Assembly: GCA_017610385.1 (NCBI GenBank)
Contig: JAFCCC010000003.1
Coordinates: forward strand, 1-64,000
DNA from: Candidatus Nanohalarchaeota archaeon
Lineage (GTDB): Archaea; Nanohalarchaeota; Nanosalinia; Nanosalinales; JAFCCC01
DNA length: 64,000 nt
Direction: 5' to 3'
The position numbers and the translations under genes are program-made. The first letter of the stretch is position 1. Each line of letters begins with the position of its first letter. The notes under the pieces are model-generated. The model worked only from the letters and a program-made list of their open reading frames with translations, did not search any database and had not been told where the DNA came from. Below, in pieces: positions 1 through 64,000 of the stretch.

Positions 1-110
1 AAAATGAGCTTTTCAGATAAAAGCTCACGGAAACTTGTTAAGTTTCCTAAATCGGAAATTAATGCATTTCCAATTCAAGCAAAATAAGCCTTTTAGTAAA
101 GGCTTAAGCG
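1..110. repeat. hairpin cluster at window start
   Basis: TGAGCTTTT-N5-AAAAGCTCA (5-27), GGAAACTT-GTT-AAGTTTCC (29-47), GGAAAT-N6-ATTTCC (54-71), AAGCCTTT-N4-AAAGGCTT (86-105). Confidence 0.8.
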
Positions 111-196
111 AAAAGAAAAAGCTGTTCAATAAGGTTTTAAGCAAAATACACCGAACTAAGAACCGTAACTTACAATAAACTTGCGTTAGAATGAAT

Positions 197-1435
197 TCAT
201 GGATAGAGAACCTTTAGAACATCTAGATTTTCCCATTCAACTTTTTGATTTAAAACTTCAGAAACATTTGGTTTTGTTCTTCCTTCGTCTCCTGTAATAA
301 ATTCTTTAACGTAAAATCCTGCTTCAGTTTTTAATGTTAACCTTAGTTTGTTATTTGAGAGCTTCTTCCAAGAAATACTTTTCAGTTTTCTTTTTCGTAT
401 TAAGTTCGCTCTTCGTTTTTCCACCCTTATCGGCGTTCTTTGTTTGATTACACCAACTAATTTATCTAGTTTTTTTAATTCGTTTCTAGAAATCTTTTTC
501 TCCAATTTTAAAATTATTCTATAAACTTTATCTGGTTTAGCCTCTTTTAATTTTCGGATTTCGTTTTTATTAGAAAATCTCAAATTAAAAATTTTAACTC
601 GCCCTTTGTTTTTTTTATTAATTTCTTTTTGCAATTTTTTCAAATTAATTTTTCTAATTTCCGGTTCTAAAATTTCCATCACAAAAGGTCTTTTTCCGAA
701 ACACCGCGCATCAACATCTTCTCTTCCGCAACCATGGAATTTCGTGTCTGTTCCTTTAGTAAATTTGAGGAACTTTTTTGCTAAAAGCTCTTGAACGCTT
801 TCTTTATAGAGTCTTCCTTCCCAGTTACATTTAGAACAGCCCCTTCCTTTACAAATTGGACAATATGTTCTAGTTTGAGCAATTCCGCGTTCTAATTTAT
901 TATATTTTCCAAAAATAAAAATCGAATTTATATATAAATTCAAATGCTCTTTTTCCAAATTAATTACTGCATTAATGTGTGGTCGCTTAAAATCAACTCT
1001 TTTTTTAATTAATGTGCTAACTTTTTTCCCAATTAATCTATTTATTTCTGATTTCATCGGTTCTGTTTCTTCAAAACCATATGTTTCCCAAAGCTCCTCC
1101 TCTTTTCTTTTTAATTCTAATGGAATTTTACAACCAATCAAAAATGTTTCAAAATCATATTTTTTTAATCCTATTGAAATAAACTCTGCGAAATACTCTA
1201 TTTTTTCAAAATAATCTCTGCATAGAAAACAATTCTTTTTTACTTCTAAATTTGGAATATTTTCTCTTTTGAATAATTTTTCTTTAATTTTCTTTTTTCC
1301 TTTCAAAGCAGTTCTAATAATTAAACCTCTTTCAAAATTTTCTAAACCGTGGCCTAATTGTGCAAATTGTCGTCCGAGACAATGGTCACAAAGCCCCAAT
1401 TTTAAAAGTGCCTTGGCTTTTTTTGTTAATTCCAT
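197..1435 (-). CDS. pus10: tRNA pseudouridine synthase Pus10
   Basis: 412 aa; CxxC zinc motifs (LCDHCLGRQF, CPICKGRGCSKC), FHGCGREDVDARCFGKRPFVMEILEP, C-terminal GFYVKEFITGDEGRTKPNVSEVL typical of Pus10. Confidence 0.93.
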   Translation of the reverse strand: MELTKKAKALLKLGLCDHCLGRQFAQLGHGLENFERGLIIRTALKGKKKIKEKLFKRENIPNLEVKKNCFLCRDYFEKIEYFAEFISIGLKKYDFETFLIGCKIPLELKRKEEELWETYGFEETEPMKSEINRLIGKKVSTLIKKRVDFKRPHINAVINLEKEHLNLYINSIFIFGKYNKLERGIAQTRTYCPICKGRGCSKCNWEGRLYKESVQELLAKKFLKFTKGTDTKFHGCGREDVDARCFGKRPFVMEILEPEIRKINLKKLQKEINKKNKGRVKIFNLRFSNKNEIRKLKEAKPDKVYRIILKLEKKISRNELKKLDKLVGVIKQRTPIRVEKRRANLIRKRKLKSISWKKLSNNKLRLTLKTEAGFYVKEFITGDEGRTKPNVSEVLNQKVEWENLDVLKVLYP

Positions 1436-1512
1436 TTTAATCTAAATTAAGCGTATATTTCTTGGTAAATTTATTATAATAGTCAATTGTATTTTATGGT
1501 TCGTTTGTAGTT

Positions 1513-2328
1513 TTATAAATCATCTAAAGGACTTTGAATATTTTTTAATTTGCTGTTTGCAACATGAGTATAAATTTGGGTTGTTTGTAATCTTGAATGA
1601 CCCAACAAAGTTTGTATATATCTTATGTTTATTCCTTTTTCCAATAAATGGGTTGCGAAACTGTGTCTTAATGTGTGACAACTTACCTTCTTTTTAATGT
1701 TTGCTTTTTTTGCAGCATATTCAAATATTTTTTGAACAGCTTTTATAGAATATTTGTTATTTCTTCCTAAAAATAAATATTTTTGATGCTGTTCAAGCGC
1801 AATATAATTTCTAAGGTCTGGTTTTAGTTTTTCCGGAAGCATAACATACCTTTGTTTATTTCCCTTTCCTAATATTTTTACTACATTTCTTTCAAAATCT
1901 ATATTATTTACTTCTAGATTTACAAGTTCTGAAACCCTTAAACCCAAACCATAGAGACATTTTAATACTAATTTGTGTTTCGTGTTATTTGCAGAATTTA
2001 TTATCTTTTTTACTTCTTCTTTTGAAAGTACGGTTGGAAGTTTATTTTCCCGTTTTGGTCGTTTTATATTTTTACAAATATCTTTTTTTAAGACGTTCCC
2101 GAAAAAGAATTTTAGTGAACTTATGGCCAAATTTGCAGTGATATTGGTATAATGTTTTTTTATAATTAAATACCGAAGATATTTTTTAATATCTCTTTCT
2201 TGAATTTGTGGTATTTCTTTTTTGATAAATTTTAAGAAATCTTTTACAAAATAACTATAAGATTTTTTTGTTTTTTTGCTAAGGCCTCTACAATCCAATT
2301 CGAGTTCCAGTTTCTCAAGTTCGTCCAT
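1513..2328 (-). CDS. tyrosine recombinase, Xer/integron-integrase-like
   Basis: Catalytic R (GLGLRVSEL), K (GKGNKQR), HTLRHSFATHLL, LLGH, Y (QIYTHV); C-terminus SPLDDL resembles IntI ends. Start at MDELEKLELEL (2328) preferred over ORF start 2367 because a TATA-like TTTTTATATATAAA lies between. Confidence 0.9.
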   Translation of the reverse strand: MDELEKLELELDCRGLSKKTKKSYSYFVKDFLKFIKKEIPQIQERDIKKYLRYLIIKKHYTNITANLAISSLKFFFGNVLKKDICKNIKRPKRENKLPTVLSKEEVKKIINSANNTKHKLVLKCLYGLGLRVSELVNLEVNNIDFERNVVKILGKGNKQRYVMLPEKLKPDLRNYIALEQHQKYLFLGRNNKYSIKAVQKIFEYAAKKANIKKKVSCHTLRHSFATHLLEKGINIRYIQTLLGHSRLQTTQIYTHVANSKLKNIQSPLDDL

Positions 2329-2374
2329 ACATACATTTTTAATTGATTTATATATAAAAATGTGCATATAAGTT

Positions 2375-2386
2375 GTTATGTCTAAT
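2375..2386 (+). other. attI-like/first recombination core GTTATGTCTAAT next to the integrase
   Basis: ATAAGTTGTTATGTCTAAT; same GTTAK...AAT core as the downstream cassette junctions; lies between integrase promoter and first cassette. Confidence 0.6.
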
Positions 2387-2399
2387 TTTCTCGGGTGCC

Positions 2400-3044
2400 T
2401 TATAGCTTTTCCATAAAGAAATAGTTCCCAATATGTTCTTTTTTGCCTGCAGTCATGGTAATCAATTTGGCTTCAATTATACGAAAATGCGACTCAAATA
2501 ATTGTTTCATTTCTTCAAATGAAGAATAATATAATTTTGTTCCAGCAGGCATTTTTGCACCTTCAGGAATTATTCTTAAATCTTTACCTTTCGCTCCGAA
2601 ATCAGGATTTTGATTATTGAAACAAATTGATAGATATTTTCCTTTTTCATTCAAAATCCTTTTAATATTCTCTAAATATTTGTTTCTTTGCTCAGGTGGT
2701 ATGTGGTGCAAAATTGCCCATTCCAATACAAAATCAAATTTATTATTTATTTCATCTAAATCAGCAACATCAAGAGACATAAATTTGATTTTTACATTAT
2801 GTTTCGCCGCATTTCCTTTTGCTAGTTTTATTGCATTTTCTGAGATGTCTATCCCTGTTACATCAAAACCTTTTGAAGCCAAATAAATAGCATAGAATCC
2901 TTCGCCACATCCAACATCGAGAACTTTACATGGTTTAATTTTTTCACTCTCAATTAGTTTTACTAATTCTTTTGGTGGCTCGGATTCTGTCCAGACTGCT
3001 CCTTCTTCATATATTTCTTCAAACATTTCTTTATCATTACTCAT
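2400..3044 (-). CDS. cassette A: class I SAM-dependent methyltransferase
   Basis: VLDVGCGEGFYAIYLASKGFDVTGIDIS motif; bracketed by IR TTTTCTCGGGTGCC (2386-2399) / GGCACCCGAGAAAA (3088-3101). Confidence 0.88.
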   Translation of the reverse strand: MSNDKEMFEEIYEEGAVWTESEPPKELVKLIESEKIKPCKVLDVGCGEGFYAIYLASKGFDVTGIDISENAIKLAKGNAAKHNVKIKFMSLDVADLDEINNKFDFVLEWAILHHIPPEQRNKYLENIKRILNEKGKYLSICFNNQNPDFGAKGKDLRIIPEGAKMPAGTKLYYSSFEEMKQLFESHFRIIEAKLITMTAGKKEHIGNYFFMEKL

Positions 3045-3085
3045 AATTTAGTTAATTGTTCCATATTATATAAAATTAGTGATTG

Positions 3086-3182
3086 ACGGCACCCGAGAAA
3101 ACTCTGCGGTTTTTTGCTACGCAAAAAATCCCCAAATTCTGACTTCGTCAGAACTTCAGATAATCGCGATGTTAGTTGTAAT
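3086..3182 (+). repeat. attC-like junction A/B
   Basis: Hairpins TTTTTTGC-TAC-GCAAAAAA and TTCTGAC-TTC-GTCAGAA, then TAATCGCGATGTTAGTTGTAAT. Confidence 0.7.
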
Positions 3183-3192
3183 TTTTGGGCAA

Positions 3193-3555
3193 TCAAATAT
3201 AGACTTCGATTTTTTGTTTAGAATATTCTTTCTTCAAAAAATCTAGTTTATCTTTATCTAGAACTTTTTTCCTTTTCATATCAAATAGCAATATGTTTAT
3301 AAAATCGTCAAGAAACGGTTCGGCAAATGCTATCTGAAATTGTTCACTATTTTCCAAAATTAATTCTTTTATAATATCAATAAAATTTTTTGGTTGTTCA
3401 ACCAGATGAACAATTTCAGGCAAAGCTCCTAATATTTGCTTTTCAAGCTCATCCATTAACTTTTTATCCGCATTTGCCATATCAATACGTTCTTGCAGTG
3501 TTGATCGCTCTACATATAGACCTACAACCTTCTTGACGATTTCTTTTGAACCCAT
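3193..3555 (-). CDS. cassette B: hypothetical protein
   Basis: 120 aa ORF; bracketed by TTTTTGGGCAATC (3182-3194) / GATTGCCCAAAAA (3593-3605). Confidence 0.7.
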   Translation of the reverse strand: MGSKEIVKKVVGLYVERSTLQERIDMANADKKLMDELEKQILGALPEIVHLVEQPKNFIDIIKELILENSEQFQIAFAEPFLDDFINILLFDMKRKKVLDKDKLDFLKKEYSKQKIEVYI

Positions 3556-3592
3556 ATTATAATGTTAATTTTAAAGTTCTTATATATCTGTC

Positions 3593-3802
3593 GATTGCCC
3601 AAAAACTCTTCGGGATTTTTTGCTTCGCAAAAATCGTTGCACTATCCCTCGGTCTTTTCTATGAAAAGACGCAACTAACAGGAATTTAACGGTTCCGAAA
3701 CCTTGCAGGTTTCTACACCCAAATTTGATTTTCCAGCTCTGTTCCGCCTTCGGCTCCACGAGGGAAAATCAAACTTCGCTTAATCCTGATGTTATACGAC
3801 AT
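3593..3802 (+). repeat. attC-like junction B/C (long, possibly composite)
   Basis: Hairpins GATTTTTTGCTTCGCAAAAATC, GTCTTTTCTATGAAAAGAC, AAACCTTGCAGGTTT; CAACTAACAGGAATTTAACG ... CGCTTAATCCTGATGTTATACGACAT. Confidence 0.72.
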
Positions 3803-3850
3803 TCGCTCGCAGGCACAAAATTATTAAATGATTTAAGTTAACTAATTTTT

Positions 3851-4369
3851 ATGGATGATAAAACTAGAAAAAAGATTGAAGAATATGCAAAATCAATGAG
3901 ATGGACACCTAAAGATTTTTATTGGAAACATGCATTTATGGTTAGAGAATTCGCTCTAATGATTCAAAAAAGAGTCGGCGGAGATAAAGATATTGTTGAA
4001 GTTTCAGCACTTTTACATGATATTGGAAAATCAAAATTGCTCGGTCCTAAACACGAGGAAATTAGCGCAAAATTAGCAAAGGAATTTCTTGAACAAGTAG
4101 GATTTGATATAAATAAAATCAAGAAAATTGTCGAGTGTATAGAGTATAAAAATTTTAAGTCTATTGAAGCAAGAATTTTGCGCTCCGCCGACTCTATGAG
4201 TCTACTCAGGGACAAGGAAGGTCAAAATTGGTATTTTAAGACTATCTTAAAGAATAATAATGAGCGAATTCTCAAAGAGCTAAAAAAATCTTATTCTGAA
4301 ATTGAGTTTGATTTTGCAAAGAAGTTTGTTGAAGAAAATTACAAAAAATTAGTTAAAAAATATGAATAG
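3851..4369 (+). CDS. cassette C: HD-domain phosphohydrolase
   Basis: VSALLHDIGKSKLLGPKHEEISAKLA HD motif. Confidence 0.85.
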   Translation: MDDKTRKKIEEYAKSMRWTPKDFYWKHAFMVREFALMIQKRVGGDKDIVEVSALLHDIGKSKLLGPKHEEISAKLAKEFLEQVGFDINKIKKIVECIEYKNFKSIEARILRSADSMSLLRDKEGQNWYFKTILKNNNERILKELKKSYSEIEFDFAKKFVEENYKKLVKKYE

Positions 4370-4370
4370 A

Positions 4371-4445
4371 GTGCCTGCTCGCGGACGCTGCGCTTAAAAT
4401 TCTTTCTGAATTTTACACTCGTATATCCCTAACGTTAGACGTAAT
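4371..4445 (+). repeat. attC-like junction C/D
   Basis: GTGCCTGC (complement of GCAGGCAC at 3809-3816), hairpin AAAATTCTTTCTGAATTTT, CCCTAACGTTAGACGTAAT core. Confidence 0.65.
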
Positions 4446-4502
4446 CGTAAGAGATGCCTACAAGAAAGAAAGATTTATTAATGCCCCAATTTTACTAAAT
4501 TT

Positions 4503-4985
4503 ATGGAGAAAAAAACACTTTTAGATTTTATAGCAAGGGCACACAGACATACTTATGCCGCACCAAAAGAAGTCAGAAAACAACATAGGTGTGAGGTGCC
4601 CATTCAAGAAGGTCATAAAGATTATGAATTTGTAGAAGGAGATTTAAGATATCACGATTCCTATGCAGGAAGCCAGTGGGCACCTGGAAGAGAAGTTGTT
4701 TTCTTTCAAGGAAATCCTATTTGGTGTATGGCATATCAAGGACAGCATAATTCAAAATATAATGACGCTTTTTTCCACGAACAAGCATTTCCATTTTTGA
4801 AAAAAGCTTTAATGAATTTTGATGACAGCATGCCTTTTAGAGGTCCTAAAGAATTCTCAGATGGTGCTTTCAAATATACTTTTGAAATGGAAGGAAATTA
4901 TGATTATTTCAAAGGGCAAGAGAGAATTCTTTACAAAGGAGAAAGTGTTTTTTTCCAAGATGTTATGGGTTCATTAATAACATAG
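4503..4985 (+). CDS. cassette D: DUF5680-like protein
   Basis: 160 aa; RAHRHTYAAPKEVRKQHRCEVP...YHDSYAGSQWAPGREVVFFQGNPIWCMAYQG recognised from memory as DUF5680-like. Confidence 0.65.
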   Translation: MEKKTLLDFIARAHRHTYAAPKEVRKQHRCEVPIQEGHKDYEFVEGDLRYHDSYAGSQWAPGREVVFFQGNPIWCMAYQGQHNSKYNDAFFHEQAFPFLKKALMNFDDSMPFRGPKEFSDGAFKYTFEMEGNYDYFKGQERILYKGESVFFQDVMGSLIT

Positions 4986-4990
4986 AACGA

Positions 4991-5165
4991 CATCTCTTAC
5001 GACTTCTTCGGAGTTTTTTCAAAACTCCTCGACCACGCCTTGCAGGCTCTCCTTCGGATCGGGGGCAATTAACAGCAATTAAGAGGAAAATCCCTTGCAG
5101 GAATTTTCCCAAATTTGCTCCACTCCGTTACGCAAACTTCTTATAATCATGATGTTATACGATAT
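4991..5165 (+). repeat. attC-like junction D/E (long, possibly composite)
   Basis: CATCTCTTACGA (complement of 4445-4456), hairpins GGAGTTTTTTCAAAACTCC and GCCTTGCAGGC, CAATTAACAGCAATTAAGAGG ... AAACTTCTTATAATCATGATGTTATACGATAT. Confidence 0.72.
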
Positions 5166-5216
5166 TTGTAATTGTGCATAGCAAATTTTATAAAATTAAT
5201 AAATAACTATATTTTT

Positions 5217-5477
5217 GTGAGACATGAAAAAAAAGTTTGGCCAGAATATTTTCAAAAAATCCTTGATGATAAAAAAACTTATGAGCTTCGTCTTGCTGAT
5301 TGGGAATGCAACGAAGGAGATATTTTAGTTTTGCGGGAATGGAATCCGGAAACTAAAGAATACACTGGAAGAGAAATTGAAAAGAAAGTTACTTATGTTG
5401 GCAAAACTAAAAATTTTACATTCTGGCCAAAAGAAGATGTTGAAAAATATGGTTATCAAATCATAGCTTTCAAGTAG
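5217..5477 (+). CDS. cassette E: small DUF3850/ASCH (PUA-like) domain protein
   Basis: KVWPEYFQKILDDKKTYELRLADWECNEGDILVLREWNPETKEYTGREIEKKVTYVG; GTG start at 5217 (VRHEKK) preferred. Confidence 0.75.
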   Translation: MRHEKKVWPEYFQKILDDKKTYELRLADWECNEGDILVLREWNPETKEYTGREIEKKVTYVGKTKNFTFWPKEDVEKYGYQIIAFK

Positions 5478-5481
5478 AACG

Positions 5482-5550
5482 GCACATTACAAACGCTAAA
5501 GAGGACGCTACGCTCCAGAAACTTCTCATAAGCCTGGTGTTATACGCAAT
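5482..5550 (+). repeat. attC-like junction E/F
   Basis: GCACATTACAAA (complement of TTTGTAAT.TGTGC at 5165-5177), AAACGCTAAAGAGG, AAACTTCTCATAAGCCTGGTGTTATACGCAAT. Confidence 0.72.
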
Positions 5551-5566
5551 TTTTCGATGGGCGGAT

Positions 5567-5896
5567 CTAGTGTGGGAACAAAATCTCTGCAAGAATCCCT
5601 AGTAAAACAAAAAAACCTAAGATTGTAGATATAAATATCAAAACAGAATAATCTTTCTTTTTTGTAATGCCAATAATACCGCAAAAAAAAGCAGCAATAC
5701 CAGAAAAGAACCCGACTAACATCGGCAAGGCTATTCCAGGTCTAACTAGAATATCCTGTGGTATTGTTCTCCCAGCTGGAATAGATTCATAAAGATCTAC
5801 AAAGGATATGCCGATATAAATAAATATTGGCGTAAAAACAAGTAATGCAAATGATAATTTACCTAAATTACTCTTTGGTATAAACTTTATTTTCAT
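5567..5896 (-). CDS. cassette F: small multi-pass membrane protein, unknown
   Basis: 109 aa, three hydrophobic stretches; bracketed by TTTTTCGATGG (5550-5560) / CCATCGAAAAA (5967-5977). Confidence 0.7.
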   Translation of the reverse strand: MKIKFIPKSNLGKLSFALLVFTPIFIYIGISFVDLYESIPAGRTIPQDILVRPGIALPMLVGFFSGIAAFFCGIIGITKKKDYSVLIFISTILGFFVLLGILAEILFPH

Positions 5897-5966
5897 ATTC
5901 TAATAAGAAATATTAATGAGACATATTATTAAGTAAATAACTGTTTGTTTTGATACTATCCCTCGT

Positions 5967-6015
5967 CCATCGAAAAACTTCTTCCGCTTCGCTCCAGAAA
6001 CTTCTCTTCCAGATT
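5967..6015 (+). repeat. truncated terminal attC-like element
   Basis: CCATCGAAAAACTTCTTCCGCTTCGCTCCAGAAACTTCTCTTCCAGATTT matches left/middle of junction E/F but lacks the GTTATACG core. Confidence 0.6.
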
Positions 6016-6063
6016 TATTCATTTACCCTTTTAGATTTAATCAAACAAAGTAATAGTATACTT

Positions 6064-6495
6064 ATGTTGGCTAGAATTAAAAATTTCCTGAGTTTCCTGA
6101 ATGGCCTTTTGAATTTTATTCTTTATGGGCGTTATGACTGTGTAGCCGCGATTATACTTACAAAAGATAATTGTATTTGGCTTGTTAAGTTTGCAAAGGA
6201 ATATGGATTGCCTGGAGGAATCGTAAAACATGATGAATCTTTAGAAGAAGCCATTAAACGAGAAGTAAAAGAAGAAACTGGAATTATTGCAAACTCTGTA
6301 AAGTTATTTTATTCTGAAGAACGTTCTGGCATTTCTAAAACGTTCAATGTATATGAAATTACAAATTATGAATTAACCTTAAAATCTTCTCTAGAAGGTA
6401 AACCCGTGAAAGTAAATTTAGTTCATCTCCCTAAACGGATGAGAGGAAGTCATGAAAAAATAATTAAACTATGGTTAAATCAGGAAAAATCTTAA
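6064..6495 (+). CDS. NUDIX hydrolase
   Basis: GLPGGIVKHDESLEEAIKREVKEETGI Nudix box; start MLARIKNF at 6064 rather than 5950, which lies in the attC remnant. Confidence 0.85.
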   Translation: MLARIKNFLSFLNGLLNFILYGRYDCVAAIILTKDNCIWLVKFAKEYGLPGGIVKHDESLEEAIKREVKEETGIIANSVKLFYSEERSGISKTFNVYEITNYELTLKSSLEGKPVKVNLVHLPKRMRGSHEKIIKLWLNQEKS

Positions 6496-6524
6496 AATAC
6501 TTGTTCTTAAAATAAATACTACAC

Positions 6525-7553
6525 ATGAAGAAATTAAAATATTCCCTATTCAGTTTTGGAATGGCAATTGCCCTTTTAGTATTTTTTATGAATTCTGTAG
6601 GTTGGGGAGAATTATTAAGAGTATATAGAAACACAAACCCGCACATTTTGTCTTTTGCATTACTTCTTTCTTGTTCTGGGTTTTTTCTAAACACCCATGT
6701 TTGGAAAAATATTTTGGAATTTTTAAAAGTTCACATGCCCTTTAGAACCCTTTTAAGGTTATTTTATATGAGTCTATTTGCAAATTATGTAACTCCCTTT
6801 GGTCAAGCTGGTGGAGAACCATTTATGGCTTATATTTTATCCAAAAAATCAAAAATACCTTATGGACAGGGTTTAGCTACAATTATGTCTGCTGATATTA
6901 TTGGCGCAATAGCACCCATATTTTTTTCAGCGATTGGATTAGTTTACTATATTTTAACACAGAATGTGACCACAGTAATGTTTGAAGTTATTCTTGCTTT
7001 AATTTGCCTTGGCATTTTAATTATTTTTGGAATCATTATTCTTCAAACCAAAAGGAAATTTATTGAAAAAATAATTATTGCTGTTTCAAGATGGATTAGA
7101 CGGGTCTTAAGAGCAATTAAGTGGGATAAAAAAAGAATTGATCGGTATTTTGGTTATAAGCCCACCGTAGAAAGAATAAATATATTTTATAAGACATTTA
7201 CTGCAGTTATTGCTGAAAAACGATGGAGTATTGTTTCTTTTACCTTACTTTCAACTCTTGCACAGGTTTTAGCATTGTATTATTGTGTTTTAGCTTTAGG
7301 ATATACTCCAAAATTATTAGTATTTTTAGCTGTTTTGCCATTGGCCTCTCTATCAAGTTATTTGCCTTTGCCAGGGGGATTAGGTGGTATGGAGATTTCA
7401 ATAGCTTATTTGTTGGTGCTGCTTTGTAATTTGCCTATTGGTATCGCCACCGGTTCTGCTTTGTTATTTCGAGTTATTACTTATTGGATTCCATTGGGAG
7501 TTGGTGGTACATTAATGGCATATACTCTAAGAAGACCAATAATTGAAATCTAA
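6525..7553 (+). CDS. UPF0104/YbhN-like flippase-type membrane protein
   Basis: 342 aa polytopic; FANYVTPFGQAGGEPFMAYILSK, LPLPGGLGGMEISIA. Confidence 0.85.
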   Translation: MKKLKYSLFSFGMAIALLVFFMNSVGWGELLRVYRNTNPHILSFALLLSCSGFFLNTHVWKNILEFLKVHMPFRTLLRLFYMSLFANYVTPFGQAGGEPFMAYILSKKSKIPYGQGLATIMSADIIGAIAPIFFSAIGLVYYILTQNVTTVMFEVILALICLGILIIFGIIILQTKRKFIEKIIIAVSRWIRRVLRAIKWDKKRIDRYFGYKPTVERINIFYKTFTAVIAEKRWSIVSFTLLSTLAQVLALYYCVLALGYTPKLLVFLAVLPLASLSSYLPLPGGLGGMEISIAYLLVLLCNLPIGIATGSALLFRVITYWIPLGVGGTLMAYTLRRPIIEI

Positions 7554-8857
7554 TTTAATCCAAATTGTTTCATAAGTTTCTTCATTGGCCCTCTTCTCAA
7601 ATTTTTTCCAGAAAATTTATTAACCATATTTTTAACTTGACGATATGTCTTTAATAATTCTCTTACGTCTTTTTCAGAAGTTCCAGAACCTTTAGAAATT
7701 CGTAATACTCTATTTCTATTTATTAATGACGGATCAGCCCTTTCTTTTGTAGTCATAGATTCAATAATATATTTAAATTTCTCAATTTTATCTCCTTCCA
7801 AATCTAAGACATTTTCTGGCATTTTCATTCCACCAGGAAGCATATCCTTAATTTGTGAGAACATCCCTGATTTTTTAGCAGTTGCTAATTGATCATAGAA
7901 TTCTTCTATGCTAAAGGTTCCTTCTAATATTTTTTTAGCTTTATCTTCGTCAAAGTTTTCCTTTGCTTTTTCTAAAAGTGATTTTAAGTCTGGAATTCCA
8001 AGCATTTTGGAAACAAACGGAACTGAATCATAAATTTCAAGATTATCTATTTTTTCTCCAGTACCAACAAATAAAACTGGAACATTTGCATGAAAACATG
8101 ATGAAAAAACCCCACCCGCCTTCGCAGAAGAATCTGTTTTTGTTACAATAATTCCTGTTATATCAATAGCATCATTAAAAGCCTTTGCCTGATCTCCGGA
8201 GGTTTGTCCAAGATCTGCAGGAACAATCAAGTATTTTTCATCTGGCTTAAATTTTTTAGAAATCTCTTTTAATTCTTCTATCAAATTAGTGTTTAAAGAA
8301 TCTCTCCCGGCAGAATCTACAATTATTAAGTTGCACTTATTCTTCTTTAGAGTTTTTAAACCATTTTTTACTATTTTTATTGCGTCTTTTGATTTTTTTT
8401 CTCCGTAAAAATCAACTTTAATTTTATCTGCTAATTGTTTTAATTGATCATATGCACCAGCCCGATAAATATCACAAGAAATAACGCCTACTTTATTTCC
8501 CTTTTTTCTGTAAAAATTAGCTAATTTTGCGGTTGTGGTGGTTTTGCCTGAACCAAATAAACCACATAGTAAGATTAATCCCCTTTCTAATTTTATTTCA
8601 GGTTTTTTCCCTAAGAATTCAATTAATTTATCATAAACTAAATTTAAAACATATTCTTTTCTTGTTAAGCCCTTTGGTAATTCTTTTTTTAATGCTTCTT
8701 TTTTAATTTTATTACTTAATTCAAAAACTAATTCTACTTCAACGTCGGATTTTAAGAGTTCTCTTTGAAGATCTTTAATTAAGGCTTCAACTTCTTCTTT
8801 ATCTACTAAACTCAATCGAGAAAACTTTCTTATACCTTCTTTTAACTTTTCAAACAT
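7550..8857 (-). CDS. srp54: signal recognition particle protein SRP54
   Basis: GLFGSGKTTTTAKLA, DIYRAGAYDQL, DSAGRD, C-terminal M domain GMFSQIKDMLPGGMKMP. Confidence 0.95.
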   Translation of the reverse strand: MFEKLKEGIRKFSRLSLVDKEEVEALIKDLQRELLKSDVEVELVFELSNKIKKEALKKELPKGLTRKEYVLNLVYDKLIEFLGKKPEIKLERGLILLCGLFGSGKTTTTAKLANFYRKKGNKVGVISCDIYRAGAYDQLKQLADKIKVDFYGEKKSKDAIKIVKNGLKTLKKNKCNLIIVDSAGRDSLNTNLIEELKEISKKFKPDEKYLIVPADLGQTSGDQAKAFNDAIDITGIIVTKTDSSAKAGGVFSSCFHANVPVLFVGTGEKIDNLEIYDSVPFVSKMLGIPDLKSLLEKAKENFDEDKAKKILEGTFSIEEFYDQLATAKKSGMFSQIKDMLPGGMKMPENVLDLEGDKIEKFKYIIESMTTKERADPSLINRNRVLRISKGSGTSEKDVRELLKTYRQVKNMVNKFSGKNLRRGPMKKLMKQFGLN

Positions 8858-8917
8858 AAAAGTGAATTTGGGGCCAAAGAATAAAAAGATGAATTGAGTC
8901 TTTTTGTTAAGTTCGAT

Positions 8918-9175
8918 GCGGCCATGGTCTAATGGCTATGACCCCGGCCTTCCAAGAAGCTGAATTATCAGCTTGCACTAAAAGACGTTTCGTTCGTAAA
9001 AACGAACTTAATCGCCTGCAAAAGTTTATACTTTTGTTTACCCTTTTCGAAGAAAGCCGGTGATGCGGGTTCGATTTAGCCTTTACCCAAAGTGCGGAAG
9101 CTTAATTTCCGCTAACGCTTTTTTGCGTTTACTTTTGCGAAAAAAGGTTAGGTTACGAAAATCCCGCTGGCCGCA
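8918..9175 (+). tRNA. tRNA-Gly(TCC) with two introns (8955-9054 anticodon loop 37/38; 9076-9161 T-loop)
   Basis: Acceptor GCGGCCA/TGGCCGC, anticodon stem CCGGC/GCCGG, loop CTTCCAA, T-arm GCGGG-TTCGATT-CCCGC after removing introns at canonical BHB cut positions; 72-nt mature product. Confidence 0.93.
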
Positions 9176-9244
9176 CTAATTTTTTTAAAATCAAAAATAC
9201 ATGGACTTTATAAAAAGCAGTAACTAAACCAAAATTGCATATTT

Positions 9245-9754
9245 TTAATCAAAAATCCCCTTCTTGGTAGAAACTGAAACTAAATTTCCCTTGATTGTGA
9301 GAAATTCAGTAGTTTTGAGAGGCAACCTTTGGATGAACTTTTCGGCGAAATTAATGTGCTCATTTTCTGGTAGGAAATTGGCCTTGTAGAGGTTAATAAT
9401 TCTGGCTCCGTCCTTGATTGATTTAAGAGCGCTTTCTGTAGCTTGAAATACTTTGATTGTCTCCAAGTTCACAGTATTAAACACAACATCAATATCTGTT
9501 ATTTGTTCCCAAACTGAATTCTCCATAGGGTTCCCGATTATAATTTCTAAATTTGGAATTTTACTTTTGAGTTGATCCAAATTCCTTTTGAATAAAGGAT
9601 TAATTTCAATTCCAATTATTTTTCCTTCCTTGATTTTTTCCGCAGCGTATTTTAAAGCAGAACCAGCTCTACAACCAACATTAACAAAATTTTTAGAATC
9701 TCTCAACAGTTTGAATTTCTCATCTAATTCTTTTAGAATATCATAAAGTTCCAT
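9245..9754 (-). CDS. SAM-dependent methyltransferase-like protein
   Basis: FVNVGCRAGSALKYAAEKIKEGKIIGIEINP resembles a Rossmann SAM-binding motif. Confidence 0.5.
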   Translation of the reverse strand: MELYDILKELDEKFKLLRDSKNFVNVGCRAGSALKYAAEKIKEGKIIGIEINPLFKRNLDQLKSKIPNLEIIIGNPMENSVWEQITDIDVVFNTVNLETIKVFQATESALKSIKDGARIINLYKANFLPENEHINFAEKFIQRLPLKTTEFLTIKGNLVSVSTKKGIFD

Positions 9755-9812
9755 AATATTTTCTTTGCAAAGGAATGATAAATATTTAAATATATACTAC
9801 TACGAGAAGGTT

Positions 9813-10265
9813 ATGTTTGGAAATATGAACGATAAAGTTTATGCAACACTTGCTCCTTTTGCATATAATATTATAGAAACTTGTATTTTGGATCGCTCAG
9901 ATTATACGCCATTCTTAAGACGATCTCATGAGTCTATTATGAAAATTGATTATTTTTCTATGAATCTTCGCGCAATTAATTTAACTACTTCAAGAAGATA
10001 TTCTGTTTTAGAATCTGTTAAATCGTTATTGCATATAGATGCCGCGGATGTTTCTATTGTGCCTACATTTGGAAATAGAATTTATTTGAGGTACCGAAAG
10101 TACGAAAAGAACAGAGAAATACTTGATGAATTAGTAACTCTTTTATCTAATGATCCTACTACTATATTAACGATTCAAGAAGTAACTGGATTTCTTTCTA
10201 GAAAAAGAGAAATTCCATTAGATGAATTTAGCGTGCTTAGTAGAACAGAACAGACAAAAACCTAA
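9813..10265 (+). CDS. hypothetical protein
   Basis: 166 aa ORF; start MFGNMNDKVY probable. Confidence 0.55.
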   Translation: MFGNMNDKVYATLAPFAYNIIETCILDRSDYTPFLRRSHESIMKIDYFSMNLRAINLTTSRRYSVLESVKSLLHIDAADVSIVPTFGNRIYLRYRKYEKNREILDELVTLLSNDPTTILTIQEVTGFLSRKREIPLDEFSVLSRTEQTKT

Positions 10266-10282
10266 TTGCTTGTGTGATGTTA

Positions 10283-10394
10283 AGCCCCAGGCGAGATTTG
10301 AACTCACGACCTTTACCTGATTGGCGCAACTGGTTACCAAGGTCTAGCGGGATTGGGTCTTATCCTAACGCTCTACCAGCTGAGCTACTGGAGC
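10283..10394 (-). tRNA. tRNA-Thr(GGT) with two introns (10344-10366 anticodon stem; 10319-10334 anticodon loop 37/38)
   Basis: Acceptor GCTCCAG/CTGGGGC, discriminator T, D-arm GCTC/GAGC, spliced anticodon arm TTACC-TTGGTAA-GGTAA, T-arm GTGAG-TTCAAAT-CTCGC; 73-nt mature product. Confidence 0.9.
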
Positions 10395-10597
10395 AAATTT
10401 TTGAAAGATTAATTACATTTTAATTGATTATAACCTTTCACAATAAACAGACTATTAATAGAAATCTATAAAATGTTAGTGTCAGATTTTAGGTTTTTTA
10501 GAATAATCTAGAATTAAATAACGAGCAAATAAAATTAAATGAACACATTAGCGAATTAAATGAAACGAACACATTAGTTATCTTGAGAAGATATCTA

Positions 10598-10759
10598 TTA
10601 TGCTTTAAGATGCTTGTGCTTTAATCTTAAAGATTTGCTCTGGCATTTCCTACATTTAGCTCCTTTTAAGGTCTTTAGCCTATTTTTAGCATTACATCGT
10701 TGACAAATGTATACCTGACTAAAAAGTCTTTTATCTGCAATTTCGAATCGCTTTGCCAT
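10598..10759 (-). CDS. rpl40e: ribosomal protein L40e
   Basis: MAKRFEIADKRLFSQVYICQRCNAKNRLKTLKGAKCRKCQSKSLRLKHKHLKA; internal start of the 85-aa ORF. Confidence 0.9.
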   Translation of the reverse strand: MAKRFEIADKRLFSQVYICQRCNAKNRLKTLKGAKCRKCQSKSLRLKHKHLKA

Positions 10760-10827
10760 TTTAACCTCAGAATTTAATTGACCGTTACATTTATAAAATG
10801 TTTGACTGTTTGTTTTTAAGAATGCGT

Positions 10828-11367
10828 TTAGAAGTAAGATGAATAACCTGTCCAATCAATTTTTCCTGGTTTAAACGGTTCTCTTGATTCAGGTTCTTGA
10901 ATTATTTTAATTATATCTGCTGCAACAGTTCTAATCGGCCTTTTAGTTGAATCTACTTCATAAACGTCCTTATGCAATTGAACTGCTTCTTGAAGTATGA
11001 TATCTAAAATTTCTGCTTGGACATTTTCGATTATTTTTCCTTTGGCCCAACCCTTTGTTTCTAATCTTCTTCGTAAATCATTTGGATTTGTTCTAAGAAT
11101 AATAACTAAATCTAATTCTTTCAAAAAATGACCTAAATGCCCATCTAAAAGAACATTCTTGGTTTTTTTCAATTCTTTTTGAACTACTTCATTTAATTTT
11201 TCCGCATCCACAACATGAGTATCTCTTTTTTCATCATAATCCTCAAAAAGATCATTTTTTTCAGCTATGTCTGTCAAACTAATTAATTTATATTTCAATT
11301 TTTCAGAAACCATTTGCGATGCAGAGGTTTTACCAGTTCCGGGAGTTCCCGTAATTGCAACTTTCAT
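10828..11367 (-). CDS. adenylate kinase family protein (AK6/Fap7-like)
   Basis: MKVAITGTPGTGKTSASQMVSEKL; VDATK-like VVDAEKL; DWTGYSSYF C-terminus. Confidence 0.88.
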   Translation of the reverse strand: MKVAITGTPGTGKTSASQMVSEKLKYKLISLTDIAEKNDLFEDYDEKRDTHVVDAEKLNEVVQKELKKTKNVLLDGHLGHFLKELDLVIILRTNPNDLRRRLETKGWAKGKIIENVQAEILDIILQEAVQLHKDVYEVDSTKRPIRTVAADIIKIIQEPESREPFKPGKIDWTGYSSYF

Positions 11368-11395
11368 ACTTTAGAATTAGTTTCTAATTTTAAAT

Positions 11396-12286
11396 TCATT
11401 TCTTTCTTTTAGGTTTTTTGTCAGTTTTAGTTTGTTTTTTAATTGGTTTCTTAATACGGGTATTCTTTTTTTTGTTGTAGTTCATATAGAATTTAGTATA
11501 AACTAATCCTTTAATTGGAGCGACTATAAACACAAAAATCAGAATAATAAAATTATCTAAATAAATAATTCTTGAAAATTGGTTCAATAGAATTGTTGCA
11601 ACAAAGAAAATTATAACCAGGCCTAAGAATTCAATAAAGTTCTTTTTTACTGTTTGGTAACTTAATAAAATCGCATTACGTGTGTTAGCATTGCTTACCG
11701 CTAAAGATTGTGCAGTTAGACTTAAGAACATTCTTAATAATATATTTCCAAGTATAACAAGTATAATTGTTGTAGTTATGATTCCAATTATATTTGTATA
11801 CGCAAAAGTGATGATTAACGCCAAAGAAACCACGATCGCAACAATGAAAATTAAGTAAAGCAATAACATAGTTCCTACAGAGCTTTTAAACTTTTCTTTA
11901 GCGTATTTAAACATTAAGTCGAGTTTAACTTTTTCACCTTTTAGTGCTTCTTGATACAGTTTTGTTAAGCCAACCTTAAGTGGAAATATTAACGCTCCTG
12001 CAATTGCTATTCCTAATATGATGAAAAATACCTTAAACATGAAGCCCCTCATTAATTCAAAATAGGGTTCAAATAGGTTGTTAGAAGGCATAGTTTGTTG
12101 TTGTTGTATTACTTTTCCTAATTGGGTTAGTGCTACGTTATTTGCTTGAGCATATTGTGCAAGAGGTATTCCAAATGGAAGTGCTATAATTGCTGCGACA
12201 ATTCCGATTATTATTATTCCCAAAATCAATGCCGGAAAATTTTTCTTATACGCTTTCCACGCACTTCCAAAACATTCAGAACGCAT
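11396..12286 (-). CDS. multi-pass membrane protein with Lys-rich C-terminal tail
   Basis: 296 aa, ~6 hydrophobic segments, tail NKKKNTRIKKPIKKQTKTDKKPKRKK. Confidence 0.75.
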   Translation of the reverse strand: MRSECFGSAWKAYKKNFPALILGIIIIGIVAAIIALPFGIPLAQYAQANNVALTQLGKVIQQQQTMPSNNLFEPYFELMRGFMFKVFFIILGIAIAGALIFPLKVGLTKLYQEALKGEKVKLDLMFKYAKEKFKSSVGTMLLLYLIFIVAIVVSLALIITFAYTNIIGIITTTIILVILGNILLRMFLSLTAQSLAVSNANTRNAILLSYQTVKKNFIEFLGLVIIFFVATILLNQFSRIIYLDNFIILIFVFIVAPIKGLVYTKFYMNYNKKKNTRIKKPIKKQTKTDKKPKRKK

Positions 12287-12429
12287 AACCTAAAATTGAA
12301 TTTTATGATTTATAAGCGTTAGTCCCTATACTACTTTTTGGACAATTTACGATTCTTGGTGTAAAATATGATAGAAATTTGGACACAGAAATTAAAAATT
12401 TCTTATTCCAAATTCTATGGAGAAGCTAA

Positions 12430-13380
12430 ATGATAGAAATTTGGACAGAAAAATACAGACCAAAAAGTCTTACAGAGGTTATAGGACAAGAAAAAATAGT
12501 TTCACGCCTGAAAGCGTTTGTAAAAACTAAAAGCGTTCCACATTGTTTATTTGCGGGTTCCGCAGGTATTGGTAAAACCACTTGTGCCCTTGCTCTAGCT
12601 AAAGATCTTTATGGAGAGCACTGGAAACAGAATTTTCTGGAAACAAATGCATCAGATGAACGAGGAATTAATGTTGTTAGGTCAAAAATCAAAGATTTTG
12701 CGAGAACTGCTCCGCTAAATGCACCTTTTAAGATAATATTTCTAGATGAAAGTGACGCATTAACTTCTGAAGCCCAGCAAGCGCTTAGAAGAACCATGGA
12801 AAAATATTCTAATACGTGTAGATTCATACTTTCTTGTAATTATAGTAGTAAGGTCTTAGAGCCTATTCAATCTAGAACCGCTGTTTTTCGATTTAATAGA
12901 TTAACTGATGACGATGTTCATAAGTATATCATGCGAATTGCTCAGGCAGAAGGATTTACTTTAACACCAGATGGATTAAATGCGGTAACAAAAATATCTT
13001 ATGGAGACTTGAGAAAAGCTACGAATGTATTACAAGCAGCATCTATTGTAACTGAAGAAATTAGCGAAAAAACAATATTTGATGTTTCTGCATCTCTAAG
13101 ACCAAAAGAAGTTAAAGCAATTTTAACTGATGCGTTGTCTGGCAAATTTCTAAGTGCTAGAAATAAATTAAATACTTTGATGATTGATCGTGGTTTGGAT
13201 GGTTTAGATATTATTAAAGCGATTCATAGAGAGGTTTACTCTTTAGAGATCCCTGAAAAGCAGAAATTAAAGTTTATTGAACTTTTAGGAGAATATGAGT
13301 TTAGAATTACTGAAGGAGGAACTCCGGATATCCAAATAGAAGCTTTGTTGGCGCAATTAACTTGCCTTTCTAAAACATAA
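12430..13380 (+). CDS. rfcS: replication factor C small subunit
   Basis: WTEKYRPKSLTEVIGQEKIVSRL, GSAGIGKTTCALALAKDLYG, FLDESDALTSEAQQALRRTME. Confidence 0.95.
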   Translation: MIEIWTEKYRPKSLTEVIGQEKIVSRLKAFVKTKSVPHCLFAGSAGIGKTTCALALAKDLYGEHWKQNFLETNASDERGINVVRSKIKDFARTAPLNAPFKIIFLDESDALTSEAQQALRRTMEKYSNTCRFILSCNYSSKVLEPIQSRTAVFRFNRLTDDDVHKYIMRIAQAEGFTLTPDGLNAVTKISYGDLRKATNVLQAASIVTEEISEKTIFDVSASLRPKEVKAILTDALSGKFLSARNKLNTLMIDRGLDGLDIIKAIHREVYSLEIPEKQKLKFIELLGEYEFRITEGGTPDIQIEALLAQLTCLSKT

Positions 13381-13394
13381 ATTAAGGTGTTTTT

Positions 13395-14600
13395 ATGAAT
13401 CAATTATGGACTGAAAAATACAGACCAAAAGATTTGAAATCATTTAAAGGAAATAAGAAGGCAATTGAAGAAATAATTCTTTGGATTCAAAATTGGAAAG
13501 AATCTAAAAATAAGGCCGTGTTATTACATGGTGCTCCGGGTGTTGGTAAAACGTCTCTATCTTTCTTATTGGCTAAATCCTTGAATTATGAACTTTTAGA
13601 TACAAATGCGTCAGATATTCGAACAAAGGATAAATTAAAAGAAAAAGTAGAACAAGCGGTCAAACAAAAATCATTGTTTAAAAAAGGAAAAATTATTTTG
13701 ATTGATGAAGTAGATGGAATGGGTTCCTCTGATAGGGGTGGCGGCGCAGAACTAGTTAGACTTATTTCTGAAACGAAATTCCCATTAATTTTCACTGCAA
13801 ATGATGCATATAATCCAAAATTATCTACTTTAAGAAATAAATGTAAAATAATAAAATTTAATTCAGTACACCAAAATTCAGTTGCTGCTCGACTAAAAGA
13901 GATTTGTGATATGGAAAAAATTAACTTTGACCCGGAGGCATTAAAGGCAATCGCAAGAAGAGCTTCTGGGGACCTTAGATCTGCAATAAACGATCTTGAA
14001 TCTTTATTTTCAAATAATCACGAAATAACATTAGAAATTGTCAATGAATTAAATTTTAGAGATTTAGATCAAAATATTTTTCAGGCATTACTTATTATTT
14101 TCAAAACTAAAACATATTCTACTGCATTAGATGCCACCAATAATCTAAGTGAAAATTTTGATATGTTATTTAATTGGATTCGCGAAAATGTTCCATTAGA
14201 ATATGAAAAAAATGAGGAGATCGCGTTAGCTTACAATTTTGTTTCCAAAGCGAATATTTTCAAGGGCAGGATACGAAGAAGACAGAATTGGAGTTTATTA
14301 AAGTACGCGTATGAATTATTGTGTGCCGGCGTTGCAATTTCTAAAGATGAAAAATATTCCAAATTTACTCGATATAGGTTTCCAACTATAATTAAAAAAA
14401 TGTCTTTAGCGAGGTCTAAAAAATCAATAAGAATTTCTATGTGTTCTAAGTTCTCTAAAAAATTACATATTTCTTCTAAACACATAATGAAAGATATAAA
14501 ATTCTTTAAAATTTTAATAAATAATCCAGAAACCCGTAATAATTTAATAGAGCAGTTATATCTTGAAAAAGAAGAAATTAAATATTTAGAAGATTTTTAG
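13395..14600 (+). CDS. rfcL: replication factor C large subunit
   Basis: WTEKYRPKDLKSFKGNKKA, LLHGAPGVGKTSL, LIDEVDGM. Confidence 0.94.
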   Translation: MNQLWTEKYRPKDLKSFKGNKKAIEEIILWIQNWKESKNKAVLLHGAPGVGKTSLSFLLAKSLNYELLDTNASDIRTKDKLKEKVEQAVKQKSLFKKGKIILIDEVDGMGSSDRGGGAELVRLISETKFPLIFTANDAYNPKLSTLRNKCKIIKFNSVHQNSVAARLKEICDMEKINFDPEALKAIARRASGDLRSAINDLESLFSNNHEITLEIVNELNFRDLDQNIFQALLIIFKTKTYSTALDATNNLSENFDMLFNWIRENVPLEYEKNEEIALAYNFVSKANIFKGRIRRRQNWSLLKYAYELLCAGVAISKDEKYSKFTRYRFPTIIKKMSLARSKKSIRISMCSKFSKKLHISSKHIMKDIKFFKILINNPETRNNLIEQLYLEKEEIKYLEDF

Positions 14601-14947
14601 CAAATTTCTTTTTCTAATTCGAAATATACTGATTTTAGTTTTATTTGATCACAAGAACTTAAATTAACCTCTAATAAATATCCTCTTTGGAAAGCCCAAT
14701 CTTCTAGATGTTTTTTTAGTTCTTTTTCTTGATTTGACGGTGTATTTGGCGTTTCTCTAAATGTTTTAGCTTCGGAAAATTTATTTTCTATGTTGTGAAT
14801 AGTAAAACCGACTCCAAATCTTTTTACTTCGTTTAAATCAAAATTAGAATATGCTATAAAGACTTTGGCTGTGGAGAAAAGTACAGAGATTATCATAACC
14901 GCGGTTATTATGAAAAACTGACCTTTTCTTATCATAAATACCACCAC
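14597..14947 (-). CDS. prepilin-like membrane protein
   Basis: N-terminus MIRKGQFFIITAVMIISVLFS; in pilus locus. Confidence 0.6.
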   Translation of the reverse strand: MVVFMIRKGQFFIITAVMIISVLFSTAKVFIAYSNFDLNEVKRFGVGFTIHNIENKFSEAKTFRETPNTPSNQEKELKKHLEDWAFQRGYLLEVNLSSCDQIKLKSVYFELEKEIC

Positions 14948-16590
14948 ACAGTATTTATAGTATATGGCAAATAAATGCCTTCATTAAAAGTTCCTAAATA
15001 CGGAACACCTACTGCTTCTGAACTAATTAATGTACTTTTTATTGAGCTTTCTTTTGTGCCTAAATATAATATTATTCCCCTTAATAAAGAATAATCTTCT
15101 GCATAGAATTCTTTTTTTGGAATTTGTACTACAATTCCGCTGCCATTATATACTCTTGTATTGGCATTGATCGTATAAACATTAGGATCCTCTGAGTCAT
15201 GATAAAAGTAATTTTTTCTTTTTAATATTCCATAATCAGAGCTAATATTTTTAAAATAATAATCCGAGAAATAATACGGTTTCTTTGGTTTCAATTCTAG
15301 TGGATAAATTTTTATAATTTCATAGGAATTTTTTCCAGAGGTTATAGTACCTCCTACACCATATCCAGAATTATTATCAAATATAGAATTTTCTGAGAAG
15401 TAGGCTTCATTGTAATTTGTTGATTTATTGGCTAAAACGATATTGTATGTTCTATTTCCTATATTTATGCTCTGTGTTAAATAAAAATTATCATAAGAAT
15501 TTATTCCTGAAACATTCCATCCCGCATAATACAAGATATCCGACCCTGATGTAAAATCTGTGTTAAAAGTATCTACTTTAATTGGAATATCATAAAAATA
15601 TTTGCTAACATAATATCCTATTTGTTCTGGATCCTCTGACGAAACAAATATATTTTCAGTATCTCCGAATCCCAATATTTGCTTTTCAACATTAGTGAAA
15701 TTAAATATTTCTTGAATTGGTTCATTCATTTGTGTCTCATTAATATTCTTAATTTCAATAATTGATTTATCTTGTAATAAAAAGTTCTTGATAGTTTCTA
15801 CATGAGAAGTTAATTCAGATAATGGAATTTCATCAATTAATAAAATGTCTTGATTAGAAAGTCCTTCATAATTGAGATTTAAGTTATCAATGGTATAAAA
15901 TACATTAAAATATGGTGAAATAATTGATTTTAAATTATTACTTAATTCTTTTGAATATGTGGCATTAAAAAGAACCAATTTGTCTGTAATCGGGCCGATT
16001 TCATAATAATTACCATAGCATGAGTCATTGCTTACCCCAAATGTTTTTTTACATTTGAATACACCATTAAATTCATAGGGTCCTTCAAAAACGTCATTAA
16101 ATTCTGTATCGTTATTCAAGTCAAAATTAACTGTATCATATTTTTCTTTATTATCTATTTGTGTATCTGAAACCACAAATCTAATTCCAAATATTTCTCC
16201 TTTGCGATACCATTCATTTTCTGAAGGTGGAAATCCTGTTCCTTCCCACGTACCTGCTACAGTATCTGCTATTTGAACTTGTTCTTCACGTATTAAATTC
16301 CCGATTTTGATAGATCTCTTTGGAACACCTCTAATATTTATATAATGTCCTGTGTTTGGAACCAAATCTGAAAATAAAGTTCCTAAAACGTCTAAATCCT
16401 TACTGACTATGACTTTTCCCAAAATTCCTGAATGATCTAAAGCAGTTAATAAATCTTCAGCTTCTTTTTGAATATGAACCCCCTTCCAATCGATAGTCTT
16501 GGGATTTGGGAAAATTGTTGATAGAAATACTAATAACAGTAAACTTCCAATAACAGCGTCTGTTGCATGTAGAAAGCCCTTTCTTACCAT
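14932..16590 (-). CDS. large prepilin-like/extracellular protein of pilus locus
   Basis: MVRKGFLHATDAVIGSLLLLVFLSTIF signal-like N-terminus, 552 aa Asn/Ser-rich ectodomain. Confidence 0.6.
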   Translation of the reverse strand: MVRKGFLHATDAVIGSLLLLVFLSTIFPNPKTIDWKGVHIQKEAEDLLTALDHSGILGKVIVSKDLDVLGTLFSDLVPNTGHYINIRGVPKRSIKIGNLIREEQVQIADTVAGTWEGTGFPPSENEWYRKGEIFGIRFVVSDTQIDNKEKYDTVNFDLNNDTEFNDVFEGPYEFNGVFKCKKTFGVSNDSCYGNYYEIGPITDKLVLFNATYSKELSNNLKSIISPYFNVFYTIDNLNLNYEGLSNQDILLIDEIPLSELTSHVETIKNFLLQDKSIIEIKNINETQMNEPIQEIFNFTNVEKQILGFGDTENIFVSSEDPEQIGYYVSKYFYDIPIKVDTFNTDFTSGSDILYYAGWNVSGINSYDNFYLTQSINIGNRTYNIVLANKSTNYNEAYFSENSIFDNNSGYGVGGTITSGKNSYEIIKIYPLELKPKKPYYFSDYYFKNISSDYGILKRKNYFYHDSEDPNVYTINANTRVYNGSGIVVQIPKKEFYAEDYSLLRGIILYLGTKESSIKSTLISSEAVGVPYLGTFNEGIYLPYTINTVWWYL

Positions 16591-17402
16591 AATGTAAATA
16601 TCACCTCAACCATCTGATTTTCCATTTCTGCAAATCTCCTAAAAACATATATTCTTTCATTTACTATGGTTGTTGTTCCTCCATAATCAAAATACGGTCT
16701 TTCTAAAATTAGTAATTTTCCATTTGAATTTTTGATGGTTTTCCCATTTTTTACATTAAACGTTAAGGAATTAAATGATATTTCAGAAGATGTCCAAGAA
16801 GGATCATATTCTGTGAAGGCACTAAAATTAGAATATTGGCTTACAAATACTCTATAATCTTGATTTTGTGTAGCAACTAAGAAATAAAATGTTGTCCCAT
16901 TGATGATTTTAGTTCCAAAATGAATCAGGGATTCCGCATTAGCATAAAAACCACTGTTTGGTTCACCTGAAATTATAACTCCTTCTAGATCTCCCTTTTC
17001 AAAAAATCGCAGTGTTTCAATTATCACATATTCTTTTATATTGATCTGAAAATTTTCTTTTAAACCCAAGAGATACCGCAGTTGATTGTAATTTAAAGAA
17101 CCTAATGCATTAATTTTGTTCGGATCTAATTGTTGAAATTCTTTAACTAAACCCACTACCTTTATATGATTTATATGGTTTTCCCAATCTGTTCCATTTG
17201 TGCTACTATTTTTCCAGTAACCAGAATCACTTAAAAGTACATCGGTCAATGCCCAGCCAAGATTTTCCATTTTATTTTGTTCTGTTGTAGCAACATATTT
17301 TGGTAATATTGAAAATGCAGTTGTAATTACGAAAATCAATGTCAGGAAAAAAAGAACTGCCCCTGCTGTAAATTCTATATTAATTTGCCCTTTTTTGTAC
17401 AT
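16584..17402 (-). CDS. prepilin-like protein
   Basis: MYKKGQINIEFTAGAVLFFLTLIFVITTAFS class III signal-like N-terminus. Confidence 0.6.
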   Translation of the reverse strand: MYKKGQINIEFTAGAVLFFLTLIFVITTAFSILPKYVATTEQNKMENLGWALTDVLLSDSGYWKNSSTNGTDWENHINHIKVVGLVKEFQQLDPNKINALGSLNYNQLRYLLGLKENFQINIKEYVIIETLRFFEKGDLEGVIISGEPNSGFYANAESLIHFGTKIINGTTFYFLVATQNQDYRVFVSQYSNFSAFTEYDPSWTSSEISFNSLTFNVKNGKTIKNSNGKLLILERPYFDYGGTTTIVNERIYVFRRFAEMENQMVEVIFTLW

Positions 17403-17454
17403 GAATATAACCCTACAAATTAATTGCTCTTTTTAGTTTATGTAATTTTCAAGA

Positions 17455-18357
17455 TTAGACAATTAAAAGATAAATTAGAACTCCTATTGTGGCCATTATA
17501 AAGGAATGTTTAAATCCTGCTGAAATTTTTCCAGAACCAACCTGACCTCCAACTAACCCATTAAATATACCTTGAATTAAAACCATCATTAGGAATAAGA
17601 CCTTATAATAACAAAGTTTGTTTGCGGCGTTACCAAAGCCGAAAGTAGGACATAAATTACACATTGGTTTCGCAACACTCAAAGAACACATATTTATATT
17701 TGCACCGAACATTCCGTTAGAACCCAGACTTGCTCCCAACATTTTTTCTATACCTAGCTTATATAGCACAATAATTATTATAACAAATACAAAATATATT
17801 ACATAGATAATAACAACTTGCTGACTTAACATCGCTTTTCTTTGAACTTCTGCTTCTTTGATGCTAAGAACGTCCCTTGAAATTGTTTCTATTGTTTTAC
17901 TAATATTTCCTCCTGAATTATATGATTGAAGTAAAACCGCCAGAGAACGTTTAATTAATGCACTATCTTCCATTTTTTTTGCCAGACGCTCTAAAACTTC
18001 TGGTAATGGAATTCCCCATGAAATTTGATTTGCACTTTTAACAATTAAGGGAGTTAATCTCCCATATGTTCTTTCTGAGGCCGCTTGAAATGCTTGTGGA
18101 ATTGTTAGTCCACTTTTAATGGATTCTGACAAATCTCTTAAAAACGCTGGAAAGTTCTTTTCAATATTTTCAATTTTTCTTTGTTTGAAATATATATAAA
18201 ATCCATAAGGTAGTGCCCCACAAACAATTGCAGCTAAGAATAATGTTGAGCCAATACTTCCTAAACCCACTGATGATAAAACTATTGACAATATTATTAA
18301 AATGCCTCCGGCCCCAAAACTTCCGTATTTAATTTTTTGATCTTTTGTCAATTGCAT
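17455..18357 (-). CDS. type II/IV secretion system F-domain (TadC/FlaJ-like) platform protein
   Basis: FLRDLSESIKSGLTIPQAFQAAS... SGGNISKTIETISRDV. Confidence 0.85.
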   Translation of the reverse strand: MQLTKDQKIKYGSFGAGGILIILSIVLSSVGLGSIGSTLFLAAIVCGALPYGFYIYFKQRKIENIEKNFPAFLRDLSESIKSGLTIPQAFQAASERTYGRLTPLIVKSANQISWGIPLPEVLERLAKKMEDSALIKRSLAVLLQSYNSGGNISKTIETISRDVLSIKEAEVQRKAMLSQQVVIIYVIYFVFVIIIIVLYKLGIEKMLGASLGSNGMFGANINMCSLSVAKPMCNLCPTFGFGNAANKLCYYKVLFLMMVLIQGIFNGLVGGQVGSGKISAGFKHSFIMATIGVLIYLLIV

Positions 18358-19251
18358 TTAATCCACCGGTGATATACTTTTTACTAGTAAAATAAACATG
18401 AGAGAGGCTAATGGTAGTAATATAAAAATACCTACCAATTGAATTGATAAAATTGTAGCATAACTTCCTAATACCATTGTGCCCATTATTGCAGATAAAA
18501 CCATCATGAATACTGAACCCACAATGACTAATGTAATGTAAATTTCTACAAATAAAGAAAGTGTTCTAGAAAATTTTTCTAAATCTCTCATATACCCATT
18601 CATTAAATTTCTAGAGTGTTCATATAAAAAATCTCGTAAATTCCCCCCAGAACTTAAAATATTGTGTATACCCCATAATAATTCTCGGAATTTAATACTA
18701 GGTGTTCTTTGTGCAGCTCTTTTTAATGCGGTATTAATATCTTCTCCAAATGAAGTTATATCTCGTGAAATTCTTTTACATTCCTTTGAAACTTCGCCGT
18801 ATTGCTCAAATTGTGCTAATAGGTTAAAAATCGCTGCTGGGGGAGTTCCTGTTCCAGCTAATGTAGATAAATACATTGTAGCAAATGGCAGGCTATTGTC
18901 TATTTTTTTACGTCTATTGCTTATTTTTAAAGAAGGATAAATATAAAATCCCATAAACGTAAGTGACGCTAAAACTATGCTTATGAATAGACCAGCAATT
19001 AATCCTGAAATAATTCCAGATAATCCTCCAACAATAATTCCTACAATTACACTTATAATTGGAACTAGAACTACAAAAGAAAACGCACTACTCACGATTG
19101 CAGTTGAAATATACTCTATTAAAGATAATTTAATGTCTGCTTGTTTTAATTCTTCTTTAATATCTTGAAAAAGAGGCACAAGCTTTTCTGAAATTCCTTT
19201 CGTTGTCTTATAAGCAAATTTTGTATAAAAACTACTTTTCAAAGCTCTCAC
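18358..19251 (-). CDS. second F-domain platform protein
   Basis: SLPFATMYLSTLAGTGTPPAAIFNLLAQF... SSGGNLRDFL. Confidence 0.85.
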   Translation of the reverse strand: MRALKSSFYTKFAYKTTKGISEKLVPLFQDIKEELKQADIKLSLIEYISTAIVSSAFSFVVLVPIISVIVGIIVGGLSGIISGLIAGLFISIVLASLTFMGFYIYPSLKISNRRKKIDNSLPFATMYLSTLAGTGTPPAAIFNLLAQFEQYGEVSKECKRISRDITSFGEDINTALKRAAQRTPSIKFRELLWGIHNILSSGGNLRDFLYEHSRNLMNGYMRDLEKFSRTLSLFVEIYITLVIVGSVFMMVLSAIMGTMVLGSYATILSIQLVGIFILLPLASLMFILLVKSISPVD

Positions 19252-19254
19252 CTC

Positions 19255-21123
19255 TTATGCGTTATTAACAACGTCCATGACTCTTTTTGGATCCTGATAA
19301 TAATAACTCAAAATTTTTCCAACTTGGGTATATTCTTGAATCCCTTGTTGTTTCATCCATTCTAATACCTTTTTTCTTCTAACAAGTTCTCCTTGTAATT
19401 TGGCAGCAGCAACACCGGTTTCATGAGAGATTTTAGATAATAATCTACTTTCTTTTCGAGCTCTGAACGTATCTGTAATTGGATCCCATTTAAAAACAGT
19501 ATTTGTAACTGGCACATTTTTATTTCTATCGTATTTTATAATTTCCATAATATTATGAACTTTTCTTACTTGCTTTTGGTTTCGTCTAACTGAGCCAATA
19601 AATATGATTAGATCCAAACTTGCGATTAATGAAGGTGATAATTCAATTGGTTTTGTGGTTAATCTATTCATAACCTTATCAATAGAGGATGCGTGAATCG
19701 TTGAGAGTCCAGGATGACCTGTAGCGATCTGTTGAAATAGAACGTATGCTTCTGAACCTCTTACTTCTCCCACAATAATGTAATCTGGTCTTTGTCTTAA
19801 ACTTTCTTTTAATAAATCATCTAGGGTTACTTCTCCCTCTCTTTCTCCACCGAAACCAAATCCAGATCGTGCTACTTCTGGAACCCAATTTGGGTGTGGT
19901 AATCTTAATTCAGGAGTGTCTTCTATGGAAATGATTTTAGATTCTGGTCTTATAAACAGAGAAAGTGCGTTTAATAAGGTTGTTTTGCCTGATGCAGTTG
20001 GTCCCGCAATCATAATTGATTTTCCTTTATCAATTGCAATCCATAAATACGCCAACATAGTAGCGCTAATTCCTCTATAATTCAGTAAATGAATGGGGGT
20101 TAGTGGTTTTTCTGTAAATTTTCGTATTGTAAAATTAGAACCCCGTCTAGCGATATCTGTTCCCAGAGTCGCTTGTACTCTTGAACCATTTGGGAGTGCT
20201 CCATCTAATAGCGGATTCGCAACAGAGATAGATCTTCCACATCTTTGAGCTAGTTTGATTACAAAAGAGTCCAATCGTTTATTATCCGTAAACATTATGT
20301 TTGTTTTTACTGAGGATATAATTGGATTTCTATGATAAACATATACTGGTATTCCAGTTCCATCACAGCTGATATCTTCTAAGTTAGAATCATTCATTAT
20401 TGGCTCTATTTTGCCCAACCCAATAAAGTCTCTGAATGCATAATAGATAAGAACTTCTTTATCTTTCTCAGTAATTTTGAATCCATAATAATCTAAAATT
20501 TTGTTGATTCTTTCCTCTAAAAACTTTTTAGATTCACTCTTTTTTAGTTCACCGAAATCTACATCAAGTGTTTCTTTTAAAATTTCCTCTACTTGTTCTA
20601 GTAATTTTTTGTTCTTTTCAGAAAGATTCGGTTCAACTAAAAAATAATTTAATTCATTTTTTTTAGAATTATATTTAATCTCAGTATACGCTTGAATTTT
20701 TTCCCCATCTTTTGGTTTCTTTGGTATTAACGGGTATTTTAAATTAACAGGGATTCTTTTAGGGAGTTTTAATTCTGGAACATCTACATTTATTTTAGTT
20801 TCAGAAGGAATTTCTATTCCTTTTACATATTCTTCTTCATAATAATTTTCAAAAAACTCTTCTTCTTCTTTTTCGCTGGGCGATTGTTTTGTAGGTGATG
20901 AAATAGGTGTTGGAGTGTGCTTTTGTTTTTTTGGTGGGGTTTTTACAGATTTTTCTCTAATTGCGGTTTTTTGAATGTTTCTTTCGACTGGTGGCGCTTC
21001 CATAATAATTGTATGCGGAACCGTGAGTGTTTCTTCAGAACTCATCAATTTAGATTTTCTTAATTCATTACTCCTTCTCAATTTTTTAATTAAAATACCG
21101 ATATCAAAAGTACTTTCTATCAT
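19255..21123 (-). CDS. type II/IV secretion ATPase (TadA/VirB11-like)
   Basis: IAGPTASGKTTLLNALSLFIRPESKIISIEDTPELRLPH, LRQRPDYIIVGEVRGSEAYVLFQ. Confidence 0.93.
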   Translation of the reverse strand: MIESTFDIGILIKKLRRSNELRKSKLMSSEETLTVPHTIIMEAPPVERNIQKTAIREKSVKTPPKKQKHTPTPISSPTKQSPSEKEEEEFFENYYEEEYVKGIEIPSETKINVDVPELKLPKRIPVNLKYPLIPKKPKDGEKIQAYTEIKYNSKKNELNYFLVEPNLSEKNKKLLEQVEEILKETLDVDFGELKKSESKKFLEERINKILDYYGFKITEKDKEVLIYYAFRDFIGLGKIEPIMNDSNLEDISCDGTGIPVYVYHRNPIISSVKTNIMFTDNKRLDSFVIKLAQRCGRSISVANPLLDGALPNGSRVQATLGTDIARRGSNFTIRKFTEKPLTPIHLLNYRGISATMLAYLWIAIDKGKSIMIAGPTASGKTTLLNALSLFIRPESKIISIEDTPELRLPHPNWVPEVARSGFGFGGEREGEVTLDDLLKESLRQRPDYIIVGEVRGSEAYVLFQQIATGHPGLSTIHASSIDKVMNRLTTKPIELSPSLIASLDLIIFIGSVRRNQKQVRKVHNIMEIIKYDRNKNVPVTNTVFKWDPITDTFRARKESRLLSKISHETGVAAAKLQGELVRRKKVLEWMKQQGIQEYTQVGKILSYYYQDPKRVMDVVNNA

Positions 21124-21546
21124 TTAAATCTCCAAAGTTATTTGTTCTCCTTTTAAACTCAATGTAGCCTTTTTAACTGTGCTTTCTACAGACCCCTGTA
21201 GATTATATTTGTTTTCTAAACCAAAAACTGAGCTTATATAGGTTTTATTGTTTTTTGTTTGTATAAATATCCCCTTGGAATTTAGTTTCAAAAGATATTC
21301 ATTTCCACCAATAGACGGTGGAAGGCTAAATTCAATTTTACCTGTTGTATTTGTCTCAACTAATTCAAGTATATTTGAAGAGACAATTTGTCCTAGTATT
21401 CTTAGTTGTTCATCTCCTGTCTGATTTTTCGCTTCTTTTTCAAATACCTGAAATACTGCTAAAAAACTAAATGCAATTATTAAGCCCAGCGAAAATAATA
21501 TTATTTCCTCAACAACCAAGTATTGGCCTTTTCTTTTTTTTATCAT
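21124..21546 (-). CDS. prepilin-like protein
   Basis: MIKKRKGQYLVVEEIILFSLGLIIAFSFLAVF. Confidence 0.6.
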   Translation of the reverse strand: MIKKRKGQYLVVEEIILFSLGLIIAFSFLAVFQVFEKEAKNQTGDEQLRILGQIVSSNILELVETNTTGKIEFSLPPSIGGNEYLLKLNSKGIFIQTKNNKTYISSVFGLENKYNLQGSVESTVKKATLSLKGEQITLEI

Positions 21547-22172
21547 AACATCTGAATCGAAACCCTAATCTTTCTTAAATCTCCTTGTGTTTTAGAAGCT
21601 GACGGAACGATTTCCTCCCCCTCATACTTAATAACTATTCGATATTTGCCACCAGTTTTCTCTGTATCGCCCACTGCTTCTAATGAAATTATTTGTCCTT
21701 TATTCGAATTTACATCTTCTAGTTCTCTGAATTCTAATCTAAACTCATTTTGGTATTGATTTGTGATTAGTCTGGCTTTGGCAAGCAAAACTCCTGGACG
21801 ATCTTCTCCTAAAAGTCCATATCCTTCTGGTAAAATGAAGGTTCCCTGAGTATCATCTTCATTTAATGCAACCCAATCTGTTGTTGCGACATACGCTGCT
21901 TTCGAATTTGTAATATAATTTATGCTGTTATTTTCTGTATCCAATCTTAAAAACCCATCTACCTTAAATTCAACAGTTCGAGAACCTTTATTTATTGAAA
22001 CGGTTTCAATCTCATTCGCAAGTTCCTTCAGACTCGAAATTGCGATATTAATACCATTTACATCTTGGTTTTTTTGAAGTAGCGGTACACCCCACAAATA
22101 TGCAGATGCGATGCCCGCAGCTAAAATACCAACTAAAAGAATTGCACTAACAACTTGAACTTGCCCTTTCAT
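21543..22172 (-). CDS. prepilin-like protein
   Basis: MKGQVQVVSAILLVGILAAGIASAYLWGVPLL. Confidence 0.6.
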   Translation of the reverse strand: MKGQVQVVSAILLVGILAAGIASAYLWGVPLLQKNQDVNGINIAISSLKELANEIETVSINKGSRTVEFKVDGFLRLDTENNSINYITNSKAAYVATTDWVALNEDDTQGTFILPEGYGLLGEDRPGVLLAKARLITNQYQNEFRLEFRELEDVNSNKGQIISLEAVGDTEKTGGKYRIVIKYEGEEIVPSASKTQGDLRKIRVSIQML

Positions 22173-22220
22173 AGTGTAAATTTAACTTATCTAGCATAAA
22201 AACGTTATCTTTCTACTTCT

Positions 22221-22697
22221 TTATTGTGCCTGGCAAGTTGTTTCAATTTCATAATCTGCTTCTGGGAATCTCAATAAAATAGAAGAATAATATTCTCCCT
22301 CAATAAAATCATCATTCATAGTTATGGTAACTTCACCAGTATATCCTCCTGGCGTTTGAGCCTCTTTCCAAGCAGCTGAATCACTTATATACGTTTCATT
22401 TACCCTAGTTCTGGTTAACGAAGTTACTTTTCCACCAGAATTATAAACAATAATGTCGAATGGGATCATATCTACAGGTCTTTTTCCAGAATTAATTAAG
22501 ATTAAGTTTAGATTAGGAGTTCCCGCCTCACAATCACTCTGTAAAACTTCTAATTTAGTTTCAAGTCGCTTTATGGTGGTTGTTTTTAAATCGTTTTGAA
22601 TATGCATTATCCAAACACCCGCAGCACCGGCTCCGGCCACGGTTATCATTAGTAAAAGAATAATTGCTATTACCGGCGTTATACCTTTTCTGTTCAT
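22221..22697 (-). CDS. archaellin/type IV pilin N-terminal domain protein
   Basis: MNRKGITPVIAIILLLMITVAGAGAAGVWIM. Confidence 0.8.
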   Translation of the reverse strand: MNRKGITPVIAIILLLMITVAGAGAAGVWIMHIQNDLKTTTIKRLETKLEVLQSDCEAGTPNLNLILINSGKRPVDMIPFDIIVYNSGGKVTSLTRTRVNETYISDSAAWKEAQTPGGYTGEVTITMNDDFIEGEYYSSILLRFPEADYEIETTCQAQ

Positions 22698-22716
22698 TTT
22701 TGCCCCTTCCTTCCTT

Positions 22717-23283
22717 TCAGATTAATTGATTTCCTATGGGTTTTTGAGGAACTTCTCTATGTTTTTGTAATGTAGTAGGTTTAAAGAAATCTCCTCGTCT
22801 TTGAGTTGCATAAAGTCGTCTTAGTCTTTTATCTAGTTTTTCTAAACCAGAAGCCATATTTGTATTAGATTCTTTTATGCCATCTACCATTTTTTCAATG
22901 TGATCTGAAACCTCTGTTAATTTATCTGCAATTGGATTAATTATATTTGTTCCTAGCTCTGAAGTAACTTCTGATTCTAAAGACGTTTCAGACGCTTCTT
23001 TTAATAGATCCATAAATGAATTAAGATTATCTACAACAGAATCCATTTTTGCAGTCAGGTTTTCCACATTATTTCTTAATTGAGTGTTGCTTTCGACCAT
23101 ATCATTAACAATCTTCTGATTGGATTTCATTATGTCTAAAATATCTCTTATAAGAGATTCATCTCTAGAAAGAGAATTACCACTTTCCAATTTTGTTAAC
23201 CGATTTTCTATGCGTCTTAAGGGACCTAAAGGAACTACTTCGTATTCCTCTGAATCTAAATTGAGCTCCACTTCTTTTGCCAT
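22717..23283 (-). CDS. coiled-coil hypothetical protein of pilus locus
   Basis: RIENRLTKLESG... heptad-like repeats; same strand, abutting pilin gene. Confidence 0.6.
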   Translation of the reverse strand: MAKEVELNLDSEEYEVVPLGPLRRIENRLTKLESGNSLSRDESLIRDILDIMKSNQKIVNDMVESNTQLRNNVENLTAKMDSVVDNLNSFMDLLKEASETSLESEVTSELGTNIINPIADKLTEVSDHIEKMVDGIKESNTNMASGLEKLDKRLRRLYATQRRGDFFKPTTLQKHREVPQKPIGNQLI

Positions 23284-23412
23284 AAATATCTTTCTCCGAA
23301 TAGAGTTATGTAAAAATCTTGGTTAGCGTGGTATAAATATCTTTGCTCCAAACTTCGAGAATTTAGTTACCATAGCGCGTTGTAAATAACCCAATAGCCT
23401 TTGTTTAATGGG

Positions 23413-24084
23413 TTACTTGATTATTTTCTCGACATGGCTCCAAATCTCTGAAAAAATTTCTTCTTTGCTTTTTAGAGTCCCATTTGCATTCATACATGCA
23501 ATAACGACCCAATTTGCTCTTTCTTGTGCAATCTCTAAATAATTTTCATTTGCATTTATTTGAAAATTTAATGATTCCTCATGTATATCTCTTTTTAATC
23601 CTTTAAGATATGCTCTTAGATCTTTGTGAGCATTAAGTTCAAATGCTGTTGAAGGAGATACATTTAGAACAAAAACCAGATCTGCTTGAGGCAATCTTTC
23701 TTCCACCTTTTCAATCCAAGACACAGCAACTTTTCTTTCTTGACCAAAATACTCTAATGGTTGAAAACCCATATTTGATTGAGTAAATCTATTAGAAACT
23801 ACGATTTTTCCTTCTGCAATGGCTTCTTGATATTCATTTTTGAACTGATAACGGTCTATTGCATAAAGTAAACATCTTATTTCAAATGGAATTTCATCTT
23901 TTTTCCCAAAATCTCCTCTCAAATAGGCTGCAACCAATTTACCGAATTTTGTTTCATAAGATGGAAAATCCGCATAAATTACACTTTTATTTAATTCTTG
24001 CAGTTTTGTTATCAGCTTCTTGGCTTGAACTGTTTTACCAGATGCGTCAATTCCTTCAATAACGATAAATGTTCCCTTTCCCAA
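23413..24084 (-). CDS. tmk: thymidylate kinase
   Basis: GKGTFIVIEGIDASGKTVQAKKL, NRFTQSNMGFQ. Confidence 0.9.
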   Translation of the reverse strand: MGKGTFIVIEGIDASGKTVQAKKLITKLQELNKSVIYADFPSYETKFGKLVAAYLRGDFGKKDEIPFEIRCLLYAIDRYQFKNEYQEAIAEGKIVVSNRFTQSNMGFQPLEYFGQERKVAVSWIEKVEERLPQADLVFVLNVSPSTAFELNAHKDLRAYLKGLKRDIHEESLNFQINANENYLEIAQERANWVVIACMNANGTLKSKEEIFSEIWSHVEKIIK

Positions 24085-24148
24085 CTCGAAATCCCTCTAT
24101 TTTCTTACTTGTTTTAAAAGAATAAAAAGTTAAAGTCCATTGCAGACT

Positions 24149-25792
24149 TTAATATTCTGGAGGCATTCCGCCAGGACCCATATTGGGTGGCATTCCTCCA
24201 GCACCACGAGAACCAGAAGCTGCGATGATATCATCTATCCTCAATATTAATTCTGACGCTTCTGCTGAACTTTGGATTGCCTGTACTTTAATTTGCAATG
24301 GTTCAACAACCCCTTGGGCATATAAGTCTTCCGCCTTTCCTGTAAACACATTTACACCAGCCCAAAGCATTCCTGATCCATGTTTAGCTCTTAAATCCAC
24401 CAATAGATCAATAGGATCTAAACCAGCGTTCTCTGCTAAAGTTCTTGGAATAATTTCTAAAGCGTCTGCAAATGCATTAATTGCTAGTTGTTCTCTTCCT
24501 CCAATTGAATCTGCAAAAGATCTTAATCTACGTGACAATTCAATTTCAACTGCCCCGCCACCCCCAACAATCTTTCCTATTCTTAATGAAGAAACAACTC
24601 CACCAATTGCATCTTCCATTGCACGTTTCACTTCATCAACAACATGTTCTGTACTTCCTCTAACTAAGATAGTTACTGCTTTTGCATTTTTGCAACCCTT
24701 TACAAAAATCATATTATCTCCAGAAACTTTTTTCTGCTCAACAACGCCCGCGTATCCCAAGTCCGTTGGATTAATTGGCTCAGATAAAGATGTTAAAATA
24801 GAACCGCCAGTTGCTCTTGACAATCTTTCCATATCCGATTTTTTAACCCTTCTAACAGCCAAAACGTTATGTTTAGACAGGTAGTGCTGCGCTAGTTCAT
24901 CAATTCCTTTTTGACATAATACCACGTTTGCTCCAGAGGAAACAATTTTCCCTGTTAATTCTTTCAGAGTTTTTTCTTCTTGATCTAAAAATTCTTGTAA
25001 TCTAGATGGATCTGTAATCTGAATTTGTGTGTCTGTTTCAGTATCTTTAATTTCTATAGGAACATTTAATAGTGCTACTTTGGCGTCTTTAATCAAATTT
25101 GGCATTCCCGGATGCACTTTTTCTTTATCTATAACAACACCATCAATTAATTCTGTATTTTCTGTTGATTCACCTTGTTTTTTCTCTAATTTTATATTGT
25201 CCATATCAAATTCATAACCATTTTCTGTTTGTTCTGAAACTTGTTTTACAGCCTTAACTGCAATCTGTGCCAAGTGAGTTTTGGACGTCTCTGCATTTTT
25301 TCCAGTCATAGCTGTAATCGCAACATTAACTAAGGTTTGATCATCATTAAACGTTACTTTTGTACTAATTTCTTCCAGAATCTGTAAAGTTTTTTCTTTT
25401 GCTAGTCTATATCCGGAAGCGATAACTGTTGGATGTATCTTTTGTTCTAACAATCCTTCTGCTTTTTTTAGTAATTCTCCCGCAATAATAACAACTGTAG
25501 TTGTTCCATCACCAACTTCTTCATCTTGTGTTTTTGCAATATTTACCATCATTTTAGCTGCAGGATGTTCGACTTCCATTTCTTCTAATATGGTTACCCC
25601 GTCATTTGTTACAACAACATCACCAATTGAATCCACCATCATTTTGTCCATTCCTCTTGGACCTAGTGTGGTTCTAATTGCATCTGCAATTGCTTTACAG
25701 GCTGAAATATTATTTATTTGTGCATCTTGACCGGTTTGCCGTAATGCATCTTTGTCTAAAATAAAAATAGGTTGTCCACCAACTTGTGCCAT
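24149..25792 (-). CDS. ths: thermosome (group II chaperonin) subunit
   Basis: [43 protein letters not shown]-terminal [15 protein letters not shown]. Confidence 0.97.
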
Positions 25793-26062
25793 AATTTAAT
25801 CACCTCTTAGATTAAGCATAAATTTTATTTTTGTATGAGAATAACTCGTGCGCAAATTTTTAAAGATATCCTTTTCTTTACGTTATACCTTTCGGTAATT
25901 TCTAAATAATACTTTAATCATAAAAATATTTAAAGTAGTAGTACTATTCTAATGCTTCTTGATTTTTGGTTTTATTTAAAAACGATTAATCTTTTTCTTT
26001 CTTTGGCGCCTTTAATATAAATTACACATTTAAATCTTATTCTTTGTATAAATTTTAATGAT

Positions 26063-26185
26063 GGACCCGTAGCTCAGCTGGTTAGAAATCTTTAGAGATT
26101 AGCTAGAGCGCCAGTCTTATATGGCTTCGTTTTGTATGTTGCCGAAGTAAGCTGGAGGCCGTGGGTTCAAATCCCATCGGGTCCA
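26063..26185 (+). tRNA. tRNA-Ile(TAT) with two introns (~26086-26106 D-arm; ~26122-26149 anticodon loop 37/38)
   Basis: Acceptor GGACCCG/CGGGTCC, anticodon stem CCAGT/GCTGG, spliced loop CTTATAA, T-arm GTGGG-TTCAAAT-CCCAT; D-arm becomes GCTC-AGCTGGTTA-GAGC after intron removal. Confidence 0.87.
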
Positions 26186-26188
26186 ATT

Positions 26189-26245
26189 AAGTAAGCTTTT
26201 TAGATAAAAGCCCAAGCGAAAAGGAGTCTCACTCGTTTGAGTTTA
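26189..26245. repeat. hairpin module 3' of tRNA-Ile
   Basis: TAAGCTTTTTAGATAAAAGCCCAAGCGAAAAGG; resembles modules at 86-120 and 27062-27095. Confidence 0.6.
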
Positions 26246-26306
26246 TTAAATAAGTTAATTTGAATTTAGGGATATATTCAGGTCCTTGCATAAGCAGGTA
26301 ATTGAA

Positions 26307-26939
26307 ATGAAAATTTTTGCGGTAGGAGATCTTCATGATCAGGAAAAAGTAGAAAAAGGAATTTTAAAGGAGTTAGAGACTGGTGACTATGAGCTTTTTA
26401 TTGGTTTAGGGGATTATACAAAGAAAAAGTATTTTGAAGACCTAATGAAAAAAATTAAAATCCAAAAAGCTTGTTTAACTGGTAATTGGGATTTTAATTT
26501 TAAAATGCCGGAAAATGGATCTATTCCAAATTTGTTTAATTTTGTGAAAGTTAATTTAAAAGCAAAAGACGGAGAATACAAAATAGTTTTATTAGGAGCA
26601 CAAATTCCACCGGATTTCCAAAAGGACATTAAGGACTGGTTAGATGATTTTGATCGCTCTAAATTAATTATTTGTTCACATTATCCTCCCTATTTATTAA
26701 GAGATCTTGCTGAGAATGGAGATCATGCTGGCATTAAAGAATTTCGGGACACTATCCTAAGATTAAAGCCTGCATTGTGGTTGTGTGGACATATCCATGA
26801 AGCTTCTGGATTCACTAAATTTTTGAGAACAACAATATTAAATGCTTCAGCATGTGATATAAATTATAAGCCAATTCGAGCAGGATATTCCATTGATATA
26901 AGTGAGAATGGCATTACGATTCAGGAGATTAAACTTTAG
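26307..26939 (+). CDS. metallophosphoesterase
   Basis: MKIFAVGDLHD... GLGDYTKKKYF... TGNWDF... SHYPPYLLRD... CGHIHE. Confidence 0.85.
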   Translation: MKIFAVGDLHDQEKVEKGILKELETGDYELFIGLGDYTKKKYFEDLMKKIKIQKACLTGNWDFNFKMPENGSIPNLFNFVKVNLKAKDGEYKIVLLGAQIPPDFQKDIKDWLDDFDRSKLIICSHYPPYLLRDLAENGDHAGIKEFRDTILRLKPALWLCGHIHEASGFTKFLRTTILNASACDINYKPIRAGYSIDISENGITIQEIKL

Positions 26940-27012
26940 GGCCTGTAGATCAGTCTGGTAGATCGCTACCTCGGCATGGTAGAGGCCTCGGGTTCGAATC
27001 CCGACAGGTCCA
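26939..27012 (+). tRNA. tRNA-Ala(GGC), intronless
   Basis: GGGCCTG/CAGGTCC with G3:T70, anticodon arm CTACC-TCGGCAT-GGTAG, T-arm TCGGG-TTCGAAT-CCCGA. Confidence 0.92.
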
Positions 27013-27013
27013 T

Positions 27014-27110
27014 TTGAGCTTTCACAAAGCTCAAGCAAACAGCGAGTTACGAGTGTAACTCACTAAGCCTTTTTAATAAAAGACGTAAGCCAAAAGAATA
27101 ACTAGTTAAC
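27014..27110. repeat. hairpin cluster 3' of tRNA-Ala
   Basis: TGAGCTTT-CA-CAAAGCTCA, GAGTTAC-GAGT-GTAACTC, AAGCCTTTTTAATAAAAGACGTAAGCCAAAAG. Confidence 0.75.
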
Positions 27111-27130
27111 TTTACTTAACTCATTTCACA

Positions 27131-27355
27131 ATGATCATCATGTCAGAGGATATTTTTGATGAAGTAATGAAAGAATTTGAACAGGAAATAGAATGGAAAA
27201 AAGAGAAAAAACCATTAAATGTTGAATTTACACCTGTTGAAACGGACGGTGATGAGGAGAACAAGTTTCATAAGCACAATCTAATCTTAGCTAAGGTTAA
27301 TATAATCAAAAAGCAACTCAATGAATTAAGAGAGCTTTTAAGCGCTGTTAAATAA
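27131..27355 (+). CDS. small acidic/coiled hypothetical protein
   Basis: 74 aa ORF, probable ATG at 27131 or 27140. Confidence 0.5.
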   Translation: MIIMSEDIFDEVMKEFEQEIEWKKEKKPLNVEFTPVETDGDEENKFHKHNLILAKVNIIKKQLNELRELLSAVK

Positions 27356-27395
27356 CACTTTAATAACGCTTAAACGAATCAGAATAAATTCTCAA

Positions 27396-28901
27396 TTAAA
27401 TAAACGCTTCTGTGTCTTTGTTCAAATTCGCTTTTTTCTGGGCGTAGTCTTTAGCGACCTGTTCTAGATTTCTACCGGTTTCAAATTCTTTAGAACGCCG
27501 TTTTCTTACAGAAACGAAGATTGGATTTGTTACGGCCTCTCCAACAACAATACAATCTCCAACCCGTAATCCTGGAATGCTTTTTCGTACATCCGCGGTT
27601 ATGCCTTCAGAACTTTCTTCTATATGTTTTAAATCATAGGGATTTGTTACTCTCAAAAAAATGTGTGTATTACATTGAGAAAGCGCGGTTGTTGATAATC
27701 CTGCAGGTCTTTGAGAAATCAACCCCAAACACGCTCCGAATTTCCTTCCTTCTCTTGCAATTTTTATTATAATCCCTCTACTTATTGCAGAAGCTCTATT
27801 GATTCCTTCTGGGGCAAAATTATGCGCTTCTTCCACAAGCACAAAAAACGGAGGTATTTTATTTTTTTGACGTGCTCTAAATAGCCTTTTCATGAATTGA
27901 TCCACTATAATTTGTTTTTTAGTTTGATCTGTAGTATTTGATAAATCTAAAACAATCATCTTGCCTGCTTCAATTTTTTCCAAAGACGGATTGTCATATT
28001 TTCCAAATAAATAAAGCCTTTGTAATCTATCAAGTTTGTCTAAGAGGATTTCTTTTGTTTTTGTGTTAATATTAGAATCCATTAATTTATTTTCAATATC
28101 CTTTAAACCAAATGGTCCAGAATTCTCCTTGCTGTTGTGCTTTAGTTCATTTAAAATTCTTCCTAATTCTCTTTTTTGAGCTGGTTTCAAATCTGGAAAA
28201 ATATGTTCAAATTCCTGGGCACTTAATTCCATAGCACTTAATTTGATATCTCTTGCAGAATAAACTAAGATTTTATTCATATATTTTTCATCTTTTGCAA
28301 AACCAGAATACTCTCCATGTGGATCTATCGCAATTATCGCAATTTGCCCTTTTTCTGGTTCCCGGTCTAGTAATTCCTCTAATAAAACAGATGCAAGATA
28401 TGATTTGCCTGCACCAGATTTCGCCAAAATTGCAATGTGTTTTTGTAAAGTTTTTGTTAAATTTAAAACAGCTTCTAATTTGTGGTGTTGTAATGTACCA
28501 ATATTTAATCCGTAGGCCGGATCTAAACCCAAAAATTTAGATAATCTTTGCGGTTCCGCCATATAAATTTTAGTTCCTGGAGATGGCGGAAAGCAAGATC
28601 TTCTTTGAATTTTATTATCATAAATTCCTAAGATTATGCCATCACCTACTAAATATTCCCAATCTTGAGTTGGGAATAAATTTTCCATTGTTAACCCGCT
28701 TTTTTCATATTCATTGACGCTCTCTGCTTGCATAAAATACCTGTTTGTTTTCGTAATTTCAGAAACACGCGCAATTGCCTTTCCTTCTTCTGTATCAAAC
28801 TCAACAAATTGATCTTTTCGAATTGGACCTCTTATAATAAATTTAAATCTGTCTGTCGTAGGACTATCAAATGTAGAAATTATTGTTCCAACTTCTTCCA
28901 T
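27396..28901 (-). CDS. herA: HerA-family DNA translocase/helicase
   Basis: HIAILAKSGAGKSYLASVLLEELLDR; FFVLVEEAHNFAPEG; start MEEVGTIIS. Confidence 0.9.
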   Translation of the reverse strand: MEEVGTIISTFDSPTTDRFKFIIRGPIRKDQFVEFDTEEGKAIARVSEITKTNRYFMQAESVNEYEKSGLTMENLFPTQDWEYLVGDGIILGIYDNKIQRRSCFPPSPGTKIYMAEPQRLSKFLGLDPAYGLNIGTLQHHKLEAVLNLTKTLQKHIAILAKSGAGKSYLASVLLEELLDREPEKGQIAIIAIDPHGEYSGFAKDEKYMNKILVYSARDIKLSAMELSAQEFEHIFPDLKPAQKRELGRILNELKHNSKENSGPFGLKDIENKLMDSNINTKTKEILLDKLDRLQRLYLFGKYDNPSLEKIEAGKMIVLDLSNTTDQTKKQIIVDQFMKRLFRARQKNKIPPFFVLVEEAHNFAPEGINRASAISRGIIIKIAREGRKFGACLGLISQRPAGLSTTALSQCNTHIFLRVTNPYDLKHIEESSEGITADVRKSIPGLRVGDCIVVGEAVTNPIFVSVRKRRSKEFETGRNLEQVAKDYAQKKANLNKDTEAFI

Positions 28902-29085
28902 ACTTTTCAATTGTTGAAAAAAGTTAAATAAACAACGAATATGCATTACAAAACCGAAAATGCACTACGTAAAAACTACGCATTACACTTAAATTCGGAA
29001 AAAGCTTATAAACCTTGTCCTTATAGCCGAAATCTTTTTATATTATGCGTTTAATTTTGAATTAAACTCACAGAGATGATTTTAT

Positions 29086-29316
29086 ATGAGTGTTAAACAA
29101 GAGATTACTAACCTTCAAAAAGGGTTTTTGAACGCCTACATTGATGAAGCAACTTCTATGGACAAATTAAAAGAACTTTTCGAAGATTTAATCGAAGACT
29201 ATGAGGTAGAAGATATTCAAGCACTTTTAACTGGTATGAAATTGGATCCAGAGTTCAAAGATGTGGTACTTCATGCTTTTGAAGAATTTGAGGAAACTTT
29301 AGCAATTGTAATGTAA
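29086..29316 (+). CDS. hypothetical protein
   Basis: 76 aa acidic ORF. Confidence 0.5.
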   Translation: MSVKQEITNLQKGFLNAYIDEATSMDKLKELFEDLIEDYEVEDIQALLTGMKLDPEFKDVVLHAFEEFEETLAIVM

Positions 29317-29364
29317 TTGGTTGCTGAACTTATTACTCATTTAGAAGTTACCTTTCTCCTGCAA

Positions 29365-29958
29365 TTAAGAATCAAGCGCTAATAATGTTTTATATGCTTC
29401 TTCAATATTTTCTTTTGCATTTTCTATAACAACATCATCATGTCCTGGATATATGGTGCTTATATCCAGTTTTCTTAATTTTCTGATTGATTCTATAAGA
29501 TCCACCCGTGATCCTCCGTTCAAATCGAAACGACCGAAATTTCCATTTGAAAAGATAGTATCTCCTGAAAACAAGATTTTACTTTTTCTATCATAAAGAC
29601 AGATTCCTCCTGAAGTGTGACCTGGCGTAGGTATTACTTCCAAATATTCAAAATCACCTAGTTGAATTCGATTCCCAATTTTTTCAGCAGGGAAACGTAA
29701 TGAGGATAAATCTAGTTCGTGAATATAGACTGGGCATTCGTATTTCTGGCTCAATTTATATGCTCCACCAGCATGATCTGGGTGATTGTGCGTTAGAACA
29801 ATTGCAGATAATCTGCCTGTGATTTTGTCTATTTCCGATATAATTTTGTGCCCGGATTTATAGCCTGAATCTATTAATACAGGATTTTCTGCTTCAATCA
29901 AGTATATATTAGTCTTCATTCCAAAGAAAGTGCGATCCACTATCTTGTGAATTTTCAT
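29365..29958 (-). CDS. metallo-beta-lactamase fold hydrolase
   Basis: VLTHNHPDHAGGAYKLSQKYECPVYIH, GHTSGGICLYD, FSGDTIF. Confidence 0.9.
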   Translation of the reverse strand: MKIHKIVDRTFFGMKTNIYLIEAENPVLIDSGYKSGHKIISEIDKITGRLSAIVLTHNHPDHAGGAYKLSQKYECPVYIHELDLSSLRFPAEKIGNRIQLGDFEYLEVIPTPGHTSGGICLYDRKSKILFSGDTIFSNGNFGRFDLNGGSRVDLIESIRKLRKLDISTIYPGHDDVVIENAKENIEEAYKTLLALDS

Positions 29959-30105
29959 ATCATTGTTTTGATTTTATAAGATAAATATGCTATGAGATAT
30001 TATCTAAAAATCCAGATTTTTACTGAATTTACATATTAATTTTTATTTAACCGCACTTTGACCGAAACATTTATATAGTTATTATGAATATATATGCAGT
30101 ATCTG

Positions 30106-30125
30106 TTATGAATAAAAATTCATAA
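30106..30125. promoter_or_regulatory. palindromic operator candidate TTATGAAT-AAAA-ATTCATAA
   Basis: Perfect 8-bp inverted repeat just upstream of the 30144 ORF and downstream of TATA-like TTTATATAG; extra half-site at ~30083. Confidence 0.5.
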
Positions 30126-30143
30126 TAGTTGAGGTGAATAAGA

Positions 30144-30455
30144 ATGCCAAGAGGCGATCGGACAGGACCAGATGGATTTGGTTCAAGAACAGGAAGAGGA
30201 TTAGGTTACTGCTCAGGATATAATAGTCCTGGGTTTACAAGAGGAACTCCTAGAGGTGGAGGATTTTTTGGAGGTCGAGGCCGAAATTTTGGTCAAGGGC
30301 GCGGTTTTGGGTTTCAGAGAAATTTGAGTCCACAAACCGTCTATGATCCCCTGACTCTAACAAAAGAAGAACAGAAGAAAATTCTTCAAGAAGATAAGAA
30401 AGAATTAGAAGAAGAATTAAAAAGAATAGATGATAAACTTAAAGAGTTAAAGTAG
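30144..30455 (+). CDS. glycine/arginine-rich DUF5320-like protein
   Basis: MPRGDRTGPDGFGSRTGRGLGYCSGY... C-terminal coiled coil EEQKKILQEDKKELEEELKRI. Confidence 0.75.
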   Translation: MPRGDRTGPDGFGSRTGRGLGYCSGYNSPGFTRGTPRGGGFFGGRGRNFGQGRGFGFQRNLSPQTVYDPLTLTKEEQKKILQEDKKELEEELKRIDDKLKELK

Positions 30456-30465
30456 GAGGTATAAA

Positions 30466-30774
30466 ATGCCAAGACCAAGAAGGTGCAGGAGGGTGTGGGG
30501 AGAACCCCGATTTAATACATTTAAACCCTCCGGAATTCCTTCTAATATGTTAGAACAAGTAATTTTAACAGTAAATGAGTACGAAGCAATTAGATTAAAA
30601 GATCTTGAAAACTTAGATCAAGAAAGAGCTGCTGAAAAGATGAATATTTCTCAGCCAACCTTTCACAGGCTTTTAACTTCTGCGCGTAAGAAAATTACAG
30701 AGGCCATTGTCAACGGAAAGTCAATTAGAATTGAGGGCGGAAATTATGAAATTCAAAAAAGAAAATTAATATGA
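30466..30774 (+). CDS. DUF134 (UPF0251) HTH DNA-binding protein
   Basis: MPRPRRCRRVWGEPRFNTFKPSGIP... VNEYEAIRLKDLENLDQERAAEKMNISQPTFHRLL. Confidence 0.88.
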   Translation: MPRPRRCRRVWGEPRFNTFKPSGIPSNMLEQVILTVNEYEAIRLKDLENLDQERAAEKMNISQPTFHRLLTSARKKITEAIVNGKSIRIEGGNYEIQKRKLI

Positions 30775-30825
30775 ATTTTATATTTATTTTGCCTATGTGT
30801 AATGCTTTTGGAATTACTAGAAAAG

Positions 30826-31179
30826 TTATCTGCTTAGAACTATTTTATATGTTAAGTCAGTTTCATCTCCTGTAAGATATGGCAATATTCTTCCAGCAAC
30901 TTCGGTGCCGTAGTGTATAGAACCAGGATAGCGAGGTAGATTAAAATAACCATTTAAAATATCTTCTAATTCGTTAGGAGAGTTTGGAACCCCATTTTCC
31001 TCAAGATACTCTGCAATCTTTAAACAAGTTTCTTCAAAGCCAGGTCTAACTATTGTTAGTGATTTAAGACTTAACCACAAGGTTCGGGCGACGTCATTTT
31101 CAAATACTTCTCTGATATTTTCATCAGCACCTTTAGGATCAAAAGCTAAAGGAACTGGATTTGGAATGCCTAATCTCAT
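30826..31179 (-). CDS. hypothetical protein
   Basis: 117 aa ORF. Confidence 0.5.
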   Translation of the reverse strand: MRLGIPNPVPLAFDPKGADENIREVFENDVARTLWLSLKSLTIVRPGFEETCLKIAEYLEENGVPNSPNELEDILNGYFNLPRYPGSIHYGTEVAGRILPYLTGDETDLTYKIVLSR

Positions 31180-31386
31180 TTTTGGTCACAAAGCAATTAT
31201 GTTCTTAAAATTATTTAACTTCGCGTAGTGGTTGTTAAGTATTTACTCTAAATTTATAAAATTTCATTATAAATAAAAAACATGATAATTATAAATGCGG
31301 ATTGCATTTCTAATTGATAATACACATTTTTTATAGTTTCAACTGTTTTCTAAAAACCCATTTAAAATAATGCGTTCAATTAAATT

Positions 31387-32862
31387 GTGGAAGTTATGAA
31401 AAAAACTGTAAAAGAATTCAAAATTAGCAAAGAGAAAAATTTTAATGATTGGTTTAATTCAGTTGTTAAACGATCAGATTTAGTAGATCAAGATTATGGT
31501 GCAAAAGGCTTCGTAGTTAAAAAACCAATGACCATGATGATTGTTGAGACGATTAGGAATATGTATGAAGCAGAATACAAAAATACAGGACATTTGCCAG
31601 TTCATTTTCCTACAGTGGTTCCTGAAAAGAATTTTGAAAAAGAGAAAGACCATGTAGAAGGATTTGCTCCAAATGTATTTTGGGTTACAGAAGCTGGTGC
31701 AGAAGGTAAAAAATTAGAGGAACGATTAGCTTTGAAACCAACTGGTGAAACTGCTATTTATCCATCTTATTCAAAATGGGTTCGTTCTTATCGAGATTTA
31801 CCTATTAAATACTATCAATTTGGTACTGTTTTTAGATATGAAACAAAGGCGACTAAGCCATATATGCGAGAACGTGAATTTCTTTGGTTTGAGTCTCACA
31901 ACGTTTATGAAACCAAAAAAGAAATGAAAGCTCAAATTAAAGAGGATCTTAAAATTACAGAAAAGATTGTTCATCAAAAGTTAGGTGTGCCGTTTTTGTA
32001 TGTTAAAAGACCACAATGGGATAAATTTCCTGGCGCAGATAACACGTATGTTGCTGATGTTCCTTTAGTTAATGGGCACGTTGTACAAATTGCTTCTACT
32101 CATGAATTAGGACAAGGATTTGCCAAAGCTTTTGATATAAAATTTACAGATAAAAACGAGAAAGTTAAATACGCTTGGCAAACATGTTATGGTCCTGGAA
32201 TTGCTCGGATGGTGGCTTCCTTAGTTTGTGTTCATGGAGATGATAAGGGGTTAGTTTTACCTTTTGAGGTGGCTGCCACACAAATTGTTATAATTCCTAT
32301 TTTGTTCGGAAAAAATAATGAAAAAGTTTTGAAGAAAGGTATAGAATTAAAGAAAAAATTAAAGAAATTTAGAACAGTTTTTGATAATTCTGATGCATCT
32401 CCAGGAGAAAAATACAATGAATGGGAATTAAAAGGAGTTCCAATTAGAATTGAGATTGGTCCAAGAGAGGTTGAAAACAAAGAATTAACATTAGTTCGCA
32501 GGGATACAAAAGAAAAAATTAAAATTAAAGAAAAAGATCTTCTGATTGAAATTAATAAATTAAAAAAAGATATTTTACAAAATATTAAAAAGACCGCAGA
32601 AAAATTGATGGAATCCAAGATTGTAACTGCGGAAAATTACAAAGATATTGTTAAAAAACTCAAAGAAGGTAAAATTGTCAAAGCACCATTTTGTTCAACT
32701 GATTTCGAAGGAGAAGATTGTGCAGACAAAATTAAAGAAGATAGTTCCGCGTTAGTTCGAGGAACCGCATTAAACGTAAAAGACAAATTAAATAAAAATT
32801 CTAAGTGTATTGTTTGCGGTAGGCCAGCAAAGGAATTGGTTTATATTGCAAAGGATTACTAG
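31387..32862 (+). CDS. proS: prolyl-tRNA synthetase (archaeal/eukaryotic type)
   Basis: FVVKKPMTMMIVETIRNM, LKPTGETAIYPSYSKWVRSYRDLPIKYYQFGTVFRYETK; C-terminal Cys cluster; start possibly 31396. Confidence 0.93.
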   Translation: MEVMKKTVKEFKISKEKNFNDWFNSVVKRSDLVDQDYGAKGFVVKKPMTMMIVETIRNMYEAEYKNTGHLPVHFPTVVPEKNFEKEKDHVEGFAPNVFWVTEAGAEGKKLEERLALKPTGETAIYPSYSKWVRSYRDLPIKYYQFGTVFRYETKATKPYMREREFLWFESHNVYETKKEMKAQIKEDLKITEKIVHQKLGVPFLYVKRPQWDKFPGADNTYVADVPLVNGHVVQIASTHELGQGFAKAFDIKFTDKNEKVKYAWQTCYGPGIARMVASLVCVHGDDKGLVLPFEVAATQIVIIPILFGKNNEKVLKKGIELKKKLKKFRTVFDNSDASPGEKYNEWELKGVPIRIEIGPREVENKELTLVRRDTKEKIKIKEKDLLIEINKLKKDILQNIKKTAEKLMESKIVTAENYKDIVKKLKEGKIVKAPFCSTDFEGEDCADKIKEDSSALVRGTALNVKDKLNKNSKCIVCGRPAKELVYIAKDY

Positions 32863-33043
32863 GGTACTTCTAATTTATTTAGAAATAGCCCTATAAAATC
32901 TAAGATAAATTTTATTTAAACATAAGAATTATTTTTTAAAACTGTAAATCTGTTTAATAAAGAAAAAGATCATATTAAAAAAACACGATTGAAACTAACT
33001 ACTAACTCTCTATTTTAAAAGAATAATCTATTAAATAAGATAT

Positions 33044-33580
33044 ATGAAAAACGCAATAAATGTTTCAGAAGGAATAATGACAGAAAATTACAAACGTTTT
33101 GCATCAATAATATTTATTATAATTACCTTTATTTTTTTAGTGACCTTTGTCTCCTTTTATATAAAAGAATATTCTCCGGGTTTTTGCTATTGTGGCCTAC
33201 CTTTGTGGGTTATTGTACTTGTTATTTCTTCCTCAGGACTTTTTATCGGAGGATTTGTTTACTATCTATTCAATAAAGATCACATCAAAGAAAAAAATAA
33301 GATCGTAAAAGGAATAAAAAAGACATTATGTTTTCTAGAAAGAGAGGAAAAAAACATTATTACAGCCCTAATTGAGCATTCTGGAGAAATAACCCAAAAA
33401 AATCTTTCTGATCAAACTGGTTTTAATAAAGTGAAAATATCACGAGTGATCAACAAACTTGAGGTTAAGGGATTAATCAAAAAAATGAAATACGGAATGA
33501 CTAATAAGATTGTTTTAAATGAAGACTTGAAAAATTTATTTGAGAAAGTGACTGTTTCAAAATCTGAAACCAATGTTTAA
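33044..33580 (+). CDS. membrane-anchored winged-HTH regulator
   Basis: Two TM segments then ITQKNLSDQTGFNKVKISRVINKLEVKGLIKKMKYGMTNKI. Confidence 0.75.
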   Translation: MKNAINVSEGIMTENYKRFASIIFIIITFIFLVTFVSFYIKEYSPGFCYCGLPLWVIVLVISSSGLFIGGFVYYLFNKDHIKEKNKIVKGIKKTLCFLEREEKNIITALIEHSGEITQKNLSDQTGFNKVKISRVINKLEVKGLIKKMKYGMTNKIVLNEDLKNLFEKVTVSKSETNV

Positions 33581-33662
33581 AAGGAGTTTCATACAAAAAA
33601 CAAGTATGAAATTTAAACAAAATCAAAATAGAAGTTCGTATAAGAGAACAAGGTGTCAGTAT

Positions 33663-34214
33663 ATGAAAATAGTATTCTTGAGTGCAGTATTATTATTAGC
33701 AATTATTTCATTTACTTTGCCAAAAGTTTCTGCATTGGAAAATGAAAGCAAAGTAATATTGTATCTTTTTTGGGGAAACGGATGCCCTCACTGCGCGCAG
33801 ATGGATCGTTTTTTGAATGGCCTAGAAGAAAAATACCCCGTATTTGAGGTTAAAAAATTTGAAGTCTATTCTAACCAGACAAACAGGGAATTATTTGAGA
33901 GCATTGCTAAAGCACATCATTCAAAAATTCAAGGAGTTCCAACCGCGTTTATTGATAAAAAAATTTTTGTAGGATATAGTAATGAGATCGGAATTGAATT
34001 AGAAAATAGAGTTATAGACTGTATAAAAAATGGTTGTGTTTCTCCACAAGAGATTTCAAATGACAATGAAAGTGCGAGTGGAAATATAAGTAGTTTTTCT
34101 TCGTATGAAAATACAAAATCTGGGTTAACTATCTTTATTGTTATGGTCGTTTTATTTGTAAGTTTAATAGTGTCACTAGGTTTCTTAAAAAAAATAAGGG
34201 GCATTAAAAAATGA
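33663..34214 (+). CDS. thioredoxin-fold secreted/membrane protein
   Basis: Signal MKIVFLSAVLLLAIISFTLPKVSA, LFWGNGCPHCAQMDRFL, GVPTAFID, C-terminal TM; start 33663 preferred over 33573. Confidence 0.8.
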   Translation: MKIVFLSAVLLLAIISFTLPKVSALENESKVILYLFWGNGCPHCAQMDRFLNGLEEKYPVFEVKKFEVYSNQTNRELFESIAKAHHSKIQGVPTAFIDKKIFVGYSNEIGIELENRVIDCIKNGCVSPQEISNDNESASGNISSFSSYENTKSGLTIFIVMVVLFVSLIVSLGFLKKIRGIKK

Positions 34215-34912
34215 TCGTAGGTGGTCTTACCTGGACAACGCTTATAGGCGCAGCAGCAGTTGATTCAATTAATCCTTGTACTTTAGCTATTTTATTGATG
34301 TTATTGACAACTCTAATACTGGCTGAAAATAAGAATAAAATTTTAGGAGTTGGAATTGTATTTTCATTAGCGATATATATTTCTTATTTTCTTATGGGTT
34401 TAGGACTTTATTCTGCTGTTCAAATGGCAGGAAATTTACACATATTTTATTATTTTGTAATTGGAATCGCCATACTTGTTGGCTTGCTAAGTATCAAAGA
34501 TTATTTCAATTATCAACCAGGAGTTTTGGCTGTAGAAATTCCTATGAAGTGGAGATCAACATTAAAAAGCTTAATCGGACGAGTTACGTCTATTCCGGGA
34601 GCGGCAGTAATTGGATTTTTTTGTTCTTTATTTTTAATCCCTTGTTCTTCTGGCCCATATCTCGTAATCCTTGGATTATTAGCAAAAACATCAACAAGAC
34701 TTGTAGCTATGCCTTTATTATTATTTTATAATTTTATTTTTATTTTGCCTATGCTTATAATGACGTTGTTAGTTTATTTTGGAACGACTAGTGTTGAACA
34801 AATCTCTGCATGGAGAGAAAAATACATAAAACTAATTCACTTAGTATCTGGTGTTATAATGCTTGCATTAGCAAGTCTTCTAGTTTATGCTATATGTGCA
34901 GGATGGGTTTAG
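34211..34912 (+). CDS. CcdA/GAP-family cytochrome c biogenesis-type membrane protein
   Basis: AAAVDSINPCTLAILLMLL, FFCSLFLIPCSSGPYLVILGLLA paired PC motifs. Confidence 0.85.
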   Translation: MIVGGLTWTTLIGAAAVDSINPCTLAILLMLLTTLILAENKNKILGVGIVFSLAIYISYFLMGLGLYSAVQMAGNLHIFYYFVIGIAILVGLLSIKDYFNYQPGVLAVEIPMKWRSTLKSLIGRVTSIPGAAVIGFFCSLFLIPCSSGPYLVILGLLAKTSTRLVAMPLLLFYNFIFILPMLIMTLLVYFGTTSVEQISAWREKYIKLIHLVSGVIMLALASLLVYAICAGWV

Positions 34913-35128
34913 TGGCATATGGTTAAAACAATTTATAAAATAAAAATGATTGCCATTTGGATTTAACAGGATTGCTTGTAATTTATTTGTGGCTTATTGT
35001 AGGCTTAACGCAATCGCTTTGTATCATATTCTTAATAAGGTACAAAGCCGCAATCAGAGAAATCTTTTTATATATGCTACTGTAAGAAATATGTATAGAT
35101 TCTATAGATCCTTTCTGAGGTTTTATAA

Positions 35129-35752
35129 ATGGAAAAAGATATGAAAAAATTTAATACAGGAACGACAACTATAGGGCTTGTCGGAAAAAATGCAGTTGTT
35201 TTGGCTGCAGATAAGCAAGCGACTATGGGATACTTGAAAGCGTCAAAAAACGCTCAAAAAATATTTCAACTAGACGAGCATATTGGACTTACTATTGCAG
35301 GTTCTGTTGGAGATGCTCAACGTTTAATTCGATGGGTTAAATCTGAATTAAAATTACGAAAGTTAGAAGTTGGAGAAATGAGTGTTAAAGGCGTTTCAAC
35401 ATTGTTAGCCAATGTATTGCAATCAAATAAATTTACACCCTTTTTTAATCAGTTTATAACCGCGGGAGTAGATAAAAACGGACCAGTTTTATATGATTTA
35501 GATATGGCTGGGGGATTAATAGAGCACAGAAAATTTGTTTCAACTGGGTCTGGTTCTGTAATTGCATATGGTGTTTTAGAAGATGCATTTAGAGAAAACA
35601 TGAAAAATGAAGATTTAATATCTTTAGCAATTAGGTCCGTTAAAGCAGCTAGTCAAAGAGATGTGAATTCTGGTGAAGGTTTCAATATTTCCTTGATTAC
35701 TAAAACCGGTTATAAAGCATTATCTCCCAAAGAAATTGGAACTTATTTGTAA
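35129..35752 (+). CDS. psmB: proteasome beta subunit
   Basis: TGTTTIGLVGKNAVVLAADKQATMG; GSGSVIAYGVLE. Confidence 0.95.
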   Translation: MEKDMKKFNTGTTTIGLVGKNAVVLAADKQATMGYLKASKNAQKIFQLDEHIGLTIAGSVGDAQRLIRWVKSELKLRKLEVGEMSVKGVSTLLANVLQSNKFTPFFNQFITAGVDKNGPVLYDLDMAGGLIEHRKFVSTGSGSVIAYGVLEDAFRENMKNEDLISLAIRSVKAASQRDVNSGEGFNISLITKTGYKALSPKEIGTYL

Positions 35753-35786
35753 CTTAATTGTAAATTGAATTCTTAAAAGGACAAAA

Positions 35787-37649
35787 ATGAAAGAACTTGA
35801 AGACTTAAAGAAGGAGTTACCTGCTGACGCAATGCTTGTTGAGGCATGTTATGAAGGATGTAATGTTGTTTTTTACACTAAAAATAAGAACTTCTTTATA
35901 AAAAACGAACAAGTTGTAAGGCAATTAGTTTCAAAGCTAAGAAAACGTGTTGAAATTAGACCTGCTTCTACAATAACCACGGAACCAGACAAAGCCAAGA
36001 TAAAAATTAAGAAAATTATTCCTACGGATGCGGGATTATCTGAATTAATTTTTCAACCAGAATTCGGTAAAGTTATTCTTAGAGCGAAAAAGCCTGGTTT
36101 AGTTATTGGTAGAAATGGCGAAACACTAGATAAAATTAAAAAAGAAACCTATTGGTTGCCTGTTGTTGAAAGAGTTCCCGCAATTGATTCTAAAATTGTG
36201 GATAAAGCAAGAGAATTAACTGTAGGAAATCCCTCCTTCAGAAAAAAGTTTTTGAATTCTGTAGGCAAGAAAATCAGATTAACTAAAAGCGTCGGAAACG
36301 AATGGGTAAGAATAACTGCGTTGGGGGGTTATAGAGAAGTAGGTAGATCTTGTACTTTGTTACAAACAAAAGGAAGCAAAGTCATGTTAGATTGCGGAAC
36401 AGGATATGGTTCTAAAACATCTTATCCTTATTTGGATGCCCCTGAATTTAATTTACAAGATTTAGATGCAGTCATTATTTCTCACGCGCATTCAGATCAC
36501 TGCATTTTTTTACCATATTTGTATGAATACGGGTATACTGGTCCAGTGTATTGTACAGAACCAACAAGAGATTTAATGATTTTAATGCAATTAGATTTTT
36601 TAGATGTTATTAAACGTGACGGCAGAAAAGCGCCATATTCTAGCCAAGCAATAAAAAAATCAATAGAACATTGTATTCCTTTAGGTTACGGAGAAGTTTC
36701 AGATATTACCGATGATATGCGTTTGACTTTGAATAATGCGGGACATATTCTAGGTTCAGCTTCTGCTCATTTGCATATTGGAGAAGGATTGCATAATATA
36801 GTATATACCGGAGATATTAAATTCGGCAAATCTGAGTTATTAGACTCTGCAGATCCTAATTTTAATAGAGTTGAAACATTAATTTTGGATAGTACTTATG
36901 GAGCACAAAGAAATCCGATGCCACCAAAAAAGGAGTCTAATGCAGGATTTATTAAGTCTGTAAAAGATACCTTAGATAAAAAAGGAAAAGTAATTGTTCC
37001 TGCTTTTTCTATTGGAAGATCTCAAGAAGCAATGTTAGTTTTGTATGATCACTTGGAACAATTCAATGTTCCTGTTTATTTAGATGGTATGATATGGGAT
37101 GCAACTGCATTACATACTGCATATCCTGAATACTTATCCAAGTCTTTACAAAAAAGGATTTTTCATCAAGGAGAAAATCCGTTTTTATCTGAACATTTTA
37201 AAAGAGTCGGTAGTAGTACCGAAAGAGAAAATGTAATTAATGGTGAGTCTTGTATTGTGATTACTACGTCTGGTATGTTGTCTGGTGGACCAGTTTTATC
37301 TTATTTAGAAAGATTAGGCGAAGATTCTAAAAATAAATTAATATTTACAGGATATCAGGCTTCAGGAACTCTTGGGAGAAAAATCCAGAGAGGGTGGAAA
37401 GAAATTCCAATCAATGGTAACAAAACAGTTCGGTTGAATCTAGAAATCGGAGCAGTTGAAGGATTTGGAGGACATAGTGATAGAGCTCAAACTATAAATT
37501 ATGTTGGAAAATTAGGTAGCAGACCAAAGAAAATCATTTGTCAACATGGCGATGATGCAGCAACCTTTAATTTAGCTTCCACGTTACACAAAATTTATAA
37601 CGTAGACACGTGTGCACCACAGAATCTAGAAACAGTGAGATTAGTCTAA
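35787..37649 (+). CDS. KH-domain beta-CASP ribonuclease aCPSF1
   Basis: KPGLVIGRNGETLDKIKKET KH; VIISHAHSDHCIFLPYLYEYGYTGPVYCTEPT; LDSTYGAQRNPMPPK. Confidence 0.95.
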   Translation: MKELEDLKKELPADAMLVEACYEGCNVVFYTKNKNFFIKNEQVVRQLVSKLRKRVEIRPASTITTEPDKAKIKIKKIIPTDAGLSELIFQPEFGKVILRAKKPGLVIGRNGETLDKIKKETYWLPVVERVPAIDSKIVDKARELTVGNPSFRKKFLNSVGKKIRLTKSVGNEWVRITALGGYREVGRSCTLLQTKGSKVMLDCGTGYGSKTSYPYLDAPEFNLQDLDAVIISHAHSDHCIFLPYLYEYGYTGPVYCTEPTRDLMILMQLDFLDVIKRDGRKAPYSSQAIKKSIEHCIPLGYGEVSDITDDMRLTLNNAGHILGSASAHLHIGEGLHNIVYTGDIKFGKSELLDSADPNFNRVETLILDSTYGAQRNPMPPKKESNAGFIKSVKDTLDKKGKVIVPAFSIGRSQEAMLVLYDHLEQFNVPVYLDGMIWDATALHTAYPEYLSKSLQKRIFHQGENPFLSEHFKRVGSSTERENVINGESCIVITTSGMLSGGPVLSYLERLGEDSKNKLIFTGYQASGTLGRKIQRGWKEIPINGNKTVRLNLEIGAVEGFGGHSDRAQTINYVGKLGSRPKKIICQHGDDAATFNLASTLHKIYNVDTCAPQNLETVRLV

Positions 37650-37697
37650 TTCTTTTAGAAAGAAACGCTAGAATACAAAAAATAATTTAGGGTAAAA

Positions 37698-38045
37698 TCA
37701 CCTATGAACTCTGGCAAAAGATGGGCATGCAACAATCCAATCTTCGTCAACACCCGCAATATCTCCATTCAGTGCAGAAACAGTCTTCTTTAATCTATCA
37801 ATTGCTCTTTTTAAATCAGTCATATCCTTGTCTTTTAATGGTTTGATCTTAATCCAAACGATATTATTCTCTCTTAACATATTTTGAACACGTTCGACAT
37901 CACCAAATTCATTTAAAGTAGCAACTCGGATTTTAACAGTCTTTTCTCCACTATCTGTTACTGCATCTAATTCCACATATTCTTCTTCATTAGAATCATA
38001 TTCCCTAGAAGCTTTTGAGGTGCCAGTTAACCATTTTAAACCCAT
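37698..38045 (-). CDS. sepF: cell division protein SepF
   Basis: NNIVWIKIKPLKDKDMTDLKRAIDRLKKTVSALNGDIAGVDEDWIVACPSFARVHR. Confidence 0.88.
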   Translation of the reverse strand: MGLKWLTGTSKASREYDSNEEEYVELDAVTDSGEKTVKIRVATLNEFGDVERVQNMLRENNIVWIKIKPLKDKDMTDLKRAIDRLKKTVSALNGDIAGVDEDWIVACPSFARVHR

Positions 38046-38101
38046 CGAAAATCACTAATAATCTAATTATTTCGAACATATTTAATATTATTGTTTAGTT
38101 A

Positions 38102-38341
38102 CTATACCGTCTCTAATAAAGACGCTATACTCCAAATTTCTGTTCTAGAATATTGTGTTAAATTTGGATCATTACTAGCATCATCTAAAATAGAAATAAC
38201 AGTATTTACTCTGACTGAAACTTCCTCTGTTTCATCCTTTAATGAGATTAAGGCTTCTTTCATCATTTTCTTTACGTTGCTTGGAACTGCTCGGTCTTCG
38301 CAAAGTAAATCCAATTTTTCAGTAATGATTTGTACAGTCAT
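38102..38341 (-). CDS. UPF0147 family protein
   Basis: CEDRAVPSNVKKMMKEALISLKDETEEVSVRVNTVISILDDASNDPNL. Confidence 0.85.
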   Translation of the reverse strand: MTVQIITEKLDLLCEDRAVPSNVKKMMKEALISLKDETEEVSVRVNTVISILDDASNDPNLTQYSRTEIWSIASLLETV

Positions 38342-38362
38342 TTTAATTTTCCTCAGTTCTAC

Positions 38363-38665
38363 TTAGCTATCGTTTTTTAATTTATCTTGCAATTGTTTTT
38401 CTCTTAATTCAAGTGATTTGATTTTAGAATCAAAATCTTCTACTTGATCTTTTAGTTCTTTAGATATTTCTATATAATTCTTTTTAATTATTAACATTCC
38501 TATTGCTTTGTAGATTTCATCTTTTTCTTTTATAGAATTTAAAGATTCCTCTAATTCTGCTTTTTGGACTTTCAAATTTTCTTTTTGTAATAGAATGTTT
38601 TGTACTTGTTGATTTAATAGCTGAATATGCATTGTTTTTTGTTCGTCATTTTTCATTTTAATCAA
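38363..38665 (-). CDS. pfdB: prefoldin beta subunit
   Basis: LNQQVQNILLQKENLKVQKAELEESLNSI...EIYKAIGMLIIKK; operon context. Confidence 0.85.
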   Translation of the reverse strand: MIKMKNDEQKTMHIQLLNQQVQNILLQKENLKVQKAELEESLNSIKEKDEIYKAIGMLIIKKNYIEISKELKDQVEDFDSKIKSLELREKQLQDKLKNDS

Positions 38666-38867
38666 ATTCCATAATTTTTGAGCTCATTTTTGCTAATCTA
38701 ATTGCCGTGTTAACATATGCCCGTAACAAGGAAAGAGTTTCACTTTTAGTTTCTATTATAATTTTATTTTTTTTAACTGTGATTCTATGTGATTCTAAAC
38801 TTGGTTGAATTGCCTTTGCAATTTGCCCAGCATTTTTCACATCTAATTCTATTTTAGCAATATGCAT
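38658..38867 (-). CDS. KEOPS subunit Pcc1-like
   Basis: 69 aa; ETKSETLSLLRAYVNTAIRLAKMSSKIMEF; exosome-operon context. Confidence 0.75.
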   Translation of the reverse strand: MHIAKIELDVKNAGQIAKAIQPSLESHRITVKKNKIIIETKSETLSLLRAYVNTAIRLAKMSSKIMEFD

Positions 38868-38869
38868 AA

Positions 38870-39010
38870 TTATCTTGCTTTAATTGTTTTAGCTATTTCA
38901 GGTCTTTTTTTAAGTAATATTCTTCCTGAACAGTTTGGGCAAATTATTCGATCCACCTTCGGATCAATTTCGATTTCTTTTTCACATTTCGCACAAATAT
39001 ATCCTGCCAT
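38870..39010 (-). CDS. rpoP: DNA-directed RNA polymerase subunit P
   Basis: MAGYICAKCEKEIEIDPKVDRIICPNCSGRILLKKRPEIAKTIKAR (46 aa, below the ORF-track cut-off). Confidence 0.9.
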   Translation of the reverse strand: MAGYICAKCEKEIEIDPKVDRIICPNCSGRILLKKRPEIAKTIKAR

Positions 39011-39011
39011 T

Positions 39012-39260
39012 TTATGCCTCCCTATGTAATCTAGCTAGTAATTTTTCTGAACCAGTATCCACCTGATATGCCCCGCCAATCATTTTGGCACCACAAGACT
39101 TACAAATCCAAATGCCTGCAGCATATCTTTTAAACGCCAACTTTCCGCATTTTGGACATTTCTTTTTTGAGTTCTGTAACTTACTTACCGTAATAACAGC
39201 ATCTCTAACTTTTTTCCCATACTTAGATCCAAACCGTCCAGCACCTTTCTTTTTTGCCAT
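39012..39260 (-). CDS. rpl37ae: ribosomal protein L37Ae
   Basis: MAKKKGAGRFGSKYGKKVRDAV... KCPKCGKLAFKRYAAGIWICKSCGAKMIGGAYQ. Confidence 0.93.
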   Translation of the reverse strand: MAKKKGAGRFGSKYGKKVRDAVITVSKLQNSKKKCPKCGKLAFKRYAAGIWICKSCGAKMIGGAYQVDTGSEKLLARLHREA

Positions 39261-39264
39261 AATC

Positions 39265-40062
39265 TCACTTATCAATCTTTATGTTTTTAAGTTTTTTCCT
39301 TATTATCTTGCTCTGATCTGAACTTTTTTTCATTAAATCTAGAATTTCATCTTTCGTTATTGGCTCAGAACCACCCTTTTGCATTGCACAAATATTTCCG
39401 TTTTCTTTAAATGCAAAGGTTAATCTTGAGTCCACAAGTTCTTCTTCCTCTGCATTAGGATCAAAAACTATTTTTCCACTAATTTTTCTCGCAGTAATTG
39501 AAATTGGAACTTCATTTAACTCTAGTTTTCCAGAATACTTTTCGAAATCGATTTTTTCCGTTTTTAAATCATATGTTGGAATTTTAGTATTCATTAATGC
39601 TACAACAGCACCCAGTGCTGCGGCATCAAAGAGATTTCCGTCATAATCTAATATCTGAATATCTAAAAATACCAGCCAAACTGCTTCGCGTTCTTTAATA
39701 CATAGAGCTTTTGTATTAATCATTTTTGATTCTCTAATGCCTCTATCAACAACACGAGCTAATTCAATTGCTGCTTCTCTTGGTGGCCCAGATTCAAATT
39801 CTGGAGCCGCAATAGGAGATAACTCCGCACCAGTCATTAATACTCCTTCATCAGGACTGTCTTGATATGGTTTACCAACACCCATTTTTACCCCAACCAA
39901 AACCTTTGTTTTTCCTATTTTTACTAGTGCACAACCTTCTGGATTTTTGTTAATATAATTCGGAATAATTTCAATATCTCTAAATTCCTCTAATTTTCTG
40001 CCATCTAATCTTATTCCTTTTTGAATGGAATTGATAATAACACTTTTATTTATCTTCATCAT
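39265..40062 (-). CDS. rrp42: exosome complex component Rrp42
   Basis: RNase PH fold: IRLDGRKLEEFRDIEI... operon rrp4-rrp41-rrp42. Confidence 0.93.
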   Translation of the reverse strand: MMKINKSVIINSIQKGIRLDGRKLEEFRDIEIIPNYINKNPEGCALVKIGKTKVLVGVKMGVGKPYQDSPDEGVLMTGAELSPIAAPEFESGPPREAAIELARVVDRGIRESKMINTKALCIKEREAVWLVFLDIQILDYDGNLFDAAALGAVVALMNTKIPTYDLKTEKIDFEKYSGKLELNEVPISITARKISGKIVFDPNAEEEELVDSRLTFAFKENGNICAMQKGGSEPITKDEILDLMKKSSDQSKIIRKKLKNIKIDK

Positions 40063-40787
40063 TTTTGATCACCTACTTTATACGTATTTTTTAATACGTT
40101 CTTTTGCTGATCGAATAATATCTTACAACCTTTCTGCGCGAGATCTAAAGCGGGTTTCATTTCTTTTTGATTAAGATCCCCATCCAGTTGTAATAAGGTA
40201 ATTTCGTCGCCTCCGTTTATCATCGCAATCGGAAAATCAGCACCACCATAAGAATCTTCTGCTCCCGCAACATCTAAAATTAATTTATCCTGAATTTTAC
40301 CAACTGCGCAAGCAGAAATTAAACCTTTCATTGGAATTCCTGCATCAGCTAATGCTAATGATGCTGCAGTTAATCCAGTTACTCTTGTAGATGCATTTGC
40401 TTGTATAACTTCAATTTCAATTTGAATATCTGCTCTTGGAAATTCTTCTAAAAATATAATTGGTTCCAATGCTTTTTTAATTACCAATCCGATTTCAATT
40501 GATCTTCTGTTTGGTCCTGGTCTGCACCTATCTGTTGTTGAAAATGGCAACATTTGATACCTAACACTTAAAACCGCTTTTTTAGGTTGTTGTCTGTGTT
40601 GAGGATGTAATTTAGTTGGTCCGTAAACCGCGGCTATAACCTTTGTTTCTCCTAGTTCAATTGCTGCTGAACCATCTGCCCGGTCTAAAACCCCTAGTTC
40701 CATTTTTAATGGTCTCATTTCTTCCATATCGCGACCATCTAGTCTTTTTCCATTTTTTATTAATTTAATATCTAATCCCTTTGCCAT
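40059..40787 (-). CDS. rrp41: exosome complex exonuclease Rrp41
   Basis: GKRLDGRDMEEMRPLKMELGVLDRADGSAAIELGETKVIAAVYGP. Confidence 0.95.
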   Translation of the reverse strand: MAKGLDIKLIKNGKRLDGRDMEEMRPLKMELGVLDRADGSAAIELGETKVIAAVYGPTKLHPQHRQQPKKAVLSVRYQMLPFSTTDRCRPGPNRRSIEIGLVIKKALEPIIFLEEFPRADIQIEIEVIQANASTRVTGLTAASLALADAGIPMKGLISACAVGKIQDKLILDVAGAEDSYGGADFPIAMINGGDEITLLQLDGDLNQKEMKPALDLAQKGCKILFDQQKNVLKNTYKVGDQK

Positions 40788-41480
40788 TTATTTCACCTTT
40801 TTTGATTCCTCATCTAACCAATGAGTTATTTTATCTGTTAAACCAGAAGTATGTGCTTCAGCTTCAACCTTTTTAATGGCCCGAACTGCCAATTCTTCGT
40901 TATTTCCTTTTAACCACACTCTTCCATTTTGACCCACAATAATTACACAACCAGTCTTGTCTTTTATTGTACCAACCATTGTACCACTTTTACCAATTAA
41001 TCTGGGAACCTTTGTATGAGAAATTTCAATTATTCGTCCTCCAATTAACTTCTTGGCTCTTCTATCTTTCATAGTTAATTGAACATCTTTCGTTTGTGTT
41101 ACTTTTTTAATTTTTACAACAATCGTGTCGTCTATATCGTAGAAATCCTCTAAAGATTTCTCATTTAAATCAATAAACTCTTCAGTTCCCTCACTCAATG
41201 GCAAAATTCCTTCATATGGTGAATTTAAATCCACCTGCCAAATCGCGTGAGATACCCTACTAATGTAACCAATAACAAAATCATTCTCTCGTGGAATGTA
41301 TTTCCCTTTTAACGGAATTACTCTTACTAATCTATTATTCTTAAATTCTGCGACTCCCAAATATTTGGAGACAATTTTTTTATCATTTCTATAAGTTCCT
41401 GGTCCCGGCAAATAATCCATTCCCTCGAATAGAGCTTCACCAGGTATAACCAAACTTTTATCTTTTACTAATTCTGACAT
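40788..41480 (-). CDS. rrp4: exosome complex RNA-binding protein Rrp4
   Basis: VIPGEALFEGMDYLPGPGTYR; S1 and KH (VPRLIGKSGTMVGTIKDKTGC). Confidence 0.94.
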   Translation of the reverse strand: MSELVKDKSLVIPGEALFEGMDYLPGPGTYRNDKKIVSKYLGVAEFKNNRLVRVIPLKGKYIPRENDFVIGYISRVSHAIWQVDLNSPYEGILPLSEGTEEFIDLNEKSLEDFYDIDDTIVVKIKKVTQTKDVQLTMKDRRAKKLIGGRIIEISHTKVPRLIGKSGTMVGTIKDKTGCVIIVGQNGRVWLKGNNEELAVRAIKKVEAEAHTSGLTDKITHWLDEESKKVK

Positions 41481-41662
41481 ATTATCACTTTATTAAGAAT
41501 CGAGGTTACCTAAAATCATTCTTTATCAACGGTCTGAACTCAATTCTATTTTTCCTTTTTCACTTACTACTAAGAATCGAAAGCTTTATTAACGTAACGG
41601 CCAGCTTCGTTGATGTGCTTGTTGAAGTAATTTATAGTTTATTTTATTTTGTATGTGTATAA

Positions 41663-42008
41663 GTGAGGGGACTTTCGAAGGGCTGTTACCTAACAGCTGA
41701 AATGCCAGCTGGCACCAACAGCGAGTTAACTGAATGTTAACTCACTTCACTTTTTGCATAATTAAATAAAGAGTGCTTTATAAAGTGCGTATAGCCTAAA
41801 GCGTTGATTAACTTGACCGGAAAATATAATTTAAGGTTAAGTTAGCCCAATCACGTTAATCAATTAACCGGTTTCGCGGTTAATTTTGCTTGAGCTTTTA
41901 CTAAAAAGCTCACGCGTTAACCGATTTCCCGGTTACTTTTGTGAAGGGAACTTCTGAAGGAACGTCGCATAAAGTGCTGCCTGATTTTGCAGGCATCCGA
42001 GCGCTCGG
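41663..42008. repeat. dense hairpin cluster, rrp4-lig intergenic region
   Basis: GCTGTT-ACCT-AACAGC, TGCCAGCTGGCA, GAGTTAAC-N5-GTTAACTC, ATTAACCG-N6-CGGTTAAT, TGAGCTTTT-N4-AAAAGCTCA, AACCG-N6-CGGTT, TGCCTG-N6-CAGGCA, CCGAGCGCTCGG. Confidence 0.8.
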
Positions 42009-42051
42009 AGTTAAACACAACTTTAATAGAATATACTTCTAAAAATTATTT

Positions 42052-43758
42052 ATGAAATATTCTAAATTAGCTAAAATTTATGAAAAATTAGAAAGTAATG
42101 GTTCAAGTTTAAAGAAAACAGAAATATTAGCTAATTTTTTAAAAGATAAGAATGCGGAAGTTTTAGATAAATTAATTCTTTTAGCAATGGGACGACCTTT
42201 TCCAGAATGGAGTGAACTTGATTTAGGAATTGCAGCTCAATTAATGATTGAAGCAATTTCAAAGGTAAGCGGTATTTCTAAAAAAAAGCTTAATAATTAC
42301 TGGAGGGAACAAGGAGACTTAGGTTTAGTCGCTGAAAAAGTTTTACAAAATAAAACTCAAAGAACCTTATTTTCCCGGTCTTTAAACATTGAAGAAGTTC
42401 ACAGAAATTTTCAAAAAATTGCAGTAACAGAAGGTTTAAATTCACAATCTCGAAAAATTGCATACATTTCAGAGTTGTTGGCCAATGCAGAACCCTATGA
42501 AGCAAAATATCTTGTAAGAACGATTTTACAAACTCTACGAATTGGTGTAGGTTCGGGAGTTGTTCGAGATGCCATTGTACAGGCATTTGATGTTGAAAAG
42601 GATTTAGTTGAAAGAGCCCACGAGGTTAGTAATGATTTTTCGAAAGTGGCAGTAATTGCAAAAGAAAAAGGAAATGAGGGATTAAAAAAAGTCAAAATGG
42701 AGCTTTTTAAGCCGGTTAGATCCATGGATGCTCAAAAAGTTAGAGATGTAGAAGAAGGATTCAAACGCGTTCAGAATAAAGATGGATTTTTGGTTGTAGA
42801 ACATAAATTAGATGGAATGCGTTGCCAAATACATAAAAACAAAGATAAAATACGTATATTTACAAGACGCCTGGAAAATGTTACAAAACAGTTCCCAGAA
42901 ATTACTAACTTTATTAGAGATCATGTTTCTGCTGAAAAATGTATTATAGATTCAGAACTTACTGCGTATGATCCACAAACAGGGAATAACTTGCCTTTTC
43001 AAGAACTCTCAAAGCGCATTAAAAGAAAATATGATATTGAATTAATAGTAAAAGCGATTCCCGTTTTTATCAACGCATTTGATCTCTTATTCTTAAATGG
43101 AAAAAATTTGATTACGAAACCATACAAAAAGAGATGGAATGAATTAAACGAGATTGTTGAAGAAAAAGAAAAAGAATTTGTTTTAGTTACTCATTTAGAA
43201 ACAGATAAGCCCGAAAACGTTAAAAAATTTTACAAAAGATCTTTAGAACTTAAAAATGAGGGTATTATGTTCAAAAATCTAGATGCAGAGTATAAGCCTG
43301 GTTCTAGAGTTGGTCATATGGTTAAATTAAAGCCGATTATGGAAACATTGGATTTAATAATAGTTGAAGCCGAATGGGGTGAAGGAAAACGATCTAATTG
43401 GCTATCTTCTTTTAAATTAGCGTGTCAGAATGAAACAGGAACCCCCGTAACTATTGGTAAAATGGCTACCGGATTGACAGAAGAACAATTTAGTGAAATA
43501 ACAGAAAAACTAAAACCGCTAATTCTTGAAGAAAGTGGTCGAACAGTTAAGTTAAAACCTCAAATTGTGTTAGAGGTGGCTTATGAAGAGATTCAAAGAA
43601 GTCCAACTTATGAATCGAGGTTTGCATTGAGATTTCCTCGGTTAGTACAATTCAGAGACGATCTAAGCCCAGAAGAGATAGATGACATTAAAAAAGTGAA
43701 AAATTTGTATGATGCACAGAAGCAACACAGAAGTATGGGGGTTAAGAAACGCATTTAA
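42052..43758 (+). CDS. lig: ATP-dependent DNA ligase
   Basis: VVEHKLDGMRCQIHK motif I; IIDSELTAYD; EGIMFKNLDAEYKPGSR; VKLKP. Confidence 0.95.
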   Translation: MKYSKLAKIYEKLESNGSSLKKTEILANFLKDKNAEVLDKLILLAMGRPFPEWSELDLGIAAQLMIEAISKVSGISKKKLNNYWREQGDLGLVAEKVLQNKTQRTLFSRSLNIEEVHRNFQKIAVTEGLNSQSRKIAYISELLANAEPYEAKYLVRTILQTLRIGVGSGVVRDAIVQAFDVEKDLVERAHEVSNDFSKVAVIAKEKGNEGLKKVKMELFKPVRSMDAQKVRDVEEGFKRVQNKDGFLVVEHKLDGMRCQIHKNKDKIRIFTRRLENVTKQFPEITNFIRDHVSAEKCIIDSELTAYDPQTGNNLPFQELSKRIKRKYDIELIVKAIPVFINAFDLLFLNGKNLITKPYKKRWNELNEIVEEKEKEFVLVTHLETDKPENVKKFYKRSLELKNEGIMFKNLDAEYKPGSRVGHMVKLKPIMETLDLIIVEAEWGEGKRSNWLSSFKLACQNETGTPVTIGKMATGLTEEQFSEITEKLKPLILEESGRTVKLKPQIVLEVAYEEIQRSPTYESRFALRFPRLVQFRDDLSPEEIDDIKKVKNLYDAQKQHRSMGVKKRI

Positions 43759-43891
43759 AACTAAAAAGTAATAATATCAAAAGAACTAATTAATAATACA
43801 AGACATAGGAAAGGTTTATATCTAATGAATAACTTATTTTAATTAGGTCGAAACAGTAATAACGCTAAAAAATTTTTTGGTGAAATAAAAA

Positions 43892-44704
43892 ATGGTCGCT
43901 TCAAAAGAAACATTAGATGCATTAGGGTCCATTGGACTAAATATGTATCAAAGGAAGATTTATTCTGCCCTTTTAAGTCGGGGTGTTTCAACTGCAGGAG
44001 AATTAAGTGAAATGACTGGTGTTCCTAGGTCCAGATCCTATGATGTTCTAGAATCTCTGGCCGATATGGGCTTTGCAATTTTAAAACCATCTAAACCTAG
44101 AGAATATGTCGCAATTCCACCTTATGAAGCTTTGGAGAATGTAAAGGAACTACAAAAAGGAAAATTAAAAGATAAATTGGCTAAGATCGAAAAATTGAGA
44201 AACAGCGAAGCTGTTCAGGAGTTAAACATTTTATATAATGAAGGAGTCAGTTTAGTGGATCCAGCAGATCTGTCTGGTGCTTTGAAAGGGCGTTATAATC
44301 TCTATCAGCATTTAGGAAATCTAATTAAGTCTGCTGAACAAGAAGTTAAATTGCTTACAACCGAAACCGGATTAAAAGAATTAGCAGAGAATTATTCAGA
44401 TATTCTGAGTAAAGCAAAAGCAAGAGGGGTACGTATTAAAATTATTGCGCCGATTACATCGGAAAATAAAGAATCCTATTTAACTCTCAAAGACTTTGCG
44501 GATGTAAGATTACCTGAAAGAGAAAATTTAAGTAGAATCTCTATTATAGATGGAAAAAGAACAACAATGGCTTTAACACATGAGAAAGTACATCCAACTC
44601 AAGATACAGCTTTTTGGACAGATTCTTCTCATCTAGCTTCAGGAACCCTAAATCCACTATTTGATATGCTTTGGAATTCTGGAAAGATCCCTGAAAAACC
44701 TTAA
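43892..44704 (+). CDS. TrmB-family transcriptional regulator
   Basis: LDALGSIGLNMYQRKIYSALLSRGVSTAGELSEMTGVPRSRSYDVLESL. Confidence 0.88.
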   Translation: MVASKETLDALGSIGLNMYQRKIYSALLSRGVSTAGELSEMTGVPRSRSYDVLESLADMGFAILKPSKPREYVAIPPYEALENVKELQKGKLKDKLAKIEKLRNSEAVQELNILYNEGVSLVDPADLSGALKGRYNLYQHLGNLIKSAEQEVKLLTTETGLKELAENYSDILSKAKARGVRIKIIAPITSENKESYLTLKDFADVRLPERENLSRISIIDGKRTTMALTHEKVHPTQDTAFWTDSSHLASGTLNPLFDMLWNSGKIPEKP

Positions 44705-44839
44705 AAAGTTTTCGGGGGAAACTATTTTATTCTAATTACCTAAATCAGACTAAAATTGATTATTTCAGTTTTAGAACTCAATCTAAAAACGAGTTTATTT
44801 TAATAGCTCAAATCAAATTATATTTCCTAGAGTGATTTC

Positions 44840-45862
44840 ATGTTAACACAAAAACAAATAATTCAGATTAGAGCGTTATTGGAAAAAGCAAAAACCCCAT
44901 TTTATTTTTTCGATGGGGATCCTGATGGACTATGTTCTTTTCTATTACTAATGAAAAAATATGAGAAAGGGGATTTTGAATGTGCAAATTTTCCTGTTGA
45001 TGATGAAAGACCTTATTTGGAAAAATCAAAGGAAATCTATTCTGATCTTATTGTTATTCTAGATCGTGCGTATATGACTCAAAAGGCAATTAATTCATTC
45101 AGAACAAAAGTTCTGTGGATTGATCATCATCCACCACTTAAACGAAATAATGTATTTTATTTTAATTCGCGTTTAAATAGAAAAGAAGTTCCGACAACGT
45201 ATATGGCATATCAAATTACTAGAGAAAATGAATGGTTGGCCACTGTGGGTACTATTGCAGATTATCATCTTCCAGCCTTTTCTAATAATTTTTCCAGACA
45301 ATATCCTGAAATTCTTCCAAAAAAGATTATTAATCTCGATGAAATCTTGTTCGATACGAAAATGGGCCAATTAATTGATGTATTTAATTTTAATTTGCAT
45401 GGCGCGGAAAATTCCATAAGAAAAAATGTGAATTATCTCTTAAAAATTAAAGATCCCTTGGAAATTTTAGAACAGAAAAATAAAGCAGGGAAATTACTTT
45501 ACAAAAATTATCAAAAGTTAAATAAAAAATATCAAAGACTCTTGAAACTGGCTTTGAAAGAAGAAAATGAAAAATTTATGTTTTTTACATACTCTGGAAA
45601 AGTTGGATTTACTGGAAAATTGAGTATGGAACTAATGTATAGAAAAGATCCAGAAGTGTCTATAGTCGCTAAAGAAGAAAAAGATTCTAATATAATTTCT
45701 ATGAGCCTGAGATCTAGGACTAAAGATGTATCCAAATTGTTAAAACAAGCTTTAGTTGGTTTAGAAGGAGGAGGAGGGGGTCACGAGCATGCTTGTGGCG
45801 CACATATTAAAAAAGAAGATTTTGAGAAGTTTATTAATACTTTTAGAGAGCTTGTTTCGTAA
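44840..45862 (+). CDS. DHH-family phosphoesterase (RecJ-like)
   Basis: FFDGDPDGLCSFLLL, WIDHHPP, GGGGGHEHACGAHI. Confidence 0.88.
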   Translation: MLTQKQIIQIRALLEKAKTPFYFFDGDPDGLCSFLLLMKKYEKGDFECANFPVDDERPYLEKSKEIYSDLIVILDRAYMTQKAINSFRTKVLWIDHHPPLKRNNVFYFNSRLNRKEVPTTYMAYQITRENEWLATVGTIADYHLPAFSNNFSRQYPEILPKKIINLDEILFDTKMGQLIDVFNFNLHGAENSIRKNVNYLLKIKDPLEILEQKNKAGKLLYKNYQKLNKKYQRLLKLALKEENEKFMFFTYSGKVGFTGKLSMELMYRKDPEVSIVAKEEKDSNIISMSLRSRTKDVSKLLKQALVGLEGGGGGHEHACGAHIKKEDFEKFINTFRELVS

Positions 45863-45897
45863 AAAGTTATATAAACAAAATCAGACAAAAGTAAACT

Positions 45898-46437
45898 ATG
45901 ATAAAATGGTCTAAAGCAATATTATTGGAACTTGTTCTGTATATTTTATTTTTTGTTGAGATGGTTTTGATAAGTTTAATTGGACTTACAGTTACAGGCT
46001 ATATAATTGTATATTTAGCAATTTCGCCATTAATTGTCTTGTTTTGTGCCCACAGTTATTTTAATAACCGTAAATTCAATATCCAAGAAGCCTTTTACTT
46101 AGGACTTTTCTGGGCAATTAGTACATTACTTTTAGATTCTTTGTTTACTACGATGGTATTTAAATTGCCACTAATTTATGAATTTTTAAGTTGGGTTATC
46201 TGGTTCTCCTTATTTGAAATTTTAATATTCACCACATTTTCAGGTTCTTTGATGAAAGAAGTAATTCGAGATATTCATGCAGTTAAGGAAAAACCTTCAA
46301 AGAAAACAGTTGTTAAAAAACAGATTCGAAGAACAATTAAAAAACCTGCGAAAAAGACAATCGCAAAGAAAACCAAATCTAAATCAAATTCTGTTAAAAA
46401 ACCTGCGAAAAAGAATAAATCAACAAAGAAAAAATAA
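45898..46437 (+). CDS. membrane protein with histone H1-like Lys/Ala/Pro tail
   Basis: Four hydrophobic segments then KKPAKKTIAKKTKSKSNSVKKPAKKNKSTKKK. Confidence 0.75.
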   Translation: MIKWSKAILLELVLYILFFVEMVLISLIGLTVTGYIIVYLAISPLIVLFCAHSYFNNRKFNIQEAFYLGLFWAISTLLLDSLFTTMVFKLPLIYEFLSWVIWFSLFEILIFTTFSGSLMKEVIRDIHAVKEKPSKKTVVKKQIRRTIKKPAKKTIAKKTKSKSNSVKKPAKKNKSTKKK

Positions 46438-46438
46438 A

Positions 46439-46693
46439 TTAATCTACGACAAAGTCGATTTTCAAATGAAATATATGTGGATAATTCGGATTTTGCCTTG
46501 AACCCTTGATTCTTGGATCCTTAACACAGATTCGAATATCTCTTTTCTTTTCTAATAAATAATCTCTGAAACTTTTCCCACCGAAAATTTCTCTATTTAA
46601 AAAATGACCAACAGCTTTTTCAGCTGAAATATCTATAAAGTGAAATCGATGATATTTTCCATAACCATACTCCCAAACTTCAAAATTTTTCAT
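46439..46693 (-). CDS. hypothetical protein
   Basis: 84 aa; overlaps adk start by 4 nt. Confidence 0.6.
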   Translation of the reverse strand: MKNFEVWEYGYGKYHRFHFIDISAEKAVGHFLNREIFGGKSFRDYLLEKKRDIRICVKDPRIKGSRQNPNYPHIFHLKIDFVVD

Positions 46694-47319
46694 TTTATTT
46701 TATTCACGATTTCTTGAATATCTTTCCAAACCTCCTTAAGTTCTCTATTGGCATCAATCCTTTTCAAAATACTTCTTTTTTCATAGTATTTTATAACTGG
46801 TTTGAGACTTTTATTAAAAACTCTAGTTCTTTTTCTGATAATTTTTGGTCTATCATCCTCTCTTTGAGTTAATTTTTCTCCACATACGTCACAAATACCT
46901 TCTTTTTTTGGAGGTTTTAATTTAATGTGATAGGTGATATCACAGTTTCTACAAATCCATCGGCCAGAAATTCTTTCTATTAATTCTTTTTGATTCACTT
47001 CTAAATAAAGTGCAATATCAATTGCTGTAATTTTCTCTAAAAGTTTAACTTGTTTTAAACTTCGCGGAAATCCGTCTAAAATGAAATTTTGTTTGGCGGC
47101 CCGTTTAATGAATGGTAAAATAAATTCTATGACAATGTAGTCTGGGACTAATATCCCTTTTTTAATGTATTTGTGTGGAGTTCCTTTTTTTGTTTTAGTG
47201 TTCTCATTTTTTCTTAAAATTCCGCCAGTATCAATATATTGCAATTTATATTTTCTACTGATTTTTTCTGCTTGTGTACCTTTACCTGCGCCCGGTGGAC
47301 CTAATAGTACAATTTTCAA
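46690..47319 (-). CDS. adk: adenylate kinase (zinc-lid type)
   Basis: MKIVLLGPPGAGKGTQAEKISRKYKLQYIDTGGIL; lid CxxC...CDVC. Confidence 0.93.
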   Translation of the reverse strand: MKIVLLGPPGAGKGTQAEKISRKYKLQYIDTGGILRKNENTKTKKGTPHKYIKKGILVPDYIVIEFILPFIKRAAKQNFILDGFPRSLKQVKLLEKITAIDIALYLEVNQKELIERISGRWICRNCDITYHIKLKPPKKEGICDVCGEKLTQREDDRPKIIRKRTRVFNKSLKPVIKYYEKRSILKRIDANRELKEVWKDIQEIVNKIK

Positions 47320-48687
<1,368 letters not shown>

Positions 48688-48750
48688 AATTAATAAAGGT
48701 GTTTCTCTTAATTTATAAGTTAAGCTTGAGTAGAGTAAATTGTGATATAA

Positions 48751-49440
48751 ATGCCTAAATTCCAAGTAATTTTAGATTTAGATAATACTCTTTACCCTTT
48801 TCGGGAGAATTTAACACAACTTATGCAGAAGCATTTTGTAGGAAAGGATTTAATGAAGGATTATGTGCACTCTAAACACTATCTCAACGGATCTTTTTTT
48901 GAGTGGGCATTTAGAACTGGTTATGGAAAATTAAATAAACTTCCTAGTTGGAGTCAAAACTTAAGAGAATTAGGGAATACAAGACTTTTTACTCATGGAA
49001 AGCCATACGACGGTGCGCAAGAATTAACTGACAAAATAAGTTCTTTGGATGGGCTTGTTTTCATTTTAACACACAGAGGCACCATAGATTCTCCAGACAT
49101 TTATTTTGATAATGGATTTGAAAAAACCAAACAATGGCTTGCAAATTATAATATTAAACATCATCGGCTGATTTTTACTCAGAAAAAAGTTGAAACCATG
49201 AGAAAATTGGAACAAGAATATAATTTGCCAATTTTAATTAGTTTAGAAGACGCAAAAGAAAATGCAGTGCAGATGGCTCAAGCAGGATTTACAACTTTGC
49301 TTTTAGAAAAAACTTACAATAATATAAACTCTGACTCTCTTGCTCAAGAGTTAATTTCAAACGGAAAATTAATTCTTGTTAAAGATTTGCATGAAGCCCG
49401 CGAAAAATTAGAAGAAATAGCTCATAAATTCGAAAACTAG
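48751..49440 (+). CDS. HAD-superfamily hydrolase-like
   Basis: VILDLDNTLYPFRENL; FILTHRGT; SLEDAKENAVQMAQAGF. Confidence 0.8.
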   Translation: MPKFQVILDLDNTLYPFRENLTQLMQKHFVGKDLMKDYVHSKHYLNGSFFEWAFRTGYGKLNKLPSWSQNLRELGNTRLFTHGKPYDGAQELTDKISSLDGLVFILTHRGTIDSPDIYFDNGFEKTKQWLANYNIKHHRLIFTQKKVETMRKLEQEYNLPILISLEDAKENAVQMAQAGFTTLLLEKTYNNINSDSLAQELISNGKLILVKDLHEAREKLEEIAHKFEN

Positions 49441-49477
49441 GAAAATTAAAAGAAAAAATGAATGAGTTAATTATAAC

Positions 49478-49846
49478 TTATTCTAATAATTTTCTACCTT
49501 CTATATCCCAGAAAGTAATTTCCTCTCCCGCACTTACTTTTTTATCACCTATTTCTAGATCCATCATTTCATAGGTCTTCAGATCCATTACCTGAGCGAC
49601 GGCTCCACTAATAGAAACTACTTGACCAACCTTTTTTACGACATCTGGAGCCATAAATGGTGTGTGGCCTGGTTTTAAAAGATTTCTAGTTCTTTTATCA
49701 AAGAGACCTTCTGCCATAATTCTATATTTTGCATGTCCGTGTTTTCCCGGTGCGGATCTCTCGATTTTCTTGATTTTGCACGGTTCATTTTCCAAAATAA
49801 CATAAGATCCCACCTTTAAATCTCCAATATCTATTTGTGTAGCCAT
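49478..49846 (-). CDS. translation initiation factor aIF5A
   Basis: CKIKKIERSAPGKHGHAKYRIMAEGLFDKRTR with hypusine-site Lys. Confidence 0.93.
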   Translation of the reverse strand: MATQIDIGDLKVGSYVILENEPCKIKKIERSAPGKHGHAKYRIMAEGLFDKRTRNLLKPGHTPFMAPDVVKKVGQVVSISGAVAQVMDLKTYEMMDLEIGDKKVSAGEEITFWDIEGRKLLE

Positions 49847-49945
49847 AATTTCACCTTAATTTACTTTATAATATTTGAAGTATATTTAAAAGAGTTTCTA
49901 TCAGCTCGTATTTGTTTTATATATAAATTTACCTAAATTTAATGA

Positions 49946-50677
49946 ATGCCTTCTGAGGAACAAGTAAAAGATTATATTTTACAACAACTTGCTACAGGAA
50001 AGAATATTTTAAAGATCAGGCAAAATCTCATTAATGCAAACTGGTCACCTGCGGCTGTAGATAAACTTTTAGATGAAGTTCTTACTGTAAAAAAATCTCA
50101 GACAAAGTCTAAACCAAATACTGATAATTTTATTCATTTTTGGTTGCATTCAATTAGTGGAATTATCTTGCATCCAAATGAATTTTTCCAGAATCTTCCA
50201 GAATTAAAATTTGGCAAAATTATTTTAATTTCTCTTTTAAATTTTCTTGTACCGATTTTAGTTAATGTGGCAATAACTTCTCTTTATGTGTTGCTTTTAC
50301 CATTTTTAGCTTTCTTTGTTGGTTTTGGCATTGGTATAAGTTTGTTATATGTTTTAGTTGTTGGAATTCCAACTGCAATTCTTAGCCTTTTTGTTGGAGC
50401 AGCATACTTACATTTATTTGTCAAATTATTCAAAGGAAAAGGTACGTATAAAAAGAGCTTAGAAATTGTGGCGTTTTCATCTGCTGCGTCCCTATTGGGA
50501 TTAATTCCAATTTTAGGGGTTATCGCAGCCATTATTTTTACAATTCGCGCGCAAATAAAAGGTATTGCAACTTTACATCAAATGACTTCAAAGAAAGCGG
50601 CAATAGTTTTACTTACTTCCTGGATTTTACCAACTATTCTTATAGGGATTTATTTACTTTTTGTATTTTTAGCCTAA
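49946..50677 (+). CDS. YIP1-family-like membrane protein
   Basis: N-terminal UBA-like LINANWSPAAVDKLLDEVL, then multi-TM. Confidence 0.65.
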   Translation: MPSEEQVKDYILQQLATGKNILKIRQNLINANWSPAAVDKLLDEVLTVKKSQTKSKPNTDNFIHFWLHSISGIILHPNEFFQNLPELKFGKIILISLLNFLVPILVNVAITSLYVLLLPFLAFFVGFGIGISLLYVLVVGIPTAILSLFVGAAYLHLFVKLFKGKGTYKKSLEIVAFSSAASLLGLIPILGVIAAIIFTIRAQIKGIATLHQMTSKKAAIVLLTSWILPTILIGIYLLFVFLA

Positions 50678-50726
50678 AATTTTGTCGAGTTTTTTTGTTT
50701 AAATTTTTTTAAGTACACACTCTTAT

Positions 50727-51218
50727 TTACAATTCTTTCTCAAAAACTAAAGTTTTGTGTCCTTTTCCGTTGCGCACATCATCTAAAAACTCAGTTTTAA
50801 TCCTCGTGTCAAATTTTTTACTGAGATGTTTAACGATTTCATTAGCATCTTCACATACATAATTAACTTTCTTGTAACCTTCTGATCGAAGTTTTTGCAA
50901 TGCAATTCTAAACAATTTTGTTCCAATACCTCTATTTCTTTGTTGTTTTTGAACTGCTTCATTGGTTATGACCCCTGTGTCTGAATTTTCATCATCTTTT
51001 TTCCACGCCACGAACCCAATAATTTTTTTATTTTCAATAACTAGAACTGCACGTTCTTTTCTATTAAGAAGATCTTCAATCTCAGTTTCTTGTTTTTCAT
51101 CTGAAAAAGGTGGCGAATAGTTTTCTCTAACTTCTATTAAAAATGTATTCAGTTCTTTCGCGTTTTCAGGAAAAAAGCTTTGAAATTCTATTGTCATATT
51201 CTTACTTTGTGCCACCAA
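50727..51218 (-). CDS. GNAT-family acetyltransferase
   Basis: GFVAWKKDDENSDTGVITNEAVQKQQRNRGIGTKLFRIALQKLRSEGYKKVNYV. Confidence 0.85.
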   Translation of the reverse strand: MVAQSKNMTIEFQSFFPENAKELNTFLIEVRENYSPPFSDEKQETEIEDLLNRKERAVLVIENKKIIGFVAWKKDDENSDTGVITNEAVQKQQRNRGIGTKLFRIALQKLRSEGYKKVNYVCEDANEIVKHLSKKFDTRIKTEFLDDVRNGKGHKTLVFEKEL

Positions 51219-51232
51219 GATAAAAAGAACTA

Positions 51233-51669
51233 TTATTTTTTATAATAACTCTTGATAGCTTCCTTAATCGCATCTGGTCCACAGTTTACCCAAATTTTTT
51301 TAATAGCTTCATCAAAATCCATCCATTTATATCCTATATGCTCCTTTTCTCATAGTTTAACAGCTCCAGAAATGTAGTCACATGCATAAGCGACAGCGCG
51401 AATTTTTAAAAAACCATCTTTGACGGGTTTTCATCCCAATAAACTTTAAGAACTTTTCCAAGAATTTTTACTTTTATTCCTACTTCCTCATCAACTTCTT
51501 TAAGTACCGCTTGCTCTTCTGTCTCTTCGAAATGCATGGCACCTTTAATAAACTCCCAACCTGTTTCCTAATCTTCTCCCCGTCGATCAAACATGAGAAT
51601 TTTATTTTCTTTAAAAACAATAGCAGTTATAGCGTGTTGCATTCCGTCAATTATTTTGTTATTTTCCAT
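51233..51669 (-). pseudogene. decayed NUDIX hydrolase
   Basis: MENNKIIDGMQHAITAIVFKENKILMFDRRGED*ETGWEFIKGAMHFEETEEQAVLKEVDEEVGIKVKI... with TAG (51568-51570), a frameshift near 51400-51430, and TGA (51350-51352). Confidence 0.85.
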
Positions 51670-51850
51670 GATTAAATTTTGATTTCAAGAAATAAAAAAG
51701 AAAGAAAAGAGAAGCTCCCAATAATTTAGCTAATTAAAGCCAAATCATTGAGGAAAGTGAACTCGAAGGTATTGGGGGAAGGGTTAGATTGTGAGTTCAC
51801 TAACGAAGCACCGATAACGGTTACGCTTCAGCACCTCCTTCAGCATGAAT

Positions 51851-52909
51851 TCAGCGAATGACTTTTAAGCCTAAATCGCTGATATTTGTGATTTTAGTAG
51901 GACTGTCCTCTAATTTTCCAAGTATGTACGGAGAATTAACTCCTGTGATAATTGATATTACTTGGATTCGTCCTTCTAATTCTGGATCAACTCTAGCGCC
52001 CCAGATAACTTGAGCTTGTGCATCTAGTTTTTCAATGACTGCTTGACCTACGTCATTGATTTCTCTTAAGGTCATGTCATTTCCTCCGGAAATATGTAGT
52101 AAAGCGCCATTTGCTCCTTCGATGTCCACATCTAATAACGGATTTGTCAACGCTTCAACAATCGCTTCTTTACCTCTGTTTCTCGTATTAGATTCACCAT
52201 ATCCTACAACTGCTACTCCACCAGAGTGCATAACTGCTTTTACATCAGCATAGTCTAAATTGACTAAGGATGGTTTGGAAATAGTTTCTGTAATTCCTTT
52301 AATCATGGTTGTAACTAATTCATCCGCAACGCCAAAGGCTTGTTCTAATGGTAAATCTCCTGCAATACCTAACAAACGGTCATTTTCAATTACAATTACT
52401 GTGTCAGCGTATTTTCTTAATTTATAAAGACCTTCTTCTGCTTTTGATATTCTGGCGCCTTCAATTTTAAATGGCATCGTAACGCTAGCAATAACAATAC
52501 AATTTTCTTCCTTAGCAATTCGTGCGACTACTGGAATCGAACCTGTACCGGTTCCACCACCCAAACCACATACTACAAAGACCATGTCAGCTTGTTTAAA
52601 AAGTTCCTTTAATTCTGAACGACTTTCTTCCGCGGCTTTAGCACCAATTTCAGGATGCCCTCCAGCACCCAAACCTTTAGTTAGGTCCTGTCCAATTAAT
52701 ATCCTTTTATCTGCACTTGAAATTAATAAATGTTGTTTATCTGTGTTTATTGCGACGGTTTCTGCGCCAGCAATTCCTTTTCGATACATTCTCGTAACGA
52801 TGTTGTTACCGCCGCCTCCGCAGCCCACGACGAGAATTCTCGCATCTTTAACATCAGCAAAATCTTGCTCATGATTATTTTCTATGACATTTCGAATGAA
52901 TGATTCCAT
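51851..52909 (-). CDS. ftsZ: cell division GTPase FtsZ
   Basis: VVGCGGGGNNIVTRM; VCGLGGGTGTGSIPVVARIAKE. Confidence 0.96.
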   Translation of the reverse strand: MESFIRNVIENNHEQDFADVKDARILVVGCGGGGNNIVTRMYRKGIAGAETVAINTDKQHLLISSADKRILIGQDLTKGLGAGGHPEIGAKAAEESRSELKELFKQADMVFVVCGLGGGTGTGSIPVVARIAKEENCIVIASVTMPFKIEGARISKAEEGLYKLRKYADTVIVIENDRLLGIAGDLPLEQAFGVADELVTTMIKGITETISKPSLVNLDYADVKAVMHSGGVAVVGYGESNTRNRGKEAIVEALTNPLLDVDIEGANGALLHISGGNDMTLREINDVGQAVIEKLDAQAQVIWGARVDPELEGRIQVISIITGVNSPYILGKLEDSPTKITNISDLGLKVIR

Positions 52910-53368
52910 ATTATCTCCTCTGATTTATATTTTGTAGGAACATAATGCTTTTTTAATACTGAAAGCAAATACATCTATAGAACTAGATTTAAGCGCCAAC
53001 TTAAACTGGTTTCATTCGATATTACTTCGAATACTTGAGAATTCAAATACATACAATATGGATTTACTCGATAACAACTTACTCTTAGTTCGCCAAAACT
53101 AAGTTTTGTTTATAAAGTTGTTTTGTAGCGTATGTCGCCAAACATAAGTGACTACAAATGAGTTAATTTACAATCCATAATTAGTTATTTCTGAATATAT
53201 AAAGATTTTCATAACCTCTTTTTCTTATGGAGAAATTCTGCTCCAGTGGAAATGTGGGTTCTGTTCAAAAGAAATAAAGGTTATTCCATAGGAAATAATG
53301 TAGATCAAATTCTAAATATTAGTGACAATAAATTAACTTTTTTAATTGTGCGGGTTTAATTAGTTATT

Positions 53369-54649
53369 ATGAAAATTGCAGATATTGAAAAAATGAAAGA
53401 AGGCCAAAAAGTTGAGCTTAAGGGCTGGATATACAGACAAAGAGCTTCTAAAAATGTTGCCTTTATTGTTCTAAGAGATTCAACAGGAATAATTCAGATA
53501 GTTTATGGAAAAGAAGTTGGAAATAAGATTTTTGAAAAAGCATCCACAATTTTAATTGAAAGTTCTATTAAGATTAAAGGCATAATTAAAAAAGATGCAC
53601 GTGCTCCTAGCGGATTTGAAATCGAGGGAACTGATTTTGAAATTATTAATAAAGCTGAACGATTTCCAATTACAAAAGATCAAAGTACTGAATTTTTATT
53701 AAATATGAGGCATCTATGGATTAGATCCCAAAAATTAACTAATGTTTTTAAAATTAAAGATACTCTATTCTATGCTGCTCGAGACTACTTACGAAAAGAT
53801 GGCTGGTATGAAACACAGAGTCCTATGATTACTGCTTGTGCAGGGGAGGGTGGTTCTACATTATTTAAAATGGATTACTTTGGACACAAGGCATATTTAG
53901 CTCAAACAGGTCAATTATATTCTGAAGCACTCATTTTTGCTCTAGAAAAAGTTTACTGTTTTGCTCCCTCTTTCAGAGCTGAAAAATCTAAGACAAGAAA
54001 GCATTTAACTGAATATTGGCATTTAGAGCCAGAAGGTGCTTGGATAACTCATGAACAAAACATGAAAATTCAAGAGGGATTAATTTCTTATATTTGTCAA
54101 ACGGTTGCAAAAAAGTATCCGAAAGAACTTTTGGCATTGGGCCGGGATCCAAAAGACCTTTTATTAGTTAAACCGCCTTTTAAAAGAATTACGTATGAAG
54201 AAGCGATTAAACAATTGCAAAAACGTGGTAGCAAAATAAAATATGGTGAAGATTTTGGAGTCGCAGAAGAAAAATTATTAATGAAAGGAGAAAAAGCGCC
54301 CATGTTTGTTGAGCGATGGCCTGCTGAAATGAAGGCGTTTTATATGAAAAGAGACCCAAAAGACAAGAAAATTGTTCTTTGTGATGATTTATTTGCTCCA
54401 GAAGGATACGGAGAAATTATTGGAGCTAGCGAAAGAGAAACTGATAATTCTATTCTAATTAAAATGCTAAAGAAAGAAGGTGCAAATTTAGATGATTATA
54501 AATGGTATTTGGAACTAAGAAAATTTGGATCAGTTCCGCATTCTGGATTCGGCGTTGGAATGGAAAGAGTTCTTAGTTGGATCTGCAAATTAGATCATAT
54601 TAGAGACGCGATTCCCTTTCCACGATTAACAAACAGATTTTATCCTTAG
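53369..54649 (+). CDS. asnS: asparaginyl-tRNA synthetase
   Basis: VELKGWIYRQRASKNVAFIVLRDSTG; AYLAQTGQLYSEALIFALEKVYCFAPSFRAEKSKTRKHLTEYWHLEPE; GFGVGMERVLSWICKLDHIRDAIPFPR. Confidence 0.92.
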   Translation: MKIADIEKMKEGQKVELKGWIYRQRASKNVAFIVLRDSTGIIQIVYGKEVGNKIFEKASTILIESSIKIKGIIKKDARAPSGFEIEGTDFEIINKAERFPITKDQSTEFLLNMRHLWIRSQKLTNVFKIKDTLFYAARDYLRKDGWYETQSPMITACAGEGGSTLFKMDYFGHKAYLAQTGQLYSEALIFALEKVYCFAPSFRAEKSKTRKHLTEYWHLEPEGAWITHEQNMKIQEGLISYICQTVAKKYPKELLALGRDPKDLLLVKPPFKRITYEEAIKQLQKRGSKIKYGEDFGVAEEKLLMKGEKAPMFVERWPAEMKAFYMKRDPKDKKIVLCDDLFAPEGYGEIIGASERETDNSILIKMLKKEGANLDDYKWYLELRKFGSVPHSGFGVGMERVLSWICKLDHIRDAIPFPRLTNRFYP

Positions 54650-54683
54650 AACTATTTATATATTGTAAAGAGAAATTTATAGC

Positions 54684-55229
54684 ATGTACAATCCAAAAGA
54701 GAAAATTCTGTCATTGGCTATTGCATTTATTTTAGTTTTCTTTTTTATTTACGGAATAGATGTTTTTTATAGTGCACCAAGCCGAGAAGATTATTGTACT
54801 GATAAAATTTATGAACGAATCATAATAAATCAAACAGATTGTGTTCTAATGGGTGGTAAATGGAATACTTATGGCGGGCTTGCCAAACCCCTCCCAATTG
54901 AAAACGAAACAAATGGTTGGTGTATTCCTAGTTATAAGTGTGATCAAAATTATAACTTGGCTAGAACGGCTTATTACAGAGTTTTTTTTATTGTAATGAT
55001 TTTTCTTGGAACTCTTTGTCTTGTAGTGGGTGCAATAATGAAAATAGAAAGTATTGGTGTTGGTATAATGATAAGTGGTTTAATCACAACTATTTATGGT
55101 TTTATACGCTCTTGGAAGTTTTTATCTGATTCTGGTAAAGTTATAGCTCTTATACCCCTTATGCTGCTATCCTTAGTGGCCTTATTCTGGATCGGAACAA
55201 AAAAACTAAACCCAAAGAAGAAAAAGTAG
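54684..55229 (+). CDS. membrane protein, unknown
   Basis: 181 aa, ~4 TM segments. Confidence 0.65.
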   Translation: MYNPKEKILSLAIAFILVFFFIYGIDVFYSAPSREDYCTDKIYERIIINQTDCVLMGGKWNTYGGLAKPLPIENETNGWCIPSYKCDQNYNLARTAYYRVFFIVMIFLGTLCLVVGAIMKIESIGVGIMISGLITTIYGFIRSWKFLSDSGKVIALIPLMLLSLVALFWIGTKKLNPKKKK

Positions 55230-55262
55230 CACAAGAATCTATTCGTTTGCTAAAACGAACAG

Positions 55263-56549
55263 TTACTTTTTAGAAAAATAGTCAGCTAATTTCTTTGTTT
55301 CAATAGTCTTTTCTTTTCCAGTCCCCAAATCTTTTACTTTTACTTTTTTGTCTTGAATTTCTTTTTCACCTAAAACAATTAAGTACTTAAAATCTTTAGA
55401 AACAGCGTATTTAATTTGCTTGCTTAAACTTCTTTTAATCAAAGCCATTGCTGATTTTATATTTGAATTTCTTAATTTTTGAACAAGTGCAATTCCACTT
55501 TCTTCTAATTCATTATTTTGAAGGGCTATGAAAACACCTTCATTTTTCAATTTAATTTTTTCCTTTAATATTTCACACAATCTATCAACGCCAAAAGAAA
55601 AACCTACTGCATGAGTTTTCAATGAACCATATGTTTCTATTAAATTATCATATCTTCCTCCTCCTGCACAAGAAAGTTCTAATCCCTCTCCTAAAATTTT
55701 TAGTTCCATGATAAATCCTGTATAGTAATTCATTCCCCGAATTAAACTCAAATCTATTTTAATTTTATCTTGTATGCCATAGGCTTTTGATAACTTTATA
55801 ATTCTTTCAACTTCCCAGATTCCTTCGATTCCAATTTCATTCTTAATTCTTTCTTTTAAAGCTGAAATAATAGTTTCATTTTGCCCTATGATTTTAATAA
55901 ACTCTAAAATCTGTTTGATTTTTTTTAGAGGGATTTTTTTGCTTATTAATTCTTTTTCAACGCCAGATTTACCTATTTTTTCTAATTTGTCTAATGAACG
56001 GAAGATATCTTCTTTTCTATCTTCTAATTCTAATTCAGTAATAATCCCATCAGCGATTTTTCTAGAATTAATTTTAATTACGTATTTATTCACTCCTAAT
56101 TCTTTCATACAATCACATAAAACACCTATTAATTCTGTATCTGCGCTCTGATCAGAAACTCCTAATATATCAACATCTGCTTGTGTAAATTCTCTATAAC
56201 GGCCTTTTCCAGGTCTATCGTATCGCCATACTTGTCCTATTTGAAATCTTTTATATGGTTTTGGAAGCGTGGGATTGCAAGCAAACATTCTTGCTAAAGG
56301 GACAGTAAAATCAAATCGCAAGCCTAGTTCTCTTTTACTTTTATCTTGAAAATAGTAAATTTCGTCTTTAATCGCGGTTCCTCCGCCACCTTTCATAGCT
56401 AAAACATCGAAATTTTCAAAAGCAGGAGTTCTAGCTTCCTCGAAACCATATTTTTCAAAACTTTTCCTAATTTTGCTTAAAACCAAAGTCATCAGTTTCA
56501 TATCTTTTCCTAATAAATCTCTTGTTCCTCGCGGTGTTTGTACTTTCAT
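55263..56549 (-). CDS. hisS: histidyl-tRNA synthetase
   Basis: TPRGTRDLLGKDM; RFDFTVPLARMFA; RYDRPGKGRYREFTQADVDILG; GGGRYDNL. Confidence 0.95.
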   Translation of the reverse strand: MKVQTPRGTRDLLGKDMKLMTLVLSKIRKSFEKYGFEEARTPAFENFDVLAMKGGGGTAIKDEIYYFQDKSKRELGLRFDFTVPLARMFACNPTLPKPYKRFQIGQVWRYDRPGKGRYREFTQADVDILGVSDQSADTELIGVLCDCMKELGVNKYVIKINSRKIADGIITELELEDRKEDIFRSLDKLEKIGKSGVEKELISKKIPLKKIKQILEFIKIIGQNETIISALKERIKNEIGIEGIWEVERIIKLSKAYGIQDKIKIDLSLIRGMNYYTGFIMELKILGEGLELSCAGGGRYDNLIETYGSLKTHAVGFSFGVDRLCEILKEKIKLKNEGVFIALQNNELEESGIALVQKLRNSNIKSAMALIKRSLSKQIKYAVSKDFKYLIVLGEKEIQDKKVKVKDLGTGKEKTIETKKLADYFSKK

Positions 56550-56731
56550 TTTCGCTCCTTCTTACTATTTGAAATATTATTCTTGTTAGTTAAATAAATG
56601 TTCTGTGGTTCAATTAAAACAAAAACTTCACTATTTTCTTTGAGTTTTAGTTTTTTGCGAATAGAACCTGGAATCAAAAGCCGTCCTTTGCGATCCATCT
56701 TAGAACTAAAGCTAACTGAGATGAACTGAAT
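56546..56731 (-). CDS. AbrB/SpoVT-family DNA-binding protein
   Basis: VSFSSKMDRKGRLLIPGSIRKKLKLKENSEVFVLIE. Confidence 0.8.
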   Translation of the reverse strand: MQFISVSFSSKMDRKGRLLIPGSIRKKLKLKENSEVFVLIEPQNIYLTNKNNISNSKKERK

Positions 56732-56884
56732 CATCTGTGTATCTTTTGATGATGAACGCAACCACTTTTCATTTTGATCAACTTAGAAATAACAAACGAG
56801 ATATTTAAAGATAGGTGGGATTTAGCATTACAGAAGCTTTACAAAGTCCTTAGGTTTATAAGGGTTTAATTCAAACTAGTTTTT

Positions 56885-57298
56885 ATGGCTGTTGCTGAAT
56901 TCAAAACAGAACAAGAATTCCGAAGACATTTATCTGCAACAGAGTATGGAAAAAGAATTCTAGATATTTTTGATAAGTATGCAGAAGGACACGAAACAAA
57001 ATACAATACAGACAACTTGGGCGATTTAGTTGTTCTAGAGGGAGATGATTCTTCATTATCCCTTTCTCTGATGGATGAAGGAAAAAGAGCACAAATTTTA
57101 TTTGATCTTTATGGTTGTTTAGCAGAACCACATTTTAAATTGTGGGTTAACTTAGAAACTGGGCATGCACGTTACGGTGTAGGCAGAGAAGTTGACCCCG
57201 AACTAGACTATGTAACCGGTTTTTTAGACCGTGTTACTCGACTTGGCGGATTAAAAGCTGAGCTTTTAGGATTTGCTTCTGATGAAGACGTATTTTAG
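56885..57298 (+). CDS. paralogue 1 of tandem hypothetical pair
   Basis: FKTEQEFRRHLSATEYGKRILDIFDKYAEGHET ... AELLGFASDEDVF. Confidence 0.75.
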   Translation: MAVAEFKTEQEFRRHLSATEYGKRILDIFDKYAEGHETKYNTDNLGDLVVLEGDDSSLSLSLMDEGKRAQILFDLYGCLAEPHFKLWVNLETGHARYGVGREVDPELDYVTGFLDRVTRLGGLKAELLGFASDEDVF

Positions 57299-57434
57299 TC
57301 TATTCATAATGCAATACAGCTTCCTGATTTGTTAGTTTTTATAACAACACACTCTGTAAGCTTTTTTACTTTCTTGCATTACAGAAGCTTTACAAAGTCT
57401 TTAGGTTTATAACGTTTTAATCTAATTTATTTTT

Positions 57435-57839
57435 ATGGCTGACGAGCTAATACAACCTAAAACAGAACAAGACTTTCGAGAACAATTGGCTGCAACACCG
57501 TATGGAGAAAAAATTATAGATTTTTTTGATAAGTATGCAGAAGGTTATGAAACACGATGGTCTGACGATGAGATTCTATTTGCTCTAGAAAACAATAGAG
57601 AGTCATTATCAATGTACTTAATGGGTGATGAGAAACAAGTTCTGCTTTCGTTTTATCTTTTTACGCCTTTAGCCGGTCCGGAGTTAACTATTCAGCTTGA
57701 TTTAAATACTGGACATACTCTCTATGGTGTAGACGGAAAATTTCCTTCAGATCCAACGCGTTTTTTAGATCACGTTGAAAAAATAGCGGAATTAAAAGAT
57801 GAGCTTTTAGGATTTGCTTCTGATGAAGACATACTTTAA
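57435..57839 (+). CDS. paralogue 2 of tandem hypothetical pair
   Basis: PKTEQDFREQLAATPYGEKIIDFFDKYAEGYET ... DELLGFASDEDIL. Confidence 0.75.
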   Translation: MADELIQPKTEQDFREQLAATPYGEKIIDFFDKYAEGYETRWSDDEILFALENNRESLSMYLMGDEKQVLLSFYLFTPLAGPELTIQLDLNTGHTLYGVDGKFPSDPTRFLDHVEKIAELKDELLGFASDEDIL

Positions 57840-57840
57840 C

Positions 57841-58344
57841 TTACTCAAAATGTAAAACAGCCTCTTGATTTGTTAGTTTTTTTACAACGGTTCTGAAAGA
57901 AACCTCATTAAACGGAATCCGGCCTTTATCTTTTTGAGAAATCATAATCTTTTTCTTTTCACCGTCTTTAGAAAATAATGTATTGACGCCCAGAAGTTTT
58001 ACTGGGAAAACGAGGCTTTTTACGATCTCTTCAAACTTAGGAGATTTTTCTATAATTCTAATTGATTTTCCTGTTTTTTTAGCTAAAAGTTTGACGATTT
58101 TTCCGTTTTTACCAACTACCTTTGCCCCATCACCCTCTTCTGTTAGGATTACAATAGAATCTGAAGTTGGGATGATTTCGTGAATAGTCGCGCTTTTAAG
58201 TGAAGGAATTTCTTCACCGAGCCTAAATAATGTTCTTGAAACGTCAATTATGCTTTCTGTGAGTTCTCCTTTTAACAATTTTTGACTGCAACCACTACAC
58301 AAAAAATCAGATTTTAAACAAACAGAACAAAGCGGTGTTTTCAT
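57841..58344 (-). CDS. Zn-ribbon + KH (NusA-like) archaeal protein
   Basis: PLCSVCLKSDFLCSGCSQ; GAKVVGKNGKIVKLLAKKTGKSIRI; start MKTPLCSVC. Confidence 0.75.
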   Translation of the reverse strand: MKTPLCSVCLKSDFLCSGCSQKLLKGELTESIIDVSRTLFRLGEEIPSLKSATIHEIIPTSDSIVILTEEGDGAKVVGKNGKIVKLLAKKTGKSIRIIEKSPKFEEIVKSLVFPVKLLGVNTLFSKDGEKKKIMISQKDKGRIPFNEVSFRTVVKKLTNQEAVLHFE

Positions 58345-58406
58345 AATTCTAATTTCGAAACTAAAACATAAATAAATGTTCAATTATGTTTATATTGGAG
58401 GAAAAG

Positions 58407-59588
58407 ATGAAAGTAGGAATCATCGGAAAACCCAGTGCAGGAAAATCAACATTATTCAAAGCAATAACTCAAAAAGATGTAGAAATTGCAAATTATCCAT
58501 TCACGACCATCCAACCAAATCTGGGCGTTGCATTTGTTACTCAGGAATGTCCCTGTAAAGAATTAAATGTAATTTGTTCTCCCCAAAATTCTAAGTGCTT
58601 AAACCACATCAGATTAATTCCCATCAATGTTTTAGATGTTGCGGGGTTAGTTCCAGGCGCTTCAGAAGGCAAGGGTTTAGGAAATCAATTTTTAGACACT
58701 CTCCGAGAGGCTTCTGTATTAATTCACGTTCTAGATCTAAGTGGAAAAACAGATGAAAAAGGAGAGCAAACAGAAAACCATGATCCTGCTATAGATAAAG
58801 AATTTGTTGAACAAGAAATTGACGCATGGTTTTTAAACATTTTTCAAAAGAACTGGAGTGAATATTCAAAAAAAATTCACATGCAACACTTAAAATTAGA
58901 TGAATTTCTTGCGGAAAAAATGTCTGGATTAGGAATAACAAAAGAGTTAGTTCAAAATGCACTAAGAAATTTAAAATTAGATTCAGATCCGCTAACATGG
59001 ACTAAAGAAGACTTTCCAAAATTTATTTTACACATGAGAAAAGAATCAAAACCTATGATTTATGCATGTAATAAAATGGATTTAGACGGAGCAAATGAAC
59101 GATTTGAAGACTTAAAGAAAAAATACCCAAATGATTTGTTTATCCCAACAAGCGCAGAATGTGAATTGGCATTAAAGAATGCTGCAGATCACGGGTTTAT
59201 TTCTTATATCCCCGGAGCAGACACTTTTGAAATTACTCACGAGTTGAATGAAAAGCAAAAACACGCATTAGGAATAATCAATGATAAAATTTTGAAAAAA
59301 TATGGGAGTACCGGAATACAAGAGGCATTAAACAGAGCGGTTTTTGATTTATTAGATTATATTGTAGTTTATCCTGTAGAAGATGAAACTCATTACAAAA
59401 GCAAAAAAGGCAATATCCTTCCAGACGCAATTTTATTAAAAAACAAATCAACCGCCTTAGATTTAGCTTTCAAAATTCATACAGAAATCGGAGAGAAGTT
59501 CGTGAAAGCCATTGATGTTAGAACACATAGAATTATTGCAAAAGATCATGTTCTAAAGAACAGAGATATAATTAAAATTGTTGTCTAA
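58407..59588 (+). CDS. YchF/OLA1-type GTPase/ATPase
   Basis: MKVGIIGKPSAGKSTLFKAITQKDVEIANYPFTTIQPNLGVAFV; DVAGLVPGASEGKGLGNQFLDTLREA; C-terminal TGS-like. Confidence 0.93.
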   Translation: MKVGIIGKPSAGKSTLFKAITQKDVEIANYPFTTIQPNLGVAFVTQECPCKELNVICSPQNSKCLNHIRLIPINVLDVAGLVPGASEGKGLGNQFLDTLREASVLIHVLDLSGKTDEKGEQTENHDPAIDKEFVEQEIDAWFLNIFQKNWSEYSKKIHMQHLKLDEFLAEKMSGLGITKELVQNALRNLKLDSDPLTWTKEDFPKFILHMRKESKPMIYACNKMDLDGANERFEDLKKKYPNDLFIPTSAECELALKNAADHGFISYIPGADTFEITHELNEKQKHALGIINDKILKKYGSTGIQEALNRAVFDLLDYIVVYPVEDETHYKSKKGNILPDAILLKNKSTALDLAFKIHTEIGEKFVKAIDVRTHRIIAKDHVLKNRDIIKIVV

Positions 59589-60139
59589 ATATCAAAGTGC
59601 CTTGTGCTACTGAGAAATGCATTTATGTCAAATTCCTCAAGATTTTCATTTCCAAACACCCATTCGATAGGCCATTTAGCCATATTTACAATTGAAAATA
59701 ATAATGGTCTGCTCCTATGTTTTCGATATCTCTCACCAATACTTCTAGCAAGTTCAAATACTGTTGGATATTCTGGAGCAGTATATCCTGTGTCCGAGTA
59801 TTGGCTTTTACCTACTGAGCCCCACCCCTCTTCAGTTCTAAATATTGCATTAACGTGACCTGGACCCCAAAGTACAAGATTTATTAATAATGGTGGATAA
59901 CCTAATTTAGAAAGAAAATACGCACCAACCAATGCTCCATCCACACACAATGCGTTACCTTCTTTTAATGTTCTTTCAACACTATTTACATAATAATTCC
60001 TATCTATTTTACAATAGCGATATTCTAATGTATCTAATACTGATTGTATTTCTTCAGGCGTGCTTAGTTTTAAATCAGGTATCATACTCATCACAGAATA
60101 TGCTTTAAGATTCTCTTTGAAGCGTGAACTTACCTTCAA
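59585..60139 (-). CDS. hypothetical, possibly transglutaminase/papain-like fold
   Basis: NALCVDGALVGAYFLSKLGYPPLLINL... GHVNAIFRTEEGWGSVGKSQY: Cys...His...Asp/Asn-like order. Confidence 0.45.
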   Translation of the reverse strand: MKVSSRFKENLKAYSVMSMIPDLKLSTPEEIQSVLDTLEYRYCKIDRNYYVNSVERTLKEGNALCVDGALVGAYFLSKLGYPPLLINLVLWGPGHVNAIFRTEEGWGSVGKSQYSDTGYTAPEYPTVFELARSIGERYRKHRSRPLLFSIVNMAKWPIEWVFGNENLEEFDINAFLSSTRHFDI

Positions 60140-60168
60140 GAAAATCTGTTCAGGTTTTTGTAGCTTCT

Positions 60169-60465
60169 TTATTCTTCCAAGTGAGCTGCGATTATTCGTG
60201 CCACATCTTCTTTATTTTCTTCTAAATAGGCCTTTACAGCTTCTCCAACTTCTTTTTTAAAAACCGATTCCATTGCGGCATCCAAGAAATGTTCTCTTTT
60301 TTTATACTGTTCTCACGCACTGTCATTACATTCTCGCATACTCTGGTATGGAGATCCAGAACTTACTAGGCTATTTACGTACGTTTCTCTTAACCATATT
60401 GAGAGGTGTATAAGTTCTGTATAACTGCGCTCTTCAAGATTCTCTGGTAAAGTACCAACTGGCAT
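60169..60465 (-). pseudogene. ORF interrupted by a single in-frame TGA
   Basis: MPVGTLPENLEERSYTELIHLSIWLRETYVNSLVSSGSPYQSMRECNDSA*EQYKKREHFLDAAMESVFKKEVGEAVKAYLEENKEDVARIIAAHLEE; TGA at 60313-60315. Confidence 0.7.
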
Positions 60466-60595
60466 ATAATTTTCTTTAGAACAACTTAATTTAAACCTAG
60501 GTAATGCGCACTACCAGTCCATTATTTATTTAACTCTTGCAAGGTCAGGTTTATTTAATGTGTTTAGAAAGCAAATTATCTTAAATATCTAATGT

Positions 60596-61690
60596 TTATT
60601 TGAAATGAAGTTCCAAAACATCCTCATCTAATAAAATATGATGTCGGCCTTTATTTTGTCCTTCGAATTTTGCACTTTTACCCCAAACGCGTGCATAATT
60701 AAAATTCTTTTGGAATTCTTTGTGGATTTTTTCACAAACTTGATCTACTGTTGAACCAATTTTAATGATTAATGGCGCTTTTCGATCTGGTTCTTTTCCA
60801 ATTCTTTTCATGTATACTCTCATTAATTCTAGATTATTCCATAATTGTTCTACGAATCTATTCAAATTCCAAGATTTATCTGCTGAAATAAACGTCATTT
60901 TTGGGAAATCTTTTTTAATTTTTATTAATTCCCCTTTTGAGAGTTCATCAATTTTATTTAGAATTTCTATAAAATGAATATAAACCCGATTCCCTGCTAA
61001 AAAATCAATTAAAGTATCTATTGTTATGTTTTCGCGAATTAAAACATCCGCATTTGCTATTCCATATTCTCTAAAGAGTTCCTTTATTGTATCTTCATCT
61101 AAATCTAATTTGAGTGGCGTTAATAGATTAATACCTCCAGAAACCTTCTTTTTAAGTCTAATTAGCGGTGGTTGTTGATTTAATCTGATACCAGAGTTAT
61201 AAAGTTCTTGTTCTAGTTGTTTGACATCTTTTAATCTTTTATAATCTGTTATTAAAACAATCAAATCAGTATTTCTAATAACACTTAAAACTTCTTTACC
61301 TCTTCCTTTTCCTTTTGAAGCACCGATAATTAATCCAGGGACATCTAATATCTGTATTTGTGCTCCTTTGTAGTTTAAAACTCCTGGAATGACTTTGAGC
61401 GTAGTAAATTCATAATAACCTATTTCTGATTCTGCATTTGTTAATTTATTCAATAAAGTAGACTTGCCTGCAGATGGTGGACCCACTAGAGAAATGCTAG
61501 CATCTCCAGATTTTCTTAAACCATATCCTAGACCTTTTTTACCTGAAATTTTAGATTCATGTGATTCTTTTTTATCTTCTAATTTTGCTATATTAGCCTT
61601 TAATTTCGCTCTTTCCTTTTCTGTTCCTTTATTTACTGGTGTTTTACTCAATTTCAGTTTTAATTCATCTAGTCTATCTTGAATGCTCAT
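60596..61690 (-). CDS. DRG-family Obg GTPase with TGS domain
   Basis: GDASISLVGPPSAGKSTLLNKLTNAESEIGYYEFTTLKVIPGVLNYKGAQIQILDVPGLIIGASKGKGRGKEVLS. Confidence 0.94.
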   Translation of the reverse strand: MSIQDRLDELKLKLSKTPVNKGTEKERAKLKANIAKLEDKKESHESKISGKKGLGYGLRKSGDASISLVGPPSAGKSTLLNKLTNAESEIGYYEFTTLKVIPGVLNYKGAQIQILDVPGLIIGASKGKGRGKEVLSVIRNTDLIVLITDYKRLKDVKQLEQELYNSGIRLNQQPPLIRLKKKVSGGINLLTPLKLDLDEDTIKELFREYGIANADVLIRENITIDTLIDFLAGNRVYIHFIEILNKIDELSKGELIKIKKDFPKMTFISADKSWNLNRFVEQLWNNLELMRVYMKRIGKEPDRKAPLIIKIGSTVDQVCEKIHKEFQKNFNYARVWGKSAKFEGQNKGRHHILLDEDVLELHFK

Positions 61691-61743
61691 AGTGTATTAA
61701 GAGAAACCTTGTGTTTAAATTACTTTAGTTCCGTAGTCTTTTC

Positions 61744-62397
61744 ATGGAACGAAAAATTCAGAGAGTTATTGAAATCTGTGAAAATAATTATGGAAAACCA
61801 AAACCATTTAGATTAAGTAACTCATTAGATCTTTTAGTAGAAACAATTCTTTCTCAGAATACCAATGATAAAAATACGTTTAAAGCATTCTCTGCTTTGA
61901 AAAAATATTATGTAAATTACGAAGAAGTACTTGCGGCAAATGAAACAAAATTAGCAAAAATAATTTACAGTTCAGGATTTTATAATTTAAAAGCTAAAAG
62001 AATTCAAGAGGCTCTTCGAGCAATTAAGGAAGATCGAGGGTCTTTAAATTTAGATTTTTTAAAAAATAAGAGCAAATCTGTCGCGTTTAATTATCTAATT
62101 AAACTTCCAGGAATTGGTCCAAAAACCGCTGCCATTGTTCTTACTTTTGGTTTAAATCACGAAAGTATTCCAGTAGATACACATGTTTATAGGGTTTCTC
62201 AGAGATTGGGCTTAGTTCCTAAAACTTTTGACAGAACAAAAACTCAGGAATTTTTAGAGAACAACACAAAAAGAGGATTAAAAAATGCGCTACATTATTA
62301 TTTAATTAAGCACGGAAGAGAAGTATGTCGTGCTAGAAAACCATCTTGTTCTGAGTGTTTTTTAAAAAAAGAATGCAAGCATTTTAAAAATAAATAA
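61744..62397 (+). CDS. nth: endonuclease III-family DNA glycosylase
   Basis: LVETILSQNTNDKNTFKAFSALK; LPGIGPKTAAIVLTFG; VDTHVYRVSQRLGL; [4Fe-4S]-type C-x6-C-x2-C-x5-C. Confidence 0.93.
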   Translation: MERKIQRVIEICENNYGKPKPFRLSNSLDLLVETILSQNTNDKNTFKAFSALKKYYVNYEEVLAANETKLAKIIYSSGFYNLKAKRIQEALRAIKEDRGSLNLDFLKNKSKSVAFNYLIKLPGIGPKTAAIVLTFGLNHESIPVDTHVYRVSQRLGLVPKTFDRTKTQEFLENNTKRGLKNALHYYLIKHGREVCRARKPSCSECFLKKECKHFKNK

Positions 62398-62403
62398 GAT
62401 ATT

Positions 62404-63795
62404 TCAAAAGTAAGTAATAGCATGTTCAGAATTTCTTATTCTGTCTCTTTTTCTAAAGAAAAATTCAAATTGTGCTTTTGGCAATTTTACAGTACCTTCT
62501 ACTTTTAATATTGGTCTAAATTTATAACTCAAAATTCGTTCTTCACCAGGATTCAGATTTCCGATTTTCCATTCTATTTCTATGCCGCCTTTTTTATTTT
62601 TTATTGAAGTTGGCTTGGCCGCCTCAAATTTATTAGATAATTTCACGATTTCTGGAACATGGTCTATAACCCTAACTTTTGTTAGAAGTTCTTTGGTGTT
62701 GTTTTTAATATAAATGTAAATGGTATGTTCTCCTTTGGATATACGAGCAACTTTCATGATTTTTGGCACCTGAAACTCATACATCGCAAAGTATCCTGTT
62801 CCAAATACAAAAAGCGCAATTAAGAATAAAATCCAATAATTTATTCTGTATTTTACTAAAATTGTTTCACCAGGTTCTAAGTCTTTTATTACCCAATTGT
62901 ATTTTATTCCGCCACCAATTTTCTCTTTTGAGGCTATTTTCAAATTTGATTTCATTAAATACGATTTTAATCTGTTAATAGATCCACTAACTATCTGAGA
63001 CTCTTTCTTGACGTTTCCGGTATTTTTAATTTCAATTTTGTATGTATGCCAGAAAAAAAAACTTTTGTCTGATTTGTCAATACTTATGCTTTGTATTGGT
63101 GGAATATTAATTCTAATAGACTTTGAACTTTCGATTTCTCCTTCTGTGTTTATCACATTCAAAATAATGTTTTGAACGCCAACTAATTTTTCATCAACTC
63201 TTATAGGAATATTAAAATAAAATGTGCTTCCCGGTTTTAACATAGGAATTGAAACAGAATTATTTGTGTTATTTAATGTTCCCATTAAAGAATAACTTCC
63301 TATCTCATATGCTGCAACATTTTTTATTTGCCCAGTAAGATTAATTATTTCTCCTGGAACATAACTTGTTTTAGTTGTTCTAAGACCGGAAACTGATAAT
63401 TTTTCATCTCTTACGACGGTTATGAAAGCTTCTAATTTAAGATAATTCTCTAAATCGCTTTTAGGGTATATGTAAATAAAGAATCCTCTATTGCCTGCTT
63501 CTGCATTTTCATCTGGCGTTACATAAATTTTAGTAGTTTTTGTAGTATTTGGTAAAAGATCTAAAGAATAATCTTGTTGATAAAACCAACCAGGTTTCAT
63601 GCTTTGTGTGTAAATCGTAAATCTATCTGCTGTTGGCATTTCGTTTGTAACTTCTACTCTAAATTCCCCGACCTCTCCAGGGTAAACATTTTGTTTAATT
63701 GCATAAATGGTTCCCTTAAATCCTTCTACACATAGGCCAAAGGAAGATAATAAGACAAATAGAATTAATGGAACCAGAATTAATGATTTTCTCAT
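62404..63795 (-). CDS. secreted/membrane protein with NEW3/CARDB-like Ig-fold domains
   Basis: Signal peptide MRKSLILVPLILFVLLSSFGLCVEG; repeated beta-sandwich-like EFRVEVTNEMPTADRF, internal TM IDYWILFLIALFVFG-like. Confidence 0.65.
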   Translation of the reverse strand: MRKSLILVPLILFVLLSSFGLCVEGFKGTIYAIKQNVYPGEVGEFRVEVTNEMPTADRFTIYTQSMKPGWFYQQDYSLDLLPNTTKTTKIYVTPDENAEAGNRGFFIYIYPKSDLENYLKLEAFITVVRDEKLSVSGLRTTKTSYVPGEIINLTGQIKNVAAYEIGSYSLMGTLNNTNNSVSIPMLKPGSTFYFNIPIRVDEKLVGVQNIILNVINTEGEIESSKSIRINIPPIQSISIDKSDKSFFFWHTYKIEIKNTGNVKKESQIVSGSINRLKSYLMKSNLKIASKEKIGGGIKYNWVIKDLEPGETILVKYRINYWILFLIALFVFGTGYFAMYEFQVPKIMKVARISKGEHTIYIYIKNNTKELLTKVRVIDHVPEIVKLSNKFEAAKPTSIKNKKGGIEIEWKIGNLNPGEERILSYKFRPILKVEGTVKLPKAQFEFFFRKRDRIRNSEHAITYF

Positions 63796-63878
63796 ATTCC
63801 CCCAAAACAGCATTATTCGGTAATTTTTATAAGTTTATGTGCTGAATGATGTCGTTAATATTGCCGCGAATTATAAGG

Positions 63879-64000
63879 AACTCACTTCACTTTTTCGTAT
63901 TTGCGTGAAGGGGGCTTCTGAAGGAATTTCACATAGAGCATTAACCGATTTTGCAGTTATTTGAGTGAAGGTTGCCTTAAGAAGTGCTTGCCGCCTGAGT
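63879..64000. repeat. noncoding repeat related to 41.7-42.0 kb cluster
   Basis: AACTCACTTCACTTTTT identical to 41739-41755; GTGAAGGG..CTTCTGAAGGAA shared with 41941-41962. Confidence 0.75.

Follow-up and report, generated by a model that had tools for sequence, protein, structure and literature searches.

What is the role of the inverted repeats that bracket every gene cassette in an array next to a tyrosine recombinase gene in a nanohalarchaeal genome? The array is located in a stretch of 64,000 nucleotides (positions 1 to 64,000 of contig JAFCCC010000003.1, assembly GCA_017610385.1, Candidatus Nanohalarchaeota archaeon), further referred to as the window. Like class 1 and Vibrio-type chromosomal integrons of bacteria, it consists of tandem cassettes beside a tyrosine recombinase gene, with an inferred G^TT crossover, and its attC sites likewise have the order R''-L''-L'-R', with R'' complementary to the cassette's own R', and can form hairpins. 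The R box is treated as a segment of 7 bp with four variable bases (mBio 2017, PMC5371416). Archaeal integrons, i.e., cassette arrays with attC sites, have been described, including in Nanoarchaeota; the IntIs were described with an IntI-specific domain, and most of the archaeal arrays were CALINs (Ghaly et al., 2022, PMC9668308). The main text of that study mentions neither the repeats discussed here, further called arms, nor recombinases without the I2 domain.

The Recombinase Beside the Array

The recombinase gene (positions 1513–2367, minus strand) encodes an enzyme that can be assigned to the XerA/integron-integrase type but lacks the IntI-specific insert, as judged from profile scores and alignment with the structure 2A3V. 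The protein scores 271.7 bits against the archaeal XerA family NF040815, above the cut-off of 220, and 235.8 bits against TIGR02249, below the cut-off of 265. Between aligned blocks, it has 13 residues vs. 57 in VchIntIA (2A3V), and the IntI-specific additional domain (I2/patch III region) is missing from this alignment. Most of the relatives measured have a spacing of 86–94 amino acids between boxes I and II vs. 133 in the IntI of locus L081. The XerA proteins of archaea (NF040815; 4A8E, 5HXY) belong to the same sequence family and also lack the insert; unlike these proteins, however, the window recombinase adjoins a cassette array. The recombinase gene is next to the first cassette also in L023, L025, L029, L058, L060, L068, L088, and L032. 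The segment from the start of the recombinase gene to the first crossover G^TT (2340–2375, plus strand) is, by its position, a putative attI region, and hairpin-like attI regions are found at the equivalent place in L052, L060, L068, and L088.

In a phylogenetic tree, the I2-less proteins form a grade around a 100/100-supported IntI clade, with a weak deepest split and a root placed only at the midpoint. A branch with 98/95 support separates the window recombinase and other I2-less proteins from a clade of IntI, CPR, and further DPANN sequences, and the side of the window recombinase relative to XerA depends on a weak split (51/54). Members of the same order yielded only weak matches to the window recombinase (best E-value 9.3e-16), and viral contigs only four relatives, all distant.

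Arms at the Ends of Six Cassettes

The array comprises six cassettes, A to F, with R' boxes that are all in one orientation; for comparison, the array of L068 contains four. All the following features are on the plus strand, except the open reading frames (ORFs) of A, B, and F. Cassette A starts with R' box GTTATGTCTAA (2375–2385; crossover inferred after the G) and a left arm (2386–2399), which perfectly matches the right arm (3088–3101) over 14 nt. Its ORF (2400–3044) encodes a SAM methyltransferase (Pfam PF13649, E-value 4.9e-24), and its attC region (3102–3171) contains hairpins with TAC and TTC triloops and no recognisable canonical R''. In cassette B, R' box GTTAGTTGTAA (3171–3181) is followed by a left arm (3182–3194) with a perfect 13-nt match to the right arm (3593–3605); the ORF in between (3193–3555) encodes a protein of 120 amino acids without family match. 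A hairpin element of about 66 nt (3606–3670) connects the right arm to R'' GCAACTAAC (3671–3679), which is complementary to the cassette's own R', and the remainder of attC, from L'' to L' and the crossover G, occupies positions 3680–3791. Cassette C has R' box GTTATACGACA (3791–3801), a left arm at 3802–3816 (perfect part 3809–3816), an ORF for an HD-domain protein (3851–4369; PF01966, E-value 1.2e-12), and a right arm at 4371–4386 (perfect part 4371–4378). It retains a remnant R'', CGTATA (4420–4425), with a flank as in the intact attC of L023; the rest of its attC looks deleted.

In cassette D, R' box GTTAGACGTAA (4434–4444) precedes a left arm (4445–4456) that matches the right arm (4991–5002) over 12 nt and is also found in L088, L263, and L264. 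The ORF (4503–4985) encodes a DUF5680 protein (PF18931, E-value 4.3e-24), and R'' CAATTAAC (5066–5073) has lost its complementarity to the own R'. Cassette E contains R' box GTTATACGATA (5154–5164), a left arm with one bulged T (5165–5177), and a right arm (5482–5493). The listed TTG start of its DUF3850/ASCH-like ORF (5172–5477; PF12961, E-value 1.3e-17) overlaps the arm, and the true start is probably the ATG at 5224. Finally, cassette F has R' box GTTATACGCAA (5539–5549), a left arm (5550–5560) with an 11-nt match to the right arm (5967–5977), and an ORF for a protein of 109 amino acids without family match (5567–5896); the array ends here, and the attC after the arm is decayed. Since no R'' is recognisable in A and E and R-box complementarity is lost in D, part of the array, in which the attC of C is also truncated, may be decayed.

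The earlier note, made from the letters of this DNA, had reported an inverted repeat around each cassette, and all twelve arm coordinates proved correct. The arms are perfect over 14 nt in A, 13 in B, 12 in D, 11 in F, and 8 in C, whilst those of E match over 12 nt plus the bulged T. The distance from the G of the R' box to the start of the left arm is exactly 11 nt in all six cassettes, with the exception that the perfect part in C begins another 7 nt inwards. The right arm continues into a CTYTTC-type hairpin element and not directly into R''. When all left arms were compared with all right ends in a 6 × 6 matrix, the diagonal values were 14, 13, 8, 12, 8, and 11 nt, and the off-diagonal maximum was 6. 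Each left arm thus fits only the right end of its own cassette. The term private, used in the earlier note, is nevertheless relative, because some arm sequences also occur on cassettes with unrelated genes.

Inverted repeats could arise by chance in AT-rich DNA, and the 8-nt arm of cassette C, if considered alone, is compatible with this, as shuffled sequences reach 8 nt or more at this very offset with a probability of 0.04. Matches of at least 11 nt, however, have a shuffle probability of 0.0025 per site and are reached by four of the six sites in this one array. Together with the large contrast between own and cross-cassette ends in other genomes (see below), this makes chance a vanishingly improbable source of the arms, and for the arm set as a whole it is refuted.

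Occurrence in Other Genomes

For comparisons of own and cross-cassette ends, cassettes were picked by the R box alone, after which the arms were compared. In Nanoarchaeota-type (DPANN) genomes, own ends matched over at least 11 nt in 37 of 252 R-box-paired candidates vs. 14 of 7456 cross pairs (Fisher p = 6e-45). The corresponding numbers in CPR bacteria were 31 of 146 and 9 of 3421 (p = 7e-37). Among 60 DPANN sites picked by the R' box only, 16 showed at least 12 nt at the +11 offset, vs. 0–3 at almost all other offsets that lay beyond the arm itself; a perfect arm of at least 10 nt was present in only 18 of the 60. A search with the R' pattern across the small phylum to which the window belongs gave no matches. 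A 17-mer shared by the Magasanikbacteria locus L032 and a Fibrobacter genome (L293) was discarded because it lay within a coding gene and matched by chance.

The geometry differs between the two groups. In CPR, the 9-bp R''/R' box is followed by a conserved 2 × 2 mismatch (AA/CA) and then by a stem of 10–20 bp. In a position profile of CPR cassettes picked by R box and attC consensus, 55–67% of own pairs were paired at positions 11–21 vs. mostly 25–33% of cross pairs, although cross pairs reached 53% at position 11 itself; at positions 9 and 10, only 14 and 10% were paired. In DPANN, a hairpin element of 33–73 nt lies between the right arm and R'', with AA on the other side. The basal stem that the earlier note had envisaged thus adjoins the R box in CPR, whereas in DPANN the AA and the hairpin element intervene.

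In gammaproteobacterial integrons, whose cassettes were located with array-specific patterns, a match of own ends beyond the R box exceeded 8 nt in 0 of 119 cases. Complementarity of own ends is confined there to the R box, whereas the design in the window adds a stem of 11–20 bp. The matching segment of about 7 bp that the earlier note gave for bacterial cassettes was too low, as the R-box match measured up to about 11–12 bp in gammaproteobacteria. It was 9 bp in DPANN and CPR; own R''/R' complementarity amounts to 8 nt in window cassette B and 9 nt in many relatives. The paired-end design is widespread among DPANN archaea and CPR bacteria with integrases devoid of the domain that is supposed to define integron integrases.

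Joint Change and Mobility of the Arms

The two arms of related cassettes change together, the behaviour expected if they pair. Compensated changes include TAAATTTGAAGTCC/GGACTTCAAATTTA vs. TAAATCTGAAGTCC/GGACTTCAGATTTA, among others, and homologous genes can be flanked by differing yet self-matching arms (window cassette A and L196; L123 and L157; L163 and L164). Copies of cassette D in the window, L088, L263, and L264 have 92% protein identity and different flanks, and those in the three other genomes keep both arms intact; in its apparent transfer between genomes, the cassette moved together with both arms.

Such joint change is relevant for the view that the arms are birth scars, i.e., that an attC was inserted into a gene's palindrome or terminator hairpin, leaving one half on each side without present function. 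The joined arms do form a perfect palindrome with A|T at its centre, and group IIC introns are known for hairpin-targeting insertions into attC sites and terminators. A scar, however, is hard to reconcile with compensated changes, with identical arms on unrelated genes, or with the unpaired step at positions 9–10, which is conserved in many independent CPR cassettes; since all three argue for maintained pairing, we consider this origin improbable.

The arms might also be transcription or RNA elements, such as a terminator, part of a promoter, or an RNA stem. Hairpins adjoin them, and inspection revealed TATA-like stretches just inside some of them. However, genes lie between the arms in both orientations (24 forward and 22 reverse), which speaks against a terminator or promoter function, and it is the R' box, not the gene, that fixes the position of the arm. 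Moreover, the triloop bias described below fits bottom-strand DNA and not RNA. This role is very improbable.

The TTAT-type half-site past the crossover resembles a Xer arm, as in dif and pdif sites. The pdif modules have double-stranded sites of 28 bp, whereas the array in the window has hairpin attCs with cassette-specific stems. A plain Xer/dif reading with double-stranded sites was dismissed in view of the covariation of R''/R' and of the arms within cassettes.

A Probable Third Stem of the Folded attC

We consider it likely that the arms constitute the outermost, cassette-specific third stem of the folded attC, a function deduced from sequence: the exact geometry, the specificity for own ends, the presence in two domains of life, the joint change of the arms, and their absence from the gammaproteobacterial integrons examined. 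When a cassette is circular, its ends are adjacent, so that pairing of the right and left arms would close the attC hairpin at its base, beneath R''/R'. The unit would then consist of the 9-bp cassette-specific R''/R' box, a conserved step without pairing (in CPR, AA opposite CA; in DPANN, AA opposite the 33–73 nt hairpin element), and an arm stem of about 11–20 bp. The extended cassette-specific basal stem proposed earlier is supported by the own-vs-cross tests and by folds of the junctions, in which arm pairing is seen for each of the six cassettes, whichever strand is folded.

Apical triloops in the attC regions are TNC in 47 cases and GNA in one, which favours folding of bottom-strand DNA. 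CPR sites show a less pronounced strand bias, with 8 TNC and 0 GNA among 22. Pairing would presumably take place in single-stranded DNA of the bottom strand, and the neighbouring I2-less recombinase may act on this folded attC. According to computed energies, the arms stabilise only the circle, by about 10–13 kcal/mol, and array junctions have 10–15 kcal/mol less than the circle. No support was obtained for the idea that the recombinogenic fold becomes more probable with arms: the computed value is about 0.6 without arms and the same with them, so that by this measure the arms are not needed. The stem may mark and stabilise the circle, as the form that integrates, relative to array junctions, where the arms of neighbours do not match.

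The third stem could form in the circle or when the cassette ends loop together. The latter leads to an unlikely variant, in which the arms work in the array: the ends of a single strand would pair across the gene and loop it out, so that the crossovers meet for excision. Linear single strands offer the same pairing, and the two ends of a cassette match each other but not those of adjacent cassettes. Because the junctions lose stability relative to the circle, own-end pairing would be the stronger one in the array too. Loop-out, however, would have to bridge 0.2–3 kb of single-stranded DNA. That arm and R box lie exactly next to each other (3 nt in CPR) meets the need of a continuous attC stem, but loop-out would show the same.

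Implications

If the arms are indeed a third stem, attC contains an element that is missed by current models, which end at the R box, and a sequence rule becomes available that locates both cassette ends exactly. Another possible consequence concerns the classification of most archaeal arrays as CALINs, which could be due to recombinases lacking the domain that search tools require. Tentatively, and as a possibility rather than an expectation, the DPANN/CPR integron lineage might recombine hairpin attCs without I2, via a long cassette-specific third stem and the conserved mismatch step, and might thereby preserve or parallel an intermediate between Xer and classical integrons. How attC and I2 arose, each without the other, has been described as a chicken-and-egg paradox (Escudero et al., 2016, PMC4792948). 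I2-less recombinases beside real attC arrays would make this question directly testable.

Inverted-Repeat Arms in the Window

The window is archaeal in character, with Pus10 on its left side and, as read from ORF translations, putative SRP54-like and replication factor C-like genes farther along. Beyond a tyrosine recombinase gene (1513-2367, minus strand) lie six tandem cassettes, A-F, which extend to ~6000. An earlier note had located an inverted repeat, here called the arms, at the two ends of each cassette, and every one of its arm positions proved correct on recheck. In a 6x6 comparison, the arms of the same cassette matched over 14, 13, 8, 12, 8, and 11 nt (A-F, respectively), whilst those of different cassettes matched over at most 6 nt. 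In dinucleotide shuffles, the probability of a match of at least 11 nt at the exact offset was 0.0025 per site. The left arm starts 11 nt past the G, the putative crossover base, of GTTATACG and is directly preceded by a box of 11 nt of the form GTTATACGCAA; in cassette C, the exception, the perfect part of the arm starts 7 nt farther in. The array is partly decayed: A and E lack a recognizable R'', C is truncated, D is mismatched, and F is not followed by an attC site. Elsewhere in the window, a tRNA match at 10283-10394 spans 112 bases; since it is longer than the 74-base match at 26939-27012, this gene probably contains an intron.

Recurrence in DPANN Archaea and CPR Bacteria

All results are based on comparative sequence analysis of assembled genomes. 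A search with the recombinase uncovered related loci among DPANN archaea as well as CPR bacteria. In the phylum of one of these (L068), a 13-nt R' pattern yielded 64 matches in 53 of 377 genomes, as compared to three for the reversed pattern. When 60 sites were picked by R' alone and their flanking DNA was then retrieved, a perfect inverted repeat of 12 nt or more was present at offset 11 in 16 of them, against 0-3 at nearly all offsets outside the arm. Among DPANN candidates selected by R''/R' complementarity alone, the arms matched over 11 nt or more in 37/252 own and 14/7456 cross pairs (ends of the same and of different cassettes, respectively). There are false positives among candidates picked by R box, and some overlapping loci were retrieved twice. 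No mention of such arms was found in the open-access papers searched.

The DPANN layout consists of a 9-bp R box, followed by AA on the left side; on the right side, a hairpin-folding element of 33-73 nt precedes the right arm. In CPR bacteria, where the recombinase is present in 98 of 241 genomes (Magasanikbacteria and relatives), the end of the right arm is usually 3 nt away from R''. There, the 9-bp R box is followed by two positions paired in just 14 and 10%, and then by positions 11-21, paired in 55-67% of own vs. mostly 25-33% of cross pairs; the 53% cross pairing at position 11 arises because most arms start with T. In CPR bacteria, 31/146 own and 9/3421 cross pairs matched over 11 nt or more in the arms. 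In contrast, in five gammaproteobacterial IntI arrays, own-end pairing was confined to the R box, with no match over 8 nt beyond it among 119 candidates; DPANN and CPR cassettes add the arm stem.

The array-side contig end lies within a few hundred bases of many CPR recombinase genes (L326, L328, L334, L337-L342, L344, L348, and L349), so it seems that cassette arrays interrupt assembly and are undercounted. A second, inner inverted repeat was observed ~35-50 nt inside the left end at L029, L068, L130, L150, and L175. Its partner is a stretch within the right arm, often near GGGGC/GCCCC, and it is also visible at offsets 35-42 in the profile of the 60 R'-picked sites. Pairing of the cassette ends may be a two-step process. 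Upstream of the recombinase gene, the putative attI of L052, L060, L068, and L088 is an inverted repeat (e.g., CTATTTCCCG...CGGGAAATAGGTG^TTA), whereas bacterial attI sites contain direct repeats.

Covariation, Reuse, and Mobility

The two arms change jointly: TAAATTTGAAGTCC and TAAATCTGAAGTCC are each paired with a partner arm of their own, and so are TCGAGAATGAGTC and TTGAGAATGAGCCC. As the cassettes bearing these four arms have no detectable gene similarity, the arms are reusable and not strictly private. Identical or near-identical arms were seen with different R boxes and unrelated genes in L029/L130/L138 and in L068/L132/L197/L184, which suggests reshuffling of arms and genes. Homologous genes with differing, yet self-matching arms are found in window cassette A and L196, L123 and L157, and L163 and L164.

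Cassette D (DUF5680) is also present in L088, L263, and L264 (~92% protein identity), where both arms are retained and the flanks differ; in homologs of at most 74% identity, cassette ends were not seen. Another copy, in L265, is a decayed half-cassette: the right arm, element, and R'' are still present, but the left end, R' box, and left arm are gone. Its element hairpin carries a compensated change, from GGAGTTTT/AAAACTCC to GGAATTTT/AAAATTCC.

Folding and DNA Strand

As the earlier note had proposed for circularized cassettes, the arms pair on either strand in the predicted circular junction of each of the six window cassettes, with an approximate downstream stretch substituted for F, where no attC is left. 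In 16 relatives, the circle gained ~10 to 13 kcal/mol of stability from the arms as compared with scrambled or absent arms, a gain not found in array junctions, and the probability of the recombinogenic fold was ~0.6 with or without arms. Hence, in these models, circle and array are set apart by the stem in terms of stability rather than of ability to fold.

In DPANN attC regions, TNC triloops on the top strand outnumber GNA by 47 to 1; the triloops in the gene parts of these cassettes are mostly of other types. TNC on the top strand corresponds to GNA on the bottom strand, and d(GNA) mini-hairpins, e.g., GCGAAGC, are exceptionally stable DNA hairpins. The TNC excess therefore points to bottom-strand DNA. 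The bottom strand is the one used by bacterial integrases (PMC8946536). The bias in CPR bacteria has the same direction, in small numbers.

Relationship of the Recombinase to IntI

In score, the window recombinase exceeds the XerA_Arch cut-off and falls short of the one for integron integrases, and it lacks the insert of VchIntIA. Two conserved boxes are spaced by 86-94 residues in its relatives, with few exceptions (79-112), whereas a true IntI has 133 residues between them. In a 55-row tree, rooted by midpoint only, a branch with 98/95 support joins rows (CPR, many DPANN, and Fibrobacterota) that lack I2, the IntI-specific additional domain, with the patch-bearing IntI clade (100/100). The window clade and L029 branch below this node, and other I2-less DPANN rows are placed near Xer; the deepest split is weakly supported (51/54). 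The I2 domain has been presented as a chicken-and-egg problem (Escudero et al., 2016; PMC4792948). The I2-less recombinases may represent the missing state of that problem or, alternatively, a loss of I2.
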